Shown here: positions 1 through 64,000 of the stretch, one piece after another | Layout: the number at the start of each line of letters is the position of its first letter | How positions within the stretch are numbered: position 1 is the stretch's first letter | The notes under the pieces: model-generated | What the model was told of the DNA's origin: nothing | The model's input: the letters and a program-made list of their open reading frames with translations, nothing else | Databases searched by the model: none | Translations under genes and position numbers: made by a program | NCBI RefSeq assembly: GCF_000769405.2 | Contig: NZ_CP053440.1 | Coordinates: 907,706 to 971,705, forward strand | DNA: 64,000 bases | Reading direction: 5' to 3' | Source: Rhizobium brockwellii | GTDB lineage: Bacteria; Pseudomonadota; Alphaproteobacteria; Rhizobiales; Rhizobiaceae

Positions 1-1
1 C

Positions 2-169
2 CGTCTCGCCGATCTCACCGACGAAAAAAGGCCAACCAATGTCCCAGGCACCAGCGACAGCTATCCGAACTGGAAGCCGAAACTATCGGTTTTGCTTCCG
101 GATCTGATGTCGGGCCCGCTGCTTATGAGCGTGACGGCGGCGATGCGGGAGGAACGGCCGCGGGCGTGA
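2..169 (+). CDS. malQ: 4-alpha-glucanotransferase, C-terminal end (partial)
   Basis: The open frame enters from the left edge and stops at TGA 167-169, giving the last 55 residues. They include NVPGTSDSYPNWKPKL, which matches the conserved C-terminal stretch of amylomaltases (NVPGT..EYPNW..KL), where the asparagine and aspartate contribute to the glucan site. The family moves maltodextrin segments between alpha-1,4-glucans in glycogen and maltodextrin metabolism in the cytoplasm. The catalytic residues lie outside the window, so activity cannot be judged. The 180 bp that follow hold no clear gene. Confidence 0.8.
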   Translation, partial: RLADLTDEKRPTNVPGTSDSYPNWKPKLSVLLPDLMSGPLLMSVTAAMREERPRA

Positions 170-349
170 TTAAGGCCGGGAGAGCCGTCCGCTTCACCAT
201 TGTCGTTCGATAGGGCCTGCCGCGCAAAGGGAAATCGCTACCCGCAGGGAACGAATCGGAAGCCGGCGAATTTTGAAGGAATAAGGACAGGCATTGCCGA
301 GATGAGGACCCGTCCGCTCTCGCTGCTTCAGATGTGGCGACCAATAGTG

Positions 350-526
350 ATGGAAAACAAGACCATGACGAGCGCATTCATCCTTATCGCATTGGCTCTG
401 ATCATCATCTACGCCGGCCCCACGCTGCTGTTCATCTGCATCGGATATGCCGATTATATGCTGGAGCGGCGAAGGCATATGGTGGCGTTGAAGCACGCCG
501 TGAAGCGTCGCAGCGACGAGTTTTAG
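350..526 (+). CDS. small single-pass membrane protein, unknown function
   Basis: A 58-residue protein if started at ATG 350. A second ATG at 365 and an upstream one at 302 are possible, and none has a strong Shine-Dalgarno. After six polar residues comes one long hydrophobic segment (about residues 8-32), then a basic tail with ERRRH and KRRSDEF, so a type of inner-membrane anchor with its C-terminus in the cytoplasm is likely. No family is recognised. A RIME-like palindrome starts 43 bp after the stop. Confidence 0.45.
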   Translation: MENKTMTSAFILIALALIIIYAGPTLLFICIGYADYMLERRRHMVALKHAVKRRSDEF

Positions 527-568
527 AGTCTTTCGCGGGAAAACCGCTTCGCACTTCTCCTGGAGTGA

Positions 569-676
569 CTAAAGCGCGAGGAGCGATCTTTCAGATTCGC
601 TCCTCGCGCTTTAGGTCTCTGTTTTCGCGCATGTCGTTGTCGCAAAACCGCTGCGCACTTTGCGCGACATGCTTTA
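569..676. repeat. RIME-like palindromic mosaic repeat
   Basis: Two palindromic modules lie side by side. Module 1 is an 18-bp perfect inverted repeat, arms 569-586 and 597-614 around a 10-nt loop (CTAAAGCGCGAGGAGCGA and its complement). Module 2 has arms GCATGTCG 629-636 and CGACATGC 665-672 around a GC-rich core. Module 2 resembles one half of the element at 53819-53932. Paired palindromes between genes are typical of rhizobial RIME elements. The first module may also act as a bidirectional transcription stop. Confidence 0.75.
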
Positions 677-798
677 GAGGTGGTGGACATCTTTCGTTGG
701 CTTGGATGTTGCTCCGCTTTCCCAGAAAAGGGGTGCAGAGGCAGGTCGGAAAAACCCGCCTCTGGCAGCCGGCGTTCGTGAAACACCTCTGCGAATGG

Positions 799-1986
799 TT
801 AGTCGTTCGCCGTGACCTTGACGCCAAGCACCGAAGGAATGGTGTTCGGTGCGCCCATAGCCGCACCGATGATCATCGGGACGGGAACCGGCTTTTCCGG
901 CACGGCGCTGATGGTCAGGCTTTTCGGTCGGTCGAGATAGGTGGTGACGGCAGCCGCCACCTGGTTTTGCAGCTCGGGCATGTTGAGCTGCGCCATCATC
1001 ATCGGCACGAGACCTTTCAGCGATTGCGCCAGCTGGTCGCCCGTGACGCCCTGCTGCGAGCCGGCATAGTCGAGTGCCTTCTTGGTGATCGAGGCATCGT
1101 CGAAGCGGATCGAGGCGCTGTTGATCGTCAACTGCTGCATCAGCCCCAGCATCGCAAGGCCTACGGCCTGGTTGGCCTCTTCCTTGTTCGGATTGGCCTC
1201 GGCGGTCTTCACAGTCTCCTGCAGCGACTTGATGAAGCCCAGCGTGTAACCGGAGAAGTCGACGGCGAAATTCAGCCGGCCGATATTCTTGAAGTCGAAA
1301 GCATATTCGTCGACAGCGACCTTGCCGCTTTCGATTTCCCAGATGCCCTTCATGGTCACCGCGCCGTCGAGCGTGGTCAGGCCCAGTTTCTCGATGGCTT
1401 CCTTCGCATTCGCATCCTCGACCTGCGACAGGTCGGCCTTGAGACCGGCGACATTGGCGTCATAGGCAAAGCCGCCATCCTGGCGTTCGAGGTTCGACTC
1501 GATGCTCTCGATCGCGAGTACGTCCTTGCCTTTGATGTTGAGGGCGATGGGCCCGGTGCTGACGGTTTCATAGAGGAGGAAGTCGTTCAGCGTATCGCCC
1601 GTTGCATTGGCGGGAATCGTGAGGCCTGTGATCTGGATCTCGTTTGCGGAAAAACGTCCTTCCTCATGGCTGATATCGATATCCGGGAAGGAGACGGTCG
1701 TGGCGTGATAGCCACCGCCTTCGATTTCCTCAACACCCTCGAAGGTGAGATCGCCGATCTTCAAAGTGTCGCCGGGCAGGCTTGATGATCCCACCTGGAC
1801 ACCGGTCGCCGTTACCGTGTCGCCATCGGCTTCCGCCTTCTCGAAGGTGATGACCGTACCGCCGGCACTGGTTGCGGCATTGAGCTTCTTCATCATGTCC
1901 GTGCCATCAAGGGCAAGCGCCGGGCTGGCCAGCGTCAGGAACGCGGTGCTTGCCATCATCAGGTGGAGATTACGCAGATGCTTCAT
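799..1986 (-). CDS. exported protein, DUF945-like, unknown function
   Basis: A 395-residue protein. ATG 1986 is chosen because AAGGA lies 8 nt upstream and it begins a clean signal peptide (MKHLRNLHL, hydrophobic core, ALA cleavage site near residue 25). The longer frame adds 33 unlikely residues. The mature part alternates beta-rich stretches with few charges. The C-terminal third (SITKKALDYAG, RPKSLTISAVPEKPVPV, LGVKVTAND) resembles the end of DUF945/YdgA-type periplasmic proteins. That is a weak resemblance judged by eye. Residues 20-40 have a low-complexity start to the mature chain. Function unknown; location periplasm or envelope. It is flanked by repeats and appears monocistronic. Confidence 0.75.
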   Translation of the reverse strand: MKHLRNLHLMMASTAFLTLASPALALDGTDMMKKLNAATSAGGTVITFEKAEADGDTVTATGVQVGSSSLPGDTLKIGDLTFEGVEEIEGGGYHATTVSFPDIDISHEEGRFSANEIQITGLTIPANATGDTLNDFLLYETVSTGPIALNIKGKDVLAIESIESNLERQDGGFAYDANVAGLKADLSQVEDANAKEAIEKLGLTTLDGAVTMKGIWEIESGKVAVDEYAFDFKNIGRLNFAVDFSGYTLGFIKSLQETVKTAEANPNKEEANQAVGLAMLGLMQQLTINSASIRFDDASITKKALDYAGSQQGVTGDQLAQSLKGLVPMMMAQLNMPELQNQVAAAVTTYLDRPKSLTISAVPEKPVPVPMIIGAAMGAPNTIPSVLGVKVTAND

Positions 1987-2327
1987 GGAGATGTCCTTAT
2001 GTAGAAAATAGATGCGAGGATTTCGAAATTCCCAGATGTGCCAACTTCCGCTCTCAGGTCGGAAAGGCGGGGACACGAAGAGCACCGCCGGATGTCACGG
2101 CTTTCATCTGGTCAGCTAATTTGGGGGTGGTGCGGTTAGGATCAGCCGGAACGCTTGAGCTGAAGAAACATAGATATCCTTCCGCCGGCGATGGGCGGCA
2201 GTATTTTCTCTAGCAGGGGTAGCGTTGAGACTCATCCCTTACACAAAAAGTGTATTTCTTCGATTCTTGCAACCCTTCGACCTTCGAATGCCGAGATGGA
2301 GTCGCTCGTCCTCGGGCGCTGCAGGAT
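1987..2327. other. 341-bp intergenic stretch
   Basis: Lies between the start of the exported protein at 1986 and the end of the membrane protein at 2328. It must carry the promoter of the former. Short frames on both strands lack a ribosome site and look non-coding. I see no hairpin, repeat or recognisable operator. Confidence 0.5.
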
Positions 2328-2690
2328 TCAATTGCGCATTTCCGACATTCGCCCGCGCAACAAATAGGCGAGCGCAAAAATCACCAGGAAGGGGTAGACG
2401 AGCACGATCATCGGCAGACCGGCAGCCAGCGCATCGTCCTGCACATAGATGTTGAGGACACCGGCTCCGAGCACAAAGGGGTACAGCGGCGCAAATCTGT
2501 CGAACCACATCCTGAAAGGCCCAGCCAGGAGCAGAACGAGCGCCGGCAGAATGAAAATGCCGAGATTTCTCGCAACATTCATGAGCTCAGGACCGAACGG
2601 TTCGGCGGAGGAATAAATTCGGCCCATCTGATGGGCTGCACACAGAGCAGCGATTGCGGCCCCGGCATATCCGGCTGGTATTGCTAGCAT
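2328..2690 (-). CDS. small multi-pass membrane protein, unknown function
   Basis: A 120-residue protein starting at ATG 2690, with AAAGGGAG about 8 nt upstream. Hydrophobic segments near residues 4-20, 41-60, 68-82 and 90-111 suggest three or four transmembrane helices; the tail RGRMSEMRN is basic and cytoplasmic by the positive-inside rule. No conserved family is recognised. The next gene on the same strand, at 2925-3185, is 234 bp upstream, so joint transcription is possible but not shown. Confidence 0.65.
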   Translation of the reverse strand: MLAIPAGYAGAAIAALCAAHQMGRIYSSAEPFGPELMNVARNLGIFILPALVLLLAGPFRMWFDRFAPLYPFVLGAGVLNIYVQDDALAAGLPMIVLVYPFLVIFALAYLLRGRMSEMRN

Positions 2691-2924
2691 CGCCGAACTC
2701 CCTTTTGTTCACGCGCCGTGTTGGTACGGTCGCCCTCTGACTATTATGGGCGCATATTGTTTGCGGCGTCGACGCATTCAAGAATTGTCGTCCGGCAAAC
2801 GCCGACCTCCCGCTGCATGAGAGATTGCGCGCGCCAGGCTTGGAGGCGATCCGGAATTGGATGTCCTTGTAAAAATAGGTCTTGGCTTTTCGTCGCACGC
2901 GGCTTCTGTCCAAATCGTCCGCCG

Positions 2925-3185
2925 TTACAACGACATGTGTGGCAGTCGTTTGAATTGCCATGGCGGCGACGCTCGCTCCTTCTCGATCACCTCGACATGG
3001 TAGTAAGGATCGTGATCGGCGGGCTCCGGATGTTTGTGGACGGTGGCCCAGCGAACCGTCCGCGGCGAGATGGAGAGAATGACGGTGGACACATCAGGTG
3101 GTTTCACCGCGTCGGCACGCGCGAAGGCCGGTGCGCCCAAAATGGTCGCGACGGCAAATAGGATAACTCCGGAACTTATGCGCAT
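2925..3185 (-). CDS. small secreted protein, unknown function
   Basis: An 86-residue protein with a clear signal peptide: MRISS, a hydrophobic core to residue 18, then AFARA with cleavage near residue 24. The mature part of about 60 residues has no cysteine and no recognised motif (KHPEPADHDPYYHVEVIEKE). No good Shine-Dalgarno precedes ATG 3185, which lowers confidence. The signal peptide is the main reason to accept it over the overlapping plus-strand frame. Confidence 0.5.
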   Translation of the reverse strand: MRISSGVILFAVATILGAPAFARADAVKPPDVSTVILSISPRTVRWATVHKHPEPADHDPYYHVEVIEKERASPPWQFKRLPHMSL

Positions 3186-3455
3186 GTGCGATCGCTATCG
3201 GTAGGATTTTCGCTTCGGGTCGAATATCGGCGGATAATCCTCTTCGTCCAGCATGTCGAGAAAACACGCCAACGTGAGGGATGGGCGATTGCATGTGCTT
3301 CGAGACAACGAGGCGGTGGCGCGGCCGTTCCGGTTTCGGGGCGAAGTCTCGCCTGCACTGATGTCGCCGGCCAAATTCTGGAACAATGTCTGTCGTTCCC
3401 TGTTACATTGACGATAAAAAGCGATTGTCGCGTGAAGAGGCAGTTGGAGGGATCG

Positions 3456-3746
3456 ATGAAGCGGAGCATAGCATTTTGGCTGGTTTTTGCGGTTGTGCTT
3501 ACAGGCTGCACCACCAGTGCGGGCAATTATTCGTCGGCCGGACTGGCGCCCATTCCCGGCAGCATCACGTATAGTGGCCAGCCTCGCACGAAGTTGACGA
3601 AATCACCCGCGGGCTCTTCCTTCCCCCACACCTTCACAGATCAGTGGGGACGCGAGGTAGAGGAGATCTACATCATCCAGCCCGACCGGAGCTTGCTGAT
3701 CGCCGCGCGTCACTACCGGCCCGTCTTCTCGCTCGACGACGACTAG
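3456..3746 (+). CDS. small lipoprotein, unknown function
   Basis: A 96-residue protein. ATG 3456 follows TTGGAGGGA at good spacing and gives a lipoprotein signal: MKRS, a hydrophobic core and the lipobox LTGC with the lipidated cysteine at residue 18. The long in-frame extension upstream is not needed. The residue after Cys is Thr, so outer-membrane sorting is plausible. The mature part has DQWGREVEEIYIIQPD and a short acidic end. The TAG stop abuts a RIME-like repeat. No family is recognised. Confidence 0.75.
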   Translation: MKRSIAFWLVFAVVLTGCTTSAGNYSSAGLAPIPGSITYSGQPRTKLTKSPAGSSFPHTFTDQWGREVEEIYIIQPDRSLLIAARHYRPVFSLDDD

Positions 3747-3864
3747 AACAGTATAATTTTAGGCCCGGCCGGCCCTAAAATCTGAATCTTATTCTACATT
3801 AGATAGTTAGAGCATGATGTCGGCTGAAGACCGCCCGCTTACACCTTTCGGCATCAAGCTCTAG
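3746..3864. repeat. RIME-like mosaic repeat, copy 1
   Basis: Two palindromic modules. The first is TAGAACAG...TTATTCTA with an inner TTTTAGG..CC..CCTAAAA stem; the second is TAGAGCATGATG...CATCAAGCTCTA. The whole element is the reverse complement of the copy at 53819-53932 with scattered mismatches, in the same module order once inverted. It lies between two genes, starts in the stop region of the lipoprotein gene and ends just before the ribosome site of the next gene. Confidence 0.8.
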
Positions 3865-3873
3865 GAAGGAGAA

Positions 3874-4287
3874 ATGATCATGCCGCGCCGCAAGAGCACT
3901 GAGACGACGATCCTCGACACTAAGGGGGCCAAGATCGGCGACCCCGTTCCGAAAGCCGTCATCGATACGAATACGGCCTTCGTCGGCGTTCCCCGGCAGC
4001 CTGATCATGACCTGGGCGAAGAGCTCGGCGCGCTGCGAAAGCAGATCAGCGCGCTGCAGCAGCAGGTCCTCGATGCTGCCCGACCGGCTAAGGGAAATGC
4101 CGGGAAAGCCATGCGTCAGACGGAGGCAACGGTGAAGCTCTACCCGGCCTCGACGCTTCTGCTCGTCGCGGCTGTCGCCGGCGCGCTTGCATTCGCCGTT
4201 CGTCGAGCCGCTCTGCCGCGTCATCGGCCTCGACCCGCACTGCGTGAGTTGAGGGATCTCTATGACGCGATCCGAGGCCGCGTCTGA
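3874..4287 (+). CDS. coiled-coil, membrane-anchored small protein
   Basis: A 137-residue protein. ATG 3874 follows AGGAAGGAGAA; a second ATG two codons later is also possible. Layout: polar N-terminus, a likely coiled coil at about residues 49-68 (LGEELGALRKQISALQQQV), a hydrophobic segment at about 89-108, and a basic tail. This plan resembles small ElaB/YqjD-like inner-membrane proteins and the protein at 11846-12352, but I see no real sequence identity. Function unknown. Confidence 0.65.
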   Translation: MIMPRRKSTETTILDTKGAKIGDPVPKAVIDTNTAFVGVPRQPDHDLGEELGALRKQISALQQQVLDAARPAKGNAGKAMRQTEATVKLYPASTLLLVAAVAGALAFAVRRAALPRHRPRPALRELRDLYDAIRGRV

Positions 4288-4354
4288 CAAGATTTCAGGA
4301 TTGTCAGCATCACGATTATGGCCGACGCTTCATTATCGAAGCGAGGGGATAATC

Positions 4355-4603
4355 ATGTTCGACATCATCATACGCAGCGCTCTTGATATCGTTGGGCGAA
4401 CTGAGCGCCTTATCGATGCTATGAGGCGAGTGCTTCAGAGTGACGACCTCGACGAAGTCCAGGTCTACGAGCTCGATTATGAGATCGAGCGGCTTGGGGA
4501 TGTGGTTTTCAACGTGGACGAAGCCGTTCGATCGCTGGCGCGCACGGTCGAATGCTGGCCGCAGACCGCTCTCGCACACGGGATCTGTCGGACATTGCAT
4601 TGA
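4355..4603 (+). CDS. small hypothetical protein
   Basis: An 82-residue protein, ATG 4355, with GAGGGGAT upstream. An in-frame ATG at 4262 overlaps the previous gene and is less likely. The sequence is acidic and helical (DDLDEVQVYELDYEIERLGDVVFNVDEAVRSLART), with no signal peptide or membrane segment. No family is recognised. It follows the coiled-coil gene by 67 bp and could share its transcript. Confidence 0.5.
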   Translation: MFDIIIRSALDIVGRTERLIDAMRRVLQSDDLDEVQVYELDYEIERLGDVVFNVDEAVRSLARTVECWPQTALAHGICRTLH

Positions 4604-4782
4604 AGGTTGATCGCAGCTTTGGCAACTGACGCGTCACGAATCCGGCCCTGAGTTGGCAGCGTCGATTCTGCATGTCACGCCGATGTCACGCGACCGTCGC
4701 AGCAATATGTGGTTGATAGGCGCCGTTAGGCTCAGGCCAGGCGCGGTGGAGCTAAAATTGCTTTTTTCGTTGGGGCATCGCA

Positions 4783-5013
4783 ATGACCTTGAAAACCTCG
4801 GGGGAGAAATCTCAACCCCATGAATTCATCTTTCCGGTTCACACCCGTACGATCGCAGAGATCAGGTACGATAGTCTCAGCCGCGTCATGACGGTGGTCT
4901 ATCATGACGGCCGCTCCTGCACGACTTCCGGTATACAAGGCCCCGCAATGCTGAGGATCCTCGCCCAGCGTCCGTTGGAGAGCTCTCCGTTTCTGTTGCA
5001 GACGGTCATCTGA
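4783..5013 (+). CDS. small protein, possibly KTSC-like
   Basis: A 76-residue protein. The middle (IAEIRYDSLSRVMTVVYHDG) follows the pattern of KTSC domains (x-IxYD-x-L-x-V-x-F-x-G), and the end FLLQTVI fits the final strand and helix. The key K-T-S-C residues are not clearly present, so the assignment is tentative. The upstream TTGGGG is a weak ribosome site. Cytoplasmic by composition. Function unknown. Confidence 0.45.
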   Translation: MTLKTSGEKSQPHEFIFPVHTRTIAEIRYDSLSRVMTVVYHDGRSCTTSGIQGPAMLRILAQRPLESSPFLLQTVI

Positions 5014-5141
5014 GGCTGAAAGACGTCGCCGACCCTGCCGGTCCAGTGTGAACAGGGTCGCCGCTTGTTAAATCAGCAGATCGTGCATCCATTTGCCGCG
5101 GCCTGCGTTCATCCCCCAACAGCCACATGGAGGGAACGCCG

Positions 5142-5402
5142 ATGACCTTTCCACCACCGAAGAACGAATCTCCCGCGCAGCGCTTCGAAGAGGCGACCGT
5201 TGCCGCGCGCGATGCTTTGGAAAGGCTGATTGCAGCCGCCAATGAAGCCGGATGGGGCTCGGAGGAGATAACCGCGGCGCTCCTGAAGGCCGCGCAGTTT
5301 CTGAGCGATGCCAACAAGAGAGATCCCGATCCGGCCGACGACCCCTCAATCAGCGATGCACCCGCCAGGGAGCAGATTGGTCATGGCGAGCTCTATGATT
5401 AG
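5142..5402 (+). CDS. small hypothetical protein
   Basis: An 86-residue protein starting at ATG 5142, which follows GGAGGGAAC; the ATG at 5127 lies before that site. It has a helical core (FEEATVAARDALERLIAAANEAGWGSEEITAALLKAAQ, read in parts) and a polar, acidic tail. No membrane segment, signal or family is recognised. It looks like a small cytoplasmic helical protein of the kind often conserved among rhizobia, which is an inference. Confidence 0.55.
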   Translation: MTFPPPKNESPAQRFEEATVAARDALERLIAAANEAGWGSEEITAALLKAAQFLSDANKRDPDPADDPSISDAPAREQIGHGELYD

Positions 5403-5551
5403 TGGGATTAGTCTTGGTTTTCCCACGCAACGAGACAAGGATTGCCGGATTTCTTCTTCGAATGTTGCGCGTCCTGCGCTCGTAACCCGGTCGCAATATG
5501 CAAAGCCTCGCTAGCCATGCGGGAGGTAGAGGAAGAATTGCAAGATTATCG

Positions 5552-6655
5552 TCAGCGCATGAGCAGCGCGACCAAGCCAACCCGGGAGTTTACCCCGAGC
5601 TTGGAATAGATGTTTCTGAGGTGGGTTCTGACCGTTTCGTAGCTGATGTGATCGGCTATGGCCACCTCTTTTGGGGAATGGCCGGAGGCGATGCTCGATG
5701 CGATCCGAATCTCCGTCGCAGTCAGTTTGTAGGCTTCCATAAGGAAGTCTCGCCGCTCATTGAGTGGCGTAGCCACCATCGGCTCGACAATGACGGCCAC
5801 GGTCGGCCCCTCCAAGAACTCAGTGAATGCATCCGACTGGAGCCGGAGGAGTGTGATGCGATAACTAGCCTTGTCCTTCCCCTTTGCAATCGCCGTATGC
5901 GGCCTTGATTGCACACCCTTTCTGGAAGTCAGGAAATCGAGAACGGCAGCAGACCTCTCGCATTGAAGTTCGAGCTTGCCGCTTGGGGCGACATACACAG
6001 GAAAGCCAGCCGCCATCAAGGCTTCCGCGCTCTTATTCCATTGACGTGCTCGCCCTTGCTCCGAAACGTAGATCAGTCCGACGCCGATGCTATCAAACAG
6101 GGTTTGCGTTGTCTGTCTCTCCGGGGCGAGTAGGTCGCGCTTCCGGATGAAGTCGAAAGCCCTTTTCAAATGGGGCGCGAGTATCGTGTAACGCCCGGCT
6201 GCTTCTTTGTTGAAATCGGGATCCGCTGACGACGTGCAGGTCGATAGGACGAAGGTGCGGGTTTCCTCCCGAATAATGGAGACACCGATGCTCGTCTCGC
6301 ATTGGGCCTGCCCCTTCAGCCAATCATTGTAGAATTCCGATTTGAGCAAGTCCTCGCGTGGAAAGATCTCGTCTCCGCAGACACCCTGACCGACGGGCAC
6401 AAAGCTCAATCTCGGAATCCAGGGGTTCACTGCGGCAAAGTGGCTGCTGAACTGGTCGACTTCGGTCCTCGAGAACCCCGATACGTAAGGAACATGGGCC
6501 ACAGGCGAGGCCAGATCGTGGTAATGGAGGGCAGCCTTTCCATTCGGCGAAGTTTGCGCAACGCGATCCAGAAAATCCTGCCAGTTGCACTCACCGAATA
6601 GACTTCCATAGATCAAATTTATCAGCTCAGATGAAGCGTCTTTTGACTGGAGCAT
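5552..6655 (-). CDS. LuxR-family transcriptional regulator with PAS-like middle
   Basis: A 367-residue protein. The C-terminal 60 residues carry a LuxR-type helix-turn-helix: LTATEIRIASSIASGHSPKE, then ISYETVRTHLRNIYSKLGV and a final helix. The N-terminal 180 residues (start MLQSKDASSELINLIYGS) and the region about 185-290 look like a sensory or PAS-like part. They lack the usual acyl-homoserine-lactone pocket motifs as far as I can see, and no luxI-like gene is in the window. It is likely a DNA-binding activator answering an unknown signal. It sits alone, with 149 bp before the small gene on the other strand. Confidence 0.85.
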   Translation of the reverse strand: MLQSKDASSELINLIYGSLFGECNWQDFLDRVAQTSPNGKAALHYHDLASPVAHVPYVSGFSRTEVDQFSSHFAAVNPWIPRLSFVPVGQGVCGDEIFPREDLLKSEFYNDWLKGQAQCETSIGVSIIREETRTFVLSTCTSSADPDFNKEAAGRYTILAPHLKRAFDFIRKRDLLAPERQTTQTLFDSIGVGLIYVSEQGRARQWNKSAEALMAAGFPVYVAPSGKLELQCERSAAVLDFLTSRKGVQSRPHTAIAKGKDKASYRITLLRLQSDAFTEFLEGPTVAVIVEPMVATPLNERRDFLMEAYKLTATEIRIASSIASGHSPKEVAIADHISYETVRTHLRNIYSKLGVNSRVGLVALLMR

Positions 6656-6832
6656 GATCTTCCTGAAAATCCCACATCGAGTATTTTCGGTATTAAATAA
6701 CGTTGGTCAGGCAAAGACAACAGCAACCCCATGTAATATCAAATCGGCGACCATGGGCATTCGTGACCGATCGCAATGCGGTACTACTCGCTGCTTCGCA
6801 AAGCGATGCGGGTATAGCCAACTCAGTAGGTC

Positions 6833-7903
6833 TCACCGGCCGATCTTTGCGACGGAACCGCGCAGGACGAGGCTCGTGCTGACGCGTAGGCGTTCGACGG
6901 CAAGGGGCGCGCGTTCGATGCGGGCGACGAGCCGTTCGCCGGCAAGCTTGCCCATCTCATAGACGCGCTGGTCGACGATGGTGATCGGCGGAACGGTGAC
7001 GCTGGTCCAGTCGGCATCGAGAAACGAAATCATAGACACGTCCTTGGGGATGGAAAGGCCGAGCGATTGCAGCGACTTGAAGATGCGCAAGCCGACGAGG
7101 CTGTCCGATGCTAGCAGCGCCGTCGGCGCGGCACTGTCCGCGAGCAGGCGCTTGATCACGCCGTCCGTCTGATGCTGGTCCGTGGCGCCGAGCCTGACAT
7201 AATGAAGAGGGTTCGGCAAACCCGCCCCGGTCAAGACGCTGACAAAACCTTCCACGCGTTCGCGGACGGCGGAATTCGAGATCCGCCCGATATCGGTGAG
7301 CCCACCATCCTCGGCATCCATGGCAGAGACGTAGGCGAGGCGGCGATGTCCTTGCCCAATCAGATAGCGGGTCGCCGCGATGGCCGCATCCCGGTCGTCG
7401 CCGGTCACGGCGTCGACGTCGAGTTCCGGGATAGCCCTATCGAACAAGACCAGCGGCACGCCGGCACGGCGGACGTGCTGCAGATGCTCGACGCTGTCGC
7501 AGCGGGCTGGCGTCACGATCAGGCCATCGACGCGCTTGCCGATCAGGAGGTCGACGGCCGATTTTTCCGCATCGAGCTCTTCGCCCGAATTCGCGATGAT
7601 GACGTTGAATCCCGCAAGACGGGCCGCATCGCTGATGCCGCGCACCGCCAGGCTGAAGAAGGCGTTCTCGATGTCGCCGACCACGACCCCGATGATGCCG
7701 GACCTTCCTGTGCTCATGCTCCGGGCGAGCTCGTTCGGGCGGTATTCGAGGGCAGCGGCGGCTGCCATGACCTGATCCGTGATCTTGGCGCTGACCACGC
7801 CGTAGCCGCCGAGCACACGGGCGGCAGTGGCCTTCGAGACCTTTGCGGCCTTGGCGACGTCGGCGACCGTGACTGCACGTTTCGAATGAGCGGAATCTTC
7901 CAT
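6833..7903 (-). CDS. LacI-family transcriptional regulator
   Basis: A 356-residue protein, the usual length for the family. The N-terminus carries the LacI helix-turn-helix (VTVADVAKAAKVSKATAARVL, residues about 11-31) followed by a hinge with LARSMSTGRSG. The rest is a periplasmic-binding-protein fold: IIGVVVGDIENAFFS, the DGLIVTPA strand, and ALLASDSLVGLRI. It is divergent from the amino-acid ABC operon at 8086. Three ACCGGT-centred sites lie between them, so it probably represses that operon and itself in response to a ligand of the pathway. The ligand is unknown. Confidence 0.92.
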   Translation of the reverse strand: MEDSAHSKRAVTVADVAKAAKVSKATAARVLGGYGVVSAKITDQVMAAAAALEYRPNELARSMSTGRSGIIGVVVGDIENAFFSLAVRGISDAARLAGFNVIIANSGEELDAEKSAVDLLIGKRVDGLIVTPARCDSVEHLQHVRRAGVPLVLFDRAIPELDVDAVTGDDRDAAIAATRYLIGQGHRRLAYVSAMDAEDGGLTDIGRISNSAVRERVEGFVSVLTGAGLPNPLHYVRLGATDQHQTDGVIKRLLADSAAPTALLASDSLVGLRIFKSLQSLGLSIPKDVSMISFLDADWTSVTVPPITIVDQRVYEMGKLAGERLVARIERAPLAVERLRVSTSLVLRGSVAKIGR

Positions 7904-7926
7904 GAGCCGAGGACTACAAGAGTTGT

Positions 7927-7996
7927 TGACGACCGGTCAATTGACGGATATCAAATATGTTGTGAGACCGGTCTCTTTATACAGGAGACCGGTATC
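7927..7996. promoter_or_regulatory. three ACCGGT operator-like sites between LacI regulator and ABC operon
   Basis: Sites with core ACCGGT are at 7932-7937, 7967-7972 and 7988-7993. The middle one is a perfect 12-bp palindrome, GAGACCGGTCTC at 7964-7975; the third, GAGACCGGTATC, differs by one base. The last two cores are 21 bp apart, two helical turns. LacI-family operators are palindromes with a central CG, so these fit as binding sites of the adjacent LacI regulator. Confidence 0.6.
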
Positions 7997-8085
7997 TTGT
8001 CCAGAAGTCTCTGCCGCAATGCGCGGTGGGGCAGGGCGACCCGACGATGCCGACAAGAGCATTCCTTTCAGAGCGGAGAACGAAC

Positions 8086-8913
8086 ATGAAGCCTTTTGAA
8101 TCATTCGCGGCCACCCTGGCCCCATTGCGGGCTGGCCTTTTGACATGCCTTCTTGCGATGGGGGCAGGCTCTGCGGCCGCCGCCGACAATCCCTATAAGC
8201 TTATCGAGCCCGGGGTGATAAGCGTCGGCACGATGGGCGATTCCAAGCCCTATACGTTTGCCACGGCGGACGGCCAGTTCACCGGTTTCGATATCGAGCT
8301 GTTTCTCAACGTCGTCTCCCGCCTCGGCTTTCAAAAGGACGAGGTGACGTTCACGGGCCAGGAATTTTCAGCACTCCTGCCGTCGGTCGCAAACGAACGG
8401 TTCGACGTTGCCGTTGCAGCGATCGGAACCACCGAAGCACGCAAGAAGACCGTCGACTTTTCCGACGGCTATCTCGCCGGTTATCTCTCCGTCCTGACCC
8501 CGGATGCCGGTATCAAGGATGCCGATGGCCTCAAGGGCAAGCGTCTCGGCGTCGTGCAGGGAACCTTGCAGGAAGTCTATGCGGCCAAGAATTTCGGCGG
8601 GACTGATCTGGTGAAATTCCCCGACAACAATTCTGCCGTGGCCGCCCTCAACAACGGAACGGTCGATGCGCACTTTCTCGATTACGAGGCCGCCAAGCAA
8701 TATGGCGAGCGCTATCCCGCGCTGAAGGTTGCCGTGAATATCCCGTCTTTCGATGCGCCTGCTGGCTTCGTAGTCCGAAAAGGAAATGACGCCTTCCGCA
8801 CGGCGCTCAACGGCGCGCTTCACGACGCGATGCAGGACGGCACCTGGAAGACCCTTTATGAAAAGTGGTTCCCCGGCTCGCCGATGCCGGAGCAGTATCT
8901 TCCCAAGAAGTGA
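8086..8913 (+). CDS. amino-acid-type ABC transporter, periplasmic binding protein
   Basis: A 275-residue protein. ATG 8086 follows GAGCGGAGAA and starts a signal peptide with cleavage after ASGSAAAA-like residues (near 33). The mature part is a type II solute-binding protein of the polar amino acid family (SBP_bac_3): [54 protein letters not shown] and the end [15 protein letters not shown]. Substrate is probably a polar amino acid or derivative. The FAD amine oxidase two genes on hints at an N-substituted or D-amino acid. First gene of a three-gene operon. Confidence 0.92.
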
Positions 8914-8919
8914 CGCCGC

Positions 8920-8946
8920 AAGCCGCCCGCTCATGGCGGGCGGCTT
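8920..8946 (+). terminator. stem-loop after the binding-protein gene
   Basis: A perfect 11-bp inverted repeat, arms 8920-8930 and 8936-8946 with a 5-nt loop, just after the stop of the binding-protein gene and before the permease gene. There is no run of T, so it looks more like an mRNA-stabilising or attenuating hairpin that keeps the binding protein more abundant than the membrane parts. Confidence 0.6.
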
Positions 8947-9003
8947 ACCAAGGCTCCGTCGGACGGCGGCGTCTGCGCCGGGCAAGAATTCATGGGGATC
9001 TGA

Positions 9004-10539
9004 ATGAACTGGCTTGAAAATCTGCGCCGCAGCTTCCTGGACTGGGATGCCATGGCGGAAGTTCTGCCGAGCATGATCAGCGTCGGCCTGAAGAATACGT
9101 TGATCCTAGCCGCCGCCTCGACCGTGCTCGGCGTCGCTATTGGCATGGCTCTCGCCGTGATGGGCATTTCGCAGTCCCGCTGGCTGCGGCTGCCGGCGCG
9201 CATCTATACCGATGTTTTCCGTGGGCTGCCGGCGATCGTCACGATTCTGATCATCGGCCAGGGTTTTGCCCGGATCGGGCGTGAGATCTTCGGTCCGTCG
9301 CCATTTCCGCTCGGCATCCTGGCGCTCAGCCTGATCGCCGGAGCCTATATCGGTGAAATCTTCCGGTCGGGCATTCAAAGTGTCGAACGCGGCCAGATGG
9401 AAGCCTGCCGGGCGCTCAGCATGAGCCACGGGCAGGGCATGCGCCTGATCGTCATCCCGCAAGGCATCAGGCGGGTTCTGCCGGCGCTGGTCAATCAATT
9501 CATCGGAAACGTCAAGGATTCCAGCCTTGTCTATTTCCTGGGGTTGCTCGCCTCCGAGCGGGAGCTCTTCCGTGTCGGCCAGGATCAGGCTGTCGTCACC
9601 GGCAATCTGTCACCGCTGCTGCTGGCGGGCATCTTCTATCTCGTCATCACCGTGCCGCTGACCCACTTCGTCAATTATATCGATGCGAGACTGCGGCTCG
9701 GAAAACAAGGGCGCGGCTCCAGTGCTGCGAGCGGATTGGTCGAGGTAAGCGAACTGCGGGCCGCTGCCGGCCCGCATCCCACGGGCACGGCCGAGGAGAG
9801 TACGCCTCGCTTCAAAGGCGGCGCCCTGAACATCCGGGACCTCACCATGGCCTATGGCGATCTCGACGTGCTGAAGGGTGTCGATCTCGACATCGCCGCC
9901 GGTACGGTCACCTGCATTATCGGCCCTTCCGGTTCGGGAAAATCGACGCTGCTGCGCTGCATGAACAGGCTTGTCGAGCCGAAGGGCGGCGACATCCTGC
10001 TGGATGGCGAGAGCATCCTGGCGATGAAGCCGGAGAGATTGCGCCGGCGTGTGGGCATGGTGTTCCAGCACTTCAACCTTTTTCCCGACCACACCGCACT
10101 CGAGAACGTCATGCTTTCGCTGACCAAGATCAAGAAGATGCCAAGGCAGGAGGCGCGGCGCATCGCCGAGGCGCGTCTGGCCGAGGTCGGTCTCGCAGAG
10201 CGTAGGGATCATCGGCCCGCAGGTCTGTCAGGTGGGCAGCAGCAGCGCGTCGCCATCGCACGGGCTCTGGCCATGGATCCGGAGGTCATGCTGTTCGACG
10301 AAGTGACGAGTGCGCTCGATCCAGAACTGGTGAAGGGCGTGCTCGACCTGATGGCCGCCCTCGGCCGCCAGGGCATGACGATGGCCGTGGTGACGCACGA
10401 GATGGGATTTGCGCGCAGGGTGGCCGATCAGGTCGTCTTCATGGATGAGGGCCGCATCGTCGAGGCCGGCTGCCCGCAGCAGATCTTCGACAATCCCCGA
10501 AGCGAGCGGCTGAAGCGCTTCCTTGCTGAAGTTCTCTGA
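9004..10539 (+). CDS. fused amino-acid ABC permease-ATPase
   Basis: A 511-residue protein; ATG 9004 follows GGGGATC. Residues 1-235 are a HisM/GlnP-type permease with about five helices and the EAA loop near 114-153 ([22 protein letters not shown]). A polar linker spans 236-275. Residues 276-511 are a polar amino acid ABC ATPase: Walker [10 protein letters not shown] at 307-315, Q-loop FQHFNLF, signature LSGGQQQ at 408-414, Walker B VMLFDE at 428-433, and the H-loop VTHEM. No key residue is missing. Such fusions usually replace two genes, and no second permease is here, so a homodimer of the fusion may form the importer. Confidence 0.93.
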
Positions 10540-10634
10540 AGCGCCGGAGGCAACGCATGGTGCCCCCGGTCGTCCTGACGGCGGATGCGCCGGATTTCGT
10601 TCGATGTAGCAAGAGCAGAAACAAGGTTATCGAC

Positions 10635-11771
10635 ATGAACGCTTCCACCAAACCTTCGAAGGTCGTCGTCATCGGCGGCGGGATCTTTGGCGTCTCGACC
10701 GCTGTCCATCTGGCACGGCTCGGGGTCCGCACCGTGCTCATCAATGACGGCCCGCTCGCCAACGGCGCCTCCGGCCGTTCGCTCGCCTGGCTCAACTCGG
10801 CGCGCAAACGCTCCGATGCCTATCACCGTCTGCGTTTGGCCGGCTTAGATCGCTATCGCACGCTGGCGGTGAGGTATCCCGATGCTCCGTGGCTGCGCTT
10901 CGACGGCGGCTTGACCTGGGATGCGGACGATACCGCCAACGAGATCGCCGAGATCTTCGACTATGAGCGCGATCTCGGCTATCACGCGCAATGGCTTGCC
11001 CCGCAAAGAATTGCCGCGGCGACGCCGGGTGTCGATGCAAGTGTGGTGACGCCGCAAGGCGCGATCTTCAATCCCGGGGAGGGCTGGGTCGATCTTCCGT
11101 CCTTGATCGCTACGCTTGCGGAAGAATTCCGCACGCTGGGCGGTGAGATTATCACGGACGCGGGTCGCGCGACGGTCGATGTTGAAGGCGGACGTGCCCG
11201 TGGTGTGATCACCGCGAATGGCATGCGCCGCGATGCGGATGCCGTGCTGCTTGCTGCCGGCGGCGACGTCCCCGCAATCGTGGCCGAGGCCGGCCAGCAT
11301 ATCGAGGACGCAACGCCTGTCGCGCTTCTCGTCCGAACCAAGCCGATCCGCCATCCGCTGAAGGCTGTGCTCAACACCCCTCGCATTGCCATCCGACCAA
11401 CGCCCAGCGGCGGCTTCGCGCTCGATTCCGCCTGGTCCGAGGAAGAGGTGAGCGTGAAGCCCGACGGCAGCTATGATGTCAGGCAATCGACGCTGGAGGG
11501 GTTGCTGCGCGAGGCCTCAAGGGTTCTCGAAGGTAATCCGCAACTAGAGATCGAAGATTATGGGGTCGGCCCGAAGCCCATCCCGGGCGATGGCGAGCCG
11601 GTCTTCGGCGAGCTGCCGTCGATCCCGGGTTACTTCGTCGCCTTCAGCCATAGCGGCGCCACCCTCGGCCTGATTGCCGGCGAACTGCTGGCGGACGAGA
11701 TCGTCACTGGACGCCGGCATCCGCTGCTGGCGGAATTTCGGCCGGAGCGTTTCAGCGCGTCGCGAAGATGA
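10635..11771 (+). CDS. FAD-dependent amine/amino-acid oxidoreductase (DAO family)
   Basis: A 378-residue protein with an N-terminal dinucleotide-binding motif (VVVIGGGIFGVSTAVHLARLG) and DAO-family features: NGASGRSLAWLNSAR, a middle substrate domain, and the C-terminal VAFSHSGATLGLIAGELLA flavin contact. Substrate could be a D-amino acid, an N-methyl amino acid or a related secondary amine delivered by the transporter. ATG 10557, 78 bp upstream, follows a better GGAGG site 18 bp after the previous stop and would add 26 residues; ATG 10635 is chosen because it places the FAD motif at the usual distance from the N-terminus. Last gene of the LacI-controlled operon. Confidence 0.88.
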   Translation: MNASTKPSKVVVIGGGIFGVSTAVHLARLGVRTVLINDGPLANGASGRSLAWLNSARKRSDAYHRLRLAGLDRYRTLAVRYPDAPWLRFDGGLTWDADDTANEIAEIFDYERDLGYHAQWLAPQRIAAATPGVDASVVTPQGAIFNPGEGWVDLPSLIATLAEEFRTLGGEIITDAGRATVDVEGGRARGVITANGMRRDADAVLLAAGGDVPAIVAEAGQHIEDATPVALLVRTKPIRHPLKAVLNTPRIAIRPTPSGGFALDSAWSEEEVSVKPDGSYDVRQSTLEGLLREASRVLEGNPQLEIEDYGVGPKPIPGDGEPVFGELPSIPGYFVAFSHSGATLGLIAGELLADEIVTGRRHPLLAEFRPERFSASRR

Positions 11772-11845
11772 AGGCAGGAGCGGAGGCCGATGCATCCTTC
11801 TGAGCCCTCGAGCGTTCTATCGCCAGGAACAACTGGAGACGAATT

Positions 11846-12352
11846 ATGTTCAAGGAAGAACTCGGGGACACCGGCACAAACAAGGATATGCGCGATGGTG
11901 TGGAAACCGCGCCGGCCTCCTTCGAAGAGGCGAGCATCAACCCTGATCTTATCAGACGTGAGGGTTTCGCGAGCGACGCCGAATATCGGGCATACATTGC
12001 GACGCTCGGCGATTACGCTTCCGTTGGAGACACCGTCGATGAGCCCCTCCCGATCTACGAAGGTCATGTCCTGGAAGGCCGTCTGCAAGAACTGAGAGAA
12101 GAGATCGAAAACCTTCGCGCTCGCCTTCACGTGATCCAACATCAGGCCGCGACCGTCGTTACGGAGAACGTCCGATGGGCCGATGCAAGCGCTCATGCGC
12201 AGCTCGGCAATCAGCCCTGGCTCAAGCTGGCAGCCGCAATGGCGGCGACCTTCGTCGTCACGAGGGGCATCAGGCGACTGCCTCTGGGCGCCGTGGCGAC
12301 GACGGCGTTTCCGTTGGTGGCGGCGGTGATGAACCGGAAGCTCGCCCGGTGA
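11846..12352 (+). CDS. coiled-coil membrane-anchored protein, unknown function
   Basis: A 168-residue protein starting at ATG 11846, with GGAGACG upstream. Order: a polar acidic N-terminus, a coiled coil at about residues 78-100 (LQELREEIENLRARLHVIQ), then hydrophobic stretches near 128-140 and 147-163 and a basic end (MNRKLAR). The plan is like the protein at 3874-4287, but without evident identity. It may belong to the preceding operon or stand alone. No family is recognised. Confidence 0.65.
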   Translation: MFKEELGDTGTNKDMRDGVETAPASFEEASINPDLIRREGFASDAEYRAYIATLGDYASVGDTVDEPLPIYEGHVLEGRLQELREEIENLRARLHVIQHQAATVVTENVRWADASAHAQLGNQPWLKLAAAMAATFVVTRGIRRLPLGAVATTAFPLVAAVMNRKLAR

Positions 12353-12375
12353 AAGTCGTCAGTGTCGATGACTGA

Positions 12376-13104
12376 TCAGGCGAAGCCGATTTCCGCGAGC
12401 AGAGGCAGGTGGTCCGAGGCAATCCTTGTCAGGCGGTTTTCCAGGACCGCCGCCTGTTTGACGATGAGATCGTCAGTGACGAAGATGTGGTCGAGGCGCA
12501 TCAGTGGGTAGCGCGAGGGAAAGGTCGCTCTCGGCGCGGCGCTGCCTGCGAGCTGGGCGTCTTTCAATGAGCGCGCGGCAAGTCGGTAAGTCGCCGATGA
12601 CGGAATGGCGTTGAAATCGCCGCAGAGGATGGTGGGAAGAGGTTCATCCGCCGTGCCGCGTAGCCAGCCGGGGTTCAGCAATGTCGTCATCTGCCGGATG
12701 CGCTCGCGGCCACGAAGGCCGAGATGGGTGTTGACGACGAGCAGTTTTCTGTCGCCGACCACTATTTCGACGGAAATGGCGCCGCGCTGTTCGCCGATGG
12801 ATGGCAATGGTCCGGCCTTGACCGCGCCTGTCGGCAGCGAAGTGATGATCGCATCGCCATACTGCTCCTCGGCGATCGATAGCGCCGGATGGAAATGAGC
12901 CTGCATCTTCAAAAGCGAGGCGATCGCATGGGCCTGGTCGACGCCGCCGGTCCTGCGCCTGAGGACGTCGACCTCCTGAAGAGCGACGATATCAGCCTCG
13001 GCCTCGGCGATGACAGAAGCGATGCGGCCGGGATCGAGCTTCCGGTCGCCCCCGATACAACTGTGCACGTTATAGGTCAGGATTTTGATTGATTGATCCG
13101 GCAT
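12376..13104 (-). CDS. endonuclease/exonuclease/phosphatase-family hydrolase (YbhP-like)
   Basis: A 242-residue protein from ATG 13104. A longer frame reaching 13215 is rejected because it would run into the divergent gene at 13199. Metal-dependent EEP motifs are present: ILTYNVHSC, the LQEVD glutamate, NTHLGL, GDFNAIPSS and the end SDHLPLLAEI with the catalytic Asp-His. The family cleaves phosphodiester bonds in nucleic acids or phospholipid headgroups. Next to a PLD and a YbhN-like protein, a lipid role is plausible, as guessed for E. coli ybhP. Confidence 0.88.
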   Translation of the reverse strand: MPDQSIKILTYNVHSCIGGDRKLDPGRIASVIAEAEADIVALQEVDVLRRRTGGVDQAHAIASLLKMQAHFHPALSIAEEQYGDAIITSLPTGAVKAGPLPSIGEQRGAISVEIVVGDRKLLVVNTHLGLRGRERIRQMTTLLNPGWLRGTADEPLPTILCGDFNAIPSSATYRLAARSLKDAQLAGSAAPRATFPSRYPLMRLDHIFVTDDLIVKQAAVLENRLTRIASDHLPLLAEIGFA

Positions 13105-13198
13105 AGGCCCTGCTGAACTTGTTCCCCGGGGGAACACAAAACTCGTTTGATCGTTCCCGATTATCGAACCATCGCGCTCGCACTCCTGAGGACAATCG

Positions 13199-14161
13199 AT
13201 GAGCTTGAAAAGCATGATATGGAATGGACTGCTCGTTGTTGCCCTTTGTCTTGCGGTCTTTCTCCTCTATCGAATCTTTCAACAATATAGCCTCGATCAG
13301 ATCGTCCAATCGGTTCGCAGCATACCTCTTTCGACCTTTTGCACTGCACTTCTCTTTGCGGCGGCGTCCTATCTGTGCCTCAGCTGCTTCGACCTCCTGG
13401 CTATCCGCTCGCTCGGCAAATCCTTGCCCTACCGGAACATCCTGCTCGCCTCGTTCATCAGCCTTTCGCTCGGCCACAATATCGGCTTTGCCGGGCTGAG
13501 CAGCGGCGCCTTTCGCTATCGTTTCTACTCGCGCTGGGGGCTGACAGCGGAGGACGTGGCGAAGATCATCCTGTTTTGCGGTGTCACGGTAGGGCTCGGG
13601 CTGATCACACTTGGCGGCATCGCCATGATCGTCAATCCCGGCGATGCAGGGCGCTTGCTGCGCATCGACCCGGCAAGTGTACGCATCTTCGGTTTGCTGG
13701 CGCTGGTCGTGCCGGCGGTCTATGCGGGCCTGGCGTTTTTCATCCGCGGCACGTTGCGGCTGTGGCGCTGGTCGTTTCAGTTGCCGCGATTTTCGATCGC
13801 GGTCGCACAGGTTGCGGTCGGGACGATCAATTTCATGCTCGTGTCGGCCTGTTTGCACCAGATGCTCTCTGCCTTCGGCGACGTTGCCTTCTTCAGGTCG
13901 GTGACGGCTTACGTGCTCGCCAATTCGGCGATCCTTGCAACGCATGTTCCGGGCGGTCTCGGCGTGCTCGAGGCGACGGTCTCCTATGTCGTGCCGAAGG
14001 AGGCGTCGATCGGCGCTTTGATTGCGTTTCGCTGCGCCTATTTCTTCATTCCACTGGCGCTCGGCACGACGCTGCTCGTCATCAGCGAGGTCGTTTTCCG
14101 ACGGACGTCACGCGGGGCGAATGAGGAGGCGGACGAGCGCGCCGAGGCCCAGTCGGTTTAA
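13199..14161 (+). CDS. YbhN-like integral membrane protein (LPG-synthase TM family)
   Basis: A 320-residue protein with about eight hydrophobic helices and motifs of the UPF0104/lysylphosphatidylglycerol-synthase membrane domain: SLGHNIGFAGLSSGAFRYRFY near residues 90-110 and ATHVPGGLGVLEATVSYVVP near 250-270. It lacks the soluble aminoacyltransferase domain. In E. coli the related YbhN is encoded with YbhP and the cardiolipin synthase ClsB; here the other two families flank it. A role in membrane lipid handling is inferred. Its 3' end overlaps the convergent PLD gene by 54 bp. No strong Shine-Dalgarno is seen; GAGGACAATCG is nearest. Confidence 0.88.
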   Translation: MSLKSMIWNGLLVVALCLAVFLLYRIFQQYSLDQIVQSVRSIPLSTFCTALLFAAASYLCLSCFDLLAIRSLGKSLPYRNILLASFISLSLGHNIGFAGLSSGAFRYRFYSRWGLTAEDVAKIILFCGVTVGLGLITLGGIAMIVNPGDAGRLLRIDPASVRIFGLLALVVPAVYAGLAFFIRGTLRLWRWSFQLPRFSIAVAQVAVGTINFMLVSACLHQMLSAFGDVAFFRSVTAYVLANSAILATHVPGGLGVLEATVSYVVPKEASIGALIAFRCAYFFIPLALGTTLLVISEVVFRRTSRGANEEADERAEAQSV

Positions 14162-15631
14162 AACTGTGAACGGTCGAACCGGGTCGAAGATCGCCGTGCC
14201 TGAAATCGGTGAAATGCTGCCCGACAGCTCGACGGTGAATTCCCGTAAACCCCGAGGCCCGTCATTGAGCGCGTCGACCGCCTCGATCAACGAGCCGCTC
14301 TGCATAAGGGCTGCGGCGAAGGTTTCCGGGGTGGTTCCGAGATATTCCGAAAGCAGGCGATTGCGCAGATCCACGATCGCGCGGCGGTGCTCGTCATTAC
14401 CTGCCTCGAACAACATGTCGCATTCGCCATCCAGCCCTTCCGAGCGATTGTTGAGATTGGAGGAGCCGATGCGGACCAGCTCGTCATCGGCGATGATCAG
14501 TTTGGAATGGACGAGCACCTCCACCTCGCTCGCTTTCGCCGTTACCCGCCCGGGCACGATTGGCCCGGGCACGACGGCATAGTAGACGCGCAGGCGATCG
14601 GCGCGGTCGGCGCGTTTGAGGCGGCGGATGACGCGGTCGCGATTGCCGCCCATGACAAGCTTTTCGATCAGCCCATGAGAACTGCGCGTGCAGATGATGA
14701 CGACTTCGGGGCCGTCCTCCTCCTGCAGCCGCGCGGCAATGGCGTCGGCGACGCGGAAGGAGGCGAGATATTGCGCCTCGATGTAAAGCTGCCGCCGCGC
14801 CCGGGCGATGACGTCCAATGTCATGGCGATGCCGTCGCTGATGCCGGGGCGAAAAGCGGTCGACGGCTCCGTCAGCGCGAAGCTGACCGCGATCTCCCTC
14901 GTCGAAACGGCGAGATCGTCCGGCCAGGAAAAGGGGACATCTTCGGCCAACGGCAGGTGGTTTTCACCGGTGGCGTTTTCCCAGCGCCGCCTGGCGATAT
15001 CGCCGATCAACCTCGCAGCGTCGCCGGTCACCATTGCCTGAACGTCGTGCAGCGGATCGTATGAAACGCCCTTGGGGTCACGTCGCAATTTATCCTTGGC
15101 GCGGTGGAGCCAGGTGTCCCATCGCCGCGATGTCAGGTCCATGCCGCCGATGAAGGAGACGGCATCGTCGATGCAGACGAGCTTCTGATGGTGGCAGCCG
15201 CGCACCGCGCGCTGAAGATCGAAGCGCAGATCGATCCGCTCATTCCTTGGGAAACTCTTCTTGCGAAGCAGCCGGAGCGACTTGTCGGAATAGATGGGGC
15301 CGAGCGTCCAGACGAGGATGCGTATTTCGAGCTGCGGATTTGCGGCCGCCAGCTCATGCAGCAGGTCGGACAGGGTCTCGTCGGATTTATCAGGTTCCAT
15401 CGGGATGTCGGGGTTGAAATCCCAACCGACGATCCAGACGGTGCGCCGTGCCTGCCGCAGTGCGCGCGCCAACTCCGCAAAGTAGCTGTCGCCGTTGATC
15501 AGGAAGGTCGCCTTCGCAGCGCTGCCTTGGAGACGCAAGTCGCTCTCATCCTGTTTTTGGCGGTCGCCCGGTCGTTGTGATTTTGTCTGGGGCAAGCTCG
15601 GGTTATTGAAGATGGTTTCGAATGTCGTCAT
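14108..15631 (-). CDS. phospholipase D family protein (ClsB-like)
   Basis: A 507-residue protein. ATG 15631 follows CCGAGGCAATC; a TTG further upstream is less likely. Two HKD motifs: HHQKLVCIDD in the first half and HSKLIIADD followed by GSSNLNNRS in the second, both with the His, Lys and Asp of the PLD active site. Bacterial members of this layout are cardiolipin synthases or phospholipases. The first half lacks the N-terminal membrane helices of ClsA, as in ClsB. The stop codon lies inside the 3' end of the convergent YbhN-like gene. Confidence 0.9.
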   Translation of the reverse strand: MTTFETIFNNPSLPQTKSQRPGDRQKQDESDLRLQGSAAKATFLINGDSYFAELARALRQARRTVWIVGWDFNPDIPMEPDKSDETLSDLLHELAAANPQLEIRILVWTLGPIYSDKSLRLLRKKSFPRNERIDLRFDLQRAVRGCHHQKLVCIDDAVSFIGGMDLTSRRWDTWLHRAKDKLRRDPKGVSYDPLHDVQAMVTGDAARLIGDIARRRWENATGENHLPLAEDVPFSWPDDLAVSTREIAVSFALTEPSTAFRPGISDGIAMTLDVIARARRQLYIEAQYLASFRVADAIAARLQEEDGPEVVIICTRSSHGLIEKLVMGGNRDRVIRRLKRADRADRLRVYYAVVPGPIVPGRVTAKASEVEVLVHSKLIIADDELVRIGSSNLNNRSEGLDGECDMLFEAGNDEHRRAIVDLRNRLLSEYLGTTPETFAAALMQSGSLIEAVDALNDGPRGLREFTVELSGSISPISGTAIFDPVRPFTVLNRLGLGALVRLLIRPA

Positions 15632-15748
15632 GATTGCCTCGGCCTCTAACTGGGAGAGCAAACGCTTGGATTATTTTTGGGTTCCCTGCGGCGCCAGATG
15701 AGTCGGTCGGGTTGGCAGGGCCGGCGATACGAAGTGCAAGGAAACGAG

Positions 15749-16993
15749 ATGTCACAACGAGCAGGCAGCGCCGATCTTCCCCTTCACGGGGGACGCGTAC
15801 CGCATTGGCTCGGCGACCGGATGACGCGGTTGGGAACGCTGGTCACCGAGGCGATCGTCCATCACTATGGCCGCGACGAATTCCTGCGCAGGCTCGCCCA
15901 TCCCTTCTGGTTCCAGTCCTTCGGCGCGGTGATGGGCATGGACTGGCATTCCTCCGGTATCACCACCAGCGTTCTCGGCGCGTTGAAGCGCGGGCTGAAG
16001 CCGCGTGCCGGCGAGCTCGGCCTGCATGTCTGCGGCGGCCGCGGCGCGCATTCTCGCAAGACGCCGCAAGAGCTCGTCTCGATCGGCGAGCGTGTCGGCC
16101 TCGACGGGGAGGAGCTCGCGACCACGAGCCGTCTCATCGCCAAGGTCGACAGCGCCGCCCTTCAGGATGGGTTCGATCTTTATCTGCACGGGTTCATCGT
16201 CGCCGATGACGGCCATTGGGTGGTTGTGCAGCAAGGCATGAACGGCGACAAGCGTCAGGCCCGGCGCTATCACTGGCTGTCGGAAGGGCTGGAGAGCTTC
16301 GTCGACTCACCGCATGCGGCAATCGAGGGAAGGAGCCAGGGCGAGATCGTCAATCTTGCCGACCGTCGCGCCGAACGCTCGCGGCGCGGTCAGCTCGATC
16401 TGCTGGCGACCCTCGGGCCCGACCGGATCATCCGTGAAGCCGCCGCACTGCGGCGTGCCGAAGCGCCGGCGCCCGAACCCGCCGAACAGCCGATGCTGCC
16501 GCACCTGATCATGCCTGCCCATCACGACGTCCGCGAAAGCGACGTCAACATGCGGCGCCTGCACGGAAATCTGGCTGCCGCGGCAGATCGCGGGCCGGCG
16601 GATTTCGAAGAGCTGCTGCTCGTTCCAGGCGTCGGCGCCCGCACGGTGAAAGCGTTGGCCATGGTCGCGGAAGTCGTCCACGGCGCCCCCTGCCGCTTTT
16701 CCGATCCCGCGCGCTTCTCGATCGCCCATGGCGGCAAGGACCGCCATCCTTTTCCGGTCCCGCTCAAGGTCTATGATGAGACGATCGCCGTGATGAAATC
16801 GGCAGTGCAGAAGGGCAGGCTCGGACGCGAGGAGGAGCTGCAGGCGCTCAAGCGCCTGGACGACCAATCCAGGCAGCTGGAACGCTATGTCACGGGTCCC
16901 GACCTCAAGGAAATCATCGCCGGCGAATTCCGTCAATCCGCCGATTTCGGCGGCCGGAGCGTCTTCGGCTGGGAGGAGCCGCCCGCAGAGTAG
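15749..16993 (+). CDS. DUF763 protein with a helix-hairpin-helix
   Basis: A 414-residue protein; ATG 15749 follows AAGGAAAC. It begins with the hallmark DUF763 string (RAGSADLPLHGGRVPHWL) and keeps other family stretches such as HPFWFQSFGAVMGMDWHSSG and HVCGGRGAHSRKTP. Residues about 287-306 (EELLLVPGVGARTVKALAM) form a helix-hairpin-helix, a DNA-contact motif of repair proteins. The family's reaction is not established as far as I know; a DNA-related role is an inference from that motif. It starts 117 bp after the PLD start, back to back, with no partner gene in the window. Confidence 0.9.
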   Translation: MSQRAGSADLPLHGGRVPHWLGDRMTRLGTLVTEAIVHHYGRDEFLRRLAHPFWFQSFGAVMGMDWHSSGITTSVLGALKRGLKPRAGELGLHVCGGRGAHSRKTPQELVSIGERVGLDGEELATTSRLIAKVDSAALQDGFDLYLHGFIVADDGHWVVVQQGMNGDKRQARRYHWLSEGLESFVDSPHAAIEGRSQGEIVNLADRRAERSRRGQLDLLATLGPDRIIREAAALRRAEAPAPEPAEQPMLPHLIMPAHHDVRESDVNMRRLHGNLAAAADRGPADFEELLLVPGVGARTVKALAMVAEVVHGAPCRFSDPARFSIAHGGKDRHPFPVPLKVYDETIAVMKSAVQKGRLGREEELQALKRLDDQSRQLERYVTGPDLKEIIAGEFRQSADFGGRSVFGWEEPPAE

Positions 16994-17015
16994 GGCACCC
17001 CTTTATGCCACTATC

Positions 17016-17465
17016 CTAACTCGCTGAGCCAGGCAGGGTGACCTCACCGTTCTCCTCTCCATCCCAGTACCGGATGGAGGATGCTGAAACCTTGATGAGA
17101 ACGATCCCGGGAGTGTCCACTCCTTCAGGAAACCACCGCTCGAGATCGGGAACCCAATGTTCTTCGAAAGCCGCCTTGTCCCGCACCAGCGAGGCGAAGC
17201 CCTCGACAGCGATGAAAATCCCCGGTTTGCCGAGCAGGCTGGGAGGCGCCGTGAACGTCAGCGAGACGGTGTCGATGCCTTCGATCTCCGTGATTTTCCT
17301 GGTGTCTCCATAGGAAAAGAACCAGGAATCCCCGTCATATTCGACGTCGCCGTTATTGCTCATCGGTCGGGCCGAGATGCGGCCCGACCCGGCGTTCGTC
17401 GACAGCATGCAGAAATCGATCTTCTTCAGCTGCGAGGATAGGTCTTCGAGGGTCATGGACGCCAT
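17016..17465 (-). CDS. pyridoxamine 5'-phosphate oxidase-fold flavin-binding protein
   Basis: A 149-residue protein from ATG 17465, with GGGAG upstream. The sequence follows the general stress protein 26/PNPOx-like split-barrel: LKKIDFCMLSTN, SARPMSNN, WFFSYGDTRKITEIE, then VSLTFTAPP and the final strands SSIRYWDG. These proteins bind FMN or F420-like cofactors; their substrate is rarely known, and the true PNPOx substrate residues are not evident. Probably cytoplasmic. It sits alone, convergent with the DUF763 gene. Confidence 0.85.
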   Translation of the reverse strand: MASMTLEDLSSQLKKIDFCMLSTNAGSGRISARPMSNNGDVEYDGDSWFFSYGDTRKITEIEGIDTVSLTFTAPPSLLGKPGIFIAVEGFASLVRDKAAFEEHWVPDLERWFPEGVDTPGIVLIKVSASSIRYWDGEENGEVTLPGSAS

Positions 17466-17655
17466 TGCGATCTCCCGGGTTTGAATGCTCGGGAGTAGCG
17501 TGCAAGCGTCCAAATTGTTCCCTGGAAGGCCCGCGTGACTGAGCCCCCATCCGTTTGATCTATTCCCGCACGGTTTAAGGATGGAAGTATGCAGGAATTC
17601 CGGGAGTTACAGCCGCGTCCCATGCGAAGCTGAAAGATAAGCAGCGCTGTAGCCC

Positions 17656-18573
17656 TCAATGGCCGTCGGGCGGGACGGCTTCAGCCGGAACCGTCTCTTT
17701 CAAATTCTTCCGGTGGAAGATGAAGAGCCCCGCAACGACGATGATTGCGGCGCCGACAATGATCTGCGTATCGGGAACATCGTTGAAGAAGAGGTAGCCG
17801 AGGACGATCGCCCAGAGCAGCAGCGTATATTGCAGCGGCGCGAGCAGCGATGCCGGTGCGAGCTTCAGCGAGCGCGTGATGAGCAGATGCGCGCAGGTGG
17901 CGACGATGCCGAGCAGCAGCATGCCGGACCAATCGATGAGCGTTGCCGGCTGCCAGTGACCGATGCTCAAGACGATGCCGGTGACGAGCGCGGCGATCGT
18001 CTGCCATGTCACCAGCGTCGTGTCGCTGGTCGAGCGCAGATAGCGGCTCATCACCAGCGACAGCGCAAAGGCAAGGCTGCCGGCAAGGCCGAACAGCGAT
18101 GGTAGCGACAGCATCGCCGTGGATGGACGCAGCGCGATGACGACGCCGGCAAAGCCGATCAGAACGGCCAGCCAACGGCGCCAGCCGATCTTCTCTCCGA
18201 GAAAGAAATGCGAGAGCGCCGCAATGTAGATCGGCCCGGCCATATAGAAGGTCATCACATCTGCGAGCGGCAGATAGGCGACGGCAGCATAAAAGAGCGC
18301 GACATCGCAGGTCGCCATGAAAACTCGGATGAACTGCAGGCCCTTCTGCTCGACGCGAAACAGGGCCATCGGCCCTTGCCGCAGGATCATTGGTCCGAGC
18401 ACGATGAAAGCGCCGATCGAGCGGATCACCAGCACCTGGCCGACGGCAAAGCTCGCGACCAGCCATTTGCCCATTGCATCGTTCAGCGCAAACAGCAGAT
18501 CGCCAAGCAGCATCAGTACAACGCCGGTCATGATCAGGTTTCCGGCATTGATTACGCCAGTCTTGGTTGTCAT
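17656..18573 (-). CDS. DMT-superfamily transporter (EamA type)
   Basis: A 305-residue protein with about ten transmembrane helices in two EamA repeats of five. Typical stretches are ALNDAMGKWLVASF, VRSIGAFIVLGPMILR, LPLADVMTFYMAGPIYIA near the end of repeat 1 and LAPASLLAPLQYTLLLWA near the end of repeat 2. ATG 18573 is preferred; 18582 and 18603 are alternatives, and the ribosome site is weak. Members export metabolites or amino acids; no substrate can be deduced. It is 121 bp from the LysR gene. Confidence 0.88.
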   Translation of the reverse strand: MTTKTGVINAGNLIMTGVVLMLLGDLLFALNDAMGKWLVASFAVGQVLVIRSIGAFIVLGPMILRQGPMALFRVEQKGLQFIRVFMATCDVALFYAAVAYLPLADVMTFYMAGPIYIAALSHFFLGEKIGWRRWLAVLIGFAGVVIALRPSTAMLSLPSLFGLAGSLAFALSLVMSRYLRSTSDTTLVTWQTIAALVTGIVLSIGHWQPATLIDWSGMLLLGIVATCAHLLITRSLKLAPASLLAPLQYTLLLWAIVLGYLFFNDVPDTQIIVGAAIIVVAGLFIFHRKNLKETVPAEAVPPDGH

Positions 18574-18694
18574 ATCTCGCATCCTCGCAAAGCAGCCGCG
18601 CATGCGTGGCCGAGTGCGGCTTCTGCCTTAACTCTACCGATGTCAAGCGCATCGATGATGTGATGAAGCAGACCACCGGCGCGGTGGATCAGAC

Positions 18695-19618
18695 CTAAAG
18701 CGCCCAATCATCCCAATTCTGGACTTCGGCCGCTTTGTCCTCGCGGCAAATGGTTTCCAGCGCCAGCGAAGCACGACTGGAGTGCCTTTGTTTATGCCGC
18801 AGGATTGCAAATTGGCGGGATGGCAGAGGGAAGCGCGCCTTTACCAGCAGACCTTGCGTCAAGAGCGGTGCGGCCACGGCACCTGAGACGACCGTCGCGC
18901 AGAGGCCCTCTCTTGCTGCCGATATGACCGCCTCGTTCGACGGCAGTTCAAGTGCGACAGCCAGATCTGCGGGGGCTATGCCGAGATTGGAAATTGCCGC
19001 CTCGAAAGCCGACCGGGTTCCGGACCCCTTTTCCCGCATGACCCATTTTGTGCCCGAAACCAGGTCTGCCGGTGTTATTGGTTTGCCACGCGCCCAGGGA
19101 TGGCGCGGACCGACGACGACAAGGAGTTCGTCCTCGGCAAGCGGCTGAACATGCAGCGCCGGCTCATCAACGCTGCCTTCGACGAAACCGACTTCGGCCA
19201 ATCCATCGAGAACCGCTTTCGCCGCCGTGGTCGTGTTGCCAATCATCAGCTTCAAGTCGATGCCCGGGTAGCGGATCTTGAAACGCATCAGCATCGCCGG
19301 CAGCCAGTAGCTGGCGATCGTCTGGCTTGCAAAAACGACCAGTTCACCCTTTTGCAGGCCGCCGAGATCGGACAGGACGAGCGCTGCGGCCTTTGCGCGC
19401 GCCAGAGTCGCTCTAGCCTCCCCCAGAAACACCCGTCCTTCGTATGTCAGCTCTATGCGGCGGCCGACGCGATGGAAAAGCTCGACGCCATAGGAGGTCT
19501 CGAGATTGCGGATAGCCGAGCTGACGGCCGATGGCGTGAGCCCGATCGCGAAGGCAGCCTTGGTCAGATGCTCGCGTTCGGCGACCGCGACGAAAATGGA
19601 AAGCTGTTCAAACGTCAT
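18695..19618 (-). CDS. LysR-family transcriptional regulator (YeiE-like)
   Basis: A 307-residue protein of the usual LysR length. N-terminal winged helix: FEQLSIFVAVAEREHLTKAA, then LTPSAVSSAIRNLE. The C-terminal effector domain contains ELVVFASQTIASYWLP, GNTTTAAKAVLDGLAEVGFVEG and REGLCATVVSGAV. The partner gene, 19719-20744, is divergent and encodes a YeiH-type transporter; yeiE and yeiH are likewise divergent neighbours in E. coli. It probably activates that gene, responding to a sulfur- or anion-related small molecule, which is an inference. An inverted repeat overlaps its start codon. Confidence 0.9.
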   Translation of the reverse strand: MTFEQLSIFVAVAEREHLTKAAFAIGLTPSAVSSAIRNLETSYGVELFHRVGRRIELTYEGRVFLGEARATLARAKAAALVLSDLGGLQKGELVVFASQTIASYWLPAMLMRFKIRYPGIDLKLMIGNTTTAAKAVLDGLAEVGFVEGSVDEPALHVQPLAEDELLVVVGPRHPWARGKPITPADLVSGTKWVMREKGSGTRSAFEAAISNLGIAPADLAVALELPSNEAVISAAREGLCATVVSGAVAAPLLTQGLLVKARFPLPSRQFAILRHKQRHSSRASLALETICREDKAAEVQNWDDWAL

Positions 19619-19651
19619 GATTCAATCGTTCGATTTAACCGAATGAATCAT
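19617..19651. promoter_or_regulatory. dyad at the LysR/YeiH divergent promoter
   Basis: A perfect 8-bp inverted repeat ATGATTCA (19617-19624) and TGAATCAT (19644-19651) with 19 bp between. It overlaps the LysR start codon, a common place for autoregulatory LysR sites. The arm length and spacing are compatible with a LysR dimer site, though LysR sites more often have a T-N11-A core. Confidence 0.4.
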
Positions 19652-19718
19652 ACAAAACTATTCAATGGAAGTCGACAATTGAGTGTGGGAGATTACAGTC
19701 CTCCGCAAGGTCTTGCCG

Positions 19719-20744
19719 ATGATTGTTTCCGCCTCACGTTCCCTGTCGCTTCCCGCCGTTCTGCCGGGGCTTGTCCTGTGTGCGGCAGTCACGCTTTCTG
19801 CCTATCTCATTGAGCAGCTGCAGATGATGGTTTTCGGCTCGCATTGGATTGAGAGCCTCGTGCTCGCCATTCTGATCGGCATTGCCGTGCGCTCCTCGAT
19901 CTGCTTGCCGCAGACGTTCATTCCCGGTATCCAATTCGCCGCCAAGACGCTGCTGGAGATTGCGGTCGTGTTGCTCGGCGCCTCGCTCAGCACGGCTGCC
20001 ATCAGGCAGGCCGGACTGCCGCTTGTTGGCGGAATTGCCGTTCTGGTTGCTCTGTCTTTGGCCGGCAGCTTTGTTATCGGGCGGCTCTTTGGACTGTCGG
20101 CCAGCCTGGCGACCTTGGTTGCTTGCGGCAATTCGATCTGCGGCAATTCTGCAATTGCCGCCGCAGCGCCGGTGATCGGCGCCAAACCCGACGATATCGC
20201 GGCCTCGATAGCCTTTACCGCGCTGCTCGGCATCGGTGCAGTGCTGACGCTGCCGCTTCTTCATCTGCTCTTGGGTTTGAGCGTCGTACAATATGGCGTT
20301 TTCGCAGGGCTGACAGCCTATGCCGTCCCGCAGGTCCTGGCGGCCACGGCCTCTGCCGGAGCCGTCAGCACCCAGGTGGGCACGCTCGTCAAACTGATCC
20401 GCGTGATGATGCTCGGACCCGTCATCCTCGTGCTCGGTGCCGTTCATGGCCGCCGTCCTGGCGGTTCGCCAGTCAAGCTCCGCCATGTTCTCCCATGGTT
20501 CATCCTCGGTTTTGCAGCCATGGCGACGCTTCGTTCCCTCGACGCGATCCCGGCGCCGCTGCTGCCCGGGATGGGGGCTGTCTCCGCCGCCTTCACCGTC
20601 ACCGCCATGGCCGCTTTGGGCCTCTCCGTTGATGTCAGATCCGTCGCCCATACCGGCGGTCGTGTCCTCGGAGCGGCGGCGCTGTCGCTGTTGGCGCTGG
20701 GGGCTCTCGGGCTTTGCCTGATCGGGCTGCTGAATATCGTCTGA
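19719..20744 (+). CDS. YeiH-family (UPF0324) membrane transporter
   Basis: A 341-residue protein with about ten helices. Characteristic strings are ILIGIAVRSS, FAAKTLLEIAVVLLGASLS, LVACGNSICGNSAIAAAAPVIGA and IAFTALLGIGAVLTLPLLH, and near the end LPGMGAVSAAFTVTAMAALGLSVDVR. The family was proposed as sulfate or similar anion exporters and is often induced by YeiE-type regulators, as placed here. ATG 19719 is chosen with AAGG eight bases ahead; the GTG at 19683 has no ribosome site. Confidence 0.88.
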   Translation: MIVSASRSLSLPAVLPGLVLCAAVTLSAYLIEQLQMMVFGSHWIESLVLAILIGIAVRSSICLPQTFIPGIQFAAKTLLEIAVVLLGASLSTAAIRQAGLPLVGGIAVLVALSLAGSFVIGRLFGLSASLATLVACGNSICGNSAIAAAAPVIGAKPDDIAASIAFTALLGIGAVLTLPLLHLLLGLSVVQYGVFAGLTAYAVPQVLAATASAGAVSTQVGTLVKLIRVMMLGPVILVLGAVHGRRPGGSPVKLRHVLPWFILGFAAMATLRSLDAIPAPLLPGMGAVSAAFTVTAMAALGLSVDVRSVAHTGGRVLGAAALSLLALGALGLCLIGLLNIV

Positions 20745-20880
20745 TCGAGGTTGCATGCCCAAAATACTTGCAAAGATTCCGTTGCCTTCCAAGCGATCGG
20801 TGGCCAGCCCGCATATCCACGTCAGGCGGAAGCATAGATCGTCATGTTTCCGTGACGCCCTATTGCGCGCCAATCGGCTG

Positions 20881-20980
20881 TAGAGCAATTCCACCAAAGT
20901 GCCCAACGGACTTGCGCCCGCAATTGCACAATACCAAAAGATAAAGCGTTTCCATGGTGCGCGGAAAAGCGGACGCGCTC
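20881..20980. repeat. decayed RIME-like repeat
   Basis: TAGAGCAATTCC at the start, then ATAAAGCG-TTTCC and a GCGGAAAAGCGGACGCGCTC end, in the same order as the intact repeat at 41534-41636 but with many mismatches and lost symmetry. Best explained as a mutated copy of that family. Confidence 0.5.
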
Positions 20981-21087
20981 CGGTTGGGGTCGTTTGTGGA
21001 ACCCGGCGACATCATCAGTCGCCACGACGATCGGCATGAACTCTCGAGCGCTGGCCGGCGGACATCGACCGCCACGTGAGAGAACGT

Positions 21088-21105
21088 GATGAAATATATT
21101 TCATC
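21088..21105. promoter_or_regulatory. perfect 18-bp palindrome, probable SorC operator
   Basis: GATGAAATATATTTCATC reads the same on both strands. It ends 12 bp before the -35 box of the nine-gene catabolic operon, which includes its own SorC-type regulator. AT-rich palindromes upstream of the promoter are typical targets of SorC regulators. The assignment to that regulator is inferred from position. Confidence 0.7.
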
Positions 21106-21117
21106 ATATGAATTATA

Positions 21118-21146
21118 TTGACAGCGCTCTGCCGTTGCGATTATCT
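21118..21146 (+). promoter_or_regulatory. sigma70-like promoter of the sugar/polyol operon
   Basis: TTGACA at 21118-21123, 17-bp spacer, TTATCT at 21141-21146. It lies 12 bp downstream of the palindrome at 21088-21105 and about 105 bp before the first start codon. Confidence 0.55.
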
Positions 21147-21251
21147 GCCCATACCGGACTTCGAGGAGGAACTCCGGTCTTCAATGGATCATCGGCAGCC
21201 GCTGAGGCGCCGCCGGATATTTGGGAGGGGCTTCGGCCTCGAGGAGGAAAC

Positions 21252-22280
21252 TTGCGCAAATTTCTAAGCACGACCGCATTGGCGGTCCTTGCATCGACGC
21301 TTTTCGCCGGCGCGGCCAGCGCGGACACGGAAAATCCGTTCCGCTGCAAGCCCGGTGAAAAATACGTCATGAACGTCATGGTATCGGGCGTCGAATATTG
21401 GTTCCCGGTCTATGAAATGTTCAAGCAGGCCGGTCAGCAGCTCGGTTGCGAGACTGCCTATACCGGCACGCCGGAATATGACGTCAACAAGCAGATCGCC
21501 ACTTTCGACCAGGCGTTGGCCCAGAATCCGGCCGGTATTCTCGTTCACCCGATGAACTCCGATCCGTTCATCGAGCCGATCAACCGGGCGATCGACCAGG
21601 GCACGGCGGTCGTGACCTTCGCAGCCGATGCGCCGCTTTCCAAGCGCATCTCGTTCGTCACCTCGGACAATACCCGCGAAGGCACCTATGCGGCCGACGC
21701 GATTGCCGAAAAGATGGGTGGCAAGGGTGAATATGCCGTTCTCGAAAATCCGGGCCAGGACAACCACGACAAGCGTATCGCCGCCTTCATCGCCCGTATG
21801 GAGGAAAAATATCCGGATATGAAGCTCGTCGGCCGCGCTGCATCCAATCAGGACCCGAACAAAGCCTATCAGGGCTTGATGAGCTTGGTGCAGGCACATC
21901 CGAACATTGGCGCCGTCTTCATGCCGGAAGCGAATTCGGCGATCGGCGCTTCGCAGGCCAACAAGGAAAGCGGCGGCAAGATCCTCGTGATGTGCGCCGA
22001 CGTCAACGCCAACATTCTCGACATGATCAAGGCGGGCGAAGTGTTCGGCTCGATCAACCCGAACCAGGGCATGCAGGGTTACATGGGCTTCATGCTCCTG
22101 TGGCTTGCCAAGCATCCCGAACTCATCGACCCGATGAACGACGCCAAGCGCGTCGGCTTCAATCCGATGAGCATTCCGTTCGTCGACAACGGCCTTTCGA
22201 TCGTCACGGCTGATAATGCCGACGACTTCTACTGGGACAAGTATCTGAAGCGGCGGGGCACCAAAGGCATCGAGGAGTAA
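21252..22280 (+). CDS. sugar ABC transporter, periplasmic binding protein
   Basis: A 342-residue protein started at TTG 21252: GAGGAGGAAAC ends at the right spacing, and the product then opens with a proper signal peptide (MRKFLSTTALAVLAS, cleavage at ASA near 24). The in-frame ATG at 21108 is upstream of the promoter. The mature part is an RbsB/type I sugar-binding fold: MVSGVEYWFPVYEMFKQAG, QNPAGILVHPM, TRIGTYAADAIA-like VTSDNTREGTYAADAIAEK, and IGAVFMPEANSAIG. Ligand is a sugar or polyol that I cannot name. First gene of the nine-gene operon. Confidence 0.92.
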   Translation: MRKFLSTTALAVLASTLFAGAASADTENPFRCKPGEKYVMNVMVSGVEYWFPVYEMFKQAGQQLGCETAYTGTPEYDVNKQIATFDQALAQNPAGILVHPMNSDPFIEPINRAIDQGTAVVTFAADAPLSKRISFVTSDNTREGTYAADAIAEKMGGKGEYAVLENPGQDNHDKRIAAFIARMEEKYPDMKLVGRAASNQDPNKAYQGLMSLVQAHPNIGAVFMPEANSAIGASQANKESGGKILVMCADVNANILDMIKAGEVFGSINPNQGMQGYMGFMLLWLAKHPELIDPMNDAKRVGFNPMSIPFVDNGLSIVTADNADDFYWDKYLKRRGTKGIEE

Positions 22281-22291
22281 GCCTTTGTGCC

Positions 22292-22323
22292 GGCTGTCCG
22301 GGGGCAGGAAACTCCGGACAGCC
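22292..22323 (+). terminator. stem-loop after the sugar binding-protein gene
   Basis: A perfect 10-bp inverted repeat, GGCTGTCCGG 22292-22301 and its complement 22314-22323, loop 12 nt, no following T-run. Its place between binding-protein and ATPase genes suggests differential expression, as at 8920-8946. Confidence 0.55.
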
Positions 22324-22346
22324 ACCGCGAGCGTGAGGAGGAGACG

Positions 22347-23888
22347 ATGATGGCGTCGGTGCCGGTTCTGGAAATCCGCAATGTCAGCAAGCACTTTGGT
22401 GCAGTGAAGGCGTTGACGGAGGTGAGCTTCAGCCTGGAGAAAGGCGAGGTTCATGCGCTTTGCGGCGAAAACGGCGCGGGCAAGTCGACGTTGATGAACA
22501 TCATTGCCGGCGTGCTGCAGCCGACCGAGGGGGACATTCTCGTCGATGGCGCGCCGGTAAAGGTGACGTCGCCGGCCGTGGCGCAATCGCTCGGGCTTGG
22601 CCTGGTGCATCAGGAAATCGCGCTCTGCCCCGATGCGACGGTGGCCGAGAATATGTTCATGGCCGCTACCAACCGTCGCCGCTCGCCTTTCATGAACTAT
22701 GGCAGGCTGGAGCGGGACGCGCAGGTCGCGATGAACCGTCTGGCGCCGATCGATGTGCGCCGCAAAGTCGGCGACTTGTCGATTTCCAGCCAGCAGCTCG
22801 TCGAGATCGCCAAGGCGCTGACGCTCGATTGTCGGGTGTTGATCTTCGACGAACCGACAGCGGCTTTGACGGAATCGGAGACGCAGGTCCTGTTCGGAAT
22901 CATCCGCGACCTCAAGGCGCAGGGTATTTCAATCATCTATATCAGCCACCGCATGGCCGAAATCTTCAGCCTGTGTGACCGGGTCACCGTGTTTCGCGAT
23001 GGCCGTTATGTCTCGACGGAGAAGGTGGCGGATTTGACGCCGGATGATGTGGTGCGCCGCATGGTCGGGCGCGAGATCACTCAGCTCTATCCGGAAAAGC
23101 AGGCGCTGGCGGAGCGGACCGATGAAATCATCCTGAGCGTCCGCGATCTCGGCGACGGCAGCCGCTTCACGAATGTGAGCTTCGAACTGCGCAAGGGTGA
23201 AATTCTCGGCGTCGGCGGGCTGATCGGCTCGGGCCGCACCGAGATAGCCGAAGGTATTTGCGGATTGCGGCCGGTAACCGCCGGCGAGGTGCAGCTGCAT
23301 GGACAGCGGCTTCGGACGCGCTCTTATGCGCAGGCCGCGCAAGCGGGCGTCGTCTACCTGTCGGAAGACCGAAAAGGCTCCGGCATTTTCCTCGACCTTT
23401 CCATCGCCCAGAACATTGCCGTTCTCGATTTGAAATCGCTGACCGGACCGCTGGGACTGTTGAATTCCAAGGCCGAGGCGGATCGCGCCCACAACCTGGT
23501 CCGGCGGCTCGGCGTGCGGATGGGTGGCATCGACATGCCGGTTTCGTCGCTGTCGGGCGGAAACCAGCAGAAGGTGGCGATCGCAAAGCAGTTGGCGGTC
23601 GATCCCGAGGTCATCCTGATGGACGAGCCGACCCGCGGCATCGATGTCGGCGCCAAATCGGAAATCCACCGGCTGCTGCGCGATCTCGCGCGCTCCGGCA
23701 TCGGCATCGTCGTCATCTCATCGGAACTGCCTGAGCTTCTCGGCCTGTGCGACCGGGTGCTGGTCATCCACGAAGGCACGGTCGCAGGCGAGGTCGAGGG
23801 CGAGACGATGACGGAAGAAGCGATCATGCGGCTCGCCTCGGGTATCGGCGGTCACAACAATTCAAAGGCATCAGAGCATGCCGCATGA
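22347..23888 (+). CDS. sugar ABC transporter, double ATPase subunit
   Basis: A 513-residue protein; ATG 22347 follows GAGGAGGAGACG. It has two fused ATPase halves as in RbsA/MglA: half 1 with Walker [10 protein letters not shown], signature [16 protein letters not shown] and Walker [11 protein letters not shown]; half 2 with a degenerate Walker [10 protein letters not shown], signature [16 protein letters not shown] and Walker [12 protein letters not shown]. The altered second Walker A is normal for this family. It energises import together with the permease at 23917. Confidence 0.94.
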
Positions 23889-23916
23889 AGAAAACGTAGG
23901 GGCAGGAGACAACGTC

Positions 23917-24909
23917 ATGGCGGACGCTACATTGGTAACGGCACATCAGGCACGCGCGCCCGGCTGGAAACGGCTGGGGACGATACGCGAGGCGGGACTA
24001 ATCGCGATCATCTTGGTGCTCTGCATCGTCATGAGTTTTGCCTCGCCGCATTTTCTGACGCTCGGCAACTTCCGGGCGATGCTGATGTCGTTCTCGGTGG
24101 AAGGGATCGTCGTCGTCGGCATGACCATCCTGTTGATCGTCGGCGGCATCGACCTGTCGGTCGGCTCGGTCGTCTGCTTCTCGATGGTGCTGTCGGGCTC
24201 GCTGTTCCTGATGGGGCTCGATCCGTGGAGCGCATCTCTGATCGGCATTCTTGCCAGCGGCCTGATCGGCTGTGTCATGGGCTTCTTCGTCACGGTCGTC
24301 GGGCTCAACCACTTCATCACCTCGCTTGCTGCCATGGTCATCGTGCGTGGTATCTGCCTGATCATCACCAAGGGAACGCCGCTGTCGCTGTTCACCTTGC
24401 CGCCCTCGTTCAAGGCGGTCGGGCAGGGCACATTCTACGGCGTCCCCTATGTGATCCTGATTTTTGTTGCGGTCGTCGTGCTGTTCGATTTCCTGCTGCG
24501 CCGGGCGACCGCCTTCCGCAAGGTGTTCTACACCGGCAGCAACGAGAAGGCGGCGCTCTATTCCGGGATCAAGACCAACCAGGTGAAGTTCTGGGTGACG
24601 GTGCTCTGCGCCACGCTGTCCGGCGTTGCCGGGGTGATCTACATGTCCCGCTTCGGTGCCGCGACCCCGACCTTTGGCGTCGGCATGGAGCTCAATATCA
24701 TCGCCGCCGCGGTGATCGGCGGTGCGTCGCTGAATGGCGGTTCCGGCACGATCCTGGGCGCAATCCTCGGCATTGCCCTTCTGTCGGTCGTAACAAGCTC
24801 GTTGATCTTGCTCGACGTGTCTGTCTATTGGCAAGACATGATCAAAGGCTGCATTCTGCTTGCTGCCGTCTCGATCGACCATTTCCTGCACAAGCGGAAG
24901 GCTGCCTGA
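23917..24909 (+). CDS. sugar ABC transporter, permease (RbsC type)
   Basis: A 330-residue protein. ATG 23917 follows GCAGGAGAC; an ATG at 23878 overlaps the ATPase gene and is less supported. About eight to ten helices, with the RbsC-type stretches VVVGMTILLIVGGIDLSVGSVVC and AAAVIGGASLNGGSGTILGA. Only one permease gene is present, so it likely works as a homodimer. A single base separates its TGA from the ATG of the regulator gene, so the genes are translationally coupled. Confidence 0.93.
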   Translation: MADATLVTAHQARAPGWKRLGTIREAGLIAIILVLCIVMSFASPHFLTLGNFRAMLMSFSVEGIVVVGMTILLIVGGIDLSVGSVVCFSMVLSGSLFLMGLDPWSASLIGILASGLIGCVMGFFVTVVGLNHFITSLAAMVIVRGICLIITKGTPLSLFTLPPSFKAVGQGTFYGVPYVILIFVAVVVLFDFLLRRATAFRKVFYTGSNEKAALYSGIKTNQVKFWVTVLCATLSGVAGVIYMSRFGAATPTFGVGMELNIIAAAVIGGASLNGGSGTILGAILGIALLSVVTSSLILLDVSVYWQDMIKGCILLAAVSIDHFLHKRKAA

Positions 24910-24910
24910 T

Positions 24911-25915
24911 ATGCCGATAGCCAAACTCAAACCCGCGAACGCGCCGCGCGAGGAAATTGTGATCGCCCGGCAGATGCACCAGGCCCTGGTCCTGCATTTC
25001 CTCGAGGGACTGACACAGGCGCAGATTGCCGATCAGCTCGGCATCTCGCACGCCACCGTCAACCGGCTGATCAAGCGCGGCCGCCAGCTCGGTCTGGTCG
25101 AGATCAAGATCAAGTCGCCGGTCGAGCCGCTGGTCGACATGGAAGAACAGCTCCGAGCGCTTGGCGGCATCGGCCGCGCCGTGGTGGTGCCGACAGTGTC
25201 CGACAATCCGCAGACGGCGCTTCAAGCCGTCGGCGAGGCGGCAGCAAGGTTGCTGCTGGAAGAGATCACCGACGGCGATACGATCTGCATCACCGGCGGC
25301 AAAGGCGTGAGCGCCGTCGTCGCCGGTCTGCAGCCGCCGCGTCGGTTCAATGTCGAGGTCATTCCGGCAACCGGCTGCGTGCAAGGTAAACACTATACCG
25401 ACGTCAATCATGTCTCGACCTTGATGGCCGACCGGCTTGGGGGGCGTTCCTACCAGATCCATGCGCCGCTCTTTGCCGACGATGCCGAGCAGCGGGCGAT
25501 GCTGATCAACATGCGTTCCGTCGCAGACGTTTTCAAACGGGCGCGCGAGGCGAAGGTGGCGGTGGTCGGCATCGGCTCGATCCTGTCGGACGATTCGAGC
25601 TATTACGACCTGCATCCGTCCTCGAGCACCGACCGCGCCGCGATCGAGCGGTCCGGCGCGTCCTGCGAATTGCTGGCGCATCTGCTCGATGATCATGGCC
25701 AGGTCTGCGACTACAGCCTTAACCGTTCGCTGGTGTCGTTGACGCTGCCGGAATTCGCCTCGATCCCCACCAAGATCGGTGTGGCGAGCGGGCCGAACAA
25801 GGCGGGCCCGATCCTCAGCGTTCTGCGCGGCAATCATCTCGATACGCTGGTGACCGATGAGGCGACGGGTGCGCGGGTGCTGGCACTGGCGAATGGCGAA
25901 GGAAAATGGGCATGA
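24911..25915 (+). CDS. SorC-family sugar-responsive regulator
   Basis: A 334-residue protein with an N-terminal helix-turn-helix (LTQAQIADQLGISHATVNRLIKRG, about residues 34-57) and a C-terminal SorC/DeoR-type sugar-phosphate-binding domain: DTICITGGKGVSAVVAGL, VVGIGSIL and ASGPNKAGPILSVLRGNHLDTLVTDEATG. Such regulators usually bind a phosphorylated product of the pathway. Encoded inside the operon after the transporter, it probably controls the palindrome at 21088-21105. Its TGA overlaps the next ATG (ATGA). Confidence 0.92.
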   Translation: MPIAKLKPANAPREEIVIARQMHQALVLHFLEGLTQAQIADQLGISHATVNRLIKRGRQLGLVEIKIKSPVEPLVDMEEQLRALGGIGRAVVVPTVSDNPQTALQAVGEAAARLLLEEITDGDTICITGGKGVSAVVAGLQPPRRFNVEVIPATGCVQGKHYTDVNHVSTLMADRLGGRSYQIHAPLFADDAEQRAMLINMRSVADVFKRAREAKVAVVGIGSILSDDSSYYDLHPSSSTDRAAIERSGASCELLAHLLDDHGQVCDYSLNRSLVSLTLPEFASIPTKIGVASGPNKAGPILSVLRGNHLDTLVTDEATGARVLALANGEGKWA

Positions 25916-26907
25916 GCGGACAGCAATTGACACGTGAGATCGGCAAGTCCGGCGTTTCCGCCTCGGCGGTCGGACTGGGCACCTGGGCGATCGGTGGGTG
26001 GATGTGGGGCGGGACCGATGAGGCAGAATCCATCGCCGCGATCCAGGCATCGCTCGATGCCGGCGTGACGCTGATCGACACGGCGCCGGCCTATGGGCTT
26101 GGACGTTCCGAGGAGATCGTCGGCAAGGCACTGGCCGGGCGCCGCGACAAGGCTGTCATCGCCACCAAATGCGGCCTTGTCTGGCATACGCAGAAGGGTC
26201 GTCATTTCTTCGACCAGGACGGCAAGCCGGTCCACCGTTATCTCGGCCGCGATGCGATCCTGCATGAGGTCGAGGAAAGCCTGAGGCGGCTTGGAACCGA
26301 CTATATCGACCTCTATATCACCCATTGGCAGGATCCGACGACCCCGGTCGAGGAGACGATGCGGGCGCTGGAAGACCTGCGCGCATCGGGCAAGATCCGG
26401 GCGATCGGCGCAAGCAATGTCAGCCCCGACGACCTCAATGCCTATATCGCTGCCGGTGGTCTCGATGCGATCCAGGAGCGGTTCAGCATGATCGACCGGG
26501 AAATCGAGGCGGAACTTCTGCCGCTGACCAAGGCCAACAGCATTGCGACGCTGAGCTACTCGTCGCTGGCGCTGGGGTTGCTGTCCGGCACCATCGGTCC
26601 GGACCGGGTGTTCTCAGGCGACGACCAGCGCAAAGGCAATCCGCGCTTTTCGGTCGACAACCGCCAGAAGGCAACGGCGCTGGCCGACGCCATCCGGCCG
26701 GTCGCCGAAAAACACGGCGCCAGCATCGCCCAGATCGTGATTGCCTGGACGCTGGCGCAGCCGGGCATCACCTTTGCACTTTGCGGCGCGCGCAATCCGG
26801 CACAAGCGCTCGACAATGCGCGGGCCGGGACCATCCGGCTGGATGCGGCCGATCTTGCGGCCATCGATAAGGCCATAGCGGCGAAACTGACTGACATGGA
26901 CAGGTAG
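25912..26907 (+). CDS. aldo/keto reductase
   Basis: A 331-residue protein; ATG 25912 overlaps the upstream stop as ATGA, with AAGGA ahead. The aldo/keto reductase catalytic tetrad is complete: Asp56 (LIDTAP), Tyr61 (AYGLG), Lys86 (ATKCG) and His138 (ITHWQDP). The C-terminal NADPH-contact part includes LSYSSLALGLLSG and FALCGARNPAQALDNA. The family interconverts aldehydes or ketones and alcohols with NAD(P)H. Here it likely oxidises or reduces a sugar/polyol intermediate; direction is unknown. Confidence 0.93.
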   Translation: MSGQQLTREIGKSGVSASAVGLGTWAIGGWMWGGTDEAESIAAIQASLDAGVTLIDTAPAYGLGRSEEIVGKALAGRRDKAVIATKCGLVWHTQKGRHFFDQDGKPVHRYLGRDAILHEVEESLRRLGTDYIDLYITHWQDPTTPVEETMRALEDLRASGKIRAIGASNVSPDDLNAYIAAGGLDAIQERFSMIDREIEAELLPLTKANSIATLSYSSLALGLLSGTIGPDRVFSGDDQRKGNPRFSVDNRQKATALADAIRPVAEKHGASIAQIVIAWTLAQPGITFALCGARNPAQALDNARAGTIRLDAADLAAIDKAIAAKLTDMDR

Positions 26908-26919
26908 CGGATCGCCATC

Positions 26920-28668
26920 ATGAAACGGCAAGAGATATTGGACGGGCTCCGCCAGAGGCCGAAGGTGGACGTGTGTGTCATCGGCGGCGGCATCAACGGC
27001 ATCAGCGTCTTTCGGGAGCTGTCGCTACAGGGGCTGAATGTGCTGCTCGTCGAGAAACACGACTATTGCTCCGGGGCCAGTTCGGCGCTGTCGCGCATGG
27101 TCCATGGCGGGCTTCGCTATCTTGAAAACGGCGAATTCAAGCTGGTACAGGAATCGCTGGTCGAGCGGGATCGGCTGCTGCGCAACGCGCCGCATTACGT
27201 CGCGCCGCTGCCGACGACGGTACCGGTGTTCGATATATTTTCCGGCCTCGGTAATGGCATCATCCGCTTCCTCGGCCTCAGCCGCCGCCCAAGCCGGCGT
27301 GGCGCTATCGCCATCAAGGCGGGCCTGAGTATCTATGATTTCCTGACGCGCAAGCGGGCATTGATGCCGCGCCACCAGTTTCGCGGCCGGCGCAGAACGC
27401 TTGCCAAGTGGCCGGCGCTCAATCCCGACATCAAGAGTTCGGCCACCTATTTCGACGCCTGGGTCAGCCATCCGGAGCGGCTCGGCTTCGAGCTTCTGCA
27501 GGACGGTCTTTCAGCAAAGTTCGGAGCGATGGCGCTGAACTATGCGGAACTGCGGCGGACAGAGGATGGTCAGTACCGTGTCGAAGACCAGATCGGCGGC
27601 GCATCGGTTGCCGTCGAACCGGCGCTGATCATCAACGCCACCGGCGGCTGGATAGACATCGCCAATCAGAGCCTGTTTTCGCCAGAAGCACGGCCGGCAC
27701 CGCTGATGGGCGGCACCAAGGGCTCGCATCTGATCGTCGACAATGCGGAGCTGCGCGACGCGCTCGCCGATCACATGATCTACTATGAGAACGAGGACGG
27801 GCGGATCTGCATCCTGTTTCCCTATCTCGGCAAGGTTCTCGTCGGTTCCACCGATATCCGCGTCGACGATCCTGAAACGGTGCGCTGCGAGGCCGGCGAG
27901 CGGGATTATATCCTGCAATCGCTCGCCTTCGTGCTGCCTGATATCACCGTCCGGCCGGAACAGATCGTTTTCCAGTTTTCCGGCGTGCGGCCGCTGCCGG
28001 CCAGCACCGACAGTTTTACTGGCCGCATTCCGCGCGATCATTTCTGCACGGTCGTCGAGCCCAAAGATGGCGGCCCGCCGGTTCTGTGCATGATCGGCGG
28101 CAAGTGGACGACATTCCGATCCTTCGGGGAACTGGCGGCCGACATGGCTCTGGAAAGGCTGGGCAGGCGGCGCCGCGTTGCGACAACCGATCTGCCGATC
28201 GGCGGAGGGCGGGCATTTCCCGCCAGCGTGGCCGTCTGGCTAACGCAGATGGCGGCCAGCAAAGGCCTTTCCATCAGGCGCATGGCTGAGCTGTTTGCCC
28301 GATATGGCACGGATGCCGAGGCGGTTGGCGATTTCATCGCGGCCGGCCCCGATGCAGTGCTGCCGCACGCCGGCTACTCGGTGCGCGAATTGCAGTTCCT
28401 GATCCGCGGTGAAGCGGTGGAACATCTCGACGACCTGCTTTTGCGGCGCACGACGCTGGCCGTTTCGGGCGAGCTTTCGCTCGGCATGATGGATGCCGTA
28501 CTCGACCTGCTGGCGCAAGAAAAGCGCTGGACGCTCGCGCATCGCACCCGTGAGCGCGACCGTTTTCTCACCCTTCTCATCGAACGCCACGGCGTCGACG
28601 AAGACATGCTTTCCGCAAGGAACGAACCAAGGAGCATAGAATGCGACACAACAGCAAAGTCCGGATGA
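26920..28668 (+). CDS. GlpD-like FAD-dependent dehydrogenase
   Basis: A 582-residue protein, long for the family, with the GlpD opening: VCVIGGGINGISVFREL, VEKHDYCSGASSALSRMVHGGLRYLE. The C-terminal part has the NADH-independent glycerol-3-phosphate dehydrogenase features GRIPRDHFCTV, GGKWTTFRSFGELAADMAL and PIGGG. It could oxidise a polyol phosphate such as erythritol phosphate or glycerol 3-phosphate, passing electrons to quinone. The erythritol-4-phosphate dehydrogenase EryB belongs to the same family. It starts 12 bp after the reductase gene and overlaps the aldolase gene by 28 bp. Confidence 0.9.
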   Translation: MKRQEILDGLRQRPKVDVCVIGGGINGISVFRELSLQGLNVLLVEKHDYCSGASSALSRMVHGGLRYLENGEFKLVQESLVERDRLLRNAPHYVAPLPTTVPVFDIFSGLGNGIIRFLGLSRRPSRRGAIAIKAGLSIYDFLTRKRALMPRHQFRGRRRTLAKWPALNPDIKSSATYFDAWVSHPERLGFELLQDGLSAKFGAMALNYAELRRTEDGQYRVEDQIGGASVAVEPALIINATGGWIDIANQSLFSPEARPAPLMGGTKGSHLIVDNAELRDALADHMIYYENEDGRICILFPYLGKVLVGSTDIRVDDPETVRCEAGERDYILQSLAFVLPDITVRPEQIVFQFSGVRPLPASTDSFTGRIPRDHFCTVVEPKDGGPPVLCMIGGKWTTFRSFGELAADMALERLGRRRRVATTDLPIGGGRAFPASVAVWLTQMAASKGLSIRRMAELFARYGTDAEAVGDFIAAGPDAVLPHAGYSVRELQFLIRGEAVEHLDDLLLRRTTLAVSGELSLGMMDAVLDLLAQEKRWTLAHRTRERDRFLTLLIERHGVDEDMLSARNEPRSIECDTTAKSG

Positions 28669-29483
28669 ACCGGCTGTTCGGCGGCGGCCGCTGCCTCGAC
28701 GTGGCGATCGATCACGGCGTCTGCAACGAACCGTCCTTCCTCAACGGGCTGGAGGATATTCATGCCGTCGTCAAGGCGCTGGTTTCTGCCGGACCGGATG
28801 CGATCCAGATGAATTACGGCCAAGCAGACCTGCTGCAGGACGTGTCCGGCAAGGACAAGCCGGCGCTGGTCATGCGCATCGACATGGGTAATCCCTATAA
28901 CCGGATCCGCCACCGCGACATGTGGGCGGTGCTGCAGAACGAGGCCGAGCCGTTGATCGGCGCGATCGAAATGGATGCGGCCTGCGTCGTCGTCAACCTG
29001 TTCATGCTGCCGGACGAGCCGGACCTGTTCCGCCAATGCGTGCAGAACATTTCCCGGGTGCGGGCCGATTGCGACAAGTATGGCATGCCGCTGATGATCG
29101 AGCCGCTGGTGATGCAGCCGGTCACCGAAAAGGGCGGCTACATGGTCGACGGCGACGCGGACAAGATCGTTACGTTGACGCGGCTCGCCCGTGAGATGGG
29201 GGCGGATATCGTCAAGGCGGATCCGACCACCAATGCCGAGGATTTCCATAGAGTGGTGGAAGCAGCCCGTTGCCCGGTTCTGGTGCGCGGCGGCGGGAAG
29301 GAAGATCTTCGTGCCGTCTTCGACAAATCCGCCGCCTTGATGCGACAGGGCGCGATGGGCATGGTTTATGGGCGCAACATCTATCAGCACGCCAATCCGA
29401 GTGCCGTGGTGCGCGGGCTGATGGCGATCGTGCACCAGGATGCGAGCGGCGAACAGGCCATTGCACTCTATCAGCAGGGTTGA
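28641..29483 (+). CDS. DhnA/LsrF-type class I aldolase
   Basis: A 280-residue protein; ATG 28641 follows AAGGAGCATAGA and lies inside the GlpD-like gene end. Motifs of DeoC/DhnA-family aldolases: CLDVAIDHG with Asp24, MRIDMGNP, MIEPLVMQP, and the Schiff-base lysine Lys192 in ADIVKADPTT, followed by VLVRGGGKED and GMVYGRNIYQH at the phosphate site. It should cleave a phosphorylated ketose to dihydroxyacetone phosphate or glyceraldehyde-type products. LsrF, which processes phosphorylated AI-2, is a relative, but the other genes differ. Confidence 0.9.
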   Translation: MRHNSKVRMNRLFGGGRCLDVAIDHGVCNEPSFLNGLEDIHAVVKALVSAGPDAIQMNYGQADLLQDVSGKDKPALVMRIDMGNPYNRIRHRDMWAVLQNEAEPLIGAIEMDAACVVVNLFMLPDEPDLFRQCVQNISRVRADCDKYGMPLMIEPLVMQPVTEKGGYMVDGDADKIVTLTRLAREMGADIVKADPTTNAEDFHRVVEAARCPVLVRGGGKEDLRAVFDKSAALMRQGAMGMVYGRNIYQHANPSAVVRGLMAIVHQDASGEQAIALYQQG

Positions 29484-29514
29484 GCAGCGATCTCGAACCT
29501 TGGGAGGGTTCTGC

Positions 29515-31041
29515 ATGGGAAACTATCTTTTAGGGCTCGACGCCGGAAACACCGTTATCAAGGCGGTGATTTTCGACCGGGCGGGCAACGAGATCGCAGC
29601 TGCGTCCGAAGAAGGACACAGCCGCATGCCGAGCCCGGGGCATGTCGAGCGAGGGTTGGACGAACTCTGGACGAATGCTCGGCAGGTCATCCGCGCTTGC
29701 ATCGAAAAGGCAGAGATCCAGCCGGAGGAAATTGCCGCGATCGGTTGCGCCGGGCATGGCAACGGTCTCTATGCGCTTGATCGCGACGGCCTTCCGCTGA
29801 TCGGCATCCAGTCGCTCGACACACGGGCTGCCGGGCTGGTCGATGAATGGCGAGAAGCCGGTGTTGGTGACCGGACCTATCCGATTGCCCGCCAACGCCC
29901 GTGGCCATCCCAGACGCCGACATTGCTTGCCTGGCTGAAGCGTCACCGGCCGGAACTGTTCAATCGCATCGGTACAGTGTTCTTCTCCAAGGATTTCGTC
30001 GTCAACCGTCTGACTGGCCGCCGCGTCAGCGAAGTATCCGATATGTCGGGGGCCGGTCTGCTGGATCTTGCCGCGCGCCGCTACGACAAGGCGCTGATGG
30101 AGGCCTATGGGCTGGGCAATTGCATGGACCTGTTGCCGCCGCTCATCGAAAGCGCCGACATTGCCGGGACCGTGACGGAAGAGGTGGCGACGCAAACCGG
30201 GCTTGCCGCCGGGACGCCTGTGGTCGGTGGGCTGTTCGACGTTGTCGCCTCGGCGCTCGGCTCGGGCGTTTCGCGCACCGGCAGCGCCTCGATCATTGCC
30301 GGCACCTGGAGCATCAACCAGGTCGTTATAGACGGTCCCGACCTCGACGGGCCGGTCTTCATGTCCTCGACTTTCGATCGCACCCGTTACATGGCGATGG
30401 AAAACAGCGCCACCTCGGCTGCCAATCTCGAATGGCTGGTGCGGGAGTTCTTCGAAGGCGAGCATGCGGAAGGCGTTTCGCCCTTCGATGCCTGCTGCGC
30501 GCTGGCCGGGGCGATCGAGCCCGCGGCAGACGATCCGCTCTACCATCCGTATCTTTACGGCGCCCAGCAGGACGGCCACGCCCGCGCCGGCTTCTACGGC
30601 ATTGCCGGCTGGCACAGCAAGGGGCATCTCGTTCGTGCGCTTCTTGAAGGTGTCGCCTTCGGTCATCGCCAGCACATCGAGACGATCCGAAAGGCGGGCG
30701 CGGTCTTCAACGAGGCGGTGCTCTCCGGCGGCGGCTCACGCAGCCTGATCTGGCCGCAGATCTTTGCCGATGTGCTCGGCGTTCCGGTCAGCGTTGCCCG
30801 TTCGCGCGAAACCGGTGCACTGGGGGCGGCGATTGCGGCTGGAACCGGCGTCGGCATTTTCGCGAACTTCGGCGCTGGTGCTGCGGCCATGGTCCGCACC
30901 GAGCGGCATTATCGTCCGGATGTCTCGCTTGAGGCGCATTATGCGCGACGTTACGCTCTCTATCAGGATATCGCCGAAGCGATGGCACCGCTCTGGCGGC
31001 GTCTGACGGCGGTCCCGCCGGCAGCAGCGGGGGCGGAGTGA
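29515..31041 (+). CDS. FGGY-family carbohydrate kinase (LyxK/EryA-like)
   Basis: A 508-residue protein; ATG 29515 follows GGGAGGG. Both FGGY halves are seen: LGLDAGNTVIKAVIFDRAGNE, IGCAGHGNGLY, GGLFDVVASALGSGVSRTG and the ATP site end VLSGGGSRSLIWPQIFADVLGVPV. By eye it is closest to LyxK (L-xylulose or 3-keto-L-gulonate kinase) and EryA, from which the substrate cannot be chosen. It phosphorylates a sugar or polyol, supplying the aldolase. Its TGA overlaps a GTG two codons ahead of the ATG of the next gene. Confidence 0.92.
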   Translation: MGNYLLGLDAGNTVIKAVIFDRAGNEIAAASEEGHSRMPSPGHVERGLDELWTNARQVIRACIEKAEIQPEEIAAIGCAGHGNGLYALDRDGLPLIGIQSLDTRAAGLVDEWREAGVGDRTYPIARQRPWPSQTPTLLAWLKRHRPELFNRIGTVFFSKDFVVNRLTGRRVSEVSDMSGAGLLDLAARRYDKALMEAYGLGNCMDLLPPLIESADIAGTVTEEVATQTGLAAGTPVVGGLFDVVASALGSGVSRTGSASIIAGTWSINQVVIDGPDLDGPVFMSSTFDRTRYMAMENSATSAANLEWLVREFFEGEHAEGVSPFDACCALAGAIEPAADDPLYHPYLYGAQQDGHARAGFYGIAGWHSKGHLVRALLEGVAFGHRQHIETIRKAGAVFNEAVLSGGGSRSLIWPQIFADVLGVPVSVARSRETGALGAAIAAGTGVGIFANFGAGAAAMVRTERHYRPDVSLEAHYARRYALYQDIAEAMAPLWRRLTAVPPAAAGAE

Positions 31042-31043
31042 AC

Positions 31044-32663
31044 ATGCGTGTGAACGATGCGGCCATTGATGCGGGAAGCTACGACTATATCATCGTCGGC
31101 GCGGGCTCGGCGGGATGCGTTCTGGCCAACCGGCTGTCGGCCGATCCGAAAACCCGCGTCCTGCTGCTCGAAGCCGGCGGCAGCGACCGCTATCATTGGG
31201 TGCATGTGCCGATCGGCTATCTCTACTGCATGGGCAATCCACGCACCGACTGGATGATGAGGACGGCCGCGGAAGCCGGACTGAACGGCCGGTCACTGCC
31301 CTATCCGCGTGGAAAAGTGCTGGGCGGCTGCTCGTCGATCAACGGCATGATCTACATGCGCGGTCAGGCGGCCGATTACAACGGCTGGCGGCAGGCGGGC
31401 AATTCCGGCTGGGGTTGGGACGACGTGCTGCCCTATTTCCTGAAATCCGAGGACAACCATCGCGGCAAGTCGCGGATGCATGGAGCGGGCGGCGAATGGC
31501 GGGTGGAGAAGCAGCGGCTGTCCTGGCCGATCCTCGATGCCTTTCGCGATGCGGCGGAAGAACTCGGCATCCGCAAGACCGACGATTTCAACGATGGCGA
31601 CAATGAAGGCTCGGGCTATTTCGAGGTCAACCAGCGCGGTGGCCTGCGTTGGAACACGACCAAGGCCTTTCTGCGCCCGGCGATGAAGCGGCCCAATCTG
31701 CGTGTGCTGACCGGCGCCGAAACCGAGCGGCTGGAATTCGACGGCAGAATGGTGACTGGCGTGCGGTTCCGGCTGAACGGGCGGAGTCATCTCGCTCGCG
31801 CCGGTCGCGAGGTCATCCTGTCTGCCGGTGCGATCAATTCACCGAAAATCCTGGAGCTTTCCGGGGTCGGTCGACCGGATGTGCTGTCCGCTGCCGGACT
31901 GGATGTCGTCCATGAACTTCCGGGTGTCGGCGAAAACCTGCAGGACCATCTGCAAATCCGTACGGTCTTCCGCATCGAGGGCGCAAAGACGCTGAACCAG
32001 CTCTATCACAACCTTTTCACCCGGGCGGGCATGGGGCTTGAATATATGCTGCGCCGGTCCGGGCCATTGTCGATGGCGCCGAGCCAGCTCGGTATCTTTG
32101 CCAAGAGCGATCCGGCCGTTGCAACCGCCGATCTCGAATATCATGTGCAGCCCTTGAGCACCGACCGGCTCGGCGAACCGCTGCACAAATATCCCGCCGT
32201 CACCGTCTCCGTCTGCAATCTGCGGCCGGAAAGCCGGGGGACCGTGCATGTTGGCGGCCGGGACTTTTCCGTGGCGCCGGAAATCCGCCCGAATTATCTT
32301 TCGACCGTCGGCGACCGGATGGTTGCGACGAAATCGATCCGGCACGCCCGCCGGCTCATGGAGGCCGGTGCGATCGCCAAGTACCGGCCTCAGGAGATGC
32401 TCCCGGGCACGGAATACCAGAGTGACGAGGAGCTGATCCGCCGCGTCGGCGATATCGCCACGACGATCTTCCATCCGGTCGGCACCTGCAAGATGGGCAG
32501 AGACACGATGGCGGTTGTCGATCCGCAATTGCGGGTGCATGGGCTGGCGAAACTGCGGGTGGTCGATGCCTCGATCATGCCGACGATCGTGTCGGGCAAC
32601 ACCAACTCGCCGGTGATCATGATTGCCGAGAAGGCCGCGAAAAGCATTCTATCAGGGGCGTGA
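31044..32663 (+). CDS. GMC-family FAD oxidoreductase
   Basis: A 539-residue protein, ATG 31044 with GGAG six bases ahead; a GTG at 31038 is possible. Glucose-methanol-choline family marks: YIIVGAGSAGCVLANRLS, RGKVLGGCSSINGMIYMRGQAADYNGW, VILSAGAINSPKILELSGVG and the C-terminal FHPVGTCKMG with the active-site histidine, then IVSGNTNSPVIMIAEKAA. Relatives are choline or polyol/alcohol dehydrogenases. Last gene of the operon; it could perform an initial oxidation of the substrate. No signal peptide is seen, so it is cytoplasmic. Confidence 0.92.
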   Translation: MRVNDAAIDAGSYDYIIVGAGSAGCVLANRLSADPKTRVLLLEAGGSDRYHWVHVPIGYLYCMGNPRTDWMMRTAAEAGLNGRSLPYPRGKVLGGCSSINGMIYMRGQAADYNGWRQAGNSGWGWDDVLPYFLKSEDNHRGKSRMHGAGGEWRVEKQRLSWPILDAFRDAAEELGIRKTDDFNDGDNEGSGYFEVNQRGGLRWNTTKAFLRPAMKRPNLRVLTGAETERLEFDGRMVTGVRFRLNGRSHLARAGREVILSAGAINSPKILELSGVGRPDVLSAAGLDVVHELPGVGENLQDHLQIRTVFRIEGAKTLNQLYHNLFTRAGMGLEYMLRRSGPLSMAPSQLGIFAKSDPAVATADLEYHVQPLSTDRLGEPLHKYPAVTVSVCNLRPESRGTVHVGGRDFSVAPEIRPNYLSTVGDRMVATKSIRHARRLMEAGAIAKYRPQEMLPGTEYQSDEELIRRVGDIATTIFHPVGTCKMGRDTMAVVDPQLRVHGLAKLRVVDASIMPTIVSGNTNSPVIMIAEKAAKSILSGA

Positions 32664-32810
32664 TGAGCTCTTCGCCGTGATGAACTGCTCGCATTGTCTA
32701 AGGCTAATGCGTGGAACAACCTTTTGTCAGAGACAAAACGCTCAGTTTGCCGCGACTGCGCTGGCGTGAGCGTCGTCACGCGTCCCAACGACATGCGTGG
32801 CACAAAGACC

Positions 32811-32853
32811 TAAAGCGCGAAGAGCGAATATGAAAAATCGCGCCGCGCTGTAG
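32811..32853. repeat. decayed palindromic repeat
   Basis: CTAAAGCGCG at the left end and CGCGCTGTAG at the right end, with one mismatch, and an inner TCGCG core. The left arm matches the intact repeat module at 569-614. A degenerate copy of that module in the 270 bp between the GMC gene and cspA. Confidence 0.55.
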
Positions 32854-32933
32854 AGTACGAAGGCATTCGCGCCAACGGCTCGTGAGGATGAGCCCAACCC
32901 GCTCAACGCAGGCTGGGCCACCTTCGATTTCAA

Positions 32934-33137
32934 TCAGAGGGTCGAGACGTTCTCAGCCTTCGATTTTCCGGTCTTGCGATCCTGTCCAACTTCGAAGCTG
33001 ACCTTGTCGCCTTCGCGGAGCGACCCGCCGCTCTGCAGCGCAGACACGTGAACAAAAACGTCCTGCCCGCCACCCTCAGGGGTGATGAAGCCGAAGCCCT
33101 TGTCGTCATTGAAGAATTTAACGGTACCTGTCGGCAT
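32934..33137 (-). CDS. cspA: cold-shock protein
   Basis: A 67-residue single CSD protein with both RNA-binding motifs intact: [15 protein letters not shown] (RNP1 KGFGFI) and DVFVHVSAL (RNP2). These proteins bind single-stranded RNA and DNA and act as RNA chaperones, many not cold-induced. The gene is alone, with AAGGAAA about 12 nt ahead of ATG and a short leader. The cspA symbol is generic, since rhizobia have several paralogues. Confidence 0.94.
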
Positions 33138-33249
33138 GAGATAACTATTTCCTTGTATCGTTCAGCGATTTGCGAAGGCGAAACTATAGCTTCGGGGCTT
33201 CTCTATCAACCCTTTAGCACACCGACGGCTCTTTGAATGTAAAAAGATA

Positions 33250-33762
33250 TCAGCTCCGACGAAGGTCAATGCGGCTCGTAACAACCGATCGACCTGTAGC
33301 GGGGTCGGTATCGATGGTTGTGAGGCGCATGCCCGATGCCCCGGTTTTTTCGATCGTCATCTGCGCACGGCGATCGCCATTGACCTCTTTCGCCCATTTG
33401 ATCGCCAGGCTTATGGCATTGCCCGCGCGCTTTCCGCCTAGACCCGCGGTGCCGGTGCCCGCGCCCACGTAGGAGCCGGTGTAGCTGTCACCACTGGCCT
33501 TGAGGTTAGCGCTGATGACACGGGAAAAAACGACGAGACTGGTGCAGCGTCCATTGAGTGCAAGGGAGCTTGCATTCGCATCCGATTTGAAGCGGCAAGT
33601 GACTTTAATGGTGGGTGCGTTTGTCCGCACTTTCACCGTACCATTGCCGCTCCAACTTCCCGCCAGTGTTTTGAGGAACGCCGATTCGTCGGCGTGGGCG
33701 GCGCCGGCCGTGAGCATCGACGCCGTCGCAGCGACCATGGCGCAGGCAAGGATCTTCATCAT
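33250..33762 (-). CDS. exported protein, unknown function
   Basis: A 170-residue protein. ATG 33762 gives a good signal peptide (MMKILACAMVAATASMLTAGAAHA, cut near residue 24). The longer frame upstream adds a run with no ribosome site. The mature chain is beta-like: LKTLAGSWSGNGTVKVRT, SLALNGRCTSLVVFS, SYTGSYVGAGTGTAGLGGKRAG, IEKTGASGMRLTTID. It has two cysteines that could pair in the periplasm. Sequence reads as a small lipocalin-like or barrel protein, but no family is recognised. Confidence 0.7.
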   Translation of the reverse strand: MMKILACAMVAATASMLTAGAAHADESAFLKTLAGSWSGNGTVKVRTNAPTIKVTCRFKSDANASSLALNGRCTSLVVFSRVISANLKASGDSYTGSYVGAGTGTAGLGGKRAGNAISLAIKWAKEVNGDRRAQMTIEKTGASGMRLTTIDTDPATGRSVVTSRIDLRRS

Positions 33763-34134
33763 CTGAGTAACTTTCGGGCCGCGTAACATCCGCATCATGA
33801 CGCTCGGCTCTTCGAGGAGGAGGGTGTCATATAACCGCTCGGCGATGAGTTGGTTCCGTATGGGCGGCATTCGATCGCGTTCCCAACACAGCGCGCACGT
33901 TTTCAACAAGATCAACTGGCCAATGATGCCCACGCACGCTGAAAGGGATTGCCGATCTCCCGCCGGAAGCTTTAGATCGGTCTTGCACAATGAGATTGTG
34001 CGAGCCGGCCGGAATGGCGTCAGTTCCGCTACAGCGCCGCGCGTCTTGAGATGCGCAAAGGAGGTTGTTGCGTTTTGAACTGCTGCATAGGGGGCCGCCG
34101 ACTGAAACTTTGCCAGCCCACTGCGCTGTCACAT
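33763..34134. other. 372-bp intergenic stretch
   Basis: Between two divergent unknown genes (33762 minus and 34135 plus). Some plus-strand and minus-strand frames cross it but lack ribosome sites. No repeat or operator was recognised. Confidence 0.4.
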
Positions 34135-35247
34135 ATGAGGGGTCCGACGCCATTGCCTTCACTTGTTCTTCCTGGTCGCCCGCTCTCGTTGGCGCGCAAC
34201 GTCATCTCCACGCCGAATGCTTACTTCTGGGCAACGCCCATTATCCTGGCACTGGCTGTCTTTCTATTCGTCTCGGAAGCACCGGGCGTGATCCGCGATT
34301 TCCAGATCAGCCAGAACCCTTTGACGCTCGAAAATGGCGACGTGCAAAACGGGCGATGCACGACACGCAAGGCAGTCTTTACCGATTGCGAGGCACGCCT
34401 TGTCTATAGCTACGGTGGACGAGACTACGACACTGAGGTCGAGGTGATGTTCGTCGATTTCCATACTGGCGACTACGAAACTGGTCTCGTGATATCAGCC
34501 GATCATCCGGAACTCGCGACGATGAGCCTGGGTCTGGATATGCTCTGGAACCGGATCATCACGCTCACCGTGTTTGCGCTACTGTTTGGCGGCATGGGCT
34601 TGGGAATGATTTTTCTCGCTATCCGCATTTGGCGGGTTAAGGGCCAACTGCTTCGGCCTGCCATGCTGACCCCCGTCCCGGTCGAGATCACCGCATTCGA
34701 CCGCAAACGCGGCGTCCTTTCCATCACCTATAATGACAAGATCGCCGACGACAAAACAGGGCGATCGGCTTACACGCGCATGAAGAATGGAGAGGAGCCT
34801 CTGATCGTCGGTGAAGCCAATGGCAAGGCGATCGGACTGGCGGTCAGGCACGGCAATACGGCTCTGCCGGTGCTTCTCGACGATCGTCTGCAGCGTGTGG
34901 AGCTTACGGATAATGAACGCACCGCAGCTCTTGCACCGTTTGCGTATCAGCAAGAAGGCGATCGGAGCGTTCCGGTTTTGATTGAAGACACCAAAAGGGC
35001 GGTATCGATCTGGAAGCGGCTGCAGCTTTTCTTCGGTGTGTTGCTTCTCATCGTCGTCGGTGTGGTCGGCTTCTGGCTTTGGTACGTCACCACCTCCACG
35101 ACAGCATTCCAATCGCCTGGCATGGATATCAACAATCTCATGCCAGCGCCGTTGAACGAGTGGGGATGCGAGCAGTTGAAGAAGCGTTTTGGTCAGGATC
35201 GCGCGCCGTTTGGTTGCGTCGCCGACGATTATACGAGCTGGAAATAG
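34135..35247 (+). CDS. membrane protein, DUF3592-like
   Basis: A 370-residue protein from ATG 34135; ATG 34051 is an alternative, and neither has a strong ribosome site. Three hydrophobic helices at about residues 27-46, 140-164 and 303-326. The loop after helix 1 (CEARLVYSYGGRDYDTEVEV ... VISADHPELATMSLG) resembles the DUF3592 pattern of a beta-rich domain with YDPxxP-like ending. A second soluble region follows helix 2, then the last helix and a short C-terminus with several cysteines. Function unknown. Confidence 0.65.
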   Translation: MRGPTPLPSLVLPGRPLSLARNVISTPNAYFWATPIILALAVFLFVSEAPGVIRDFQISQNPLTLENGDVQNGRCTTRKAVFTDCEARLVYSYGGRDYDTEVEVMFVDFHTGDYETGLVISADHPELATMSLGLDMLWNRIITLTVFALLFGGMGLGMIFLAIRIWRVKGQLLRPAMLTPVPVEITAFDRKRGVLSITYNDKIADDKTGRSAYTRMKNGEEPLIVGEANGKAIGLAVRHGNTALPVLLDDRLQRVELTDNERTAALAPFAYQQEGDRSVPVLIEDTKRAVSIWKRLQLFFGVLLLIVVGVVGFWLWYVTTSTTAFQSPGMDINNLMPAPLNEWGCEQLKKRFGQDRAPFGCVADDYTSWK

Positions 35248-35383
35248 AAAGAAGGCGCCCGCTATTTGACTGGGCCCTCATGATCGTTGACGGGGCAATC
35301 GGCTGCGCGCGTGGCAGCGGCCGGCCAAAGCGGCGGAATCCTGCACGGTTGTAGGTGCCCAAGCCAATAAAGGACGCCGCCAA

Positions 35384-36229
35384 GTGACTGAACGTATGAT
35401 CAAGTTTGACGACGTCGAGATTGCCACTCAGGCTTTCGGCAATCCGGCGCATAAGCCGATCCTGCTCATCATGGGCGCCATGGCTTCCATGTTGTGGTGG
35501 CCGGACGACTTCTGCCGAAAACTTGCTGATCACGAGTTTTATGTCATCCGCTACGACAATCGAGACACCGGCCGCTCGACGATCTACCCGCCGGGGGAAC
35601 CGCCCTATGCAATGGACGACATGGCTGATGACGCCATCAGGGTACTCGATGGCTACGGCATCGACGGCGCCAATCTGATCGGAATGTCGTTGGGTGGCAC
35701 GATGGCCCAGATCGCCGCTCTCTTAAATCCGAAGCGCGTCAAGACACTAACGCTGATCTCCACCACGCCGGTGGGCATTGATACCAGTGCTCTGCCCCAT
35801 ACGACCGACGCCTACATGGAGCACGCAGCGACGGGTGAGAACGTCGATTGGACAGACAATGCGCAAGTGATCGAATTCCTCGTCAAGGATACCCAGATGA
35901 TCGCCGGTTCGGCGCACCCTTATGACGAAGGGCGGGCGCGCGCCTTTGTTGAACGTGACGTCAAGCGGGCCAAAAACTTCGTCAGCGCCACCAATCATTT
36001 CATGCTCAAGGCCGGCCAGACCTTGAGCGGCAAACTGGGTGAGCTGATCGCGCCCCTCCTTGTCATACACGGAACGGCCGATCCGATTTACCCCGTTGAG
36101 CACGGCGAATTGCTGGCACGAACCGTCAAGGGCGCGAAGCTCGTTCGGCTCGAGGGTGGTGGCCACGAAATGCATCTCGAAGATTGGCAAGAGATCATTT
36201 CTGCTATCCACGCACATTGCGGTCCGTAG
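35384..36229 (+). CDS. alpha/beta-fold hydrolase
   Basis: A 281-residue protein. GTG 35384 follows AAGGAC; an ATG lies four codons later. Alpha/beta hydrolase features are in order: the oxyanion strand PILLIMGAMASMLWWP, VIRYDNRDTGRST, the nucleophile elbow GMSLGG with its Ser, the acid in IHGTADPIY, and the catalytic His in GGGHEMH. Relatives include esterases and polyketide methylesterases of the RdmC type; no substrate can be deduced. It is convergent with the ABC ATPase gene; a weak hairpin TTGACGGCGTCAA sits just after its stop. Confidence 0.88.
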   Translation: MTERMIKFDDVEIATQAFGNPAHKPILLIMGAMASMLWWPDDFCRKLADHEFYVIRYDNRDTGRSTIYPPGEPPYAMDDMADDAIRVLDGYGIDGANLIGMSLGGTMAQIAALLNPKRVKTLTLISTTPVGIDTSALPHTTDAYMEHAATGENVDWTDNAQVIEFLVKDTQMIAGSAHPYDEGRARAFVERDVKRAKNFVSATNHFMLKAGQTLSGKLGELIAPLLVIHGTADPIYPVEHGELLARTVKGAKLVRLEGGGHEMHLEDWQEIISAIHAHCGP

Positions 36230-36275
36230 CTTGACGGCGTCAAAAAGCAGGCAGTGCCCCGTGCCGAGCCAACAG

Positions 36276-37019
36276 CTACGCCTTTCCATACATCCGGCTC
36301 GCCCGCAGCAGGCGTTGCGAATAAGGATGTTCGACCGCACCTTTTCGGAGGGCACCGACATCGACCTGTTCGACGATCTCGCCCGCTTCCATGATGGCGA
36401 CGCGGCTGCACATGTGCGAGACGACGGCGAGATCATGGCTGACGAGCAGATAGGTCAGACCGCGATTGGTGCGCAGATCCTGGAGGAGATTGAGGATTTC
36501 TGCCTGAACGGACACGTCGAGCGCCGACGTCGGTTCGTCGAGAAGTAGTACATCCGGATCCAGCATCAGCGCACGGGCGATCGCCACGCGCTGCCGCTGG
36601 CCCCCAGACAGCTGGTGCGGAAATCTGTAGCTCAGCGCCGGGTCGAGGCCGACCGATCTCAGGACGGCGTTGACGTCGACGGAATTCGTATCCAGGCCCT
36701 GGTTGCGCAGCGGTTCTTTCAGCTGCGAGCGGATGGTCTTGCGGGGATGGAGGGATCCGTAGGGGTCCTGGAACACCATCTGCACCCGGCGGAAGAATGG
36801 CCGACTGCGCCGTTGATTCAACGGCTCGCCGTGGAGCTCGATCCGGCCGTCATAGTTGGCGTTGAGGCCGGAAAGCGCCCTCAGGACAGTGGACTTCCCG
36901 CAGCCGGACTCGCCGACCAGGCCGAAAGCAGTTCCCTTTTCGATGGCGAAGCTTACGTCTCGAACGACAGGCCGCTGCCCAGGTCCGAAACGGACCGTAA
37001 GATTGTCGATTTTAATCAC
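36276..37019 (-). CDS. dipeptide-type ABC transporter ATPase (DppF-like)
   Basis: A 247-residue protein with Walker A GESGCGKST, Q-loop VFQDPYGSLHPRKT, signature [16 protein letters not shown], Walker [14 protein letters not shown] and a switch His in LVSHDL. It partners the ATPase encoded just upstream, whose TGA overlaps its ATG by 4 bp. The pair energise the permeases at 37870 and 38810. It is the last gene of the minus arm of the uronate island, so the transporter probably imports a uronate oligomer or conjugate. Confidence 0.92.
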   Translation of the reverse strand: MIKIDNLTVRFGPGQRPVVRDVSFAIEKGTAFGLVGESGCGKSTVLRALSGLNANYDGRIELHGEPLNQRRSRPFFRRVQMVFQDPYGSLHPRKTIRSQLKEPLRNQGLDTNSVDVNAVLRSVGLDPALSYRFPHQLSGGQRQRVAIARALMLDPDVLLLDEPTSALDVSVQAEILNLLQDLRTNRGLTYLLVSHDLAVVSHMCSRVAIMEAGEIVEQVDVGALRKGAVEHPYSQRLLRASRMYGKA

Positions 37020-37873
37020 CGCGGCGGCTCCAATGCGAATTCTTCAAGCCAGGCCGGATCTCGTTTCAGGATCGGCAGCCGGGCAGGGGGATCTTCGATC
37101 GTCGGCAAGGATGCCAGCAACCCCTGCGTATAAGGATGTCTGGCCTTGTCGAGATCGCGCGCCTCGAGCACTTCCACCACCCGCCCCGCATACATGATGA
37201 GGACGCGATCGCAGAAATTCCTGATGAGATTGAGGTCGTGACTGATGAAGATCAGCCCGAGATTGCGGCGCAGGACGAGCTCGTCAAGCAGGGCCAGAAT
37301 TTCGAGCCTCACCGTCACATCGAGCGCTGACGTCGGTTCGTCGGCGATCAGCACTTCGGGTTCGGCAATCAGCATCATGGCGATCATCGCCCGCTGGCCC
37401 ATCCCGCCCGAGATTTCGTGCGGATAAAGGCGGGCCACACGCTCAGGATCCCGGATCTGAACGGCCTCGAGCATTTCGAGCGCCTGCTGCCAGGTCTTTG
37501 CTCTGCTCGTCCTCGGATGATGGAAGCGGTAGGTCTCGGCAATCTGTTCGCCGATCCGCATGACGGGATTGAGCGAATATTTCGGGTCCTGCAGGATCAG
37601 ACCGATCCTCCGTCCCCTGATCGTCATCATCGTTTTTTCGGTCGCCTTGAGCAGATCGACGTCGCGAAAGCGCATCCGCTCGGCATTGACGATCGCGGTC
37701 GGCGGCAGCAGCTTCATGATCGCGCGGCCGACGGTCGACTTTCCCGATCCGGATTCACCGACGATCCCGAGCTTTTCCTGCCCAAGCGAAAAGCTGACGC
37801 CGCGCACGGCCCGCACCTGTCCGCCGCCAAAGGCGATTTCGAGATTTTGAATATCGATCAAGGGCTCTGTCAT
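37016..37873 (-). CDS. dipeptide-type ABC transporter ATPase (DppD-like)
   Basis: A 285-residue protein. Walker [11 protein letters not shown]-loop [16 protein letters not shown], signature [16 protein letters not shown], Walker [14 protein letters not shown], switch ISHDLN. The C-terminal part has the oligopeptide-ATPase extension ([18 protein letters not shown]). It shares 4 bp with the genes on each side, indicating translational coupling. No missing key residue. Confidence 0.92.
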
Positions 37874-38805
37874 TCTGAACCTCGGGGATCGAGAACATCG
37901 CGAAGCGCATCGCCGACGAGGTTGAAGGCGAGGCTGACGAGCGCGATGGCAATGCCGGGTGCTGCGATGACCCAGGGGCTGTCGAGCATGAATTCACGTC
38001 CGCTGGCGGCCATCGAACCCCATTCCGGCCACGGCGGCTGCGCGCCAAGGCCGAGGAAGCCGAGGCCAGCGGCGGTAATGATGATGCCGGCCATATTGAG
38101 GGTGACGCGGACGATCACCGAGGGAATGCACATCGGCAGGATGTGACGGGTGATGATCGCGAGTGATGTCGCGCCCTGCAGGCGCACGGCGGCGATGTAG
38201 TCCGCCTTGCGCAGGCTGAGTGTCTCGGCGCGCGCCAGGCGCGCGATCGGCGGCCAGGCCGTCAGCGAAATTGCGATGATCGCATTGGTAATGCCTGGAC
38301 CGAGCGCTGCGGCAAAACCAAGCGCGAGGACGAGCCCGGGAAAGGAAAGGAAAATGTCGGTAACGCGCATCAGGATTTCATCGACGATGCCGCCGAAATA
38401 GCCTGAAACAGTGCCGATCAGCAGGCCGAGCGGTGCGACGATGACCGTGACGAGCATGATGATGTAGAGCGTGGTGCGGGCGCCATAGATCACCCGGGAA
38501 AAGACGTCGCGGCCAAAATTGTCGGTGCCGAGCCAATGGCTCGCGGATGGCGGGGCAAGCCGCCCGGCCATATCCTGAACGATCGGATCGTAGCTCGTCA
38601 GCAGTGGGGCGGCCAGCGCCACGACGATCAGCACGACGATGATGGCTAGTCCGGCAAGTCCAAGCGGGTGCAGGCTGAATTTCCGCCAGCCCTGATGAAT
38701 TTGCTGCGCCGATGACTGGAACCAGCCTCGAGGCTCCGGTGCGAGCAGCCAGTTGCGAAGGCCGCCGGTGTTGACGCTGTCTGTGTGCTCAGAGGAGATC
38801 GTCAT
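37870..38805 (-). CDS. dipeptide-type ABC transporter permease (DppC-like)
   Basis: A 311-residue protein from ATG 38805 (38829 is an alternative start with a weaker case). It has the soluble N-terminus and about six helices, the DppC-type segment LGTDNFGRDVFSRVIYGART, the EAA loop near DYIAAVRLQGATSLAIITRHILP, and the end GDALRDVLDPR. It is coupled with the DppB-like gene, whose stop is 4 bp upstream. Confidence 0.92.
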   Translation of the reverse strand: MTISSEHTDSVNTGGLRNWLLAPEPRGWFQSSAQQIHQGWRKFSLHPLGLAGLAIIVVLIVVALAAPLLTSYDPIVQDMAGRLAPPSASHWLGTDNFGRDVFSRVIYGARTTLYIIMLVTVIVAPLGLLIGTVSGYFGGIVDEILMRVTDIFLSFPGLVLALGFAAALGPGITNAIIAISLTAWPPIARLARAETLSLRKADYIAAVRLQGATSLAIITRHILPMCIPSVIVRVTLNMAGIIITAAGLGFLGLGAQPPWPEWGSMAASGREFMLDSPWVIAAPGIAIALVSLAFNLVGDALRDVLDPRGSE

Positions 38806-38809
38806 GGCG

Positions 38810-39907
38810 TCACCGTGTCCTCGGATCAAGAATGCGATAAAGGAAGTCCGACAGGATGTTGATCGTCAGGAAGACGGCGCCGATCGTCAGGACCGAACCC
38901 ATGACCACGTTCATGTCGTTCATCTGCAGCCCGCGGGTCAGGTACTGGCCGAGCCCCGGCCACCCGAAGACGGTCTCGATCAGCACCGCGCCTTCGAGCA
39001 GCCCGCCGAAGGTCAGCGCCATGATCGTCAGGAGCTGTACGCGGATGTTCTTGAATGCATGGCGCCAGACCACCTTGCGGGTGCCGAGCCCCTTGGCCCG
39101 GGCGGTGATAATGTATTCCTGGCTGAGCTGCTCCAGCATGAAGCTCCGCGACATGCGGCTGATATAGGCAACGGAATAGTAGCCGAGAATGGCGGCCGGC
39201 AGGATGATGTGGCCAAGGGCGTTGTAAAACACGTCCCATTGGCTCTGAATCGCCGCGTCGATCAGTAGAAAGCCCGTCATCGGCGTGACGAGGCCTTCAT
39301 AGAAGACATCGATCCGGCCCGAGGCGCCGACGAGCTTCAGCTTTGCATAAAAGACGAAGAGCGCCATCAGCCCGGTCCAGAAGATCGGGATGGAGTGGCC
39401 GGCAAGGGCAACGATCCGCGCGATGTGGTCGATAACGGTTCCGCGCCTGACCGCAGCGGTGATCCCCAAGGGAATGCCGACGATCGCCCCGATGATCATG
39501 GCGATGATCGCAAGTTCGATCGTCGCGGGAAAGATCGTCAGGAGATCGGTGAGGATCGGCTGGCCCGTCGTCGCCGACATGCCGAGATCGCCTGTGGCGA
39601 TCTTGCCGACGTAGGAGAGGAACTGCATCCAGATCGGCTGCCCAAGACCCAGCTCATTATAGACGCGATCATAAACCTCCTTGCTGACCTCCGCCCCGGT
39701 GATGGCAAGCACCGGGTCGGCAGGCAGCAGGCGGCCCATCGAGAAGGTCAGGAAGAGCAAGCCGAGCAGCGTCGTCACGACGGCCACGACTCGTCCCGCC
39801 AGGCGCCGCAGCAGGCTGAGTGCCGGGTGCGGGGCCGCCTCGGCGAACCCGCCCTCCGTAGAGCCACGGCTGCTCTCCCGCTTCGATGTCAGATCGGCGC
39901 TCGCCAC
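38810..39907 (-). CDS. dipeptide-type ABC transporter permease (DppB-like)
   Basis: A 365-residue protein, about 30 residues longer at the N-terminus than most DppB proteins. Six helices and the family motifs LLFLTFSMGRLLPADPV, GQPIWMQFLSYVGKI, YIITARAKGLGTRKVVWRHAFKN (EAA loop) and GGLLEGAVLIETVFGWPGLG. It pairs with the DppC-like permease. It follows the binding-protein gene by 6 bp. Confidence 0.92.
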   Translation of the reverse strand: MASADLTSKRESSRGSTEGGFAEAAPHPALSLLRRLAGRVVAVVTTLLGLLFLTFSMGRLLPADPVLAITGAEVSKEVYDRVYNELGLGQPIWMQFLSYVGKIATGDLGMSATTGQPILTDLLTIFPATIELAIIAMIIGAIVGIPLGITAAVRRGTVIDHIARIVALAGHSIPIFWTGLMALFVFYAKLKLVGASGRIDVFYEGLVTPMTGFLLIDAAIQSQWDVFYNALGHIILPAAILGYYSVAYISRMSRSFMLEQLSQEYIITARAKGLGTRKVVWRHAFKNIRVQLLTIMALTFGGLLEGAVLIETVFGWPGLGQYLTRGLQMNDMNVVMGSVLTIGAVFLTINILSDFLYRILDPRTR

Positions 39908-39913
39908 GGCGTT

Positions 39914-41500
39914 CTACTCCTTGGTCACGTCATGCCAGCGCGTCGACCATGTCGTATGCCCGTGATAGCCCTTGACGTTGGCGCGCATGACATAGGGGTC
40001 GGTTCGCTGGAAGAAGATGACCAGCGGTGAAGCCATGCCGGCATAGATGCCATCCATCTTCTTGAAGATGTCTGTGCGCTTTTCCGTGTCGCGTTCCTTC
40101 ATCGATTGGTCGATGAGCGTGTTGAGCTCATCCACTTTCATGCCCGTGCGCCAGAGGTAATAGCTGCCGAGGCGTGCCTCGTCGCTATTGTCGGGGTTGA
40201 AGGCATATTGCGTGGCCACGGCGAAGGGATCGGGCAGGCGGGCGCCGGAATTGCCGAGCAGCACTTCGAATTTGCGCTCGCGGAAGGCCGGCGTGAACTC
40301 GCCGGGCACGAGATCGAGATCGAGGCCGGCGGCGCGCGCACTCGCCTGCAGCGCTTCGGCGAAGGGCAGGGTCGCGGCTCCCGACGGATTGAGCACCTTC
40401 TTCAGGCCGTTGGGATATCCGGCCTCCGCCAGCAGCTGCTTGGCCTTGGCGGGATCGTAATCGTAGCGGACCGCCGCCTCACCGGGAGCGCCGATCATGC
40501 CGCGCGGGATCATCGACTGCCAGGGAAAGCCCGTATAGCGCATGATGTTGCCGGAGATCGCTTTCCAGTCGAAGGCGTGCTGGAAGGCCTCGCGAACCTT
40601 CGGCTTCTGCAGATCCGGGTCTTTCTGATTGAGGGCGATATAGTAGAAGCCGAGACCCGGGACATTCTCGATGACCATGTCCTTCTTGGTAGCGAGCGCA
40701 TCGAGGTCGCCGCTTGATACATACTGGCCGACATCGACGTCGCCAGCTTCGAGCTGAAGCCGGAGATTGCCGGATTCCGGGATATGACGAGCGACAACGC
40801 GCGCCATGGCCGGCTTGCCGTCCCAGTATTTCGGCTGCGCATTGAAGATCGCGACATCGTTCGGCCGCCACTGCGCCAAGGTGAATGGGCCGCTACCGGC
40901 GGAATTGGCGGAAAGCCAGGCGCCGCCGAAATCGTCGTTTGCCTCGTGCGCCAGAACCGTCTTCTTGTCGACGATGCCGATCGACGAGCCCGCCAGCGAA
41001 TAGAGCACCAGATCGGTATTGACCGCCTGCGGCAGCTCGATCTCGAGCGTGTGTTCGTCTTTTGCGCGAACAAGCTTTTCGACGTTTTCAGGCGTGAAGC
41101 CCCAGAGCGCGATGTCGGTGGAGCCGACCTGACCCATCTTGATGACGCGCTGGATCGACCAGGCCGCATCCTCGGCGGTGACCTTGTTGCCGCTCTGGAA
41201 GACCGCGTCGTCGCGTAATGTCAGTGTGATGATCTTGCCATCCGCCGTGACACTCCATTGCTTCGCGAGCATCGGCTTCAGCGTTTTAAGGTCGTCCGGC
41301 GACAGCTGCACGAGGTTGTCGTAAATATTCGAGATCAGTTCGGAAACCGTGCGGGCATTGTTCTGCGCCGGATCGAGCGTCCTTATGCCGGTGAGATTGG
41401 TGCCGATCACCAGCATATTGGGCGGCGACGCCGCGAAGCTGGGCTGCGCCGTCATCATGGCGCCGGTAATTGCGATCGTTGTTAGTACTTGTCTCAGCAT
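39914..41500 (-). CDS. dipeptide-type ABC transporter, periplasmic binding protein
   Basis: A 528-residue protein; ATG 41500 follows GGGAGG. A signal peptide ends near residue 23 (SFAAS). The mature part is an SBP_bac_5 fold: LDPAQNNARTVSELISNIYDNLVQLS, VTADGKIITLTLRDDAVFQSGNKVTAEDAAWSIQR, then a C-terminal lobe with TWSTRWHDV. The class binds peptides, but also opines, oligosaccharides and uronate oligomers. Location next to uronate genes suggests a sugar-acid ligand. Confidence 0.92.
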   Translation of the reverse strand: MLRQVLTTIAITGAMMTAQPSFAASPPNMLVIGTNLTGIRTLDPAQNNARTVSELISNIYDNLVQLSPDDLKTLKPMLAKQWSVTADGKIITLTLRDDAVFQSGNKVTAEDAAWSIQRVIKMGQVGSTDIALWGFTPENVEKLVRAKDEHTLEIELPQAVNTDLVLYSLAGSSIGIVDKKTVLAHEANDDFGGAWLSANSAGSGPFTLAQWRPNDVAIFNAQPKYWDGKPAMARVVARHIPESGNLRLQLEAGDVDVGQYVSSGDLDALATKKDMVIENVPGLGFYYIALNQKDPDLQKPKVREAFQHAFDWKAISGNIMRYTGFPWQSMIPRGMIGAPGEAAVRYDYDPAKAKQLLAEAGYPNGLKKVLNPSGAATLPFAEALQASARAAGLDLDLVPGEFTPAFRERKFEVLLGNSGARLPDPFAVATQYAFNPDNSDEARLGSYYLWRTGMKVDELNTLIDQSMKERDTEKRTDIFKKMDGIYAGMASPLVIFFQRTDPYVMRANVKGYHGHTTWSTRWHDVTKE

Positions 41501-41533
41501 CTCAAGACCTCCCAATCCTGTTGTTGGCGGAAA

Positions 41534-41636
41534 TAGAGCAATTCCAGAAAATGTGTGAAGCCGTTTTCCGTCCGGAATTACGTAAAAACAAAGGGTTAGA
41601 GCGGCTCTGCGCTTCCATGAAAAGTTGAGCCGCTCT
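41534..41636. repeat. RIME-like mosaic repeat
   Basis: Two palindromic halves: TAGAGCAATTCC ... TCCGGAATTACGT and AGAGCGGCTC ... GAGCCGCTCT, arms facing inwards, around the joining CAAAGGG. Sits between the binding-protein gene and the KdgD-like gene inside the minus-strand operon, so it could change expression of the transporter against the enzymes. Confidence 0.75.
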
Positions 41637-41646
41637 CGTGTTGAAC

Positions 41647-42600
41647 TCAGCCGGCCGCCTTTGCGGAATCCTGCTGGTGTGGACGGATCTGGTTGTTGCC
41701 GGCGGCATCCCAGCCCCGAAGCAGCCGATGGAGTTCCTCGCGATCATGCCGATCGAGCAGCGGCAATCCCGGCACGCGCACGGGGCCGACATCGAGGCCG
41801 GAATAGGTGACGGCCTCCTTGACGACAGTCACGTTCGCGCCATTGCGGAATTTTGTCCGCATCCTCTCGAATGGTTCAAGCTGGTTGACGATAGCCCTGG
41901 CCGCGCCGAAGTCTCCTCTTTCGAGCGCATTGTGAACGGCAAGCGACAGATGCGGCGCAACATTGACGAGGCCGGATGTGAAGCCGCGCGCACCCGCAGC
42001 CGTAAATGTCGGCGCCCAGCTCTCCGCCAGGCCGCAGACGAACAGTGCGCCGGCCGGATCGGCCGCAGCGATCGCTCTGGACAACAGCATCAGATCGGTC
42101 GTGGCAAATTTGATGCCGGCAATATTGCCGTGGTTTGCGAGACGAATGATATCGTCGACGCCGAAACCCTCTGCCCTGACATAGGCGACGAGCGGCAGGG
42201 TGGAAGCATCCGCAAGATTGCAGAAATAGTCGATCTGGGCCGCAGGTGCTGCGAAAGGATCGACGGGCTGATGAGACATGACGGCGGATGCGCCGATCGT
42301 CGCCGCATCTTTCGCCATGCCGATCGCCTCGCGCAGCGACCGGCCGATTGCCGCCGTCACCGGCGCCTTGCCGTTGACGCCTGAAACCGCCGCCTCATGG
42401 ACGATCCTGATTTCCTGCGGCGTCAGAGCATAGAATTCCCCGGTATTGCCGGCAGCGACGATGTTGTGAATGCCGGCTGCCGCCACCCGCTCATAGACTT
42501 TCGCCGTGATCCGTGGTTCGACTTCACCTTTGCCGTCATAGGCGGTGACGGGAACACCCGATACGCCTGTAAGCGCCTTGCGCATGGTTGCGATGCTCAT
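41647..42600 (-). CDS. kdgD: DapA-family sugar-acid dehydratase (KdgD-like)
   Basis: A 317-residue DHDPS-family protein. The core motif GNTGEF is at 51-56, the catalytic Tyr140 in LVAYVRAEG and the Schiff-base Lys164 in IAGIKFATTD. The set of uronate genes around it points to 5-dehydro-4-deoxyglucarate dehydratase, which gives alpha-ketoglutarate semialdehyde, water and CO2. Other DapA-family sugar-acid enzymes cannot be excluded by eye. Its ATG overlaps the lactonase stop by 4 bp. Confidence 0.88.
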   Translation of the reverse strand: MSIATMRKALTGVSGVPVTAYDGKGEVEPRITAKVYERVAAAGIHNIVAAGNTGEFYALTPQEIRIVHEAAVSGVNGKAPVTAAIGRSLREAIGMAKDAATIGASAVMSHQPVDPFAAPAAQIDYFCNLADASTLPLVAYVRAEGFGVDDIIRLANHGNIAGIKFATTDLMLLSRAIAAADPAGALFVCGLAESWAPTFTAAGARGFTSGLVNVAPHLSLAVHNALERGDFGAARAIVNQLEPFERMRTKFRNGANVTVVKEAVTYSGLDVGPVRVPGLPLLDRHDREELHRLLRGWDAAGNNQIRPHQQDSAKAAG

Positions 42601-43553
42601 CTTTCTTCCCCGTTATCTTTCATCAATCCGCCGTCACCCGAAGGGTGATCGGCCGCTGCCATCCCGGAGGGATGATTGGCCCCGAAGCGAAACGGCGGCA
42701 GGCCCTCTGCATCCACGTCGAAGGCGATGACCTTCCCCGCCTCGAAACGTCCGGTGCGGTCTGTCGACAGGCTCGTGACGTAGAGGGTGCGCAGATTCGG
42801 CCCCCCGAAACACGGCATCGTCGGTGCAGCGACCGGCAGAATGTAGATTTCGACGATGTCGCCTTCAGGCGAAATTCGGTTGAGGCGACCGGCGGAAACC
42901 CCGGCGCTCCAGTAGAACCCGTCACGATCGGTTGTCGCTCCATCCGGCCGACCCTCGTCTTCCGTGAAGCTGCGGAGCCGGCGCCCATCGCCGAGGTCGC
43001 CCGCATCAGGATCGAAATCGAATGCCTGCAGGAAGCATTGCCGGCTGTCGGAATGATACATCCGCCGGCCGTCCGGCGACCAGGCAAGGCCATTGGAGCT
43101 CGTCAGTTTCGTGGCCACGGTCCGGGTGCTGCCGTCGGCGCCCACGCGGTAAAGTGCGGCCTCATCGATCTGCGGCTTGGATTCACTGATCGAGCCGATC
43201 CAGAAGTGCCCGTCGGGACCGACCTTTCCATCGTTGAGGCGGCAATTGATGTCGGGTCCGACCGGATCTGAAACAAACTCGAAATCTCCGGAGACGGGAT
43301 CGAAGAGATGGACGCCTGTCTGGAGCGCCACGACGATCCTTTGATCGCGGCAAAGCCCGAGCGCGCCGATGGCCGCCGGCATGTCGAAGCGGTCGATCTT
43401 TCCTGAAGCCGAGAGCCGGACGAGCGCCGGCGCCAGAATATCGACGAACCACAAAGTGCCGGTCTCGTCGTCCCATACCGGCGATTCACCAACCGTCAGC
43501 GGCTGCTCAATCACGGAGCGGACGTCCGGGCGGATGATCCGAGGCGCCGTCAT
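42597..43553 (-). CDS. SMP-30/gluconolactonase-type lactonase
   Basis: A 318-residue six-bladed propeller lactonase. Family marks: GESPVWDDETGTLWFVDI, the metal-site Glu in GES, NCRLNDGKVGPDGHFWIGS with the Asn-Asp pair, TSSNGLAWSPDGRRMYHSDS and GRPDGATTDRDGFYWSA. It needs a divalent metal. In the pathway it would open the aldarolactone made by the uronate dehydrogenase. It overlaps the neighbouring genes by 4 bp on both sides. Confidence 0.92.
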   Translation of the reverse strand: MTAPRIIRPDVRSVIEQPLTVGESPVWDDETGTLWFVDILAPALVRLSASGKIDRFDMPAAIGALGLCRDQRIVVALQTGVHLFDPVSGDFEFVSDPVGPDINCRLNDGKVGPDGHFWIGSISESKPQIDEAALYRVGADGSTRTVATKLTSSNGLAWSPDGRRMYHSDSRQCFLQAFDFDPDAGDLGDGRRLRSFTEDEGRPDGATTDRDGFYWSAGVSAGRLNRISPEGDIVEIYILPVAAPTMPCFGGPNLRTLYVTSLSTDRTGRFEAGKVIAFDVDAEGLPPFRFGANHPSGMAAADHPSGDGGLMKDNGEER

Positions 43554-44380
43554 TCAACCGTCTCCAGGCTCTTGGCCAGACCCTCGGCGTCGCGCATGCG
43601 GATGGTGCCGTCGTGATTGATCTCACAGAACCCGCCTCCCTGGAACGCCAGCGCGACCGGCCCTTCGGATCCCTCTTCGATGCGCGCGTGATCGCGCGGC
43701 CGGTCCTGTGGCTGGTAACCCAATCGTGCCGCCAGACCGTTGTCCCACCAGATCTCCTCGGCATCAGAAACGCCGTAGACCACCGTTGCTGCGATCAACG
43801 GGTGCGACAGGCCGATCCTGACCAATTGCGCCAGGTCTCGCGCGCTGATCCAGATCGCAACGGATCGCTCGCTGTTGGGATAGGTGCCCGCATTGCCGAT
43901 GCGGATGGAAAGAGAGCGAATGCCTGATGTGTCGTAATACAGCCCCGCCACAAGTTCGCCCCAGCATTTGGAAAGTCCATAAGGGCTGTCGGGGCGCATC
44001 GGATCGAGCGGCGACACGAGCTGGCCGCGCGGATAAAAGCCTGTGGCATGGTTGCTCGATGCATAGACGACCCGCTGGACCTTGTTGGTCCGCGCTGCTT
44101 CGTAAAGATTGTAAGTTCCAAGCACATTCGCGTGCAGAATGGCGTTCATGTCGATGCCGCTTGCGATACCCGCCAGATGGACGACGCCGTCGATATCCTT
44201 CAGCGCAGCCGTCGCCTCGTCGAGCTTTGTAAAGTCGGCCCTGACGAAAGTCTCGTTTTCGGCAAGCCCTTCAGGCTCCTGCAGATCGATCAGGATGAGG
44301 TGCTCGAAATGCGACCGAAGAAGCGGGCGCAGCAGCGTCCCTACACGTCCGGCAGCACCCGTCACAGCGACCCGTTTCAT
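43550..44380 (-). CDS. udh: NAD-dependent uronate dehydrogenase-like SDR
   Basis: A 276-residue protein; ATG 44380 follows GGGAGGAGAG. Rossmann motif TGAAGRVGT, ASSNHATGF with catalytic Ser/Thr region, and the active-site Tyr-Lys in YGLSKCWGE. The sequence tracks Agrobacterium uronate dehydrogenase along its length (VHLAGIAS, NLYEAAR, SSNH, YGLSKC, RIGNAG, WWDN). It would convert galacturonate or glucuronate to the aldarolactone with NAD. A C-terminal extension of about 40 residues is longer than in that enzyme. Confidence 0.85.
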   Translation of the reverse strand: MKRVAVTGAAGRVGTLLRPLLRSHFEHLILIDLQEPEGLAENETFVRADFTKLDEATAALKDIDGVVHLAGIASGIDMNAILHANVLGTYNLYEAARTNKVQRVVYASSNHATGFYPRGQLVSPLDPMRPDSPYGLSKCWGELVAGLYYDTSGIRSLSIRIGNAGTYPNSERSVAIWISARDLAQLVRIGLSHPLIAATVVYGVSDAEEIWWDNGLAARLGYQPQDRPRDHARIEEGSEGPVALAFQGGGFCEINHDGTIRMRDAEGLAKSLETVE

Positions 44381-44401
44381 CGTCTCTCCTCCCATTATCG
44401 C

Positions 44402-45118
44402 TCAAACGCCCTGGAACATCCGGGCGCGAGCATTCAGTATGTGTGTCTTCATCGCATCGTGCGCCTCGGTTTCCCGGTGCGCGAAGATCGCCTCGACGAT
44501 CACCGCATGCTCATCCTGGACGCTGCGGATCTGCTCTGGCGTCCGCTTCAAGCTCAAGCTTCGCGTAACGGAATGCCCGATGGCGAAATGCGGCTTGAAC
44601 CACTCGCGCAAGGTGATGTGGAACTGGTTACCGGTCGCCATGGCAATTGCATCATGCAGAGCCTGATCCTCTTCGGCGCCAAGCTCCCCGTCGCGCAAAC
44701 ATTGCTCGATCGAAAGAAGCGCTGCCATTATTCGCTCCCTGTCGTCCGGCTGCCAGTTTCGCGCCGCAAGCTCCGCCGCCTCGGCTTCGAGACCGGCGCG
44801 AAATTCGAAGAACCGCTGGACATCGGCCAAGGAGCCGACCGGTACCATTTTCAGCATCGACGAATCCGGCCTTTGCCTGACATAGGAACCGGAACCCTTG
44901 CGCGAAACGACCAGCCCATCGGCTCTCAAGCGTTCGAGCGCTTCGCGCACGACGGGTCTCGATGCGCCGAAATCAGCGGCGAGCTTCGTCTCCGGCGGCA
45001 GTCGTTCGTTCACCGGAAAGTTGCCGTCGGCGATCATCCCCACGATCTTTTCGTAGATGATGTCGCTGAAGCGCGTTGCGCCCCTGTTCGAAACGGCATC
45101 GACCGCGAATGTCACCAT
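44402..45118 (-). CDS. GntR-family (FadR-type) transcriptional regulator
   Basis: A 238-residue protein with an N-terminal winged helix (IIYEKIVGMIADGNFPVNERLPPE, FGASRPVVREALERLRADGLV) and an all-helical FCD domain (FFEFRAGLEAEAAELAAR, DQALHDAIAMATGN, DEHAVIVEAIF). This subgroup senses sugar acids and organic acids and often controls uronate genes. It is divergent from the plus arm and first in the minus arm, so it likely represses both and is released by an intermediate of the pathway. A 13-bp palindrome lies in the divergent region. Confidence 0.92.
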   Translation of the reverse strand: MVTFAVDAVSNRGATRFSDIIYEKIVGMIADGNFPVNERLPPETKLAADFGASRPVVREALERLRADGLVVSRKGSGSYVRQRPDSSMLKMVPVGSLADVQRFFEFRAGLEAEAAELAARNWQPDDRERIMAALLSIEQCLRDGELGAEEDQALHDAIAMATGNQFHITLREWFKPHFAIGHSVTRSLSLKRTPEQIRSVQDEHAVIVEAIFAHRETEAHDAMKTHILNARARMFQGV

Positions 45119-45277
45119 GGTCCTTTTCTCTCAACGCCGCGTGCGCCGGGTCAGCGGCCGCACCTTAGCTGTTGCCGGCCATGTTCAGGGCGGCGCACAG
45201 CATCTGACAGATTCAACGTTTTTCGTCCTGTAGACCGCATTTCAGCGGCACAAGGTCGCATTTCAATGCAGTATGGC

Positions 45278-45290
45278 TACAAAATTTGTA
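45278..45290. promoter_or_regulatory. 13-bp palindrome, candidate GntR operator
   Basis: TACAAAATTTGTA is a perfect inverted repeat with one central base, 15 bp before the likely -35 box of the plus arm. It sits between the two divergent arms. A further TTGTAA follows at 45306. FadR-type operators are short palindromes of this size, so binding by the adjacent regulator is plausible. Confidence 0.5.
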
Positions 45291-45305
45291 ATTATCTGTC
45301 AACTC

Positions 45306-45334
45306 TTGTAATCATTTGAGAACGTGTCTATGGT
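45306..45334 (+). promoter_or_regulatory. sigma70-like promoter of the plus arm
   Basis: TTGTAA at 45306-45311, 17-bp spacer, TATGGT at 45329-45334. It is followed by about 90 bases of leader before ATG 45430. Confidence 0.45.
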
Positions 45335-45369
45335 TTCGCTCGTAGCGCCGAGGAGGGCGTCAGCGTCGG

Positions 45370-45411
45370 GTCGGGAGCCCGACGCATCAGCCGGCGCAAG
45401 GCTGCGCCGGC
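45370..45411 (+). other. two hairpins in the leader of the plus arm
   Basis: GTCGGGAGCCCGAC (45370-45383) forms a 6-bp stem, and GCCGGCGCA (45390-45398) pairs perfectly with TGCGCCGGC (45403-45411), a 9-bp stem with a 4-nt loop. The second hairpin ends 18 nt before the ATG and could hinder or tune ribosome access. Confidence 0.55.
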
Positions 45412-45429
45412 GCAAAAGGGAGGAATTCG

Positions 45430-47367
45430 ATGGCCAAAGAAATACTGTCGCGTGGCGTCACCCGCCGCGCCGTGCTTGGTGGCATGGCTGGTGTCGCGGC
45501 GCTGTCTATCGCCGGTCGCGTGTCTGCCGCAGGTGGCGAAGCGCCGGCACTTGCGCAACTCGCCAAGGACGGAAAGCTGCCGCCGCTCGCCGAGCGCCTG
45601 CCGAAAAAGCCGATGGTCGTGACGCCGTTCGAGAAAGTCGGCACCTATGGCGGTTCGCTGCGCCGCGGCCTTCGCGGTTCATCCGACCATAACGGCATCC
45701 TGCGTATGGTCGGCAACCAGAGCCTTGTGCGCTGGAACCTCGACTTTACCGCCGTGCAGCCGAACCTTGCCGAACGCTGGGAAGTCAGCGACGACGCAAC
45801 ACAATTCACGTTCCATCTGATCGAAGGCGTGCGCTGGTCGGACGGTCATCCCTTTACGGCCGATGACGTCGTTTTCGCGATCGAAGACTGCGTCAAGAAC
45901 ACCGAGCTCTACAGCTCGACACCGGCGCAGCTTGCGGTCGCCGGCAAGCCGGTGACCGTCGAGAAGATCGACGATTACACGGTGAAGTTCACCTTTGCCG
46001 CGGCCAATGCGCTTTATCTGGAAAACCTCGCCACACCGCTTGGCCAGCATCCGACGCTGTTCCCGAAGCATTACTGCAGCCAGTTCCTGCCGAAATATAA
46101 TCCCAATATCGAGGCCGATGCGAAGAAGGCCGGCGTCACCAGCTGGACGGAGCTGTTCCGCAGCCGTTGCGGCGACATCGAGATCCCATCGCGATGGGGC
46201 AATGTCGACAAGCCGACGCTCGATCCATGGGTGGTCAAGGAGCCTTATGCCGGCGGCGCGACACGCGTCGTCATGACCCGCAATCCTTATTTCTGGCAGG
46301 TCGATACCGAGGGCAACCAGCTCCCCTACATCGATGAAATCAACTTCGGCATCTCGCAGGACGTCGAATCGCTGATGCTGAACGTCATCTCCGGAAAGAT
46401 CGACATCCAGGAGCGTCACATCAGCGTTCTCGCCAACAAGCCGACGCTGTCCAAGAACATGGAAAAGGGCGACTATCGGTTGCTGACGCTCGTGCCTTCA
46501 GCCTCGCAACAGTGCCAGATCTACTTCAACATCACCCACAAAGATCCTGCCATGCGCAAGATGTTTGCCGACAAGGCGTTCCGGCAAGCGCTCTCTATCG
46601 GCATCAATCGTCAGGAGCTCATCGACATCGTCTATTTCGGACAGAGCGAGCCCTACCAGGCAGGGCCGCGTCCGACCCATCCCTGGTATAACGAGAAATA
46701 CGCGCGCCAATTCACCGAATTCGACGCCGACAAGGCAGGCGCGATGCTCGACGAGGCCGGCTATAAGAAAGGCGGCGACGGTTTTCGTCTCCGGCCCGAC
46801 GGCCAGAAGGTGTTCTTCTCGATCGACGTCATTCCGACGCTCTATCCCGACCTCGTAGATGCCCTGGAACTGGTCAAGGCGCATTGGGCTCAGATCGGTG
46901 TCGACATGAAGGTCAACACGATCGAGCGGGCGCTCTATTACACCCGCGGCGACGACAACGCCCATGACGCGGCGGTGTGGCCAGGTCCTGGCGGTCTCGA
47001 TCCAATGCTCGATCCGCGCGATTTCTTCGCCTTCCATCCGCAGGGTTCGCGTTACGCCATTCCGTGGACGCTTTGGTACACCTCCAACGGCGCACGCGGC
47101 GAAGAGCCACCGGAAAGCCAGAAGAAGCGCATGAAGCTCTTCGATGAAGCGCGTTCGACGGCCGATCTCGACAAGCGCGGCGCGATCATGAAGCAGATCT
47201 TCGACATCGCGGCCGAGGAATTCGAGACCGTCGGCCTTTGCCTTGCCGTCGGCGGCTTCGGCATCATCCGCAACAATCTGCGCAATGTTCCCGAGAAGGA
47301 GCCGGATAGCTGGTCCTGGCCCAATCCCGGCCCGGCAATGCCGCAGCAATTCACCTTCACGAGCTGA
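45430..47367 (+). CDS. dipeptide-type ABC transporter binding protein with Tat-like signal
   Basis: A 645-residue protein, long for an SBP_bac_5 protein. ATG 45430 follows AAAAGGGAGG. The N-terminus has a twin-arginine-like signal (RGVTRRAVLGGMAG, then AALSIAG and a cut near residue 34), so export folded is plausible. The mature part includes LAERWEVSDDATQFTFHLIEGVRWSDGHPFTADDVVFAIEDCV and a C-lobe with NPGPAMPQQFTF. Larger members of this family bind oligosaccharides. First gene of the plus arm. Confidence 0.92.
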   Translation: MAKEILSRGVTRRAVLGGMAGVAALSIAGRVSAAGGEAPALAQLAKDGKLPPLAERLPKKPMVVTPFEKVGTYGGSLRRGLRGSSDHNGILRMVGNQSLVRWNLDFTAVQPNLAERWEVSDDATQFTFHLIEGVRWSDGHPFTADDVVFAIEDCVKNTELYSSTPAQLAVAGKPVTVEKIDDYTVKFTFAAANALYLENLATPLGQHPTLFPKHYCSQFLPKYNPNIEADAKKAGVTSWTELFRSRCGDIEIPSRWGNVDKPTLDPWVVKEPYAGGATRVVMTRNPYFWQVDTEGNQLPYIDEINFGISQDVESLMLNVISGKIDIQERHISVLANKPTLSKNMEKGDYRLLTLVPSASQQCQIYFNITHKDPAMRKMFADKAFRQALSIGINRQELIDIVYFGQSEPYQAGPRPTHPWYNEKYARQFTEFDADKAGAMLDEAGYKKGGDGFRLRPDGQKVFFSIDVIPTLYPDLVDALELVKAHWAQIGVDMKVNTIERALYYTRGDDNAHDAAVWPGPGGLDPMLDPRDFFAFHPQGSRYAIPWTLWYTSNGARGEEPPESQKKRMKLFDEARSTADLDKRGAIMKQIFDIAAEEFETVGLCLAVGGFGIIRNNLRNVPEKEPDSWSWPNPGPAMPQQFTFTS

Positions 47368-47490
47368 TTTTCGTCATAAGCGCCGTGCCATCAGGTGCGG
47401 CGCTTTCTTTCAGTTCGCTCTCCGAGATGTCTTGCCGGTCCTGACGGCCGACAAGGCCCGGAGGGCGGCGTTCAATGCAAGAGGCGCCCT

Positions 47491-48477
47491 ATGCTGGTCT
47501 TCATCGCCAAACGCTTCCTATGGATGATCCCATCGCTGTTTGCCGTCAGCTTCCTGGCTTTCGTGCTGATCCAGCTGCCGCCGGGCGATTATGTCACGAC
47601 CTATATTGCGACGCTGGCAGCCTCCAACGAGATCGTCGATCAGAACACGGCGGCGCAATTGCGCGAGCGCTTCGGCCTCGGCGACCCGATGCTCGTCCAA
47701 TATTTCAAATGGATATGGGGCATTCTCACGCGCGGCGATTTCGGCATCTCCTTCGAATGGCAGCAGCCGGTCTCTGACCTGATCTGGGAGCGCATGGCGC
47801 TGACGCTCGTTCTGGCTCTGTCGACATTGATCGCCACCTGGGCAATCGCGCTGCCGATCGGCGTCTATTCCGCCGTACGCAAATATTCGATCGGCGACTA
47901 TTTCTTCACCGCCTTCACCTTTTTCGGCCTGGCCGTTCCGTCCTTCCTGCTGGCGCTGGTGCTGATGTATGTCGCGGCGGTCGAATTCGGACAGGATGTC
48001 GGCGGGCTCTTTTCGCCGGAATACGAGAACGCGTCCTGGAGCTTCGCCAAAATGGTCGACCTCTTCTCGCATCTCTGGCTTCCCGTCATCATCCTTGCCG
48101 TCTCCTCGACGGCGAGCCTCATCCGCGTCATGCGCGCCAACATGCTCGATGAATTGCCGAAGCCATACGTGACCACGGCACGGGCAAAAGGTCTCTCAGA
48201 GTTCCGGCTGCTGATGAAATATCCGCTGATGATCGCCCTCAATCCGTTCATCTCGACGATTGCCTGGCTGTTGCCCAACCTCATTTCCGGCTCGGTCGTT
48301 GTCGCCATCGTCCTCAATCTGCCGACGGCCGCACCTTTGCTGCTGCAGGCACTGATGGCCCAGGACATGTATCTCGCCGGCGCCTTCGTCCTGCTGATCT
48401 GCGCGCTGACGCTGATAGGCTCTCTGATCAGCGATATTCTGCTTGCGCTGGTCGATCCCCGCATCCGGTTGGAATAG
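47491..48477 (+). CDS. dipeptide-type ABC transporter permease (DppB-like)
   Basis: A 328-residue protein from ATG 47491, with GAGG upstream; earlier in-frame starts lie in poor sequence. Six helices and DppB-type motifs: FLAFVLIQLPPGDYV, QNTAAQLRERFGLGDPMLVQYF, ARAKGLSEFRLLMKYPLM (EAA loop). Ends with LVDPRIRLE. It pairs with the GTG-started permease 9 bp downstream. Confidence 0.92.
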   Translation: MLVFIAKRFLWMIPSLFAVSFLAFVLIQLPPGDYVTTYIATLAASNEIVDQNTAAQLRERFGLGDPMLVQYFKWIWGILTRGDFGISFEWQQPVSDLIWERMALTLVLALSTLIATWAIALPIGVYSAVRKYSIGDYFFTAFTFFGLAVPSFLLALVLMYVAAVEFGQDVGGLFSPEYENASWSFAKMVDLFSHLWLPVIILAVSSTASLIRVMRANMLDELPKPYVTTARAKGLSEFRLLMKYPLMIALNPFISTIAWLLPNLISGSVVVAIVLNLPTAAPLLLQALMAQDMYLAGAFVLLICALTLIGSLISDILLALVDPRIRLE

Positions 48478-48486
48478 GAGCCCCAC

Positions 48487-49608
48487 GTGGCCGACATCAC
48501 CGTTACAAACATTCCCCCGGATCGTGCCGCCGTTGCATCGCAGTGGCAGCTCATCTGGTGGGCTTTCCGCCGGCACCGGCTGGCCATGGTGGCGCTCGTC
48601 GTCACCGTGCTGATGTATATCGTTGCCCTGCTTCCCGGCTTCTTCGCCATCAACGATCCGTACCTGCAAAATGCGCGGGCGACCTTTCACCCGCCGCAGA
48701 AATTGCATCTGATCGATACTGAGAACGGGTTCTCCTTCGGCCTGCATTATTATCCGATGAAGCTGGCCCGCGATCCGGAGACGCTGGCCGCCATCTACAA
48801 GGAGGACACGACAAAACGTGTCGACGTCCAGTTCTTCGGGCGCGGCTATGAATATTCGGTGTTCGGCCTGTTCAGGACCAACATCCATCTGATCGCCTCG
48901 CCCGACAAGACGACGCCGCTGCTTCTCTTCGGCGCCGACAGGCTTGGGCGCGATGTTTTCAGCCGAACGGTGCAGGGTTCGCAGATCTCGTTGTCGATCG
49001 GCCTCGTCGGTGTCTTCTTCTCGTTGATGCTCGGCATCGTGCTCGGCGGCATCTCGGGATATTACGGCGGCCGCATCGATTTTTTCCTGCAGCGGGTGAT
49101 CGATTTCGTGCTGTCACTGCCGACGATCCCGATCTGGCTGGCAATGGCCGCGGCCCTGCCGCAGGATTGGCCTGCGACGCTGCAATATATGATGATTACG
49201 ATCATCCTGTCGCTGACCGGCTGGGCACAGCTCGCCCGCGTCGTTCGCGGCCGCTTCCTCTCTTTGCGCACCGAGGAATTCGTCGCCGCCGCCAGGCTCG
49301 ACGGTGTTCGCGAAAGGCGCATCATCTTTCGCCACATGTTGCCGAGCTTTGCCAGCCATATCATCGCGTCGATCACGCTTGCGGTGCCGGCAATGATCCT
49401 TGCCGAAACCTCTCTCTCCTTCCTGGGGCTCGGTCTGCAGCCGCCGACCATCTCCTGGGGCGTGCTTCTGCGCGAGGCCCAGAACATTCGCTCGATCGCC
49501 ACCGCGCCATGGCTCTTCATGCCGGGCTGTGCCGTCGTGGTCGCCGTGATGGCGCTCAACCTTCTCGGCGACGGCCTGCGCGATGCGGCCGACCCCTACA
49601 ACAAATGA
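48487..49608 (+). CDS. dipeptide-type ABC transporter permease (DppC-like)
   Basis: A 373-residue protein beginning at GTG 48487, behind AGGAGCCCC. Helix 1 is near residues 31-52, then a large periplasmic loop of about 130 residues, longer than in most DppC proteins, then five helices with LFGADRLGRDVFSRTVQGSQ and the EAA loop EEFVAAARLDGVRERRIIFRHMLP. The end GDGLRDAADPY is typical. The long loop may be a contact for the long binding protein. Confidence 0.92.
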   Translation: MADITVTNIPPDRAAVASQWQLIWWAFRRHRLAMVALVVTVLMYIVALLPGFFAINDPYLQNARATFHPPQKLHLIDTENGFSFGLHYYPMKLARDPETLAAIYKEDTTKRVDVQFFGRGYEYSVFGLFRTNIHLIASPDKTTPLLLFGADRLGRDVFSRTVQGSQISLSIGLVGVFFSLMLGIVLGGISGYYGGRIDFFLQRVIDFVLSLPTIPIWLAMAAALPQDWPATLQYMMITIILSLTGWAQLARVVRGRFLSLRTEEFVAAARLDGVRERRIIFRHMLPSFASHIIASITLAVPAMILAETSLSFLGLGLQPPTISWGVLLREAQNIRSIATAPWLFMPGCAVVVAVMALNLLGDGLRDAADPYNK

Positions 49609-49615
49609 GGCCGGC

Positions 49616-51333
<1,718 letters not shown>

Positions 51334-51337
<4 letters not shown>

Positions 51338-52545
51338 AAATCACCGGAATCCGCACTTTTCTCATGCATGTCGGTCAGCCTGATCCCGCGAACTGGGCTT
51401 CCGACCAACGGTCCAGCAGTGGCGCCTCGAAACAGTTCGGCGGCACCAGAAACTGGCTCTTTCTGAAGGTCGATACCGACGAGGGCATCACCGGCATCGG
51501 CGAATGCTCAGGGTGGCCGCGCGTCGTCGAGACGGCGATCCATGATCTCGCCCCACTCCTTATCGGCGAAGATCCGGCCCATACCGAACGGCTATGGCAG
51601 AAGATGCATATCGCGATGATGGGCCATGGCATGCTCGGGACGGTCGGAGGCGGTGCGATGACCGGCATCGACATGGCGCTATGGGACATCAAAGGCAAGG
51701 CGCTCGGTGTGCCGGTCTGGATGCTGCTCGGCGGCAAGATGCGCGACCGGATCCCGATCTACTCGCATGCGAATACGCCCGAGCGCGCGCTTGCCATCAA
51801 GGAACGCGGCATAAAGGCGATCAAGTGCGGCGGTGTCGCCGATCCGGTCCGCAAGGTCGCCGCGCTGCGTGAGGCCGTCGCAGACGACATGGATATTGCT
51901 ATCGATCTGCATGGACCGCCATGGCTGACACCGGCGGATGCCTGCCGGCTGGTACGGGCGCTCGAACCCTATGAATTGATGTGGGTGGAAGATCCGATCG
52001 CGCCGGAGAATATCGACGGCTACCGTCGCATCCGCGACGCAGCGCATGTGCCGCTTGCCGCCGGCGAGCGCTTTGCGACCGTCTTCGGCGAGCGTGAACT
52101 CATCGAGAGGGAACTGGTCGACGTGATCCAGCCGGACACCGGCCGGGCCGGCGGCATCACCCAGATGAAGAAGATCGCTGCCATGGCCGAGGCGCATCAT
52201 ATTCAGATGGCGCCGCATTCGGGCTCGCTCGGGCCGGTGGCGGAATATGCGGCTTTGCATCTGCTTGCGGCGATCCCGAACGCGCTCATCCTCGAGCGCC
52301 TCGACGACGACTGGGACGGCCGCCGCCAGACGATCGTGCCGCATCCTGAGCAGGTCGATGGCTTGATCGCCGTTCCTGATGGCCCGGGACTTGGCTGCGA
52401 TATCGACGAGGCCTTTGTGGCGCGCTTCCCCAGCGAGGGCAATGTCTCGGTGCCGCAAAGTGCTGGCGCCTACAATCCCGGAACCGACAACGAGCATCTC
52501 TACGTGCAGACGCGCCAGTCGCGCCGCAGCTATTTCAATCGCTAG
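51334..52545 (+). CDS. enolase-superfamily sugar-acid dehydratase (galactonate-dehydratase-like), first copy
   Basis: A 403-residue mandelate-racemase subgroup protein. Metal ligands Asp191 (IDLHG), Glu219 (WVEDP) and Glu245 (GERF), with acid/base His193 and His295 (APHSGS), in the spacing of D-galactonate dehydratases (D..E 28, E..E 26, E..H 50). The N-terminal cap domain is present. It should remove water from a sugar acid, such as galactarate, glucarate or galactonate, to give a 2-keto-3-deoxy acid. It follows the ATPase by a 4-bp overlap, in the same transcription unit as the second copy. Confidence 0.9.
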
Positions 52546-52557
52546 AAGGACAGAAAG

Positions 52558-53745
52558 ATGAAGATCGACCGCATGCGGGTTTTTATGACCCGCGACAAGG
52601 ACCGTCCCCGCGTGATCGTCGCGCTCGACACCGATGACGGGCTGACGGGCTGGGGCGAATGCTACAATCACGGCCCCGACAAGGCGCTTCCGCCGCTCTT
52701 GGATTATCTCTACGAATTTCTGTCCGGCCAGGATCCGACACGCGTCGACTATCTCGTCAATCTGTTGATCCAGCAAAGCCGGTTCCCGCCGGGCGCGCTC
52801 GGCCTTGCCGCGATCTCCGCGCTCGATCATTGCCTTTGGGACCTTGCCGCCAAGGCGGCGAACGTGCCGGTCTACAAGCTGCTGGGCGGCGAGGTGCGCG
52901 ACCGCATCAAGGTCTATGCCGGGGTCTACACCGCACCGGATGCGCCGGCGGCCCGCGACGAGTTCGATCGTCTGAAGGAGGGGTGGGGTTTCACCGCCTT
53001 CAAGCTCAGCCCCTGGCGGATCGACATGCACTCCAATCGCTGGGGTAATGTCGTGAAAGCCTCGGCGGATTATTTCCGCTCGCTTCGCGAAACGGTCAAT
53101 GACGAATACGAAATCGCCTTCGATGCCCATGCGAAGATTTTCGAGCCGATCGCCGCTCGCCAGCTCGGCAATGCGCTGGCGCCTTATGATCCGCTGTTTT
53201 TCGAGGAGCCGCTACGTCCTGAAAATATCGAGGCCTGGGGCGATCTGAAACAGGGGCTCAACTGCACACTTGCGACCGGCGAGTCGCTCTACAACAGAAA
53301 CGAGTTCCTCCGCCTGCTGCAGGTCAAGGGCGCCGACCTCATCCAGCCTGACATCTGCGTGGTCGGCGGCATCAGCGAAATGCGCCGCATCGCGACACTT
53401 GCCGAAGCCTTCTTCGTCGGTGTGGCGCCGCACAACCCGATGGGTCCGCTTGCGACGGCGGTCAACGTTCATTTTTCGGCGGCGGCACAGAATTTCCGCA
53501 TCCTCGAATACCGGCTGCCGAAGGGACAGGCCTACGTCTATGGCGGCCTCGATATCGAGAAGCGGGAGGGGGAAACCCGTTACGTCGTCGATCCCTATCT
53601 GCCGAAGGACGGCTATCTGGAGCTGCGTCCCGACCGGCCGGGCTGGGGCGTCGAAATGGACGAGAAGGCGATGGAGGAAGAAGGTTACATCCATTGGCAG
53701 CGACGCGTGCCGAAGCGGCCCGACGGCTCCTACGCATTCGCCTGA
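52558..53745 (+). CDS. enolase-superfamily sugar-acid dehydratase (galactonate-dehydratase-like), second copy
   Basis: A 395-residue protein of the same subgroup. Asp189 and His191 in FDAHAK, Glu216 in FFEEPL, Glu242 in TGES and His292 in APHNPMGPLATAVNVH, with the same spacing as the first copy and as DgoD. By eye its sequence is clearly distinct from the first, so they probably act on different isomers or substrates. Ribosome site AGGACAG. Last gene of the plus arm; a 10-bp stem-loop follows 25 bp after its stop. Confidence 0.9.
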   Translation: MKIDRMRVFMTRDKDRPRVIVALDTDDGLTGWGECYNHGPDKALPPLLDYLYEFLSGQDPTRVDYLVNLLIQQSRFPPGALGLAAISALDHCLWDLAAKAANVPVYKLLGGEVRDRIKVYAGVYTAPDAPAARDEFDRLKEGWGFTAFKLSPWRIDMHSNRWGNVVKASADYFRSLRETVNDEYEIAFDAHAKIFEPIAARQLGNALAPYDPLFFEEPLRPENIEAWGDLKQGLNCTLATGESLYNRNEFLRLLQVKGADLIQPDICVVGGISEMRRIATLAEAFFVGVAPHNPMGPLATAVNVHFSAAAQNFRILEYRLPKGQAYVYGGLDIEKREGETRYVVDPYLPKDGYLELRPDRPGWGVEMDEKAMEEEGYIHWQRRVPKRPDGSYAFA

Positions 53746-53770
53746 GGGCATTGCGCGCTTTAAAAACAGA

Positions 53771-53800
53771 AGCTGGCCGCCCGGATGGACGCGGCCAGCT
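53771..53800 (+). terminator. stem-loop after the plus arm
   Basis: AGCTGGCCGC 53771-53780 pairs perfectly with GCGGCCAGCT 53791-53800 around a 10-nt loop. It follows the last dehydratase gene by 25 bp. There is no strong T-run, so Rho-dependent or weak termination is possible. Confidence 0.6.
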
Positions 53801-53818
53801 CCCGCAGGGCGACGCTTC

Positions 53819-53932
53819 TAGAGCATGATGCCGAAAAGTGTGAGCGGTTTTCGGGTGACATCATGCTCTAACTATTTAATTTAGAACAGGATTCAAATTT
53901 TAGGCCGACCGGCCTAAAATCATCCTGTTCTA
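53819..53932. repeat. RIME-like mosaic repeat, copy 2
   Basis: Two palindromes: TAGAGCATGATG ... CATCATGCTCTA (53819-53870) and TAGAACAGGAT ... ATCCTGTTCTA (53882-53932), the second with an inner TTTTAGGCC..GGCCTAAAA stem. It is the reverse complement of the copy at 3746-3864. Its right end supplies the TAG stop of the FMN reductase gene. Confidence 0.8.
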
Positions 53933-54502
53933 GGCATCTTTCGGCAGCACTGAGCGAACCCTTGCGATGAAGACATGGAAGTCCTGCATGAACGTGCGAA
54001 GGAAATCGGCGGTGGTGTATTTCGTGACCTCGCCGTCATCGGTGATCAGCCCCGGCGTGAACTGGATGTAGGCTTCCGGGGCATTCATCTGGGGAGAGTT
54101 GCAGAAACTGAGCACACTGCGCAAATTCTGCTGGGCGACTGCTGTGCCTATCGCCCCCGGCGACGTGCCGATCACCGCGGACGGCTTACGTGTGAACGAG
54201 TTGGTGCCGTAAGGACGGCTCGCCCAGTCGATTGCATTTTTCAGCCCGCCGGGTATGGATCGATTGTATTCGGGCGTGACGAATAGCACGGCGTCGACGG
54301 CCGCGATTGCCGCCTTGAATGCCTTGCCAGCCGGAGGGTAGTCGGCGTCATACTCGTAGCTATAGAGCGGCAGGTCCTTGAAGGATATCTCCAACATTTC
54401 AAGTTCCGGCGGGGCAAGCCGCACCAACGCCTTGGCGAGCTTGCGGTTGATCGAGCCCTTGGCAAGGCTGCCGATGAGATAGCCTACTTTATGCGTGGTC
54501 AT
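53930..54502 (-). CDS. NADPH-dependent FMN reductase
   Basis: A 190-residue protein from ATG 54502, with TTGGAG ahead. Flavodoxin-like motifs: IGSLAKGSINRKLAKAL, the FMN loop TPEYNRSIPGGLKNAIDWASRP and GTSPGAIGTAVAQQ. The family reduces flavins, quinones or azo compounds with NAD(P)H in the cytoplasm. Its stop TAG at 53930-53932 is part of the RIME-like repeat. Next to a nitroreductase and an ArsR gene; a redox-stress function is possible. Confidence 0.9.
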   Translation of the reverse strand: MTTHKVGYLIGSLAKGSINRKLAKALVRLAPPELEMLEISFKDLPLYSYEYDADYPPAGKAFKAAIAAVDAVLFVTPEYNRSIPGGLKNAIDWASRPYGTNSFTRKPSAVIGTSPGAIGTAVAQQNLRSVLSFCNSPQMNAPEAYIQFTPGLITDDGEVTKYTTADFLRTFMQDFHVFIARVRSVLPKDA

Positions 54503-54580
54503 GGCGTTCTCCAATATCTCGCATGATAAGGGACGTATTAGGATCACAGAAGGGGGTTCCTGTCCTTTGATCGCAAGTCA

Positions 54581-55246
54581 CTAATCGCCGAGGAACGTAA
54601 CCGTCTCGCCGAGCGGGGCGCGGCCTGTCCGGGCGTAACTGACCGTGGGGTCCTCGTAGCCGATCGACATGCCGCAGAAGAGGATGAGCCCGTCCGGGGG
54701 TGAGAGGACCTCGGCGACCGTCTCGCGAACCTGCGACCACGCCATCTGCGGGCAACTGTGCAGACCTTCGGCGCGGAGCAGCAGCATGATGGTCTGCAGA
54801 TACATGCCGACGTCGGCCCATTGGGGTAGGCCGAGGTCACGGTCGATGTAGCAGAACAGGGCGGCGGGCGCGCCGAAACAGTTCCAGTTGGCGATTGCTG
54901 CCCGCTGGCGCGCCTCCCAGTCCTCGCGCGCAATGCCGAGCGCGCTGTAGCGCTCCTTGCCGAAGGCGGACCGGCGCTCCCCATAAGGGGGCTTCAGCTC
55001 GTGCGGGTACATCTCGTACTGCCGCTTGTCCCAGGGGTCACCATGGGCGACGCGCTCGACGGCGGACGTCTTGAGCTCTGCCAGCAATGCGCCGGTCATC
55101 ACGTAGGTATTCCACGGCTGGATGTTCGATCCTGACGGCGACCAAGCTGCGGCGGACAGCACACGCTCAAGCACCTCCCTCTCCACAGGCTCGTCTTTGA
55201 ACCCTCGCACCGACCGTCGACTTTTGACTGCCTCATATACGTCCAT
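54581..55246 (-). CDS. nitroreductase-family oxidoreductase
   Basis: A 221-residue protein; ATG 55246 follows GGAGGCGATC, so the ATG four codons earlier is less likely. Family marks: SRRSVRGFKDEPV with flavin-phosphate contacts, SPSGSNIQPWNTYV and FCGMSIGYEDP. Reduces nitro compounds, quinones or related molecules with FMN and NAD(P)H. It lies 78 bp from the start of the FMN reductase gene on the same strand, so they may share a transcript. Confidence 0.9.
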   Translation of the reverse strand: MDVYEAVKSRRSVRGFKDEPVEREVLERVLSAAAWSPSGSNIQPWNTYVMTGALLAELKTSAVERVAHGDPWDKRQYEMYPHELKPPYGERRSAFGKERYSALGIAREDWEARQRAAIANWNCFGAPAALFCYIDRDLGLPQWADVGMYLQTIMLLLRAEGLHSCPQMAWSQVRETVAEVLSPPDGLILFCGMSIGYEDPTVSYARTGRAPLGETVTFLGD

Positions 55247-55653
55247 GATCGCCTCCATGGCGCCGGCCGTTCGTTACGTCCATAGTCATGGCCGCTTCCT
55301 CCTGACTGTTCCGTTCCTGATGTGATTCATTATCTCCATTCGCAATGGAGGCGTAATCACACCGTGGTCTAGGAGGCGTACATCAAACGTACATCAGGGA
55401 TCGATGCATTCGAGGGGCATGTGGGCGAGGCATCGCGGGACTCCCGCGCCACGGAATCCCGGCCTGGAATTACGCCCCTGAACGGCCTCAGCTTGGCTTA
55501 CGCTCAAGCCGTAGTCATCTCTTTCAAAACCGCTCTCTTCGCCATTACGCTGCTCTTCGTTGCCGCGGTACCGATTCTGAGTTGCCTACAAGATCATCCT
55601 CAGCAGAATTGGACGCCGATCGTGAGCCGCAAGAGCAACGCTTCGTCATTTCG
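55247..55653. other. 407-bp stretch without a confident gene
   Basis: Between the nitroreductase start and the end of the ArsR gene. A plus-strand frame of 110 codons at 55421-55753 overlaps the ArsR gene, lacks a ribosome site and is likely chance. It presumably holds the nitroreductase promoter. No repeat seen. Confidence 0.4.
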
Positions 55654-56007
55654 TCAGGTGCCTACGGCTTGGGCACGTTCTACTGGGGGGCGAGGATGCC
55701 ATCCGAAGATGTCGGCGAGCGTATCGAGCATCGCGGTGGCTGCTGCGGATTGAAGTGAATAGTAGATCGTCTGGGCAGCCCTTCGCGTCTGCACGAGTTC
55801 CTGTTCTCGAAGAATTGCCAAATGCTGGGACGTCGAAGATTGGCTCAATCCCACTTCGTCGGCCAGGACGCTCACGGACATTTCTCCTTCGGCCAACAGA
55901 TGCAGAATGTGAAGCCGCTTGGCATTCCCCATGGCCGACAGGAAGTTTGCTTCGTTGTCGAAGGCGTTGGTTTCAGGGGAAGGCGCGGCTGACGATTGAT
56001 TGTTCAA
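55654..56007 (-). CDS. ArsR-family transcriptional regulator
   Basis: A 117-residue protein. TTG 56007 is preferred, since AAAGGAG lies seven bases ahead. Winged helix: SAMGNAKRLHILHLLAEGEMSV, then DEVGLSQSSTSQHLAILREQELV and the wing RRAAQTIYYSL. The CxC metal-binding motif of metal sensors is absent, so it may sense redox or another signal. It is the gene upstream of the nitroreductase/FMN reductase pair on the same strand, so it may regulate them, with 407 bp between. Confidence 0.85.
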   Translation of the reverse strand: MNNQSSAAPSPETNAFDNEANFLSAMGNAKRLHILHLLAEGEMSVSVLADEVGLSQSSTSQHLAILREQELVQTRRAAQTIYYSLQSAAATAMLDTLADIFGWHPRPPVERAQAVGT

Positions 56008-56206
56008 GGCGAGATCTCCTTTGGGGAACCAAAGCCGGGGCAACAGGTCATATCCCCGAGCTTTAATTTAGAGATAACGCATGGGTGCGGGGCCGAAACC
56101 CATTATCGGCGCCGCATCGTCTTTTCCGGCGCGAATCGGATACGGCGCGCCTCAAATGGACAGCGGCGGCAGATCATGTTCAAGATCGGCATCCTTCGCC
56201 TATAAG

Positions 56207-56899
56207 CTAGCGCGGGCCGACCTGGCGCATTTGTGGGGGCAGTGTTTCCCAGGCCCGGATCAGTTCGCCGATGGACGCGGCCTCCATCTTGTGCATGACA
56301 TTGCTGCGATGCAGTTTCACCGTCACTTCACTGATGCCGAGATCAAAGGCGATCTGCTTGTTGAGGCGGCCGCGCGCCACCTCATGCAAAACTTCGCGCT
56401 CGCGCTGCGTCAGCGTCTCCAGGCGCTTGATGTTGCGCTCGGCGATCGCGGCTTCCGCCCGTCGTTCGGCATCCATCGCAATGCCTGCAGTCACCGCGTC
56501 GAGCAGCGTCTGGTCCCGCACCGGCTTGGTGAGAAAATCCACGGCGCCGGCCTTCATCGCCTGGACGGTCATCGGGATATCGCCATGTCCGGTCAGGAAG
56601 ATGATCGGCTTGGAAATGCCGTTTTCGGCCAGATGGCTCTGCAGATGGAGGCCGCTTGCGCCCGGCATGCGCACATCGAGGATCAGGCAGCCGGGGCTAT
56701 CCAAGATATCGGCATCAAGCAATTCACGGGTCGAAGCAAAACTGGTCGACTGGAAACCCGCCGACAGGATCAGCTCCGACAGTGCCTCGCGAACCGATGC
56801 GTCGTCATCGACGATAATGACAAGCGGCTGGCCCTCATCATAACTGCACTGCAATGATAACGGCGCCGATCTCCGCAGCAACGGCTGGTCAACTCTCAT
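56207..56899 (-). CDS. FixJ-type response regulator
   Basis: A 230-residue protein from ATG 56899, five bases after GGAGGG. Receiver domain: VIIVDDDASVREALSE, the phospho-Asp in ILDVRMPGASG, FLTGHGDIPM and the Lys in DFLTKPV. Output: LuxR-type helix-turn-helix LTQREREVLHEVARGRLNKQIAFDLGISEVTVKLHRSNVMHK. It is encoded last in the unit led by the sensor kinase at 57919; its ATG is one base after the previous stop. Confidence 0.9.
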   Translation of the reverse strand: MRVDQPLLRRSAPLSLQCSYDEGQPLVIIVDDDASVREALSELILSAGFQSTSFASTRELLDADILDSPGCLILDVRMPGASGLHLQSHLAENGISKPIIFLTGHGDIPMTVQAMKAGAVDFLTKPVRDQTLLDAVTAGIAMDAERRAEAAIAERNIKRLETLTQREREVLHEVARGRLNKQIAFDLGISEVTVKLHRSNVMHKMEAASIGELIRAWETLPPQMRQVGPR

Positions 56900-56900
56900 G

Positions 56901-57278
56901 TCACCCTCCATCTGTCGATTTATGCAAAGCGTTGGCAATGGCCGCCAGCAGGGCCTGGGCATCGAAGGGCTTGCGGAAAAATCCACTCGCGCCTTGGGCG
57001 CGTCCCTGATCCGCTATCTCGTGGCGGCCCGTGATCATGAATACCGGCAGCTCCGGACGTGACTTCCTCACGAGGTCACGAAGTTCGAAGCCGTCGATGC
57101 CAGGCATTCCGATATCGGTGATGAGCAGGTCGAGGTCCGACAGCCCGTTGACGAGCAGTGAGCCCGCCGACGAGAAGCTGCGGGCCACATAACCTGCGGA
57201 TTCAAGAAGGTCGCCCATCGATTCAAGCAGCCTTGGATCGTCATCGACAATTGCCACGACGTGTCTTGTCTTGTTCAT
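56901..57278 (-). CDS. receiver-only response regulator (CheY-like)
   Basis: A 125-residue protein, a receiver domain with no output part. VVAIVDDDPRLLESMGDLLESAG, phospho-Asp in LLITDIGMPGIDG, VFMITGRHE and Lys in GFFRKPF. ATG 57278 follows GGGAGGG; a TTG at 57284 is too close to that site. Being between two FixJ-type genes, it may draw phosphate from, or fine-tune, the kinase. Confidence 0.88.
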   Translation of the reverse strand: MNKTRHVVAIVDDDPRLLESMGDLLESAGYVARSFSSAGSLLVNGLSDLDLLITDIGMPGIDGFELRDLVRKSRPELPVFMITGRHEIADQGRAQGASGFFRKPFDAQALLAAIANALHKSTDGG

Positions 57279-57280
57279 GT

Positions 57281-57922
57281 TCAATTCCCTCCCACTCGGC
57301 GCGAGTGGGTTATCGGTATTTCCAATCTCTCCGCGATCCGGACGAGATCGGCGAGTGATGCCGCCGCCATTTTCTGCATCACATTTCTTCTGTGGATTTG
57401 CAGCGTCACTTCGCTGATCCCCAATTCGGCTGCTGCCTGCTTGTTGAGAAGTCCGCTGACGACCAGCGGCAGCACCTCGCGCTCTCGTGGCGTCAGGTCG
57501 AGATAGTGTCGCCTCAGCATATCGACTTCGGCGCGTTGCGATCTCTTTTCCCGATCCTCAGCGAGCGCCGCGTGGATTGCTGCCATCAGGTCCGCATCGC
57601 TAAAGGGTTTGGTCAGGAAATCCACCGCGCCGTGCTTGATCGCACGCACCGAGGAGGGAATGTCGCCGTGACCCGTGATGAAGACGATCGGCGGATGATC
57701 CCTGTCGGCGATCTGTCTCTGCAGGTCGAGGCCGTTGATGTCAGGCAGCTCGATATCGAGGATGAGGCAGGCGGGCAAATCCGGTTTCTCCGCTTTCACG
57801 TAGTCGCCGGCCGATTCGAAGGTGATGGCGCGCATGCCGTGCGAGTCCAGCAGCTCGCTGAGCGCTTCCCGAACACGTTCATCGTCATCGACGACGAAGA
57901 CGATATGGTCATCACCCGTCAT
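57281..57922 (-). CDS. FixJ-type response regulator
   Basis: A 213-residue protein; ATG 57922 overlaps the kinase stop as ATGA. Receiver: VFVVDDDERVREALSELL, phospho-Asp in LILDIELPDING, FITGHGDIPSSV, DFLTKPF. Output: LTPREREVLPLVVSGLLNKQAAAELGISEVTLQIHRRNVMQK. It is the most direct partner of the kinase at 57919. It is similar to the regulator at 56207 throughout, suggesting an old duplication. Confidence 0.9.
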   Translation of the reverse strand: MTGDDHIVFVVDDDERVREALSELLDSHGMRAITFESAGDYVKAEKPDLPACLILDIELPDINGLDLQRQIADRDHPPIVFITGHGDIPSSVRAIKHGAVDFLTKPFSDADLMAAIHAALAEDREKRSQRAEVDMLRRHYLDLTPREREVLPLVVSGLLNKQAAAELGISEVTLQIHRRNVMQKMAAASLADLVRIAERLEIPITHSRRVGGN

Positions 57923-60900
57923 GACGCCACCTTCGTTTCTATGGGCAAGGTGAAGAGCAACGTCGCTCCGTGCGGATTGTTCTTCTCGGCCCACAATCGT
58001 CCGCCATGCAGCTCGACGATCGAGCGGCAGATGGCCAGCCCCATGCCCATGCCGTTTTCCTTCGTCGTAAAGAACGGCTCGAACATCTTTTCGGGAAAGT
58101 CGATGCCCTGTCCGCGATCGCTGATCTCGGTCTGGAGGATATTCCCGATCTGGCGCACGCGGATTTCGACGACCCTGTCGCCTGTCGTGGCGTCCATTGC
58201 CTCGATGCCGTTGCGGATGAGATTGATCAGAACCTGCTGGATCTGGACGCGGTCGATTGCGATCGGCGGAAGGGTGGGGTCGACCTCCACCTCCATCCGA
58301 ACGTGACGACGCCAGGCCTCGTCGGCCATGAGGTTGCGGGCTTCGTTGACGATACCGGAGAGCGTCGATGAGATCCTCCTGTCTACGGATTGCTTGAACA
58401 GAGCGCGAATGCGGCTGACGACATCCGCCGCCGAGTTGGCATCCCGGATGATGCGCTCGACCGTCCTCTGTGCCCGCTCCATATTCGGCGGCTCGGCCAT
58501 GAGCCAGCGCTGGCAGGCATGTGAGTTCGCCACGACGGCCGCAAGCGGCTGGTTCACCTCGTGGGCGATGGAGGCTGAAAGCTCGGCCAGGCTCGCCACC
58601 TGGCTCGCCCGTGCAAGACCCTCTCGCACTCGACGCAGATCTTCCTCCGCGTGAACCTCACCGTCGATATCCAGGCAGATTACATTCCACTGGACGATGA
58701 CGCCTTCGGCATTGCGCATCGGTGCCGCGCGCGTCTCGACCCAGCGATATTCACCATCGTGGCGCCGCAGACGGTGCCTACGCGCATAGGGCTCGCCAGA
58801 GGACAACGAATGGGCATAGTTTTCTTTGACACCTGCCACATCGTCGGGATGAACACCGGCATCGAGTGTGCCGTCCAGCCGGGTTTTGCCTGTTCCATCC
58901 AACTCATCGAGATTATAACCGAGGAAGTCACGCAGTTGCTGGCTGCGATAGATCGGTTCTCCATCAGGTGCTGCGCAATCGATCATTGCCGGCAGCGTTT
59001 CAACGAGCTGCCAGAGCGATCGTTCTCTCTCCCGCAGTGCCTCTTCGACGCGCAGTTGATCGTCGATGTCATGCGATAGACCATACCATTGGACGATCCG
59101 GTCGCTCTCGTCCCGCAGCGGCTCGGCACTGCCTTTCACCCAGCGATAGACGCCATCGGCACGCCGCAGGCGATATTGGCTGGAGAAGCGCTCGCCGGTG
59201 GCGAAGGAATGGTTAAGCGCTTCTTCAAGGGTCGCCGCATCGTCGGGATGGACGGCGGCCTCGATGAGAGCCGCCAGCCGGCTCATGCCCGGCCTGTCCA
59301 TATCCGCCATCTCAAGACCGAGAAAATCGATCAGGCGCTTGTTGAAGAAGGTTGGAGCGCCTTCCGGATTGAGCCGCCAGAGCAGGCTGGGAACCATATC
59401 GACGAGTTGCGAAAGCTCCCGCTCCCGGTCGCGTAGCGCTTCCTGCGCGCGCATCTCATCGTCAATGTCGACTGAGATCACATACCATTGCATGATTGCG
59501 CCAATTTGATCACGCAGCGGTTCCGCGCGACCGTCGACCCAGCGATAGGCACCGTCGACGCGACGCATGCGATATTTTATCGAGAAAGGTTCGCCGCTGG
59601 CGAGGGAATGGTGGATCGTCTCCAGCACCATTGGGGCGTCGTCGGGATGGATGAGGGTACCAATGACCGCCGCCAGCCGGCTCATGCCCGGCCTGTCCAT
59701 ATCCCCTACGTCGAGACCGAAGAAGTCGATCAGTCGCTTGTTGAAAAAGACCGGCTCGCCCTCCGGCGTCAGACGCCTGATCTGAACCGGGACCATGTCG
59801 ACGAGCTGTGAGAGTTCGCGCTCCCGATTGCGCAACGCCTCCAGCGCGCGTACCTCTTCGTCGATGTCGAGAGAAACGCCATACCATTCCGCGACCGTTC
59901 CGTCATCGTCGCGCCGGGGCTCCACACGGCATTCCGCCCAGCGGTAGACGTCATCCTTTTCGCGCCAGCGAAATCGCATCGCAGAGCCGTCGCCGGTTTC
60001 GAAGCAGTTCCTGAGCGTGCGCTGGATATCGGGAGCGTCTTCGGGATGAACTAGCTGCTGCAGAAGATCGTCGATACGCAGTTCACCGAGAGCGTCAAAA
60101 TTGGCGATTACGGAGCGGAAATGATCCTGATATCGCTTATTGAAATAGAACGAGCCGCCGGTGGGCTCCACACTCCAGATGCGGACCGGCACGGCGTCTA
60201 TGATCTGCTGGAGCTGTTGTTGGCTTCGCCGCACAGCATCCTCGGCATGGACCTGATCGTCGATGTCGTGACAAAGGCCGTACCACTGGACGATGCGCCC
60301 CGACTGATCCCGCATTGGTTCGGCACGGCTCGACATCCAGCGATAGAGGCCGTCGGCACGGCGCAGGCGATAGCGCATGGCAAAGCTGCCGCCGCTGACG
60401 AGACAATGACGAAGGGCGTCTCCGAACCCCGCCGCATCCTCGGGGTGGATGGTGGCCTCTAGAACCGCCTCCAGCCGGCTCATGCCGGGCTTGTCGAAAT
60501 CCGCCACATCGAGACCGAGGAAATCGATCATTCGTTTGTTGAAGAAGGTCGGCTCGCCTTCAGGCGTCAGGCGCCAGACGTGGCTCGGAACCATATCCAC
60601 GAGGTGTGAGAGCTCCCGCTCCCGTTCGCGTAATGTCCCCACGCTTTGGCGCAAAGTGAGCACCGCCAGCTGATGCTGACGGGATATGGCGGCGACAATC
60701 AGCGCCGAAAATGCCGAGATGGCCAGAAACAGCTGCAGCATGATCTGATTGTGTTTCTGGGATTCGGGATCGCCGGCAAATTGGCTGGCGCCTGTTATCG
60801 TGAATACCGCCGTGATCAAAGCAAGCAGAGCGAGCGATACGGCGGCGCCCTTGAACTCGAAACGGACCGCCGCCCAAAGAAGAGGCGGCATGATGATATA

Positions 60901-61641
60901 TGCGAAGGGAAGGTAGCCGCTCAGTGAAAGAGCCGCGACACCGAGAAAAATCAGCCCCAGGACGCAGGCTTCCGTCCATTGCGCGGCCGAGAGCCGGGTC
61001 TTGCCGCGCCAGCTTTGAAACACAACCAGTGCCAGCGGCGCTACGATCAAGACGCCGGTGGCGTCTCCGATCCACCACAGAGGCCAAGCTGTGGAGAAAG
61101 ACTGCGATTGTATGCCAAACCACGCCAGTGTCGCACTTCCCACGGTCGCACTGACCATGGGCGCAATCCCGGCGCCCAGTACGACAAATGCGAAAACGTC
61201 TTGCAAGGTTTCCAATCGAACCGGCCGCGTCAAGGTCCGGTTGACGAGCCATGCCCCGGCCATCGCTTCGAGGGCGTTACCGATGTAGATCAGGAAGGCC
61301 GCAGGCGGCGGACTGCCGAACCACAAAAAGTTGCTGAACAGTTCGGCCAGGCAGCCCCCCAGCACCCACCAAGGCCAGCTGGAGCCGGAAGCGAGGACAA
61401 GTGTCGCGATGAAAAGTCCGCTTGCAGGCCAGATAGAAATACCTGTTCCAGGGACGATCGCGAGCGACTGGGCAAATCCGCAGGCCAGCACATAGGCCGC
61501 GATGAAAAGCCCCAGATGCAGGGGGCGAGGGCGGTGTGACCAGACGCTCAGCATCAACTGCTCCTGCCGGACAGAGAAAACCGGGGGATCGTCAGCATTT
61601 CCTGCAGTAGTCGTTGTCGATTTCGGGGCTGGCGAGCTCAT
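57919..61641 (-). CDS. MASE1 sensor histidine kinase with five tandem PAS domains
   Basis: A 1240-residue protein if started at ATG 61641; ATG 61692 adds 17 residues, and neither has a strong ribosome site. Order: MASE1 membrane sensor with about eight helices (residues about 40-325), five PAS/PAC domains near 345-470, 475-600, 605-735, 740-865 and 870-1000, then a HisKA domain with phospho-His at residue 1027 in SIAHEVNQPL, and an ATPase domain with the N-box near 1144 and GQGIDF, GMGMGLA. PAS 1, 3 and 4 share long near-identical stretches (VDMVPS, FFNKRLIDF, PGMSRL). No receiver domain. It probably phosphorylates the regulators downstream. Confidence 0.92.
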   Translation of the reverse strand: MSSPAPKSTTTTAGNADDPPVFSVRQEQLMLSVWSHRPRPLHLGLFIAAYVLACGFAQSLAIVPGTGISIWPASGLFIATLVLASGSSWPWWVLGGCLAELFSNFLWFGSPPPAAFLIYIGNALEAMAGAWLVNRTLTRPVRLETLQDVFAFVVLGAGIAPMVSATVGSATLAWFGIQSQSFSTAWPLWWIGDATGVLIVAPLALVVFQSWRGKTRLSAAQWTEACVLGLIFLGVAALSLSGYLPFAYIIMPPLLWAAVRFEFKGAAVSLALLALITAVFTITGASQFAGDPESQKHNQIMLQLFLAISAFSALIVAAISRQHQLAVLTLRQSVGTLRERERELSHLVDMVPSHVWRLTPEGEPTFFNKRMIDFLGLDVADFDKPGMSRLEAVLEATIHPEDAAGFGDALRHCLVSGGSFAMRYRLRRADGLYRWMSSRAEPMRDQSGRIVQWYGLCHDIDDQVHAEDAVRRSQQQLQQIIDAVPVRIWSVEPTGGSFYFNKRYQDHFRSVIANFDALGELRIDDLLQQLVHPEDAPDIQRTLRNCFETGDGSAMRFRWREKDDVYRWAECRVEPRRDDDGTVAEWYGVSLDIDEEVRALEALRNRERELSQLVDMVPVQIRRLTPEGEPVFFNKRLIDFFGLDVGDMDRPGMSRLAAVIGTLIHPDDAPMVLETIHHSLASGEPFSIKYRMRRVDGAYRWVDGRAEPLRDQIGAIMQWYVISVDIDDEMRAQEALRDRERELSQLVDMVPSLLWRLNPEGAPTFFNKRLIDFLGLEMADMDRPGMSRLAALIEAAVHPDDAATLEEALNHSFATGERFSSQYRLRRADGVYRWVKGSAEPLRDESDRIVQWYGLSHDIDDQLRVEEALRERERSLWQLVETLPAMIDCAAPDGEPIYRSQQLRDFLGYNLDELDGTGKTRLDGTLDAGVHPDDVAGVKENYAHSLSSGEPYARRHRLRRHDGEYRWVETRAAPMRNAEGVIVQWNVICLDIDGEVHAEEDLRRVREGLARASQVASLAELSASIAHEVNQPLAAVVANSHACQRWLMAEPPNMERAQRTVERIIRDANSAADVVSRIRALFKQSVDRRISSTLSGIVNEARNLMADEAWRRHVRMEVEVDPTLPPIAIDRVQIQQVLINLIRNGIEAMDATTGDRVVEIRVRQIGNILQTEISDRGQGIDFPEKMFEPFFTTKENGMGMGLAICRSIVELHGGRLWAEKNNPHGATLLFTLPIETKVAS

Positions 61642-61905
61642 GTTGCGAAGCGTAATCCCGCCGCACCACAACCGCAACTCATGGAAACCCATGCATTGCG
61701 GCGCAATGTAGCCGGAATTTTCGGACGAACGACGGATCGGAAGACTGTTCTGTTTTCGCGACGGCGCATCCTAGACTTCAGACTGGTTTCGCTATCCCCT
61801 ACGGCTAGGGCACCAGACCTCAGGCACGATGGAAGGCGTTCGACTTTCCGGTCATTGTCGATCTGCGTGAGGCATTGCAGTAGACATGCAACAGAGGATG
61901 CCGAT

Positions 61906-62658
61906 ATGAAAGTCACCGTGGTGGGAGCAAGCGGTCTGATCGGAACGCGGCTCAGCGAGAAGTTGCGCCGATCGGGCCACGATGTCGCGGCCGCATCATT
62001 GTCGCTTGGCGTCGACACGGTTACCGGCAAGGGACTGGACGTGGCGATGGCGGGAACCGAAGTCGTTGTGGACGTGACCAATGCCGCATCGTTCGGTGAC
62101 GGTTCGGCGCTCGATTTCTTCAAGTCGTCGACGAAGAATTTGCTCGCAGCTGCGGCGCAAGCCGGCATCCGGCACTATCTCGCACTCTCCGTCGTCGGCA
62201 CGCCGCGCCTCGTGGAGAGCGATTATTTTCGCGCGAAAATGGTGCAGGAAAATCTCATCCGGGCTTCAGGTCGACCCTATACGATCCTCCGCTCCACGCA
62301 ATTTTACGAGTTCATAAACGGATTGATCGACATCGGTGCGGAAGGCAATGTCTTTCGATTGCCATCGGCGTTGATGAGGCCGGTCGCAGCCGGGGATGTC
62401 GCTGCATTCCTGGCGCAACTGGCAGCCGGCGCTCCCTTGGGCGATGTCGTCGAAATCGGCGGCCCGGAGCAGTTCGGCATCGATGAAATCGCCCGGATCT
62501 ATCTCGCCGCGAACGAAGACGAACGCCAGGTGATAACCGATCAATCCACGTCGTATTTTGGCGTCGAACTGACCGACGACGCACTGATTCCCGGCGCCGG
62601 TGCGCGCATGGCGCGCCAGACGCTTTCCGACTGGCTCTACCAGTCGATGGGGGAGTAG
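61906..62658 (+). CDS. NAD(P)-binding NmrA-like protein
   Basis: A 250-residue protein; ATG 61906 follows GAGG. N-terminal Rossmann motif VTVVGASGLIGTRLSEKL, then DVAAASLSLG, and middle strings GIRHYLALSVVGTPRLVESDYFRAKMVQENLIRASG and YTILRSTQFYEF, as in NmrA/YwnB-type atypical short-chain proteins. No classic Tyr-x-x-x-Lys catalytic pair is evident in the usual place, so it may be a redox sensor or quinone/flavin reductase. Divergent from the kinase. Confidence 0.88.
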   Translation: MKVTVVGASGLIGTRLSEKLRRSGHDVAAASLSLGVDTVTGKGLDVAMAGTEVVVDVTNAASFGDGSALDFFKSSTKNLLAAAAQAGIRHYLALSVVGTPRLVESDYFRAKMVQENLIRASGRPYTILRSTQFYEFINGLIDIGAEGNVFRLPSALMRPVAAGDVAAFLAQLAAGAPLGDVVEIGGPEQFGIDEIARIYLAANEDERQVITDQSTSYFGVELTDDALIPGAGARMARQTLSDWLYQSMGE

Positions 62659-63394
62659 GCCGTGCGGCTTTTCTTCCGGCCGGTAGGAGACTTAAAATTG
62701 CCCCGCCACAGAACGTTCATCTGGCTGCGATTAGAACCCTCAAAGGCTCACCGCAATCTTTAAATCGAGATGAACGGGGGTTTCAAGGCTTGCCCCTGAA
62801 AGATTGGCGGCGGGTACAATAATGAGCGAGCATATTCCGTGTCGGTTGAGCAGCGTTTAACCCAGCCGCCTAGATCAGTGTTTCGGGGATGCCCCAAGGT
62901 TGACAAAAAGACATCCATTGCCGATCTCTATCTGGGTCAGAAGGTCGGCCCTTACCTCTTCGCCAACAACCGCTTTTATGTGCCGCCACTTTTGGCTCTT
63001 CGGATGTGCGGGCACCGGTACGCCTTCTCGCAAGAACAGCGTCACTTCAGGAGCTTCATCTGATTTGTAGATGCAAATTCTCAAAGGCTCACATCCCTGT
63101 TAACAGCAAATATTGTGCACTGCAAAACGCGGGATGGCAAACATTCATTTGCCGGCTACGTCAACGTTGGCCGGTTTAGACCCTGATCCTGAGGCGCACC
63201 CTGCCGCCCGATGCTGAGGACGGCGTCCGTCGGAAGGTCGAGGGGCGCGACGCTGGAGGTTCGGATGTTTTCAGCTAAGTCGCCGGGGTTCATCACCTCG
63301 AAGCATTCGAGAAACCTTTATGAAGCTCAGGGTTGAACTCATCGCACCCCGCTCCAAATCCCGTCGGCAGGAGTCGAAAGGAGGGCAGGCGCAC
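62659..63394. other. 736-bp stretch without a confident gene
   Basis: Contains a weak 69-codon minus frame at 62875-63084 (listed below) and little else. The phrase CTCAAAGGCTCAC occurs twice (near 62737 and 63077), a short direct repeat. No mobile element or RNA is recognised. Confidence 0.45.
62875..63084 (-). CDS. possible small protein, unknown
   Basis: A 69-residue frame from a TTG start, with only weak ribosome-site support. The sequence (MRICIYKSDEAPEVTLFLREG, split here) reads as protein-like with a plausible beta-alpha pattern and few rare residues. An opposite-strand frame covers the same bases. Treated as possible only. Confidence 0.3.
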   Translation of the reverse strand: MRICIYKSDEAPEVTLFLREGVPVPAHPKSQKWRHIKAVVGEEVRADLLTQIEIGNGCLFVNLGASPKH

Positions 63395-63727
63395 ATGGGC
63401 AACGCACAGGTCGATCGGGTCGGTCGAGTGAGAGCAGGCTTGGGTTTCATTCTCGTCCTCGTTTCCCTGCTGTCCAGCCCTCAATCCTTCGCCGGACCCG
63501 CCGATATCGGCGGCCTGACGGTGACTCTGCCCGACCCTGCCTCAGGCTGGAGGAAAGCCGGCAAGGGGCCGGGCACCAGCGAACGCTATAAGCTTTCCGG
63601 CTACCGTCTCGACCTGACCGATACGAATGGCAAGACGGAAAGCATGAGCATATTCGAACCGGACAAAGGTTTCGATGGGCTTCTGGTGATCAACGGCAAC
63701 AACTACCTGAAGGACGACGGAAAATAG
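63395..63727 (+). CDS. small exported protein, unknown function
   Basis: A 110-residue protein. ATG 63395 follows AAAGGAGGG; an ATG at 63320 adds 25 residues without a better site. Signal peptide: VRAGLGFILVLVSLLSS, cut near AG at about residue 34. The mature part carries LPDPASGWRKAGKGPGTSERYKLSG (split), then KGFDGLLVINGNN, with no cysteine and no known motif. Periplasmic or secreted. Confidence 0.65.
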   Translation: MGNAQVDRVGRVRAGLGFILVLVSLLSSPQSFAGPADIGGLTVTLPDPASGWRKAGKGPGTSERYKLSGYRLDLTDTNGKTESMSIFEPDKGFDGLLVINGNNYLKDDGK

Positions 63728-64000
63728 AGAGGCAGCATCCAGGCTATTGACGAATTGGATTTATCCGGGGAATTTCTTGAATTTCCGGCTGGCTTGAAAG
63801 TCACCCGTGCTGTCTACCATTTCGAGCCATTGCGATGGTTCGCATCGCCTGAAATCGGTCTCATGTCTCCGGCCGTCTCGGCGGGCCGAAACGGGCGGCT
63901 TGGTTAATCATTTGTAAATTGGTAACGAATCGAGGCATATAGTAACTGCGCAACTGAAGCGCTTTCGTTCAAAATTGCGCAGTTATTTGGGAAAAAGATC
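63728..64000. other. 273-bp stretch at the right edge
   Basis: No gene is supported in it. It includes the inverted repeat at 63943-63985 listed separately. The next gene lies outside the window. Confidence 0.5.
63943..63985. promoter_or_regulatory. 11-bp inverted repeat near the right edge
   Basis: TAACTGCGCAA 63943-63953 and TTGCGCAGTTA 63975-63985, perfectly complementary, 21 bp apart. It could be an operator or hairpin of a gene to the right of the window. Confidence 0.5.

What the first reader, a model, noticed from the sequence alone, without database searches (positions are those of the whole stretch)
21252..32663. Nine-gene sugar/polyol operon with an unusual enzyme set
Seen: tightly coupled genes for a sugar ABC importer, SorC regulator, aldo/keto reductase, GlpD-like dehydrogenase, DhnA-type aldolase, LyxK/EryA-like kinase and GMC oxidoreductase. 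Known: ery operons use EryA kinase and GlpD-like EryB with isomerases, and lsr uses an FGGY kinase with LsrF aldolase. Neither includes the GMC and aldo/keto enzymes together. Inference: a catabolic route for a sugar or polyol in which oxidation, phosphorylation and aldol cleavage are joined. The substrate is unknown, making this the best candidate for an undescribed pathway here.
Basis: partly seen in the sequence, partly recalled or inferred. Interest (0 to 1): 0.75.

Follow-up and report, generated by a model that had tools for sequence, protein, structure and literature searches.

The report
Rhizobial polyol operon, kinase–dehydrogenase–aldolase
A set of genes found in many rhizobia and relatives that probably takes up a sugar alcohol, adds phosphate, oxidises it and splits it into pieces for central metabolism; which sugar alcohol it uses is still unknown.

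Summary
The nine-gene operon is real, on a plasmid of a Rhizobium leguminosarum-type genome. In 80 of 80 related loci the eight genes before GMC keep their order where sequence is held. The two enzymes that made it look odd are the least fixed: GMC is full length in 60 of 79 evaluable loci and changed state at least 11 times on a tree; the aldo/keto reductase is missing from the operon in three genomes of one genus. The recurring core is a CUT2 importer, SorC regulator, FGGY kinase, GlpD-like flavoenzyme and DhnA class I aldolase. The kinase groups with LyxK, not EryA; the dehydrogenase forms a clade apart from GlpD and EryB. All 16 such dehydrogenases found in 398 genomes lie within one gene of an FGGY kinase, with different third enzymes, so the pair looks like a reusable front end. 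Proposed route: polyol, polyol phosphate, ketose-1-phosphate, then DHAP plus aldehyde. A conserved palindrome, unique in the genome at up to one mismatch, is the probable SorC operator. No solved kinase or aldolase is close, and ten open-access full-text searches found no description. The substrate is unknown; a pentitol or hexitol is favoured.

The parts
21090..21103 (.). 14-bp palindrome TGAAATATATTTCA (inside a 20-bp perfect palindrome 21087-21106), probable operator of the operon's SorC regulator
   Evidence: one match at up to 2 mismatches in the window, 0.03 expected; one place in the 7.1-Mb genome at up to 1 mismatch; of 93 loci evaluated, 78 within 2 and 91 within 3 mismatches, 61 of the 78 starting 160-164 nt before the SBP start; the two misses are L153 (no SorC in the stretch held) and L055 (has SorC)
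21252..22280 (+). CUT2-type sugar/polyol-binding protein (TTG start, same length as the 3841 annotation; an upstream ATG at 21108 is possible)
   Evidence: Peripla_BP_4; below the cut-off of each of the 7 NCBIfam models listed; best solved relative 6sw4, 165 bits
22347..23888 (+). CUT2 ABC importer ATPase
   Evidence: two ABC_tran stretches
23917..24909 (+). CUT2 ABC importer permease
   Evidence: BPD_transp_2
24911..25915 (+). SorC/DeoR-type sugar-binding transcriptional regulator
   Evidence: PF04198 Sugar-bind 191.9 bits plus HTH matches
25906..26907 (+). aldo/keto reductase, accessory
   Evidence: PF00248; YdjG model 292 bits, cut-off 550; missing from the operon in three genomes of one genus, whose best relatives elsewhere are 41-42% identical
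26920..28668 (+). GlpD-like FAD dehydrogenase, proposed polyol-phosphate dehydrogenase
   Evidence: DAO + DAO_C; clade apart from GlpD/EryB 100/100; residues at E. coli GlpD R317 and R332 kept in the 11 sequences printed (their role as phosphate ligands is recalled)
28641..29483 (+). DhnA / DeoC-LacD class I aldolase, proposed ketose-1-phosphate aldolase
   Evidence: PF01791 211 bits; Lys192 in the column of the LsrF lysine that reads Ala in entry 4p2v
29515..31041 (+). FGGY kinase of the LyxK-type clade, proposed polyol kinase
   Evidence: FGGY_N and FGGY_C; LyxK 34%, EryA 29%; clade support 98/94 and 96/90; Asp242 in a column that is Asp in every row printed
31038..32663 (+). GMC oxidoreductase, accessory
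   Evidence: GMC_oxred_N/C; full in 60 of 79 evaluable loci; at least 11 changes of state on the tree, 8 forced by starred branches

Best explanation
The operon encodes uptake and a phosphorylate-oxidise-cleave route for a sugar alcohol. A CUT2 ABC importer brings in the polyol. A LyxK-type FGGY kinase phosphorylates one end. A GlpD-like FAD enzyme oxidises the neighbouring hydroxyl, probably passing electrons to the respiratory chain, and gives a ketose-1-phosphate. The DhnA class I aldolase splits this through a Schiff base on Lys192 into DHAP and a short aldehyde. AKR and, where present, GMC are accessory redox enzymes that handle the aldehyde or admit a related substrate. The SorC protein controls the operon from the palindrome at 21090-21103 and senses the polyol or a phosphorylated intermediate. 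Shown here: gene order, conservation, families, clades, recurrent linkage and the conserved palindrome. Inferred: reaction order and direction, site of phosphorylation, electron acceptor, and the match of regulator to operator. Unknown: the substrate. A C5 or C6 alditol is favoured because cleaving a C4 compound would release formaldehyde (recalled chemistry).
For: Core enzymes recur without AKR or GMC: kinase, GlpD-like enzyme and aldolase are together in 7 of 7 non-own genomes with the aldolase at E<=1e-70 (of 289 searched), against AKR in 4 of 7 and GMC after the kinase in 1 of 7. The 16 GlpD-like places found in 14 of 398 phylum genomes all lie next to an FGGY kinase or one gene away from it. 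Kinase and GlpD distances correlate over 23 linked pairs, one of them EryA/EryB (Spearman 0.79, 0 of 2000 permutations as high). Another lineage, G572, has kinase, GlpD-like gene and a DhnA aldolase in tandem, that aldolase being only 33% identical to the own-genome aldolase paralogue. In G636 importer, AKR and aldolase are kept beside a divergent kinase and GlpD-like gene. The own-genome aldolase paralogue (52%) is clustered with a D-lyxose-type isomerase and PfkB kinases, which fits a ketose-1-phosphate substrate. The GlpD arginines are kept.
Against: No biochemistry. LyxK acts on a ketose, so the kinase may phosphorylate a ketose and not a polyol. EryA and LyxK are long branches, so the exclusion of EryA is less sure than its support value says. 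GMC relatives at 60-70% exist outside the operon in 7 of 9 genomes examined, so absence from the operon is not absence from the cell. The L153 kinase is only 29.5% identical and a long branch. The distance correlation is partly shared ancestry. In G572 the triad lies near an EryG-like binding protein (76%), which points to tetritols and against a C5/C6 substrate there. Kinase-GlpD pairs also occur with no aldolase labelled nearby, so the pair alone does not imply cleavage. Structure models of SBP and kinase were too poor to use (mean pLDDT 47.0 and 42.9).
Confidence: 0.6

Rival explanations
1. Ketose-first route: GMC or AKR interconverts the imported sugar or polyol to a ketose, the kinase makes the ketose-1-phosphate, the aldolase cleaves it, and the GlpD-like enzyme oxidises glycerol-3-phosphate or another side product.
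For: LyxK, the nearest characterised kinase compared, is annotated as an L-xylulose kinase (34%); GMC and AKR are in the operon here; in G287 a 70% GMC relative lies with an SDR and an IlvD/EDD-family dehydratase, which suggests that such GMC enzymes act in sugar oxidation.
Against: GMC and AKR are the least conserved members, while the GlpD-like gene stays with a kinase and lies outside the GlpD/EryB clade.
Confidence: 0.2
2. Tetritol operon: a threitol or erythritol stereoisomer is degraded by a scheme akin to ery, the aldolase acting on a C4 compound or in a side role.
For: The sister kinase-GlpD pairs (K2-G2) lie beside ery-type importer, EryA, EryD, TpiB or RpiB genes. In G572 the kinase-GlpD-DhnA aldolase triad lies near an EryG-like binding protein (76%) and its kinase and GlpD group with the K2-G2 type.
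Against: The window operon has its own importer, and no EryC, TpiB or RpiB type gene is among its nine genes. Its kinases form a separate clade (100/99); its GlpD-like proteins do too but with less support (90/86). Aldol cleavage of a tetrulose-1-phosphate would give formaldehyde (recalled chemistry).
Confidence: 0.15
3. AI-2 or AI-2-like phospho-signal processing (lsr-like).
For: DhnA-family lyase, FGGY kinase and CUT2 importer; LsrK is the best solved kinase relative.
Against: LsrB, LsrK and LsrF models score far below their cut-offs (54.6/384, 241/528, 104.9/297); no LsrG-type gene among the nine; LsrF only 29% identical; the E. coli lsr operon as annotated has no GlpD-like gene.
Confidence: 0.03

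Closest known systems
ery locus (eryABCD, eryEFG, tpiB, rpiB) of Rhizobium and Brucella
   Same: FGGY kinase followed by a GlpD-family flavoenzyme, ABC importer, SorC-type regulator
   Different: own-genome EryA 29.0% and EryB 29.6% identical and in other clades; isomerase-type genes instead of an aldolase. The names Ery, TpiB and RpiB on the own genes are my reading of gene order against PMC3599248; the record names only families.
E. coli LyxK (L-xylulose kinase, yia-sgb operon)
   Same: nearest characterised kinase of those compared, 34% over 96%
   Different: no GlpD-like or DhnA aldolase gene in that operon, and a Na+ symporter-type importer as annotated
lsr operon (LsrK, LsrF, LsrACDB)
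   Same: CUT2 importer, FGGY kinase, DhnA-family lyase, SorC-type regulator LsrR
   Different: low identity, no GlpD-like gene, no LsrG-type gene among the nine
sulfo-EMP pathway, E. coli YihS-YihV-YihT
   Same: logic (recalled): a ketose-1-phosphate is cleaved by a class I aldolase
   Different: isomerase and another kinase type; YihT gave no BLASTP match with the window aldolase at E 1e-3
glycerol GlpK-GlpD
   Same: kinase, then flavin dehydrogenase to DHAP
   Different: GlpK 25% and GlpD 30% identical; a C3 polyol needs no aldolase

Membership tests
ery (erythritol) operon | EryA/EryB orthologs | tested here: not met
   29.0% and 29.6% identity to own-genome EryA and EryB; other clades, with the caution that EryA is a long branch
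ery (erythritol) operon | EryC, TpiB or RpiB type genes with the kinase-dehydrogenase pair | tested here: not met
   none among the nine genes; present in the ery-type locus at 101-108 kb of NZ_CP050098
lsr (AI-2) operon | LsrK, LsrF and LsrB at model cut-off | tested here: not met
   241/528, 104.9/297 and 54.6/384 bits
DhnA / DeoC-LacD class I aldolase | domain and Schiff-base lysine | tested here: met
   PF01791 211 bits; Lys192 aligned with the LsrF lysine
FGGY kinase, LyxK-type clade | FGGY_N + FGGY_C, conserved Asp, grouping with LyxK | tested here: met
   within the clade LyxK's place is unresolved and its branch is long
L-xylulose kinase (LyxK function) | activity on L-xylulose | not testable with these tools
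   34% identity only
GlpD (glycerol-3-phosphate dehydrogenase) | equivalog score cut-off | tested here: not met
   254.5 bits, cut-off 360 (PRK12266), and 222.8, cut-off 352 (PRK13369)
CUT2 sugar ABC importer | SBP of Peripla_BP_4 type, double ATPase, BPD_transp_2 permease | tested here: met

The most novel reading that the evidence does not exclude
The LyxK-type kinase and its partner GlpD-like flavoenzyme are a previously unrecognised front end for polyol breakdown that evolution has joined to at least three back ends: a DhnA aldolase (this operon and G572), ery-type isomerases (TpiB and RpiB in G326), and a TPP-dependent lyase-like enzyme (G643, Phyllobacterium). The window operon is the aldolase version: a phosphorylate-oxidise-cleave pathway for an alditol, here under its own private operator.
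Probability: 0.5. Interest if true: 0.65.

Novelty: new variant of a known kind. Interest (0 to 1): 0.5.

Why it matters
If right, it gives a testable role to an operon kept in many Rhizobiaceae and relatives but annotated only generically (aldolase, glycerol-3-phosphate dehydrogenase, carbohydrate kinase), suggests that a clade of GlpD-like proteins is misannotated, and supplies a rule for reading related operons: a LyxK-type kinase beside such a GlpD-like gene suggests polyol phosphate oxidation, and the third enzyme tells the fate of the chain. Plant polyols are carbon sources around roots, so the substrate may bear on competition there.

Tried and rejected
Class II aldolase gene as the partner of the K2-G2 pair: dropped, because it is convergent with G2, while K2-G2 follow a DUF2291 + ABC importer + DeoR run on the same strand. 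EryA as nearest kin of the kinase: not supported by the trees. AlphaFold models of SBP and kinase from 13 and 10 close sequences were poor (pLDDT 47.0, 42.9), so no fold search was run. Reading the substrate from the SBP's solved relatives: the best hits are distant and disagree. The sigma-70 and terminator scans gave no more than shuffles (3 found against 3.3 expected; 4 against 10.7). Rfam and tRNA scans of the window were empty. Literature: ten searches were answered; searches used locus tags that I guessed from memory. Passages were seen in PMC12542648, PMC3454389, PMC4961836 and PMC3599248; in PMC12239276 and PMC12337268 the terms sought were not found, so only their listings were seen. 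The S. meliloti tag SMb20504 (a sugar-binding protein in a table of PMC12542648) may be this SBP, but I could not confirm that, and nothing rests on it.
Full report
What is there. Nine genes on one strand at 21252-32663 encode a CUT2 importer, a SorC-type regulator, an aldo/keto reductase, a GlpD-like flavoenzyme, a DhnA-type class I aldolase, an FGGY kinase and a GMC oxidoreductase. The window lies in contig C2 of a 7.1-Mb genome in 7 contigs. A 13-kb stretch of that contig is 100.0% identical to plasmid pRL9b4 of R. leguminosarum bv. trifolii 9B. The same operon is annotated on pRL9b4 and on pRL12 of strain 3841.

Conservation. The eight genes SBP to kinase are in the same order in 80 of 80 as far as held; SBP and ATPase are full in 79 of 79 evaluable; GMC is full in 60, partial in 2 and absent in 17 of 79 evaluable. 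On a kinase + GlpD tree the presence of GMC needs at least 11 changes, 8 of them forced by starred branches; L028 was left out as not evaluable, the two partial copies were counted as absent and the window as present. Crude dN/dS is 0.009-0.149 over the nine genes against three relatives. Presence is patchy: of the 17 genomes of the family listed in a 398-genome sample, 7 have the aldolase at E<=1e-60.

Core set. Of 289 genomes drawn from the class, 8 have the aldolase at E<=1e-70, one being the own genome. Of the other seven, all have kinase and GlpD-like gene next to it, six have importer and SorC, four have AKR, and one has GMC after the kinase; a second carries a 44% GMC nearby on the other strand. 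The three without AKR are of one genus, and their best AKR elsewhere is 41-42% identical, against 71% and 65% in two genomes that have AKR in the operon. GMC is different: relatives of 60-70% lie outside the operon in 7 of 9 genomes examined. In G287 this GMC has an SDR and an IlvD/EDD-family dehydratase next to it (nearest equivalog L-arabinonate dehydratase, 862.5 bits, cut-off 882), and G194 looks alike by eye. So GMC seems to be an enzyme that moves in and out of the operon, not its defining step. Its best solved relative is deposited as a chloramphenicol-inactivating oxidoreductase (359 bits), which says little about its role here.

Kinase and dehydrogenase. The kinase is 34% identical to E. 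coli LyxK, 31% to LsrK, 29% to the genome's EryA and 27.5% to XylB. Trees put it with LyxK and several GlpD-linked kinases, with EryA outside (98/94; 96/90); EryA and LyxK are long branches, so this is not beyond doubt. The GlpD-like protein scores below the GlpD cut-offs and belongs to a clade that excludes E. coli GlpD, the genome's GlpD and EryB (100/100). In 398 genomes of the phylum, 14 have such a protein at E<=1e-65, in 16 places; in 16 of 16 an FGGY kinase lies next to it or one gene (aldolase or DeoR) away. Distances of the two proteins correlate over 23 linked pairs (Spearman 0.79; 0.88 without L153). Shared ancestry contributes to this, and one of the 23 is the EryA/EryB pair.

Back ends. 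Eight of the 16 places are this operon type with the aldolase. Five are a K2-G2 type; in each of these an ery-type importer, EryA, or TpiB/RpiB lies nearby, and in G326 the order is importer, EryD, kinase, dehydrogenase, TpiB, RpiB. PMC3599248 (passages) describes a hypothetical gene at the start of the R. leguminosarum eryEFG transcript; I take the DUF2291 gene to be that gene, and the Ery names on the own genes are likewise my reading. One place (G643) has a TPP enzyme and a CUT1 importer, as in Phyllobacterium zundukense. One (G572) has kinase, dehydrogenase and a distant DhnA aldolase in tandem, near an EryG-like binding protein of 76%. One (G636) keeps this operon's importer, AKR and aldolase next to a divergent kinase and dehydrogenase.

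Aldolase. Lys192 falls in the column of the LsrF lysine that reads Ala in entry 4p2v. The nearest solved relatives are MJ0400 (80 bits) and LsrF (57 bits), so no substrate can be copied. The 52% paralogue on contig C1 is clustered with a D-lyxose-type isomerase, PfkB kinases and a GatZ-like protein, which fits cleavage of a ketose-1-phosphate.

Regulation. A 20-bp perfect palindrome at 21087-21106 holds the core TGAAATATATTTCA. The core occurs once in the window (0.03 expected at up to 2 mismatches) and at one place in the genome (up to 1 mismatch). It starts 162 nt before the SBP start. Of 93 loci evaluated, many of them close relatives, 78 have it within 2 mismatches and 91 within 3; 61 of the 78 start 160-164 nt before the SBP; shuffles reach 2 mismatches in 0.05% of trials. 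Of the two misses, L153 has no SorC gene in the stretch held, but L055 does have one, which counts against a strict rule. A SorC operator is the simplest reading.

Mechanism. The recurrent triad fits kinase, then flavin dehydrogenase, then aldolase: polyol to polyol phosphate to ketose-1-phosphate to DHAP and an aldehyde. Arginines at E. coli GlpD positions 317 and 332, recalled as phosphate ligands, are kept in all 11 sequences printed, E. coli GlpD included. I put 0.6 on this order of steps. The substrate is open. A pentitol would give glycolaldehyde and a hexitol glyceraldehyde; a tetritol would give formaldehyde, which I think less likely, although the G572 context points to tetritols.

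Known or new. Ten full-text searches of the open-access library found no paper on this operon, two of them with guessed locus tags; most subscription papers are not in the library and supplements were not searched. By the tests in the table it is neither ery nor lsr. Kinase followed by flavin dehydrogenase is known from glycerol and erythritol; following it with a DhnA aldolase is not a combination that I know. I class it as a new variant of a known kind.

Noticed in passing
NZ_CP050098 91559-100234 (L119; own genome C2 about 92-101 kb): A second LyxK-type kinase + GlpD-like pair follows a DeoR gene and a DUF2291 + ABC importer run beside the ery-type locus; I know of no assigned role for it.
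   Followed up: partly
L155 (G643) and L123 (Phyllobacterium zundukense): Kinase + GlpD-like pair with a GntR regulator, CUT1 importer and acetolactate-synthase-like TPP enzyme: possibly another polyol route ending in a TPP-dependent cleavage.
   Followed up: partly
own genome C1 about 256.9-265.5 kb (L110) and Thioclava L088:11998-15675: Paralogous DhnA aldolase (52%) clustered with a D-lyxose/D-mannose-type isomerase and a PfkB-type kinase; in L110 also a second PfkB kinase, a GatZ-like protein and an SDR. Probably a separate sugar operon.
   Followed up: partly
L153 (G636): This operon's importer, AKR and aldolase next to a divergent kinase, a G2-like dehydrogenase and a GntR; no SorC in the stretch, and the operator palindrome is missing too.
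   Followed up: partly
L084:18571-22231 (R. johnstonii 3841 pRL12): A methyltransferase and an AAA ATPase gene lie downstream of the operon in 3841 where strain 9B has none.
   Followed up: no
L086:9199-10200 and L087:14778-15850: S. meliloti ml46 has no AKR listed between SorC and GlpD (best single match covers 72%), and Alloyangia pacifica has GMC annotated as two pieces: possible decay of the accessory genes. The plasmid gene tables are incomplete.
   Followed up: no
L113 and L116 (G194, G287): An SDR gene lies directly before the operon in this genus; G194 has no importer or SorC of this type in the 19-kb stretch fetched.
   Followed up: no
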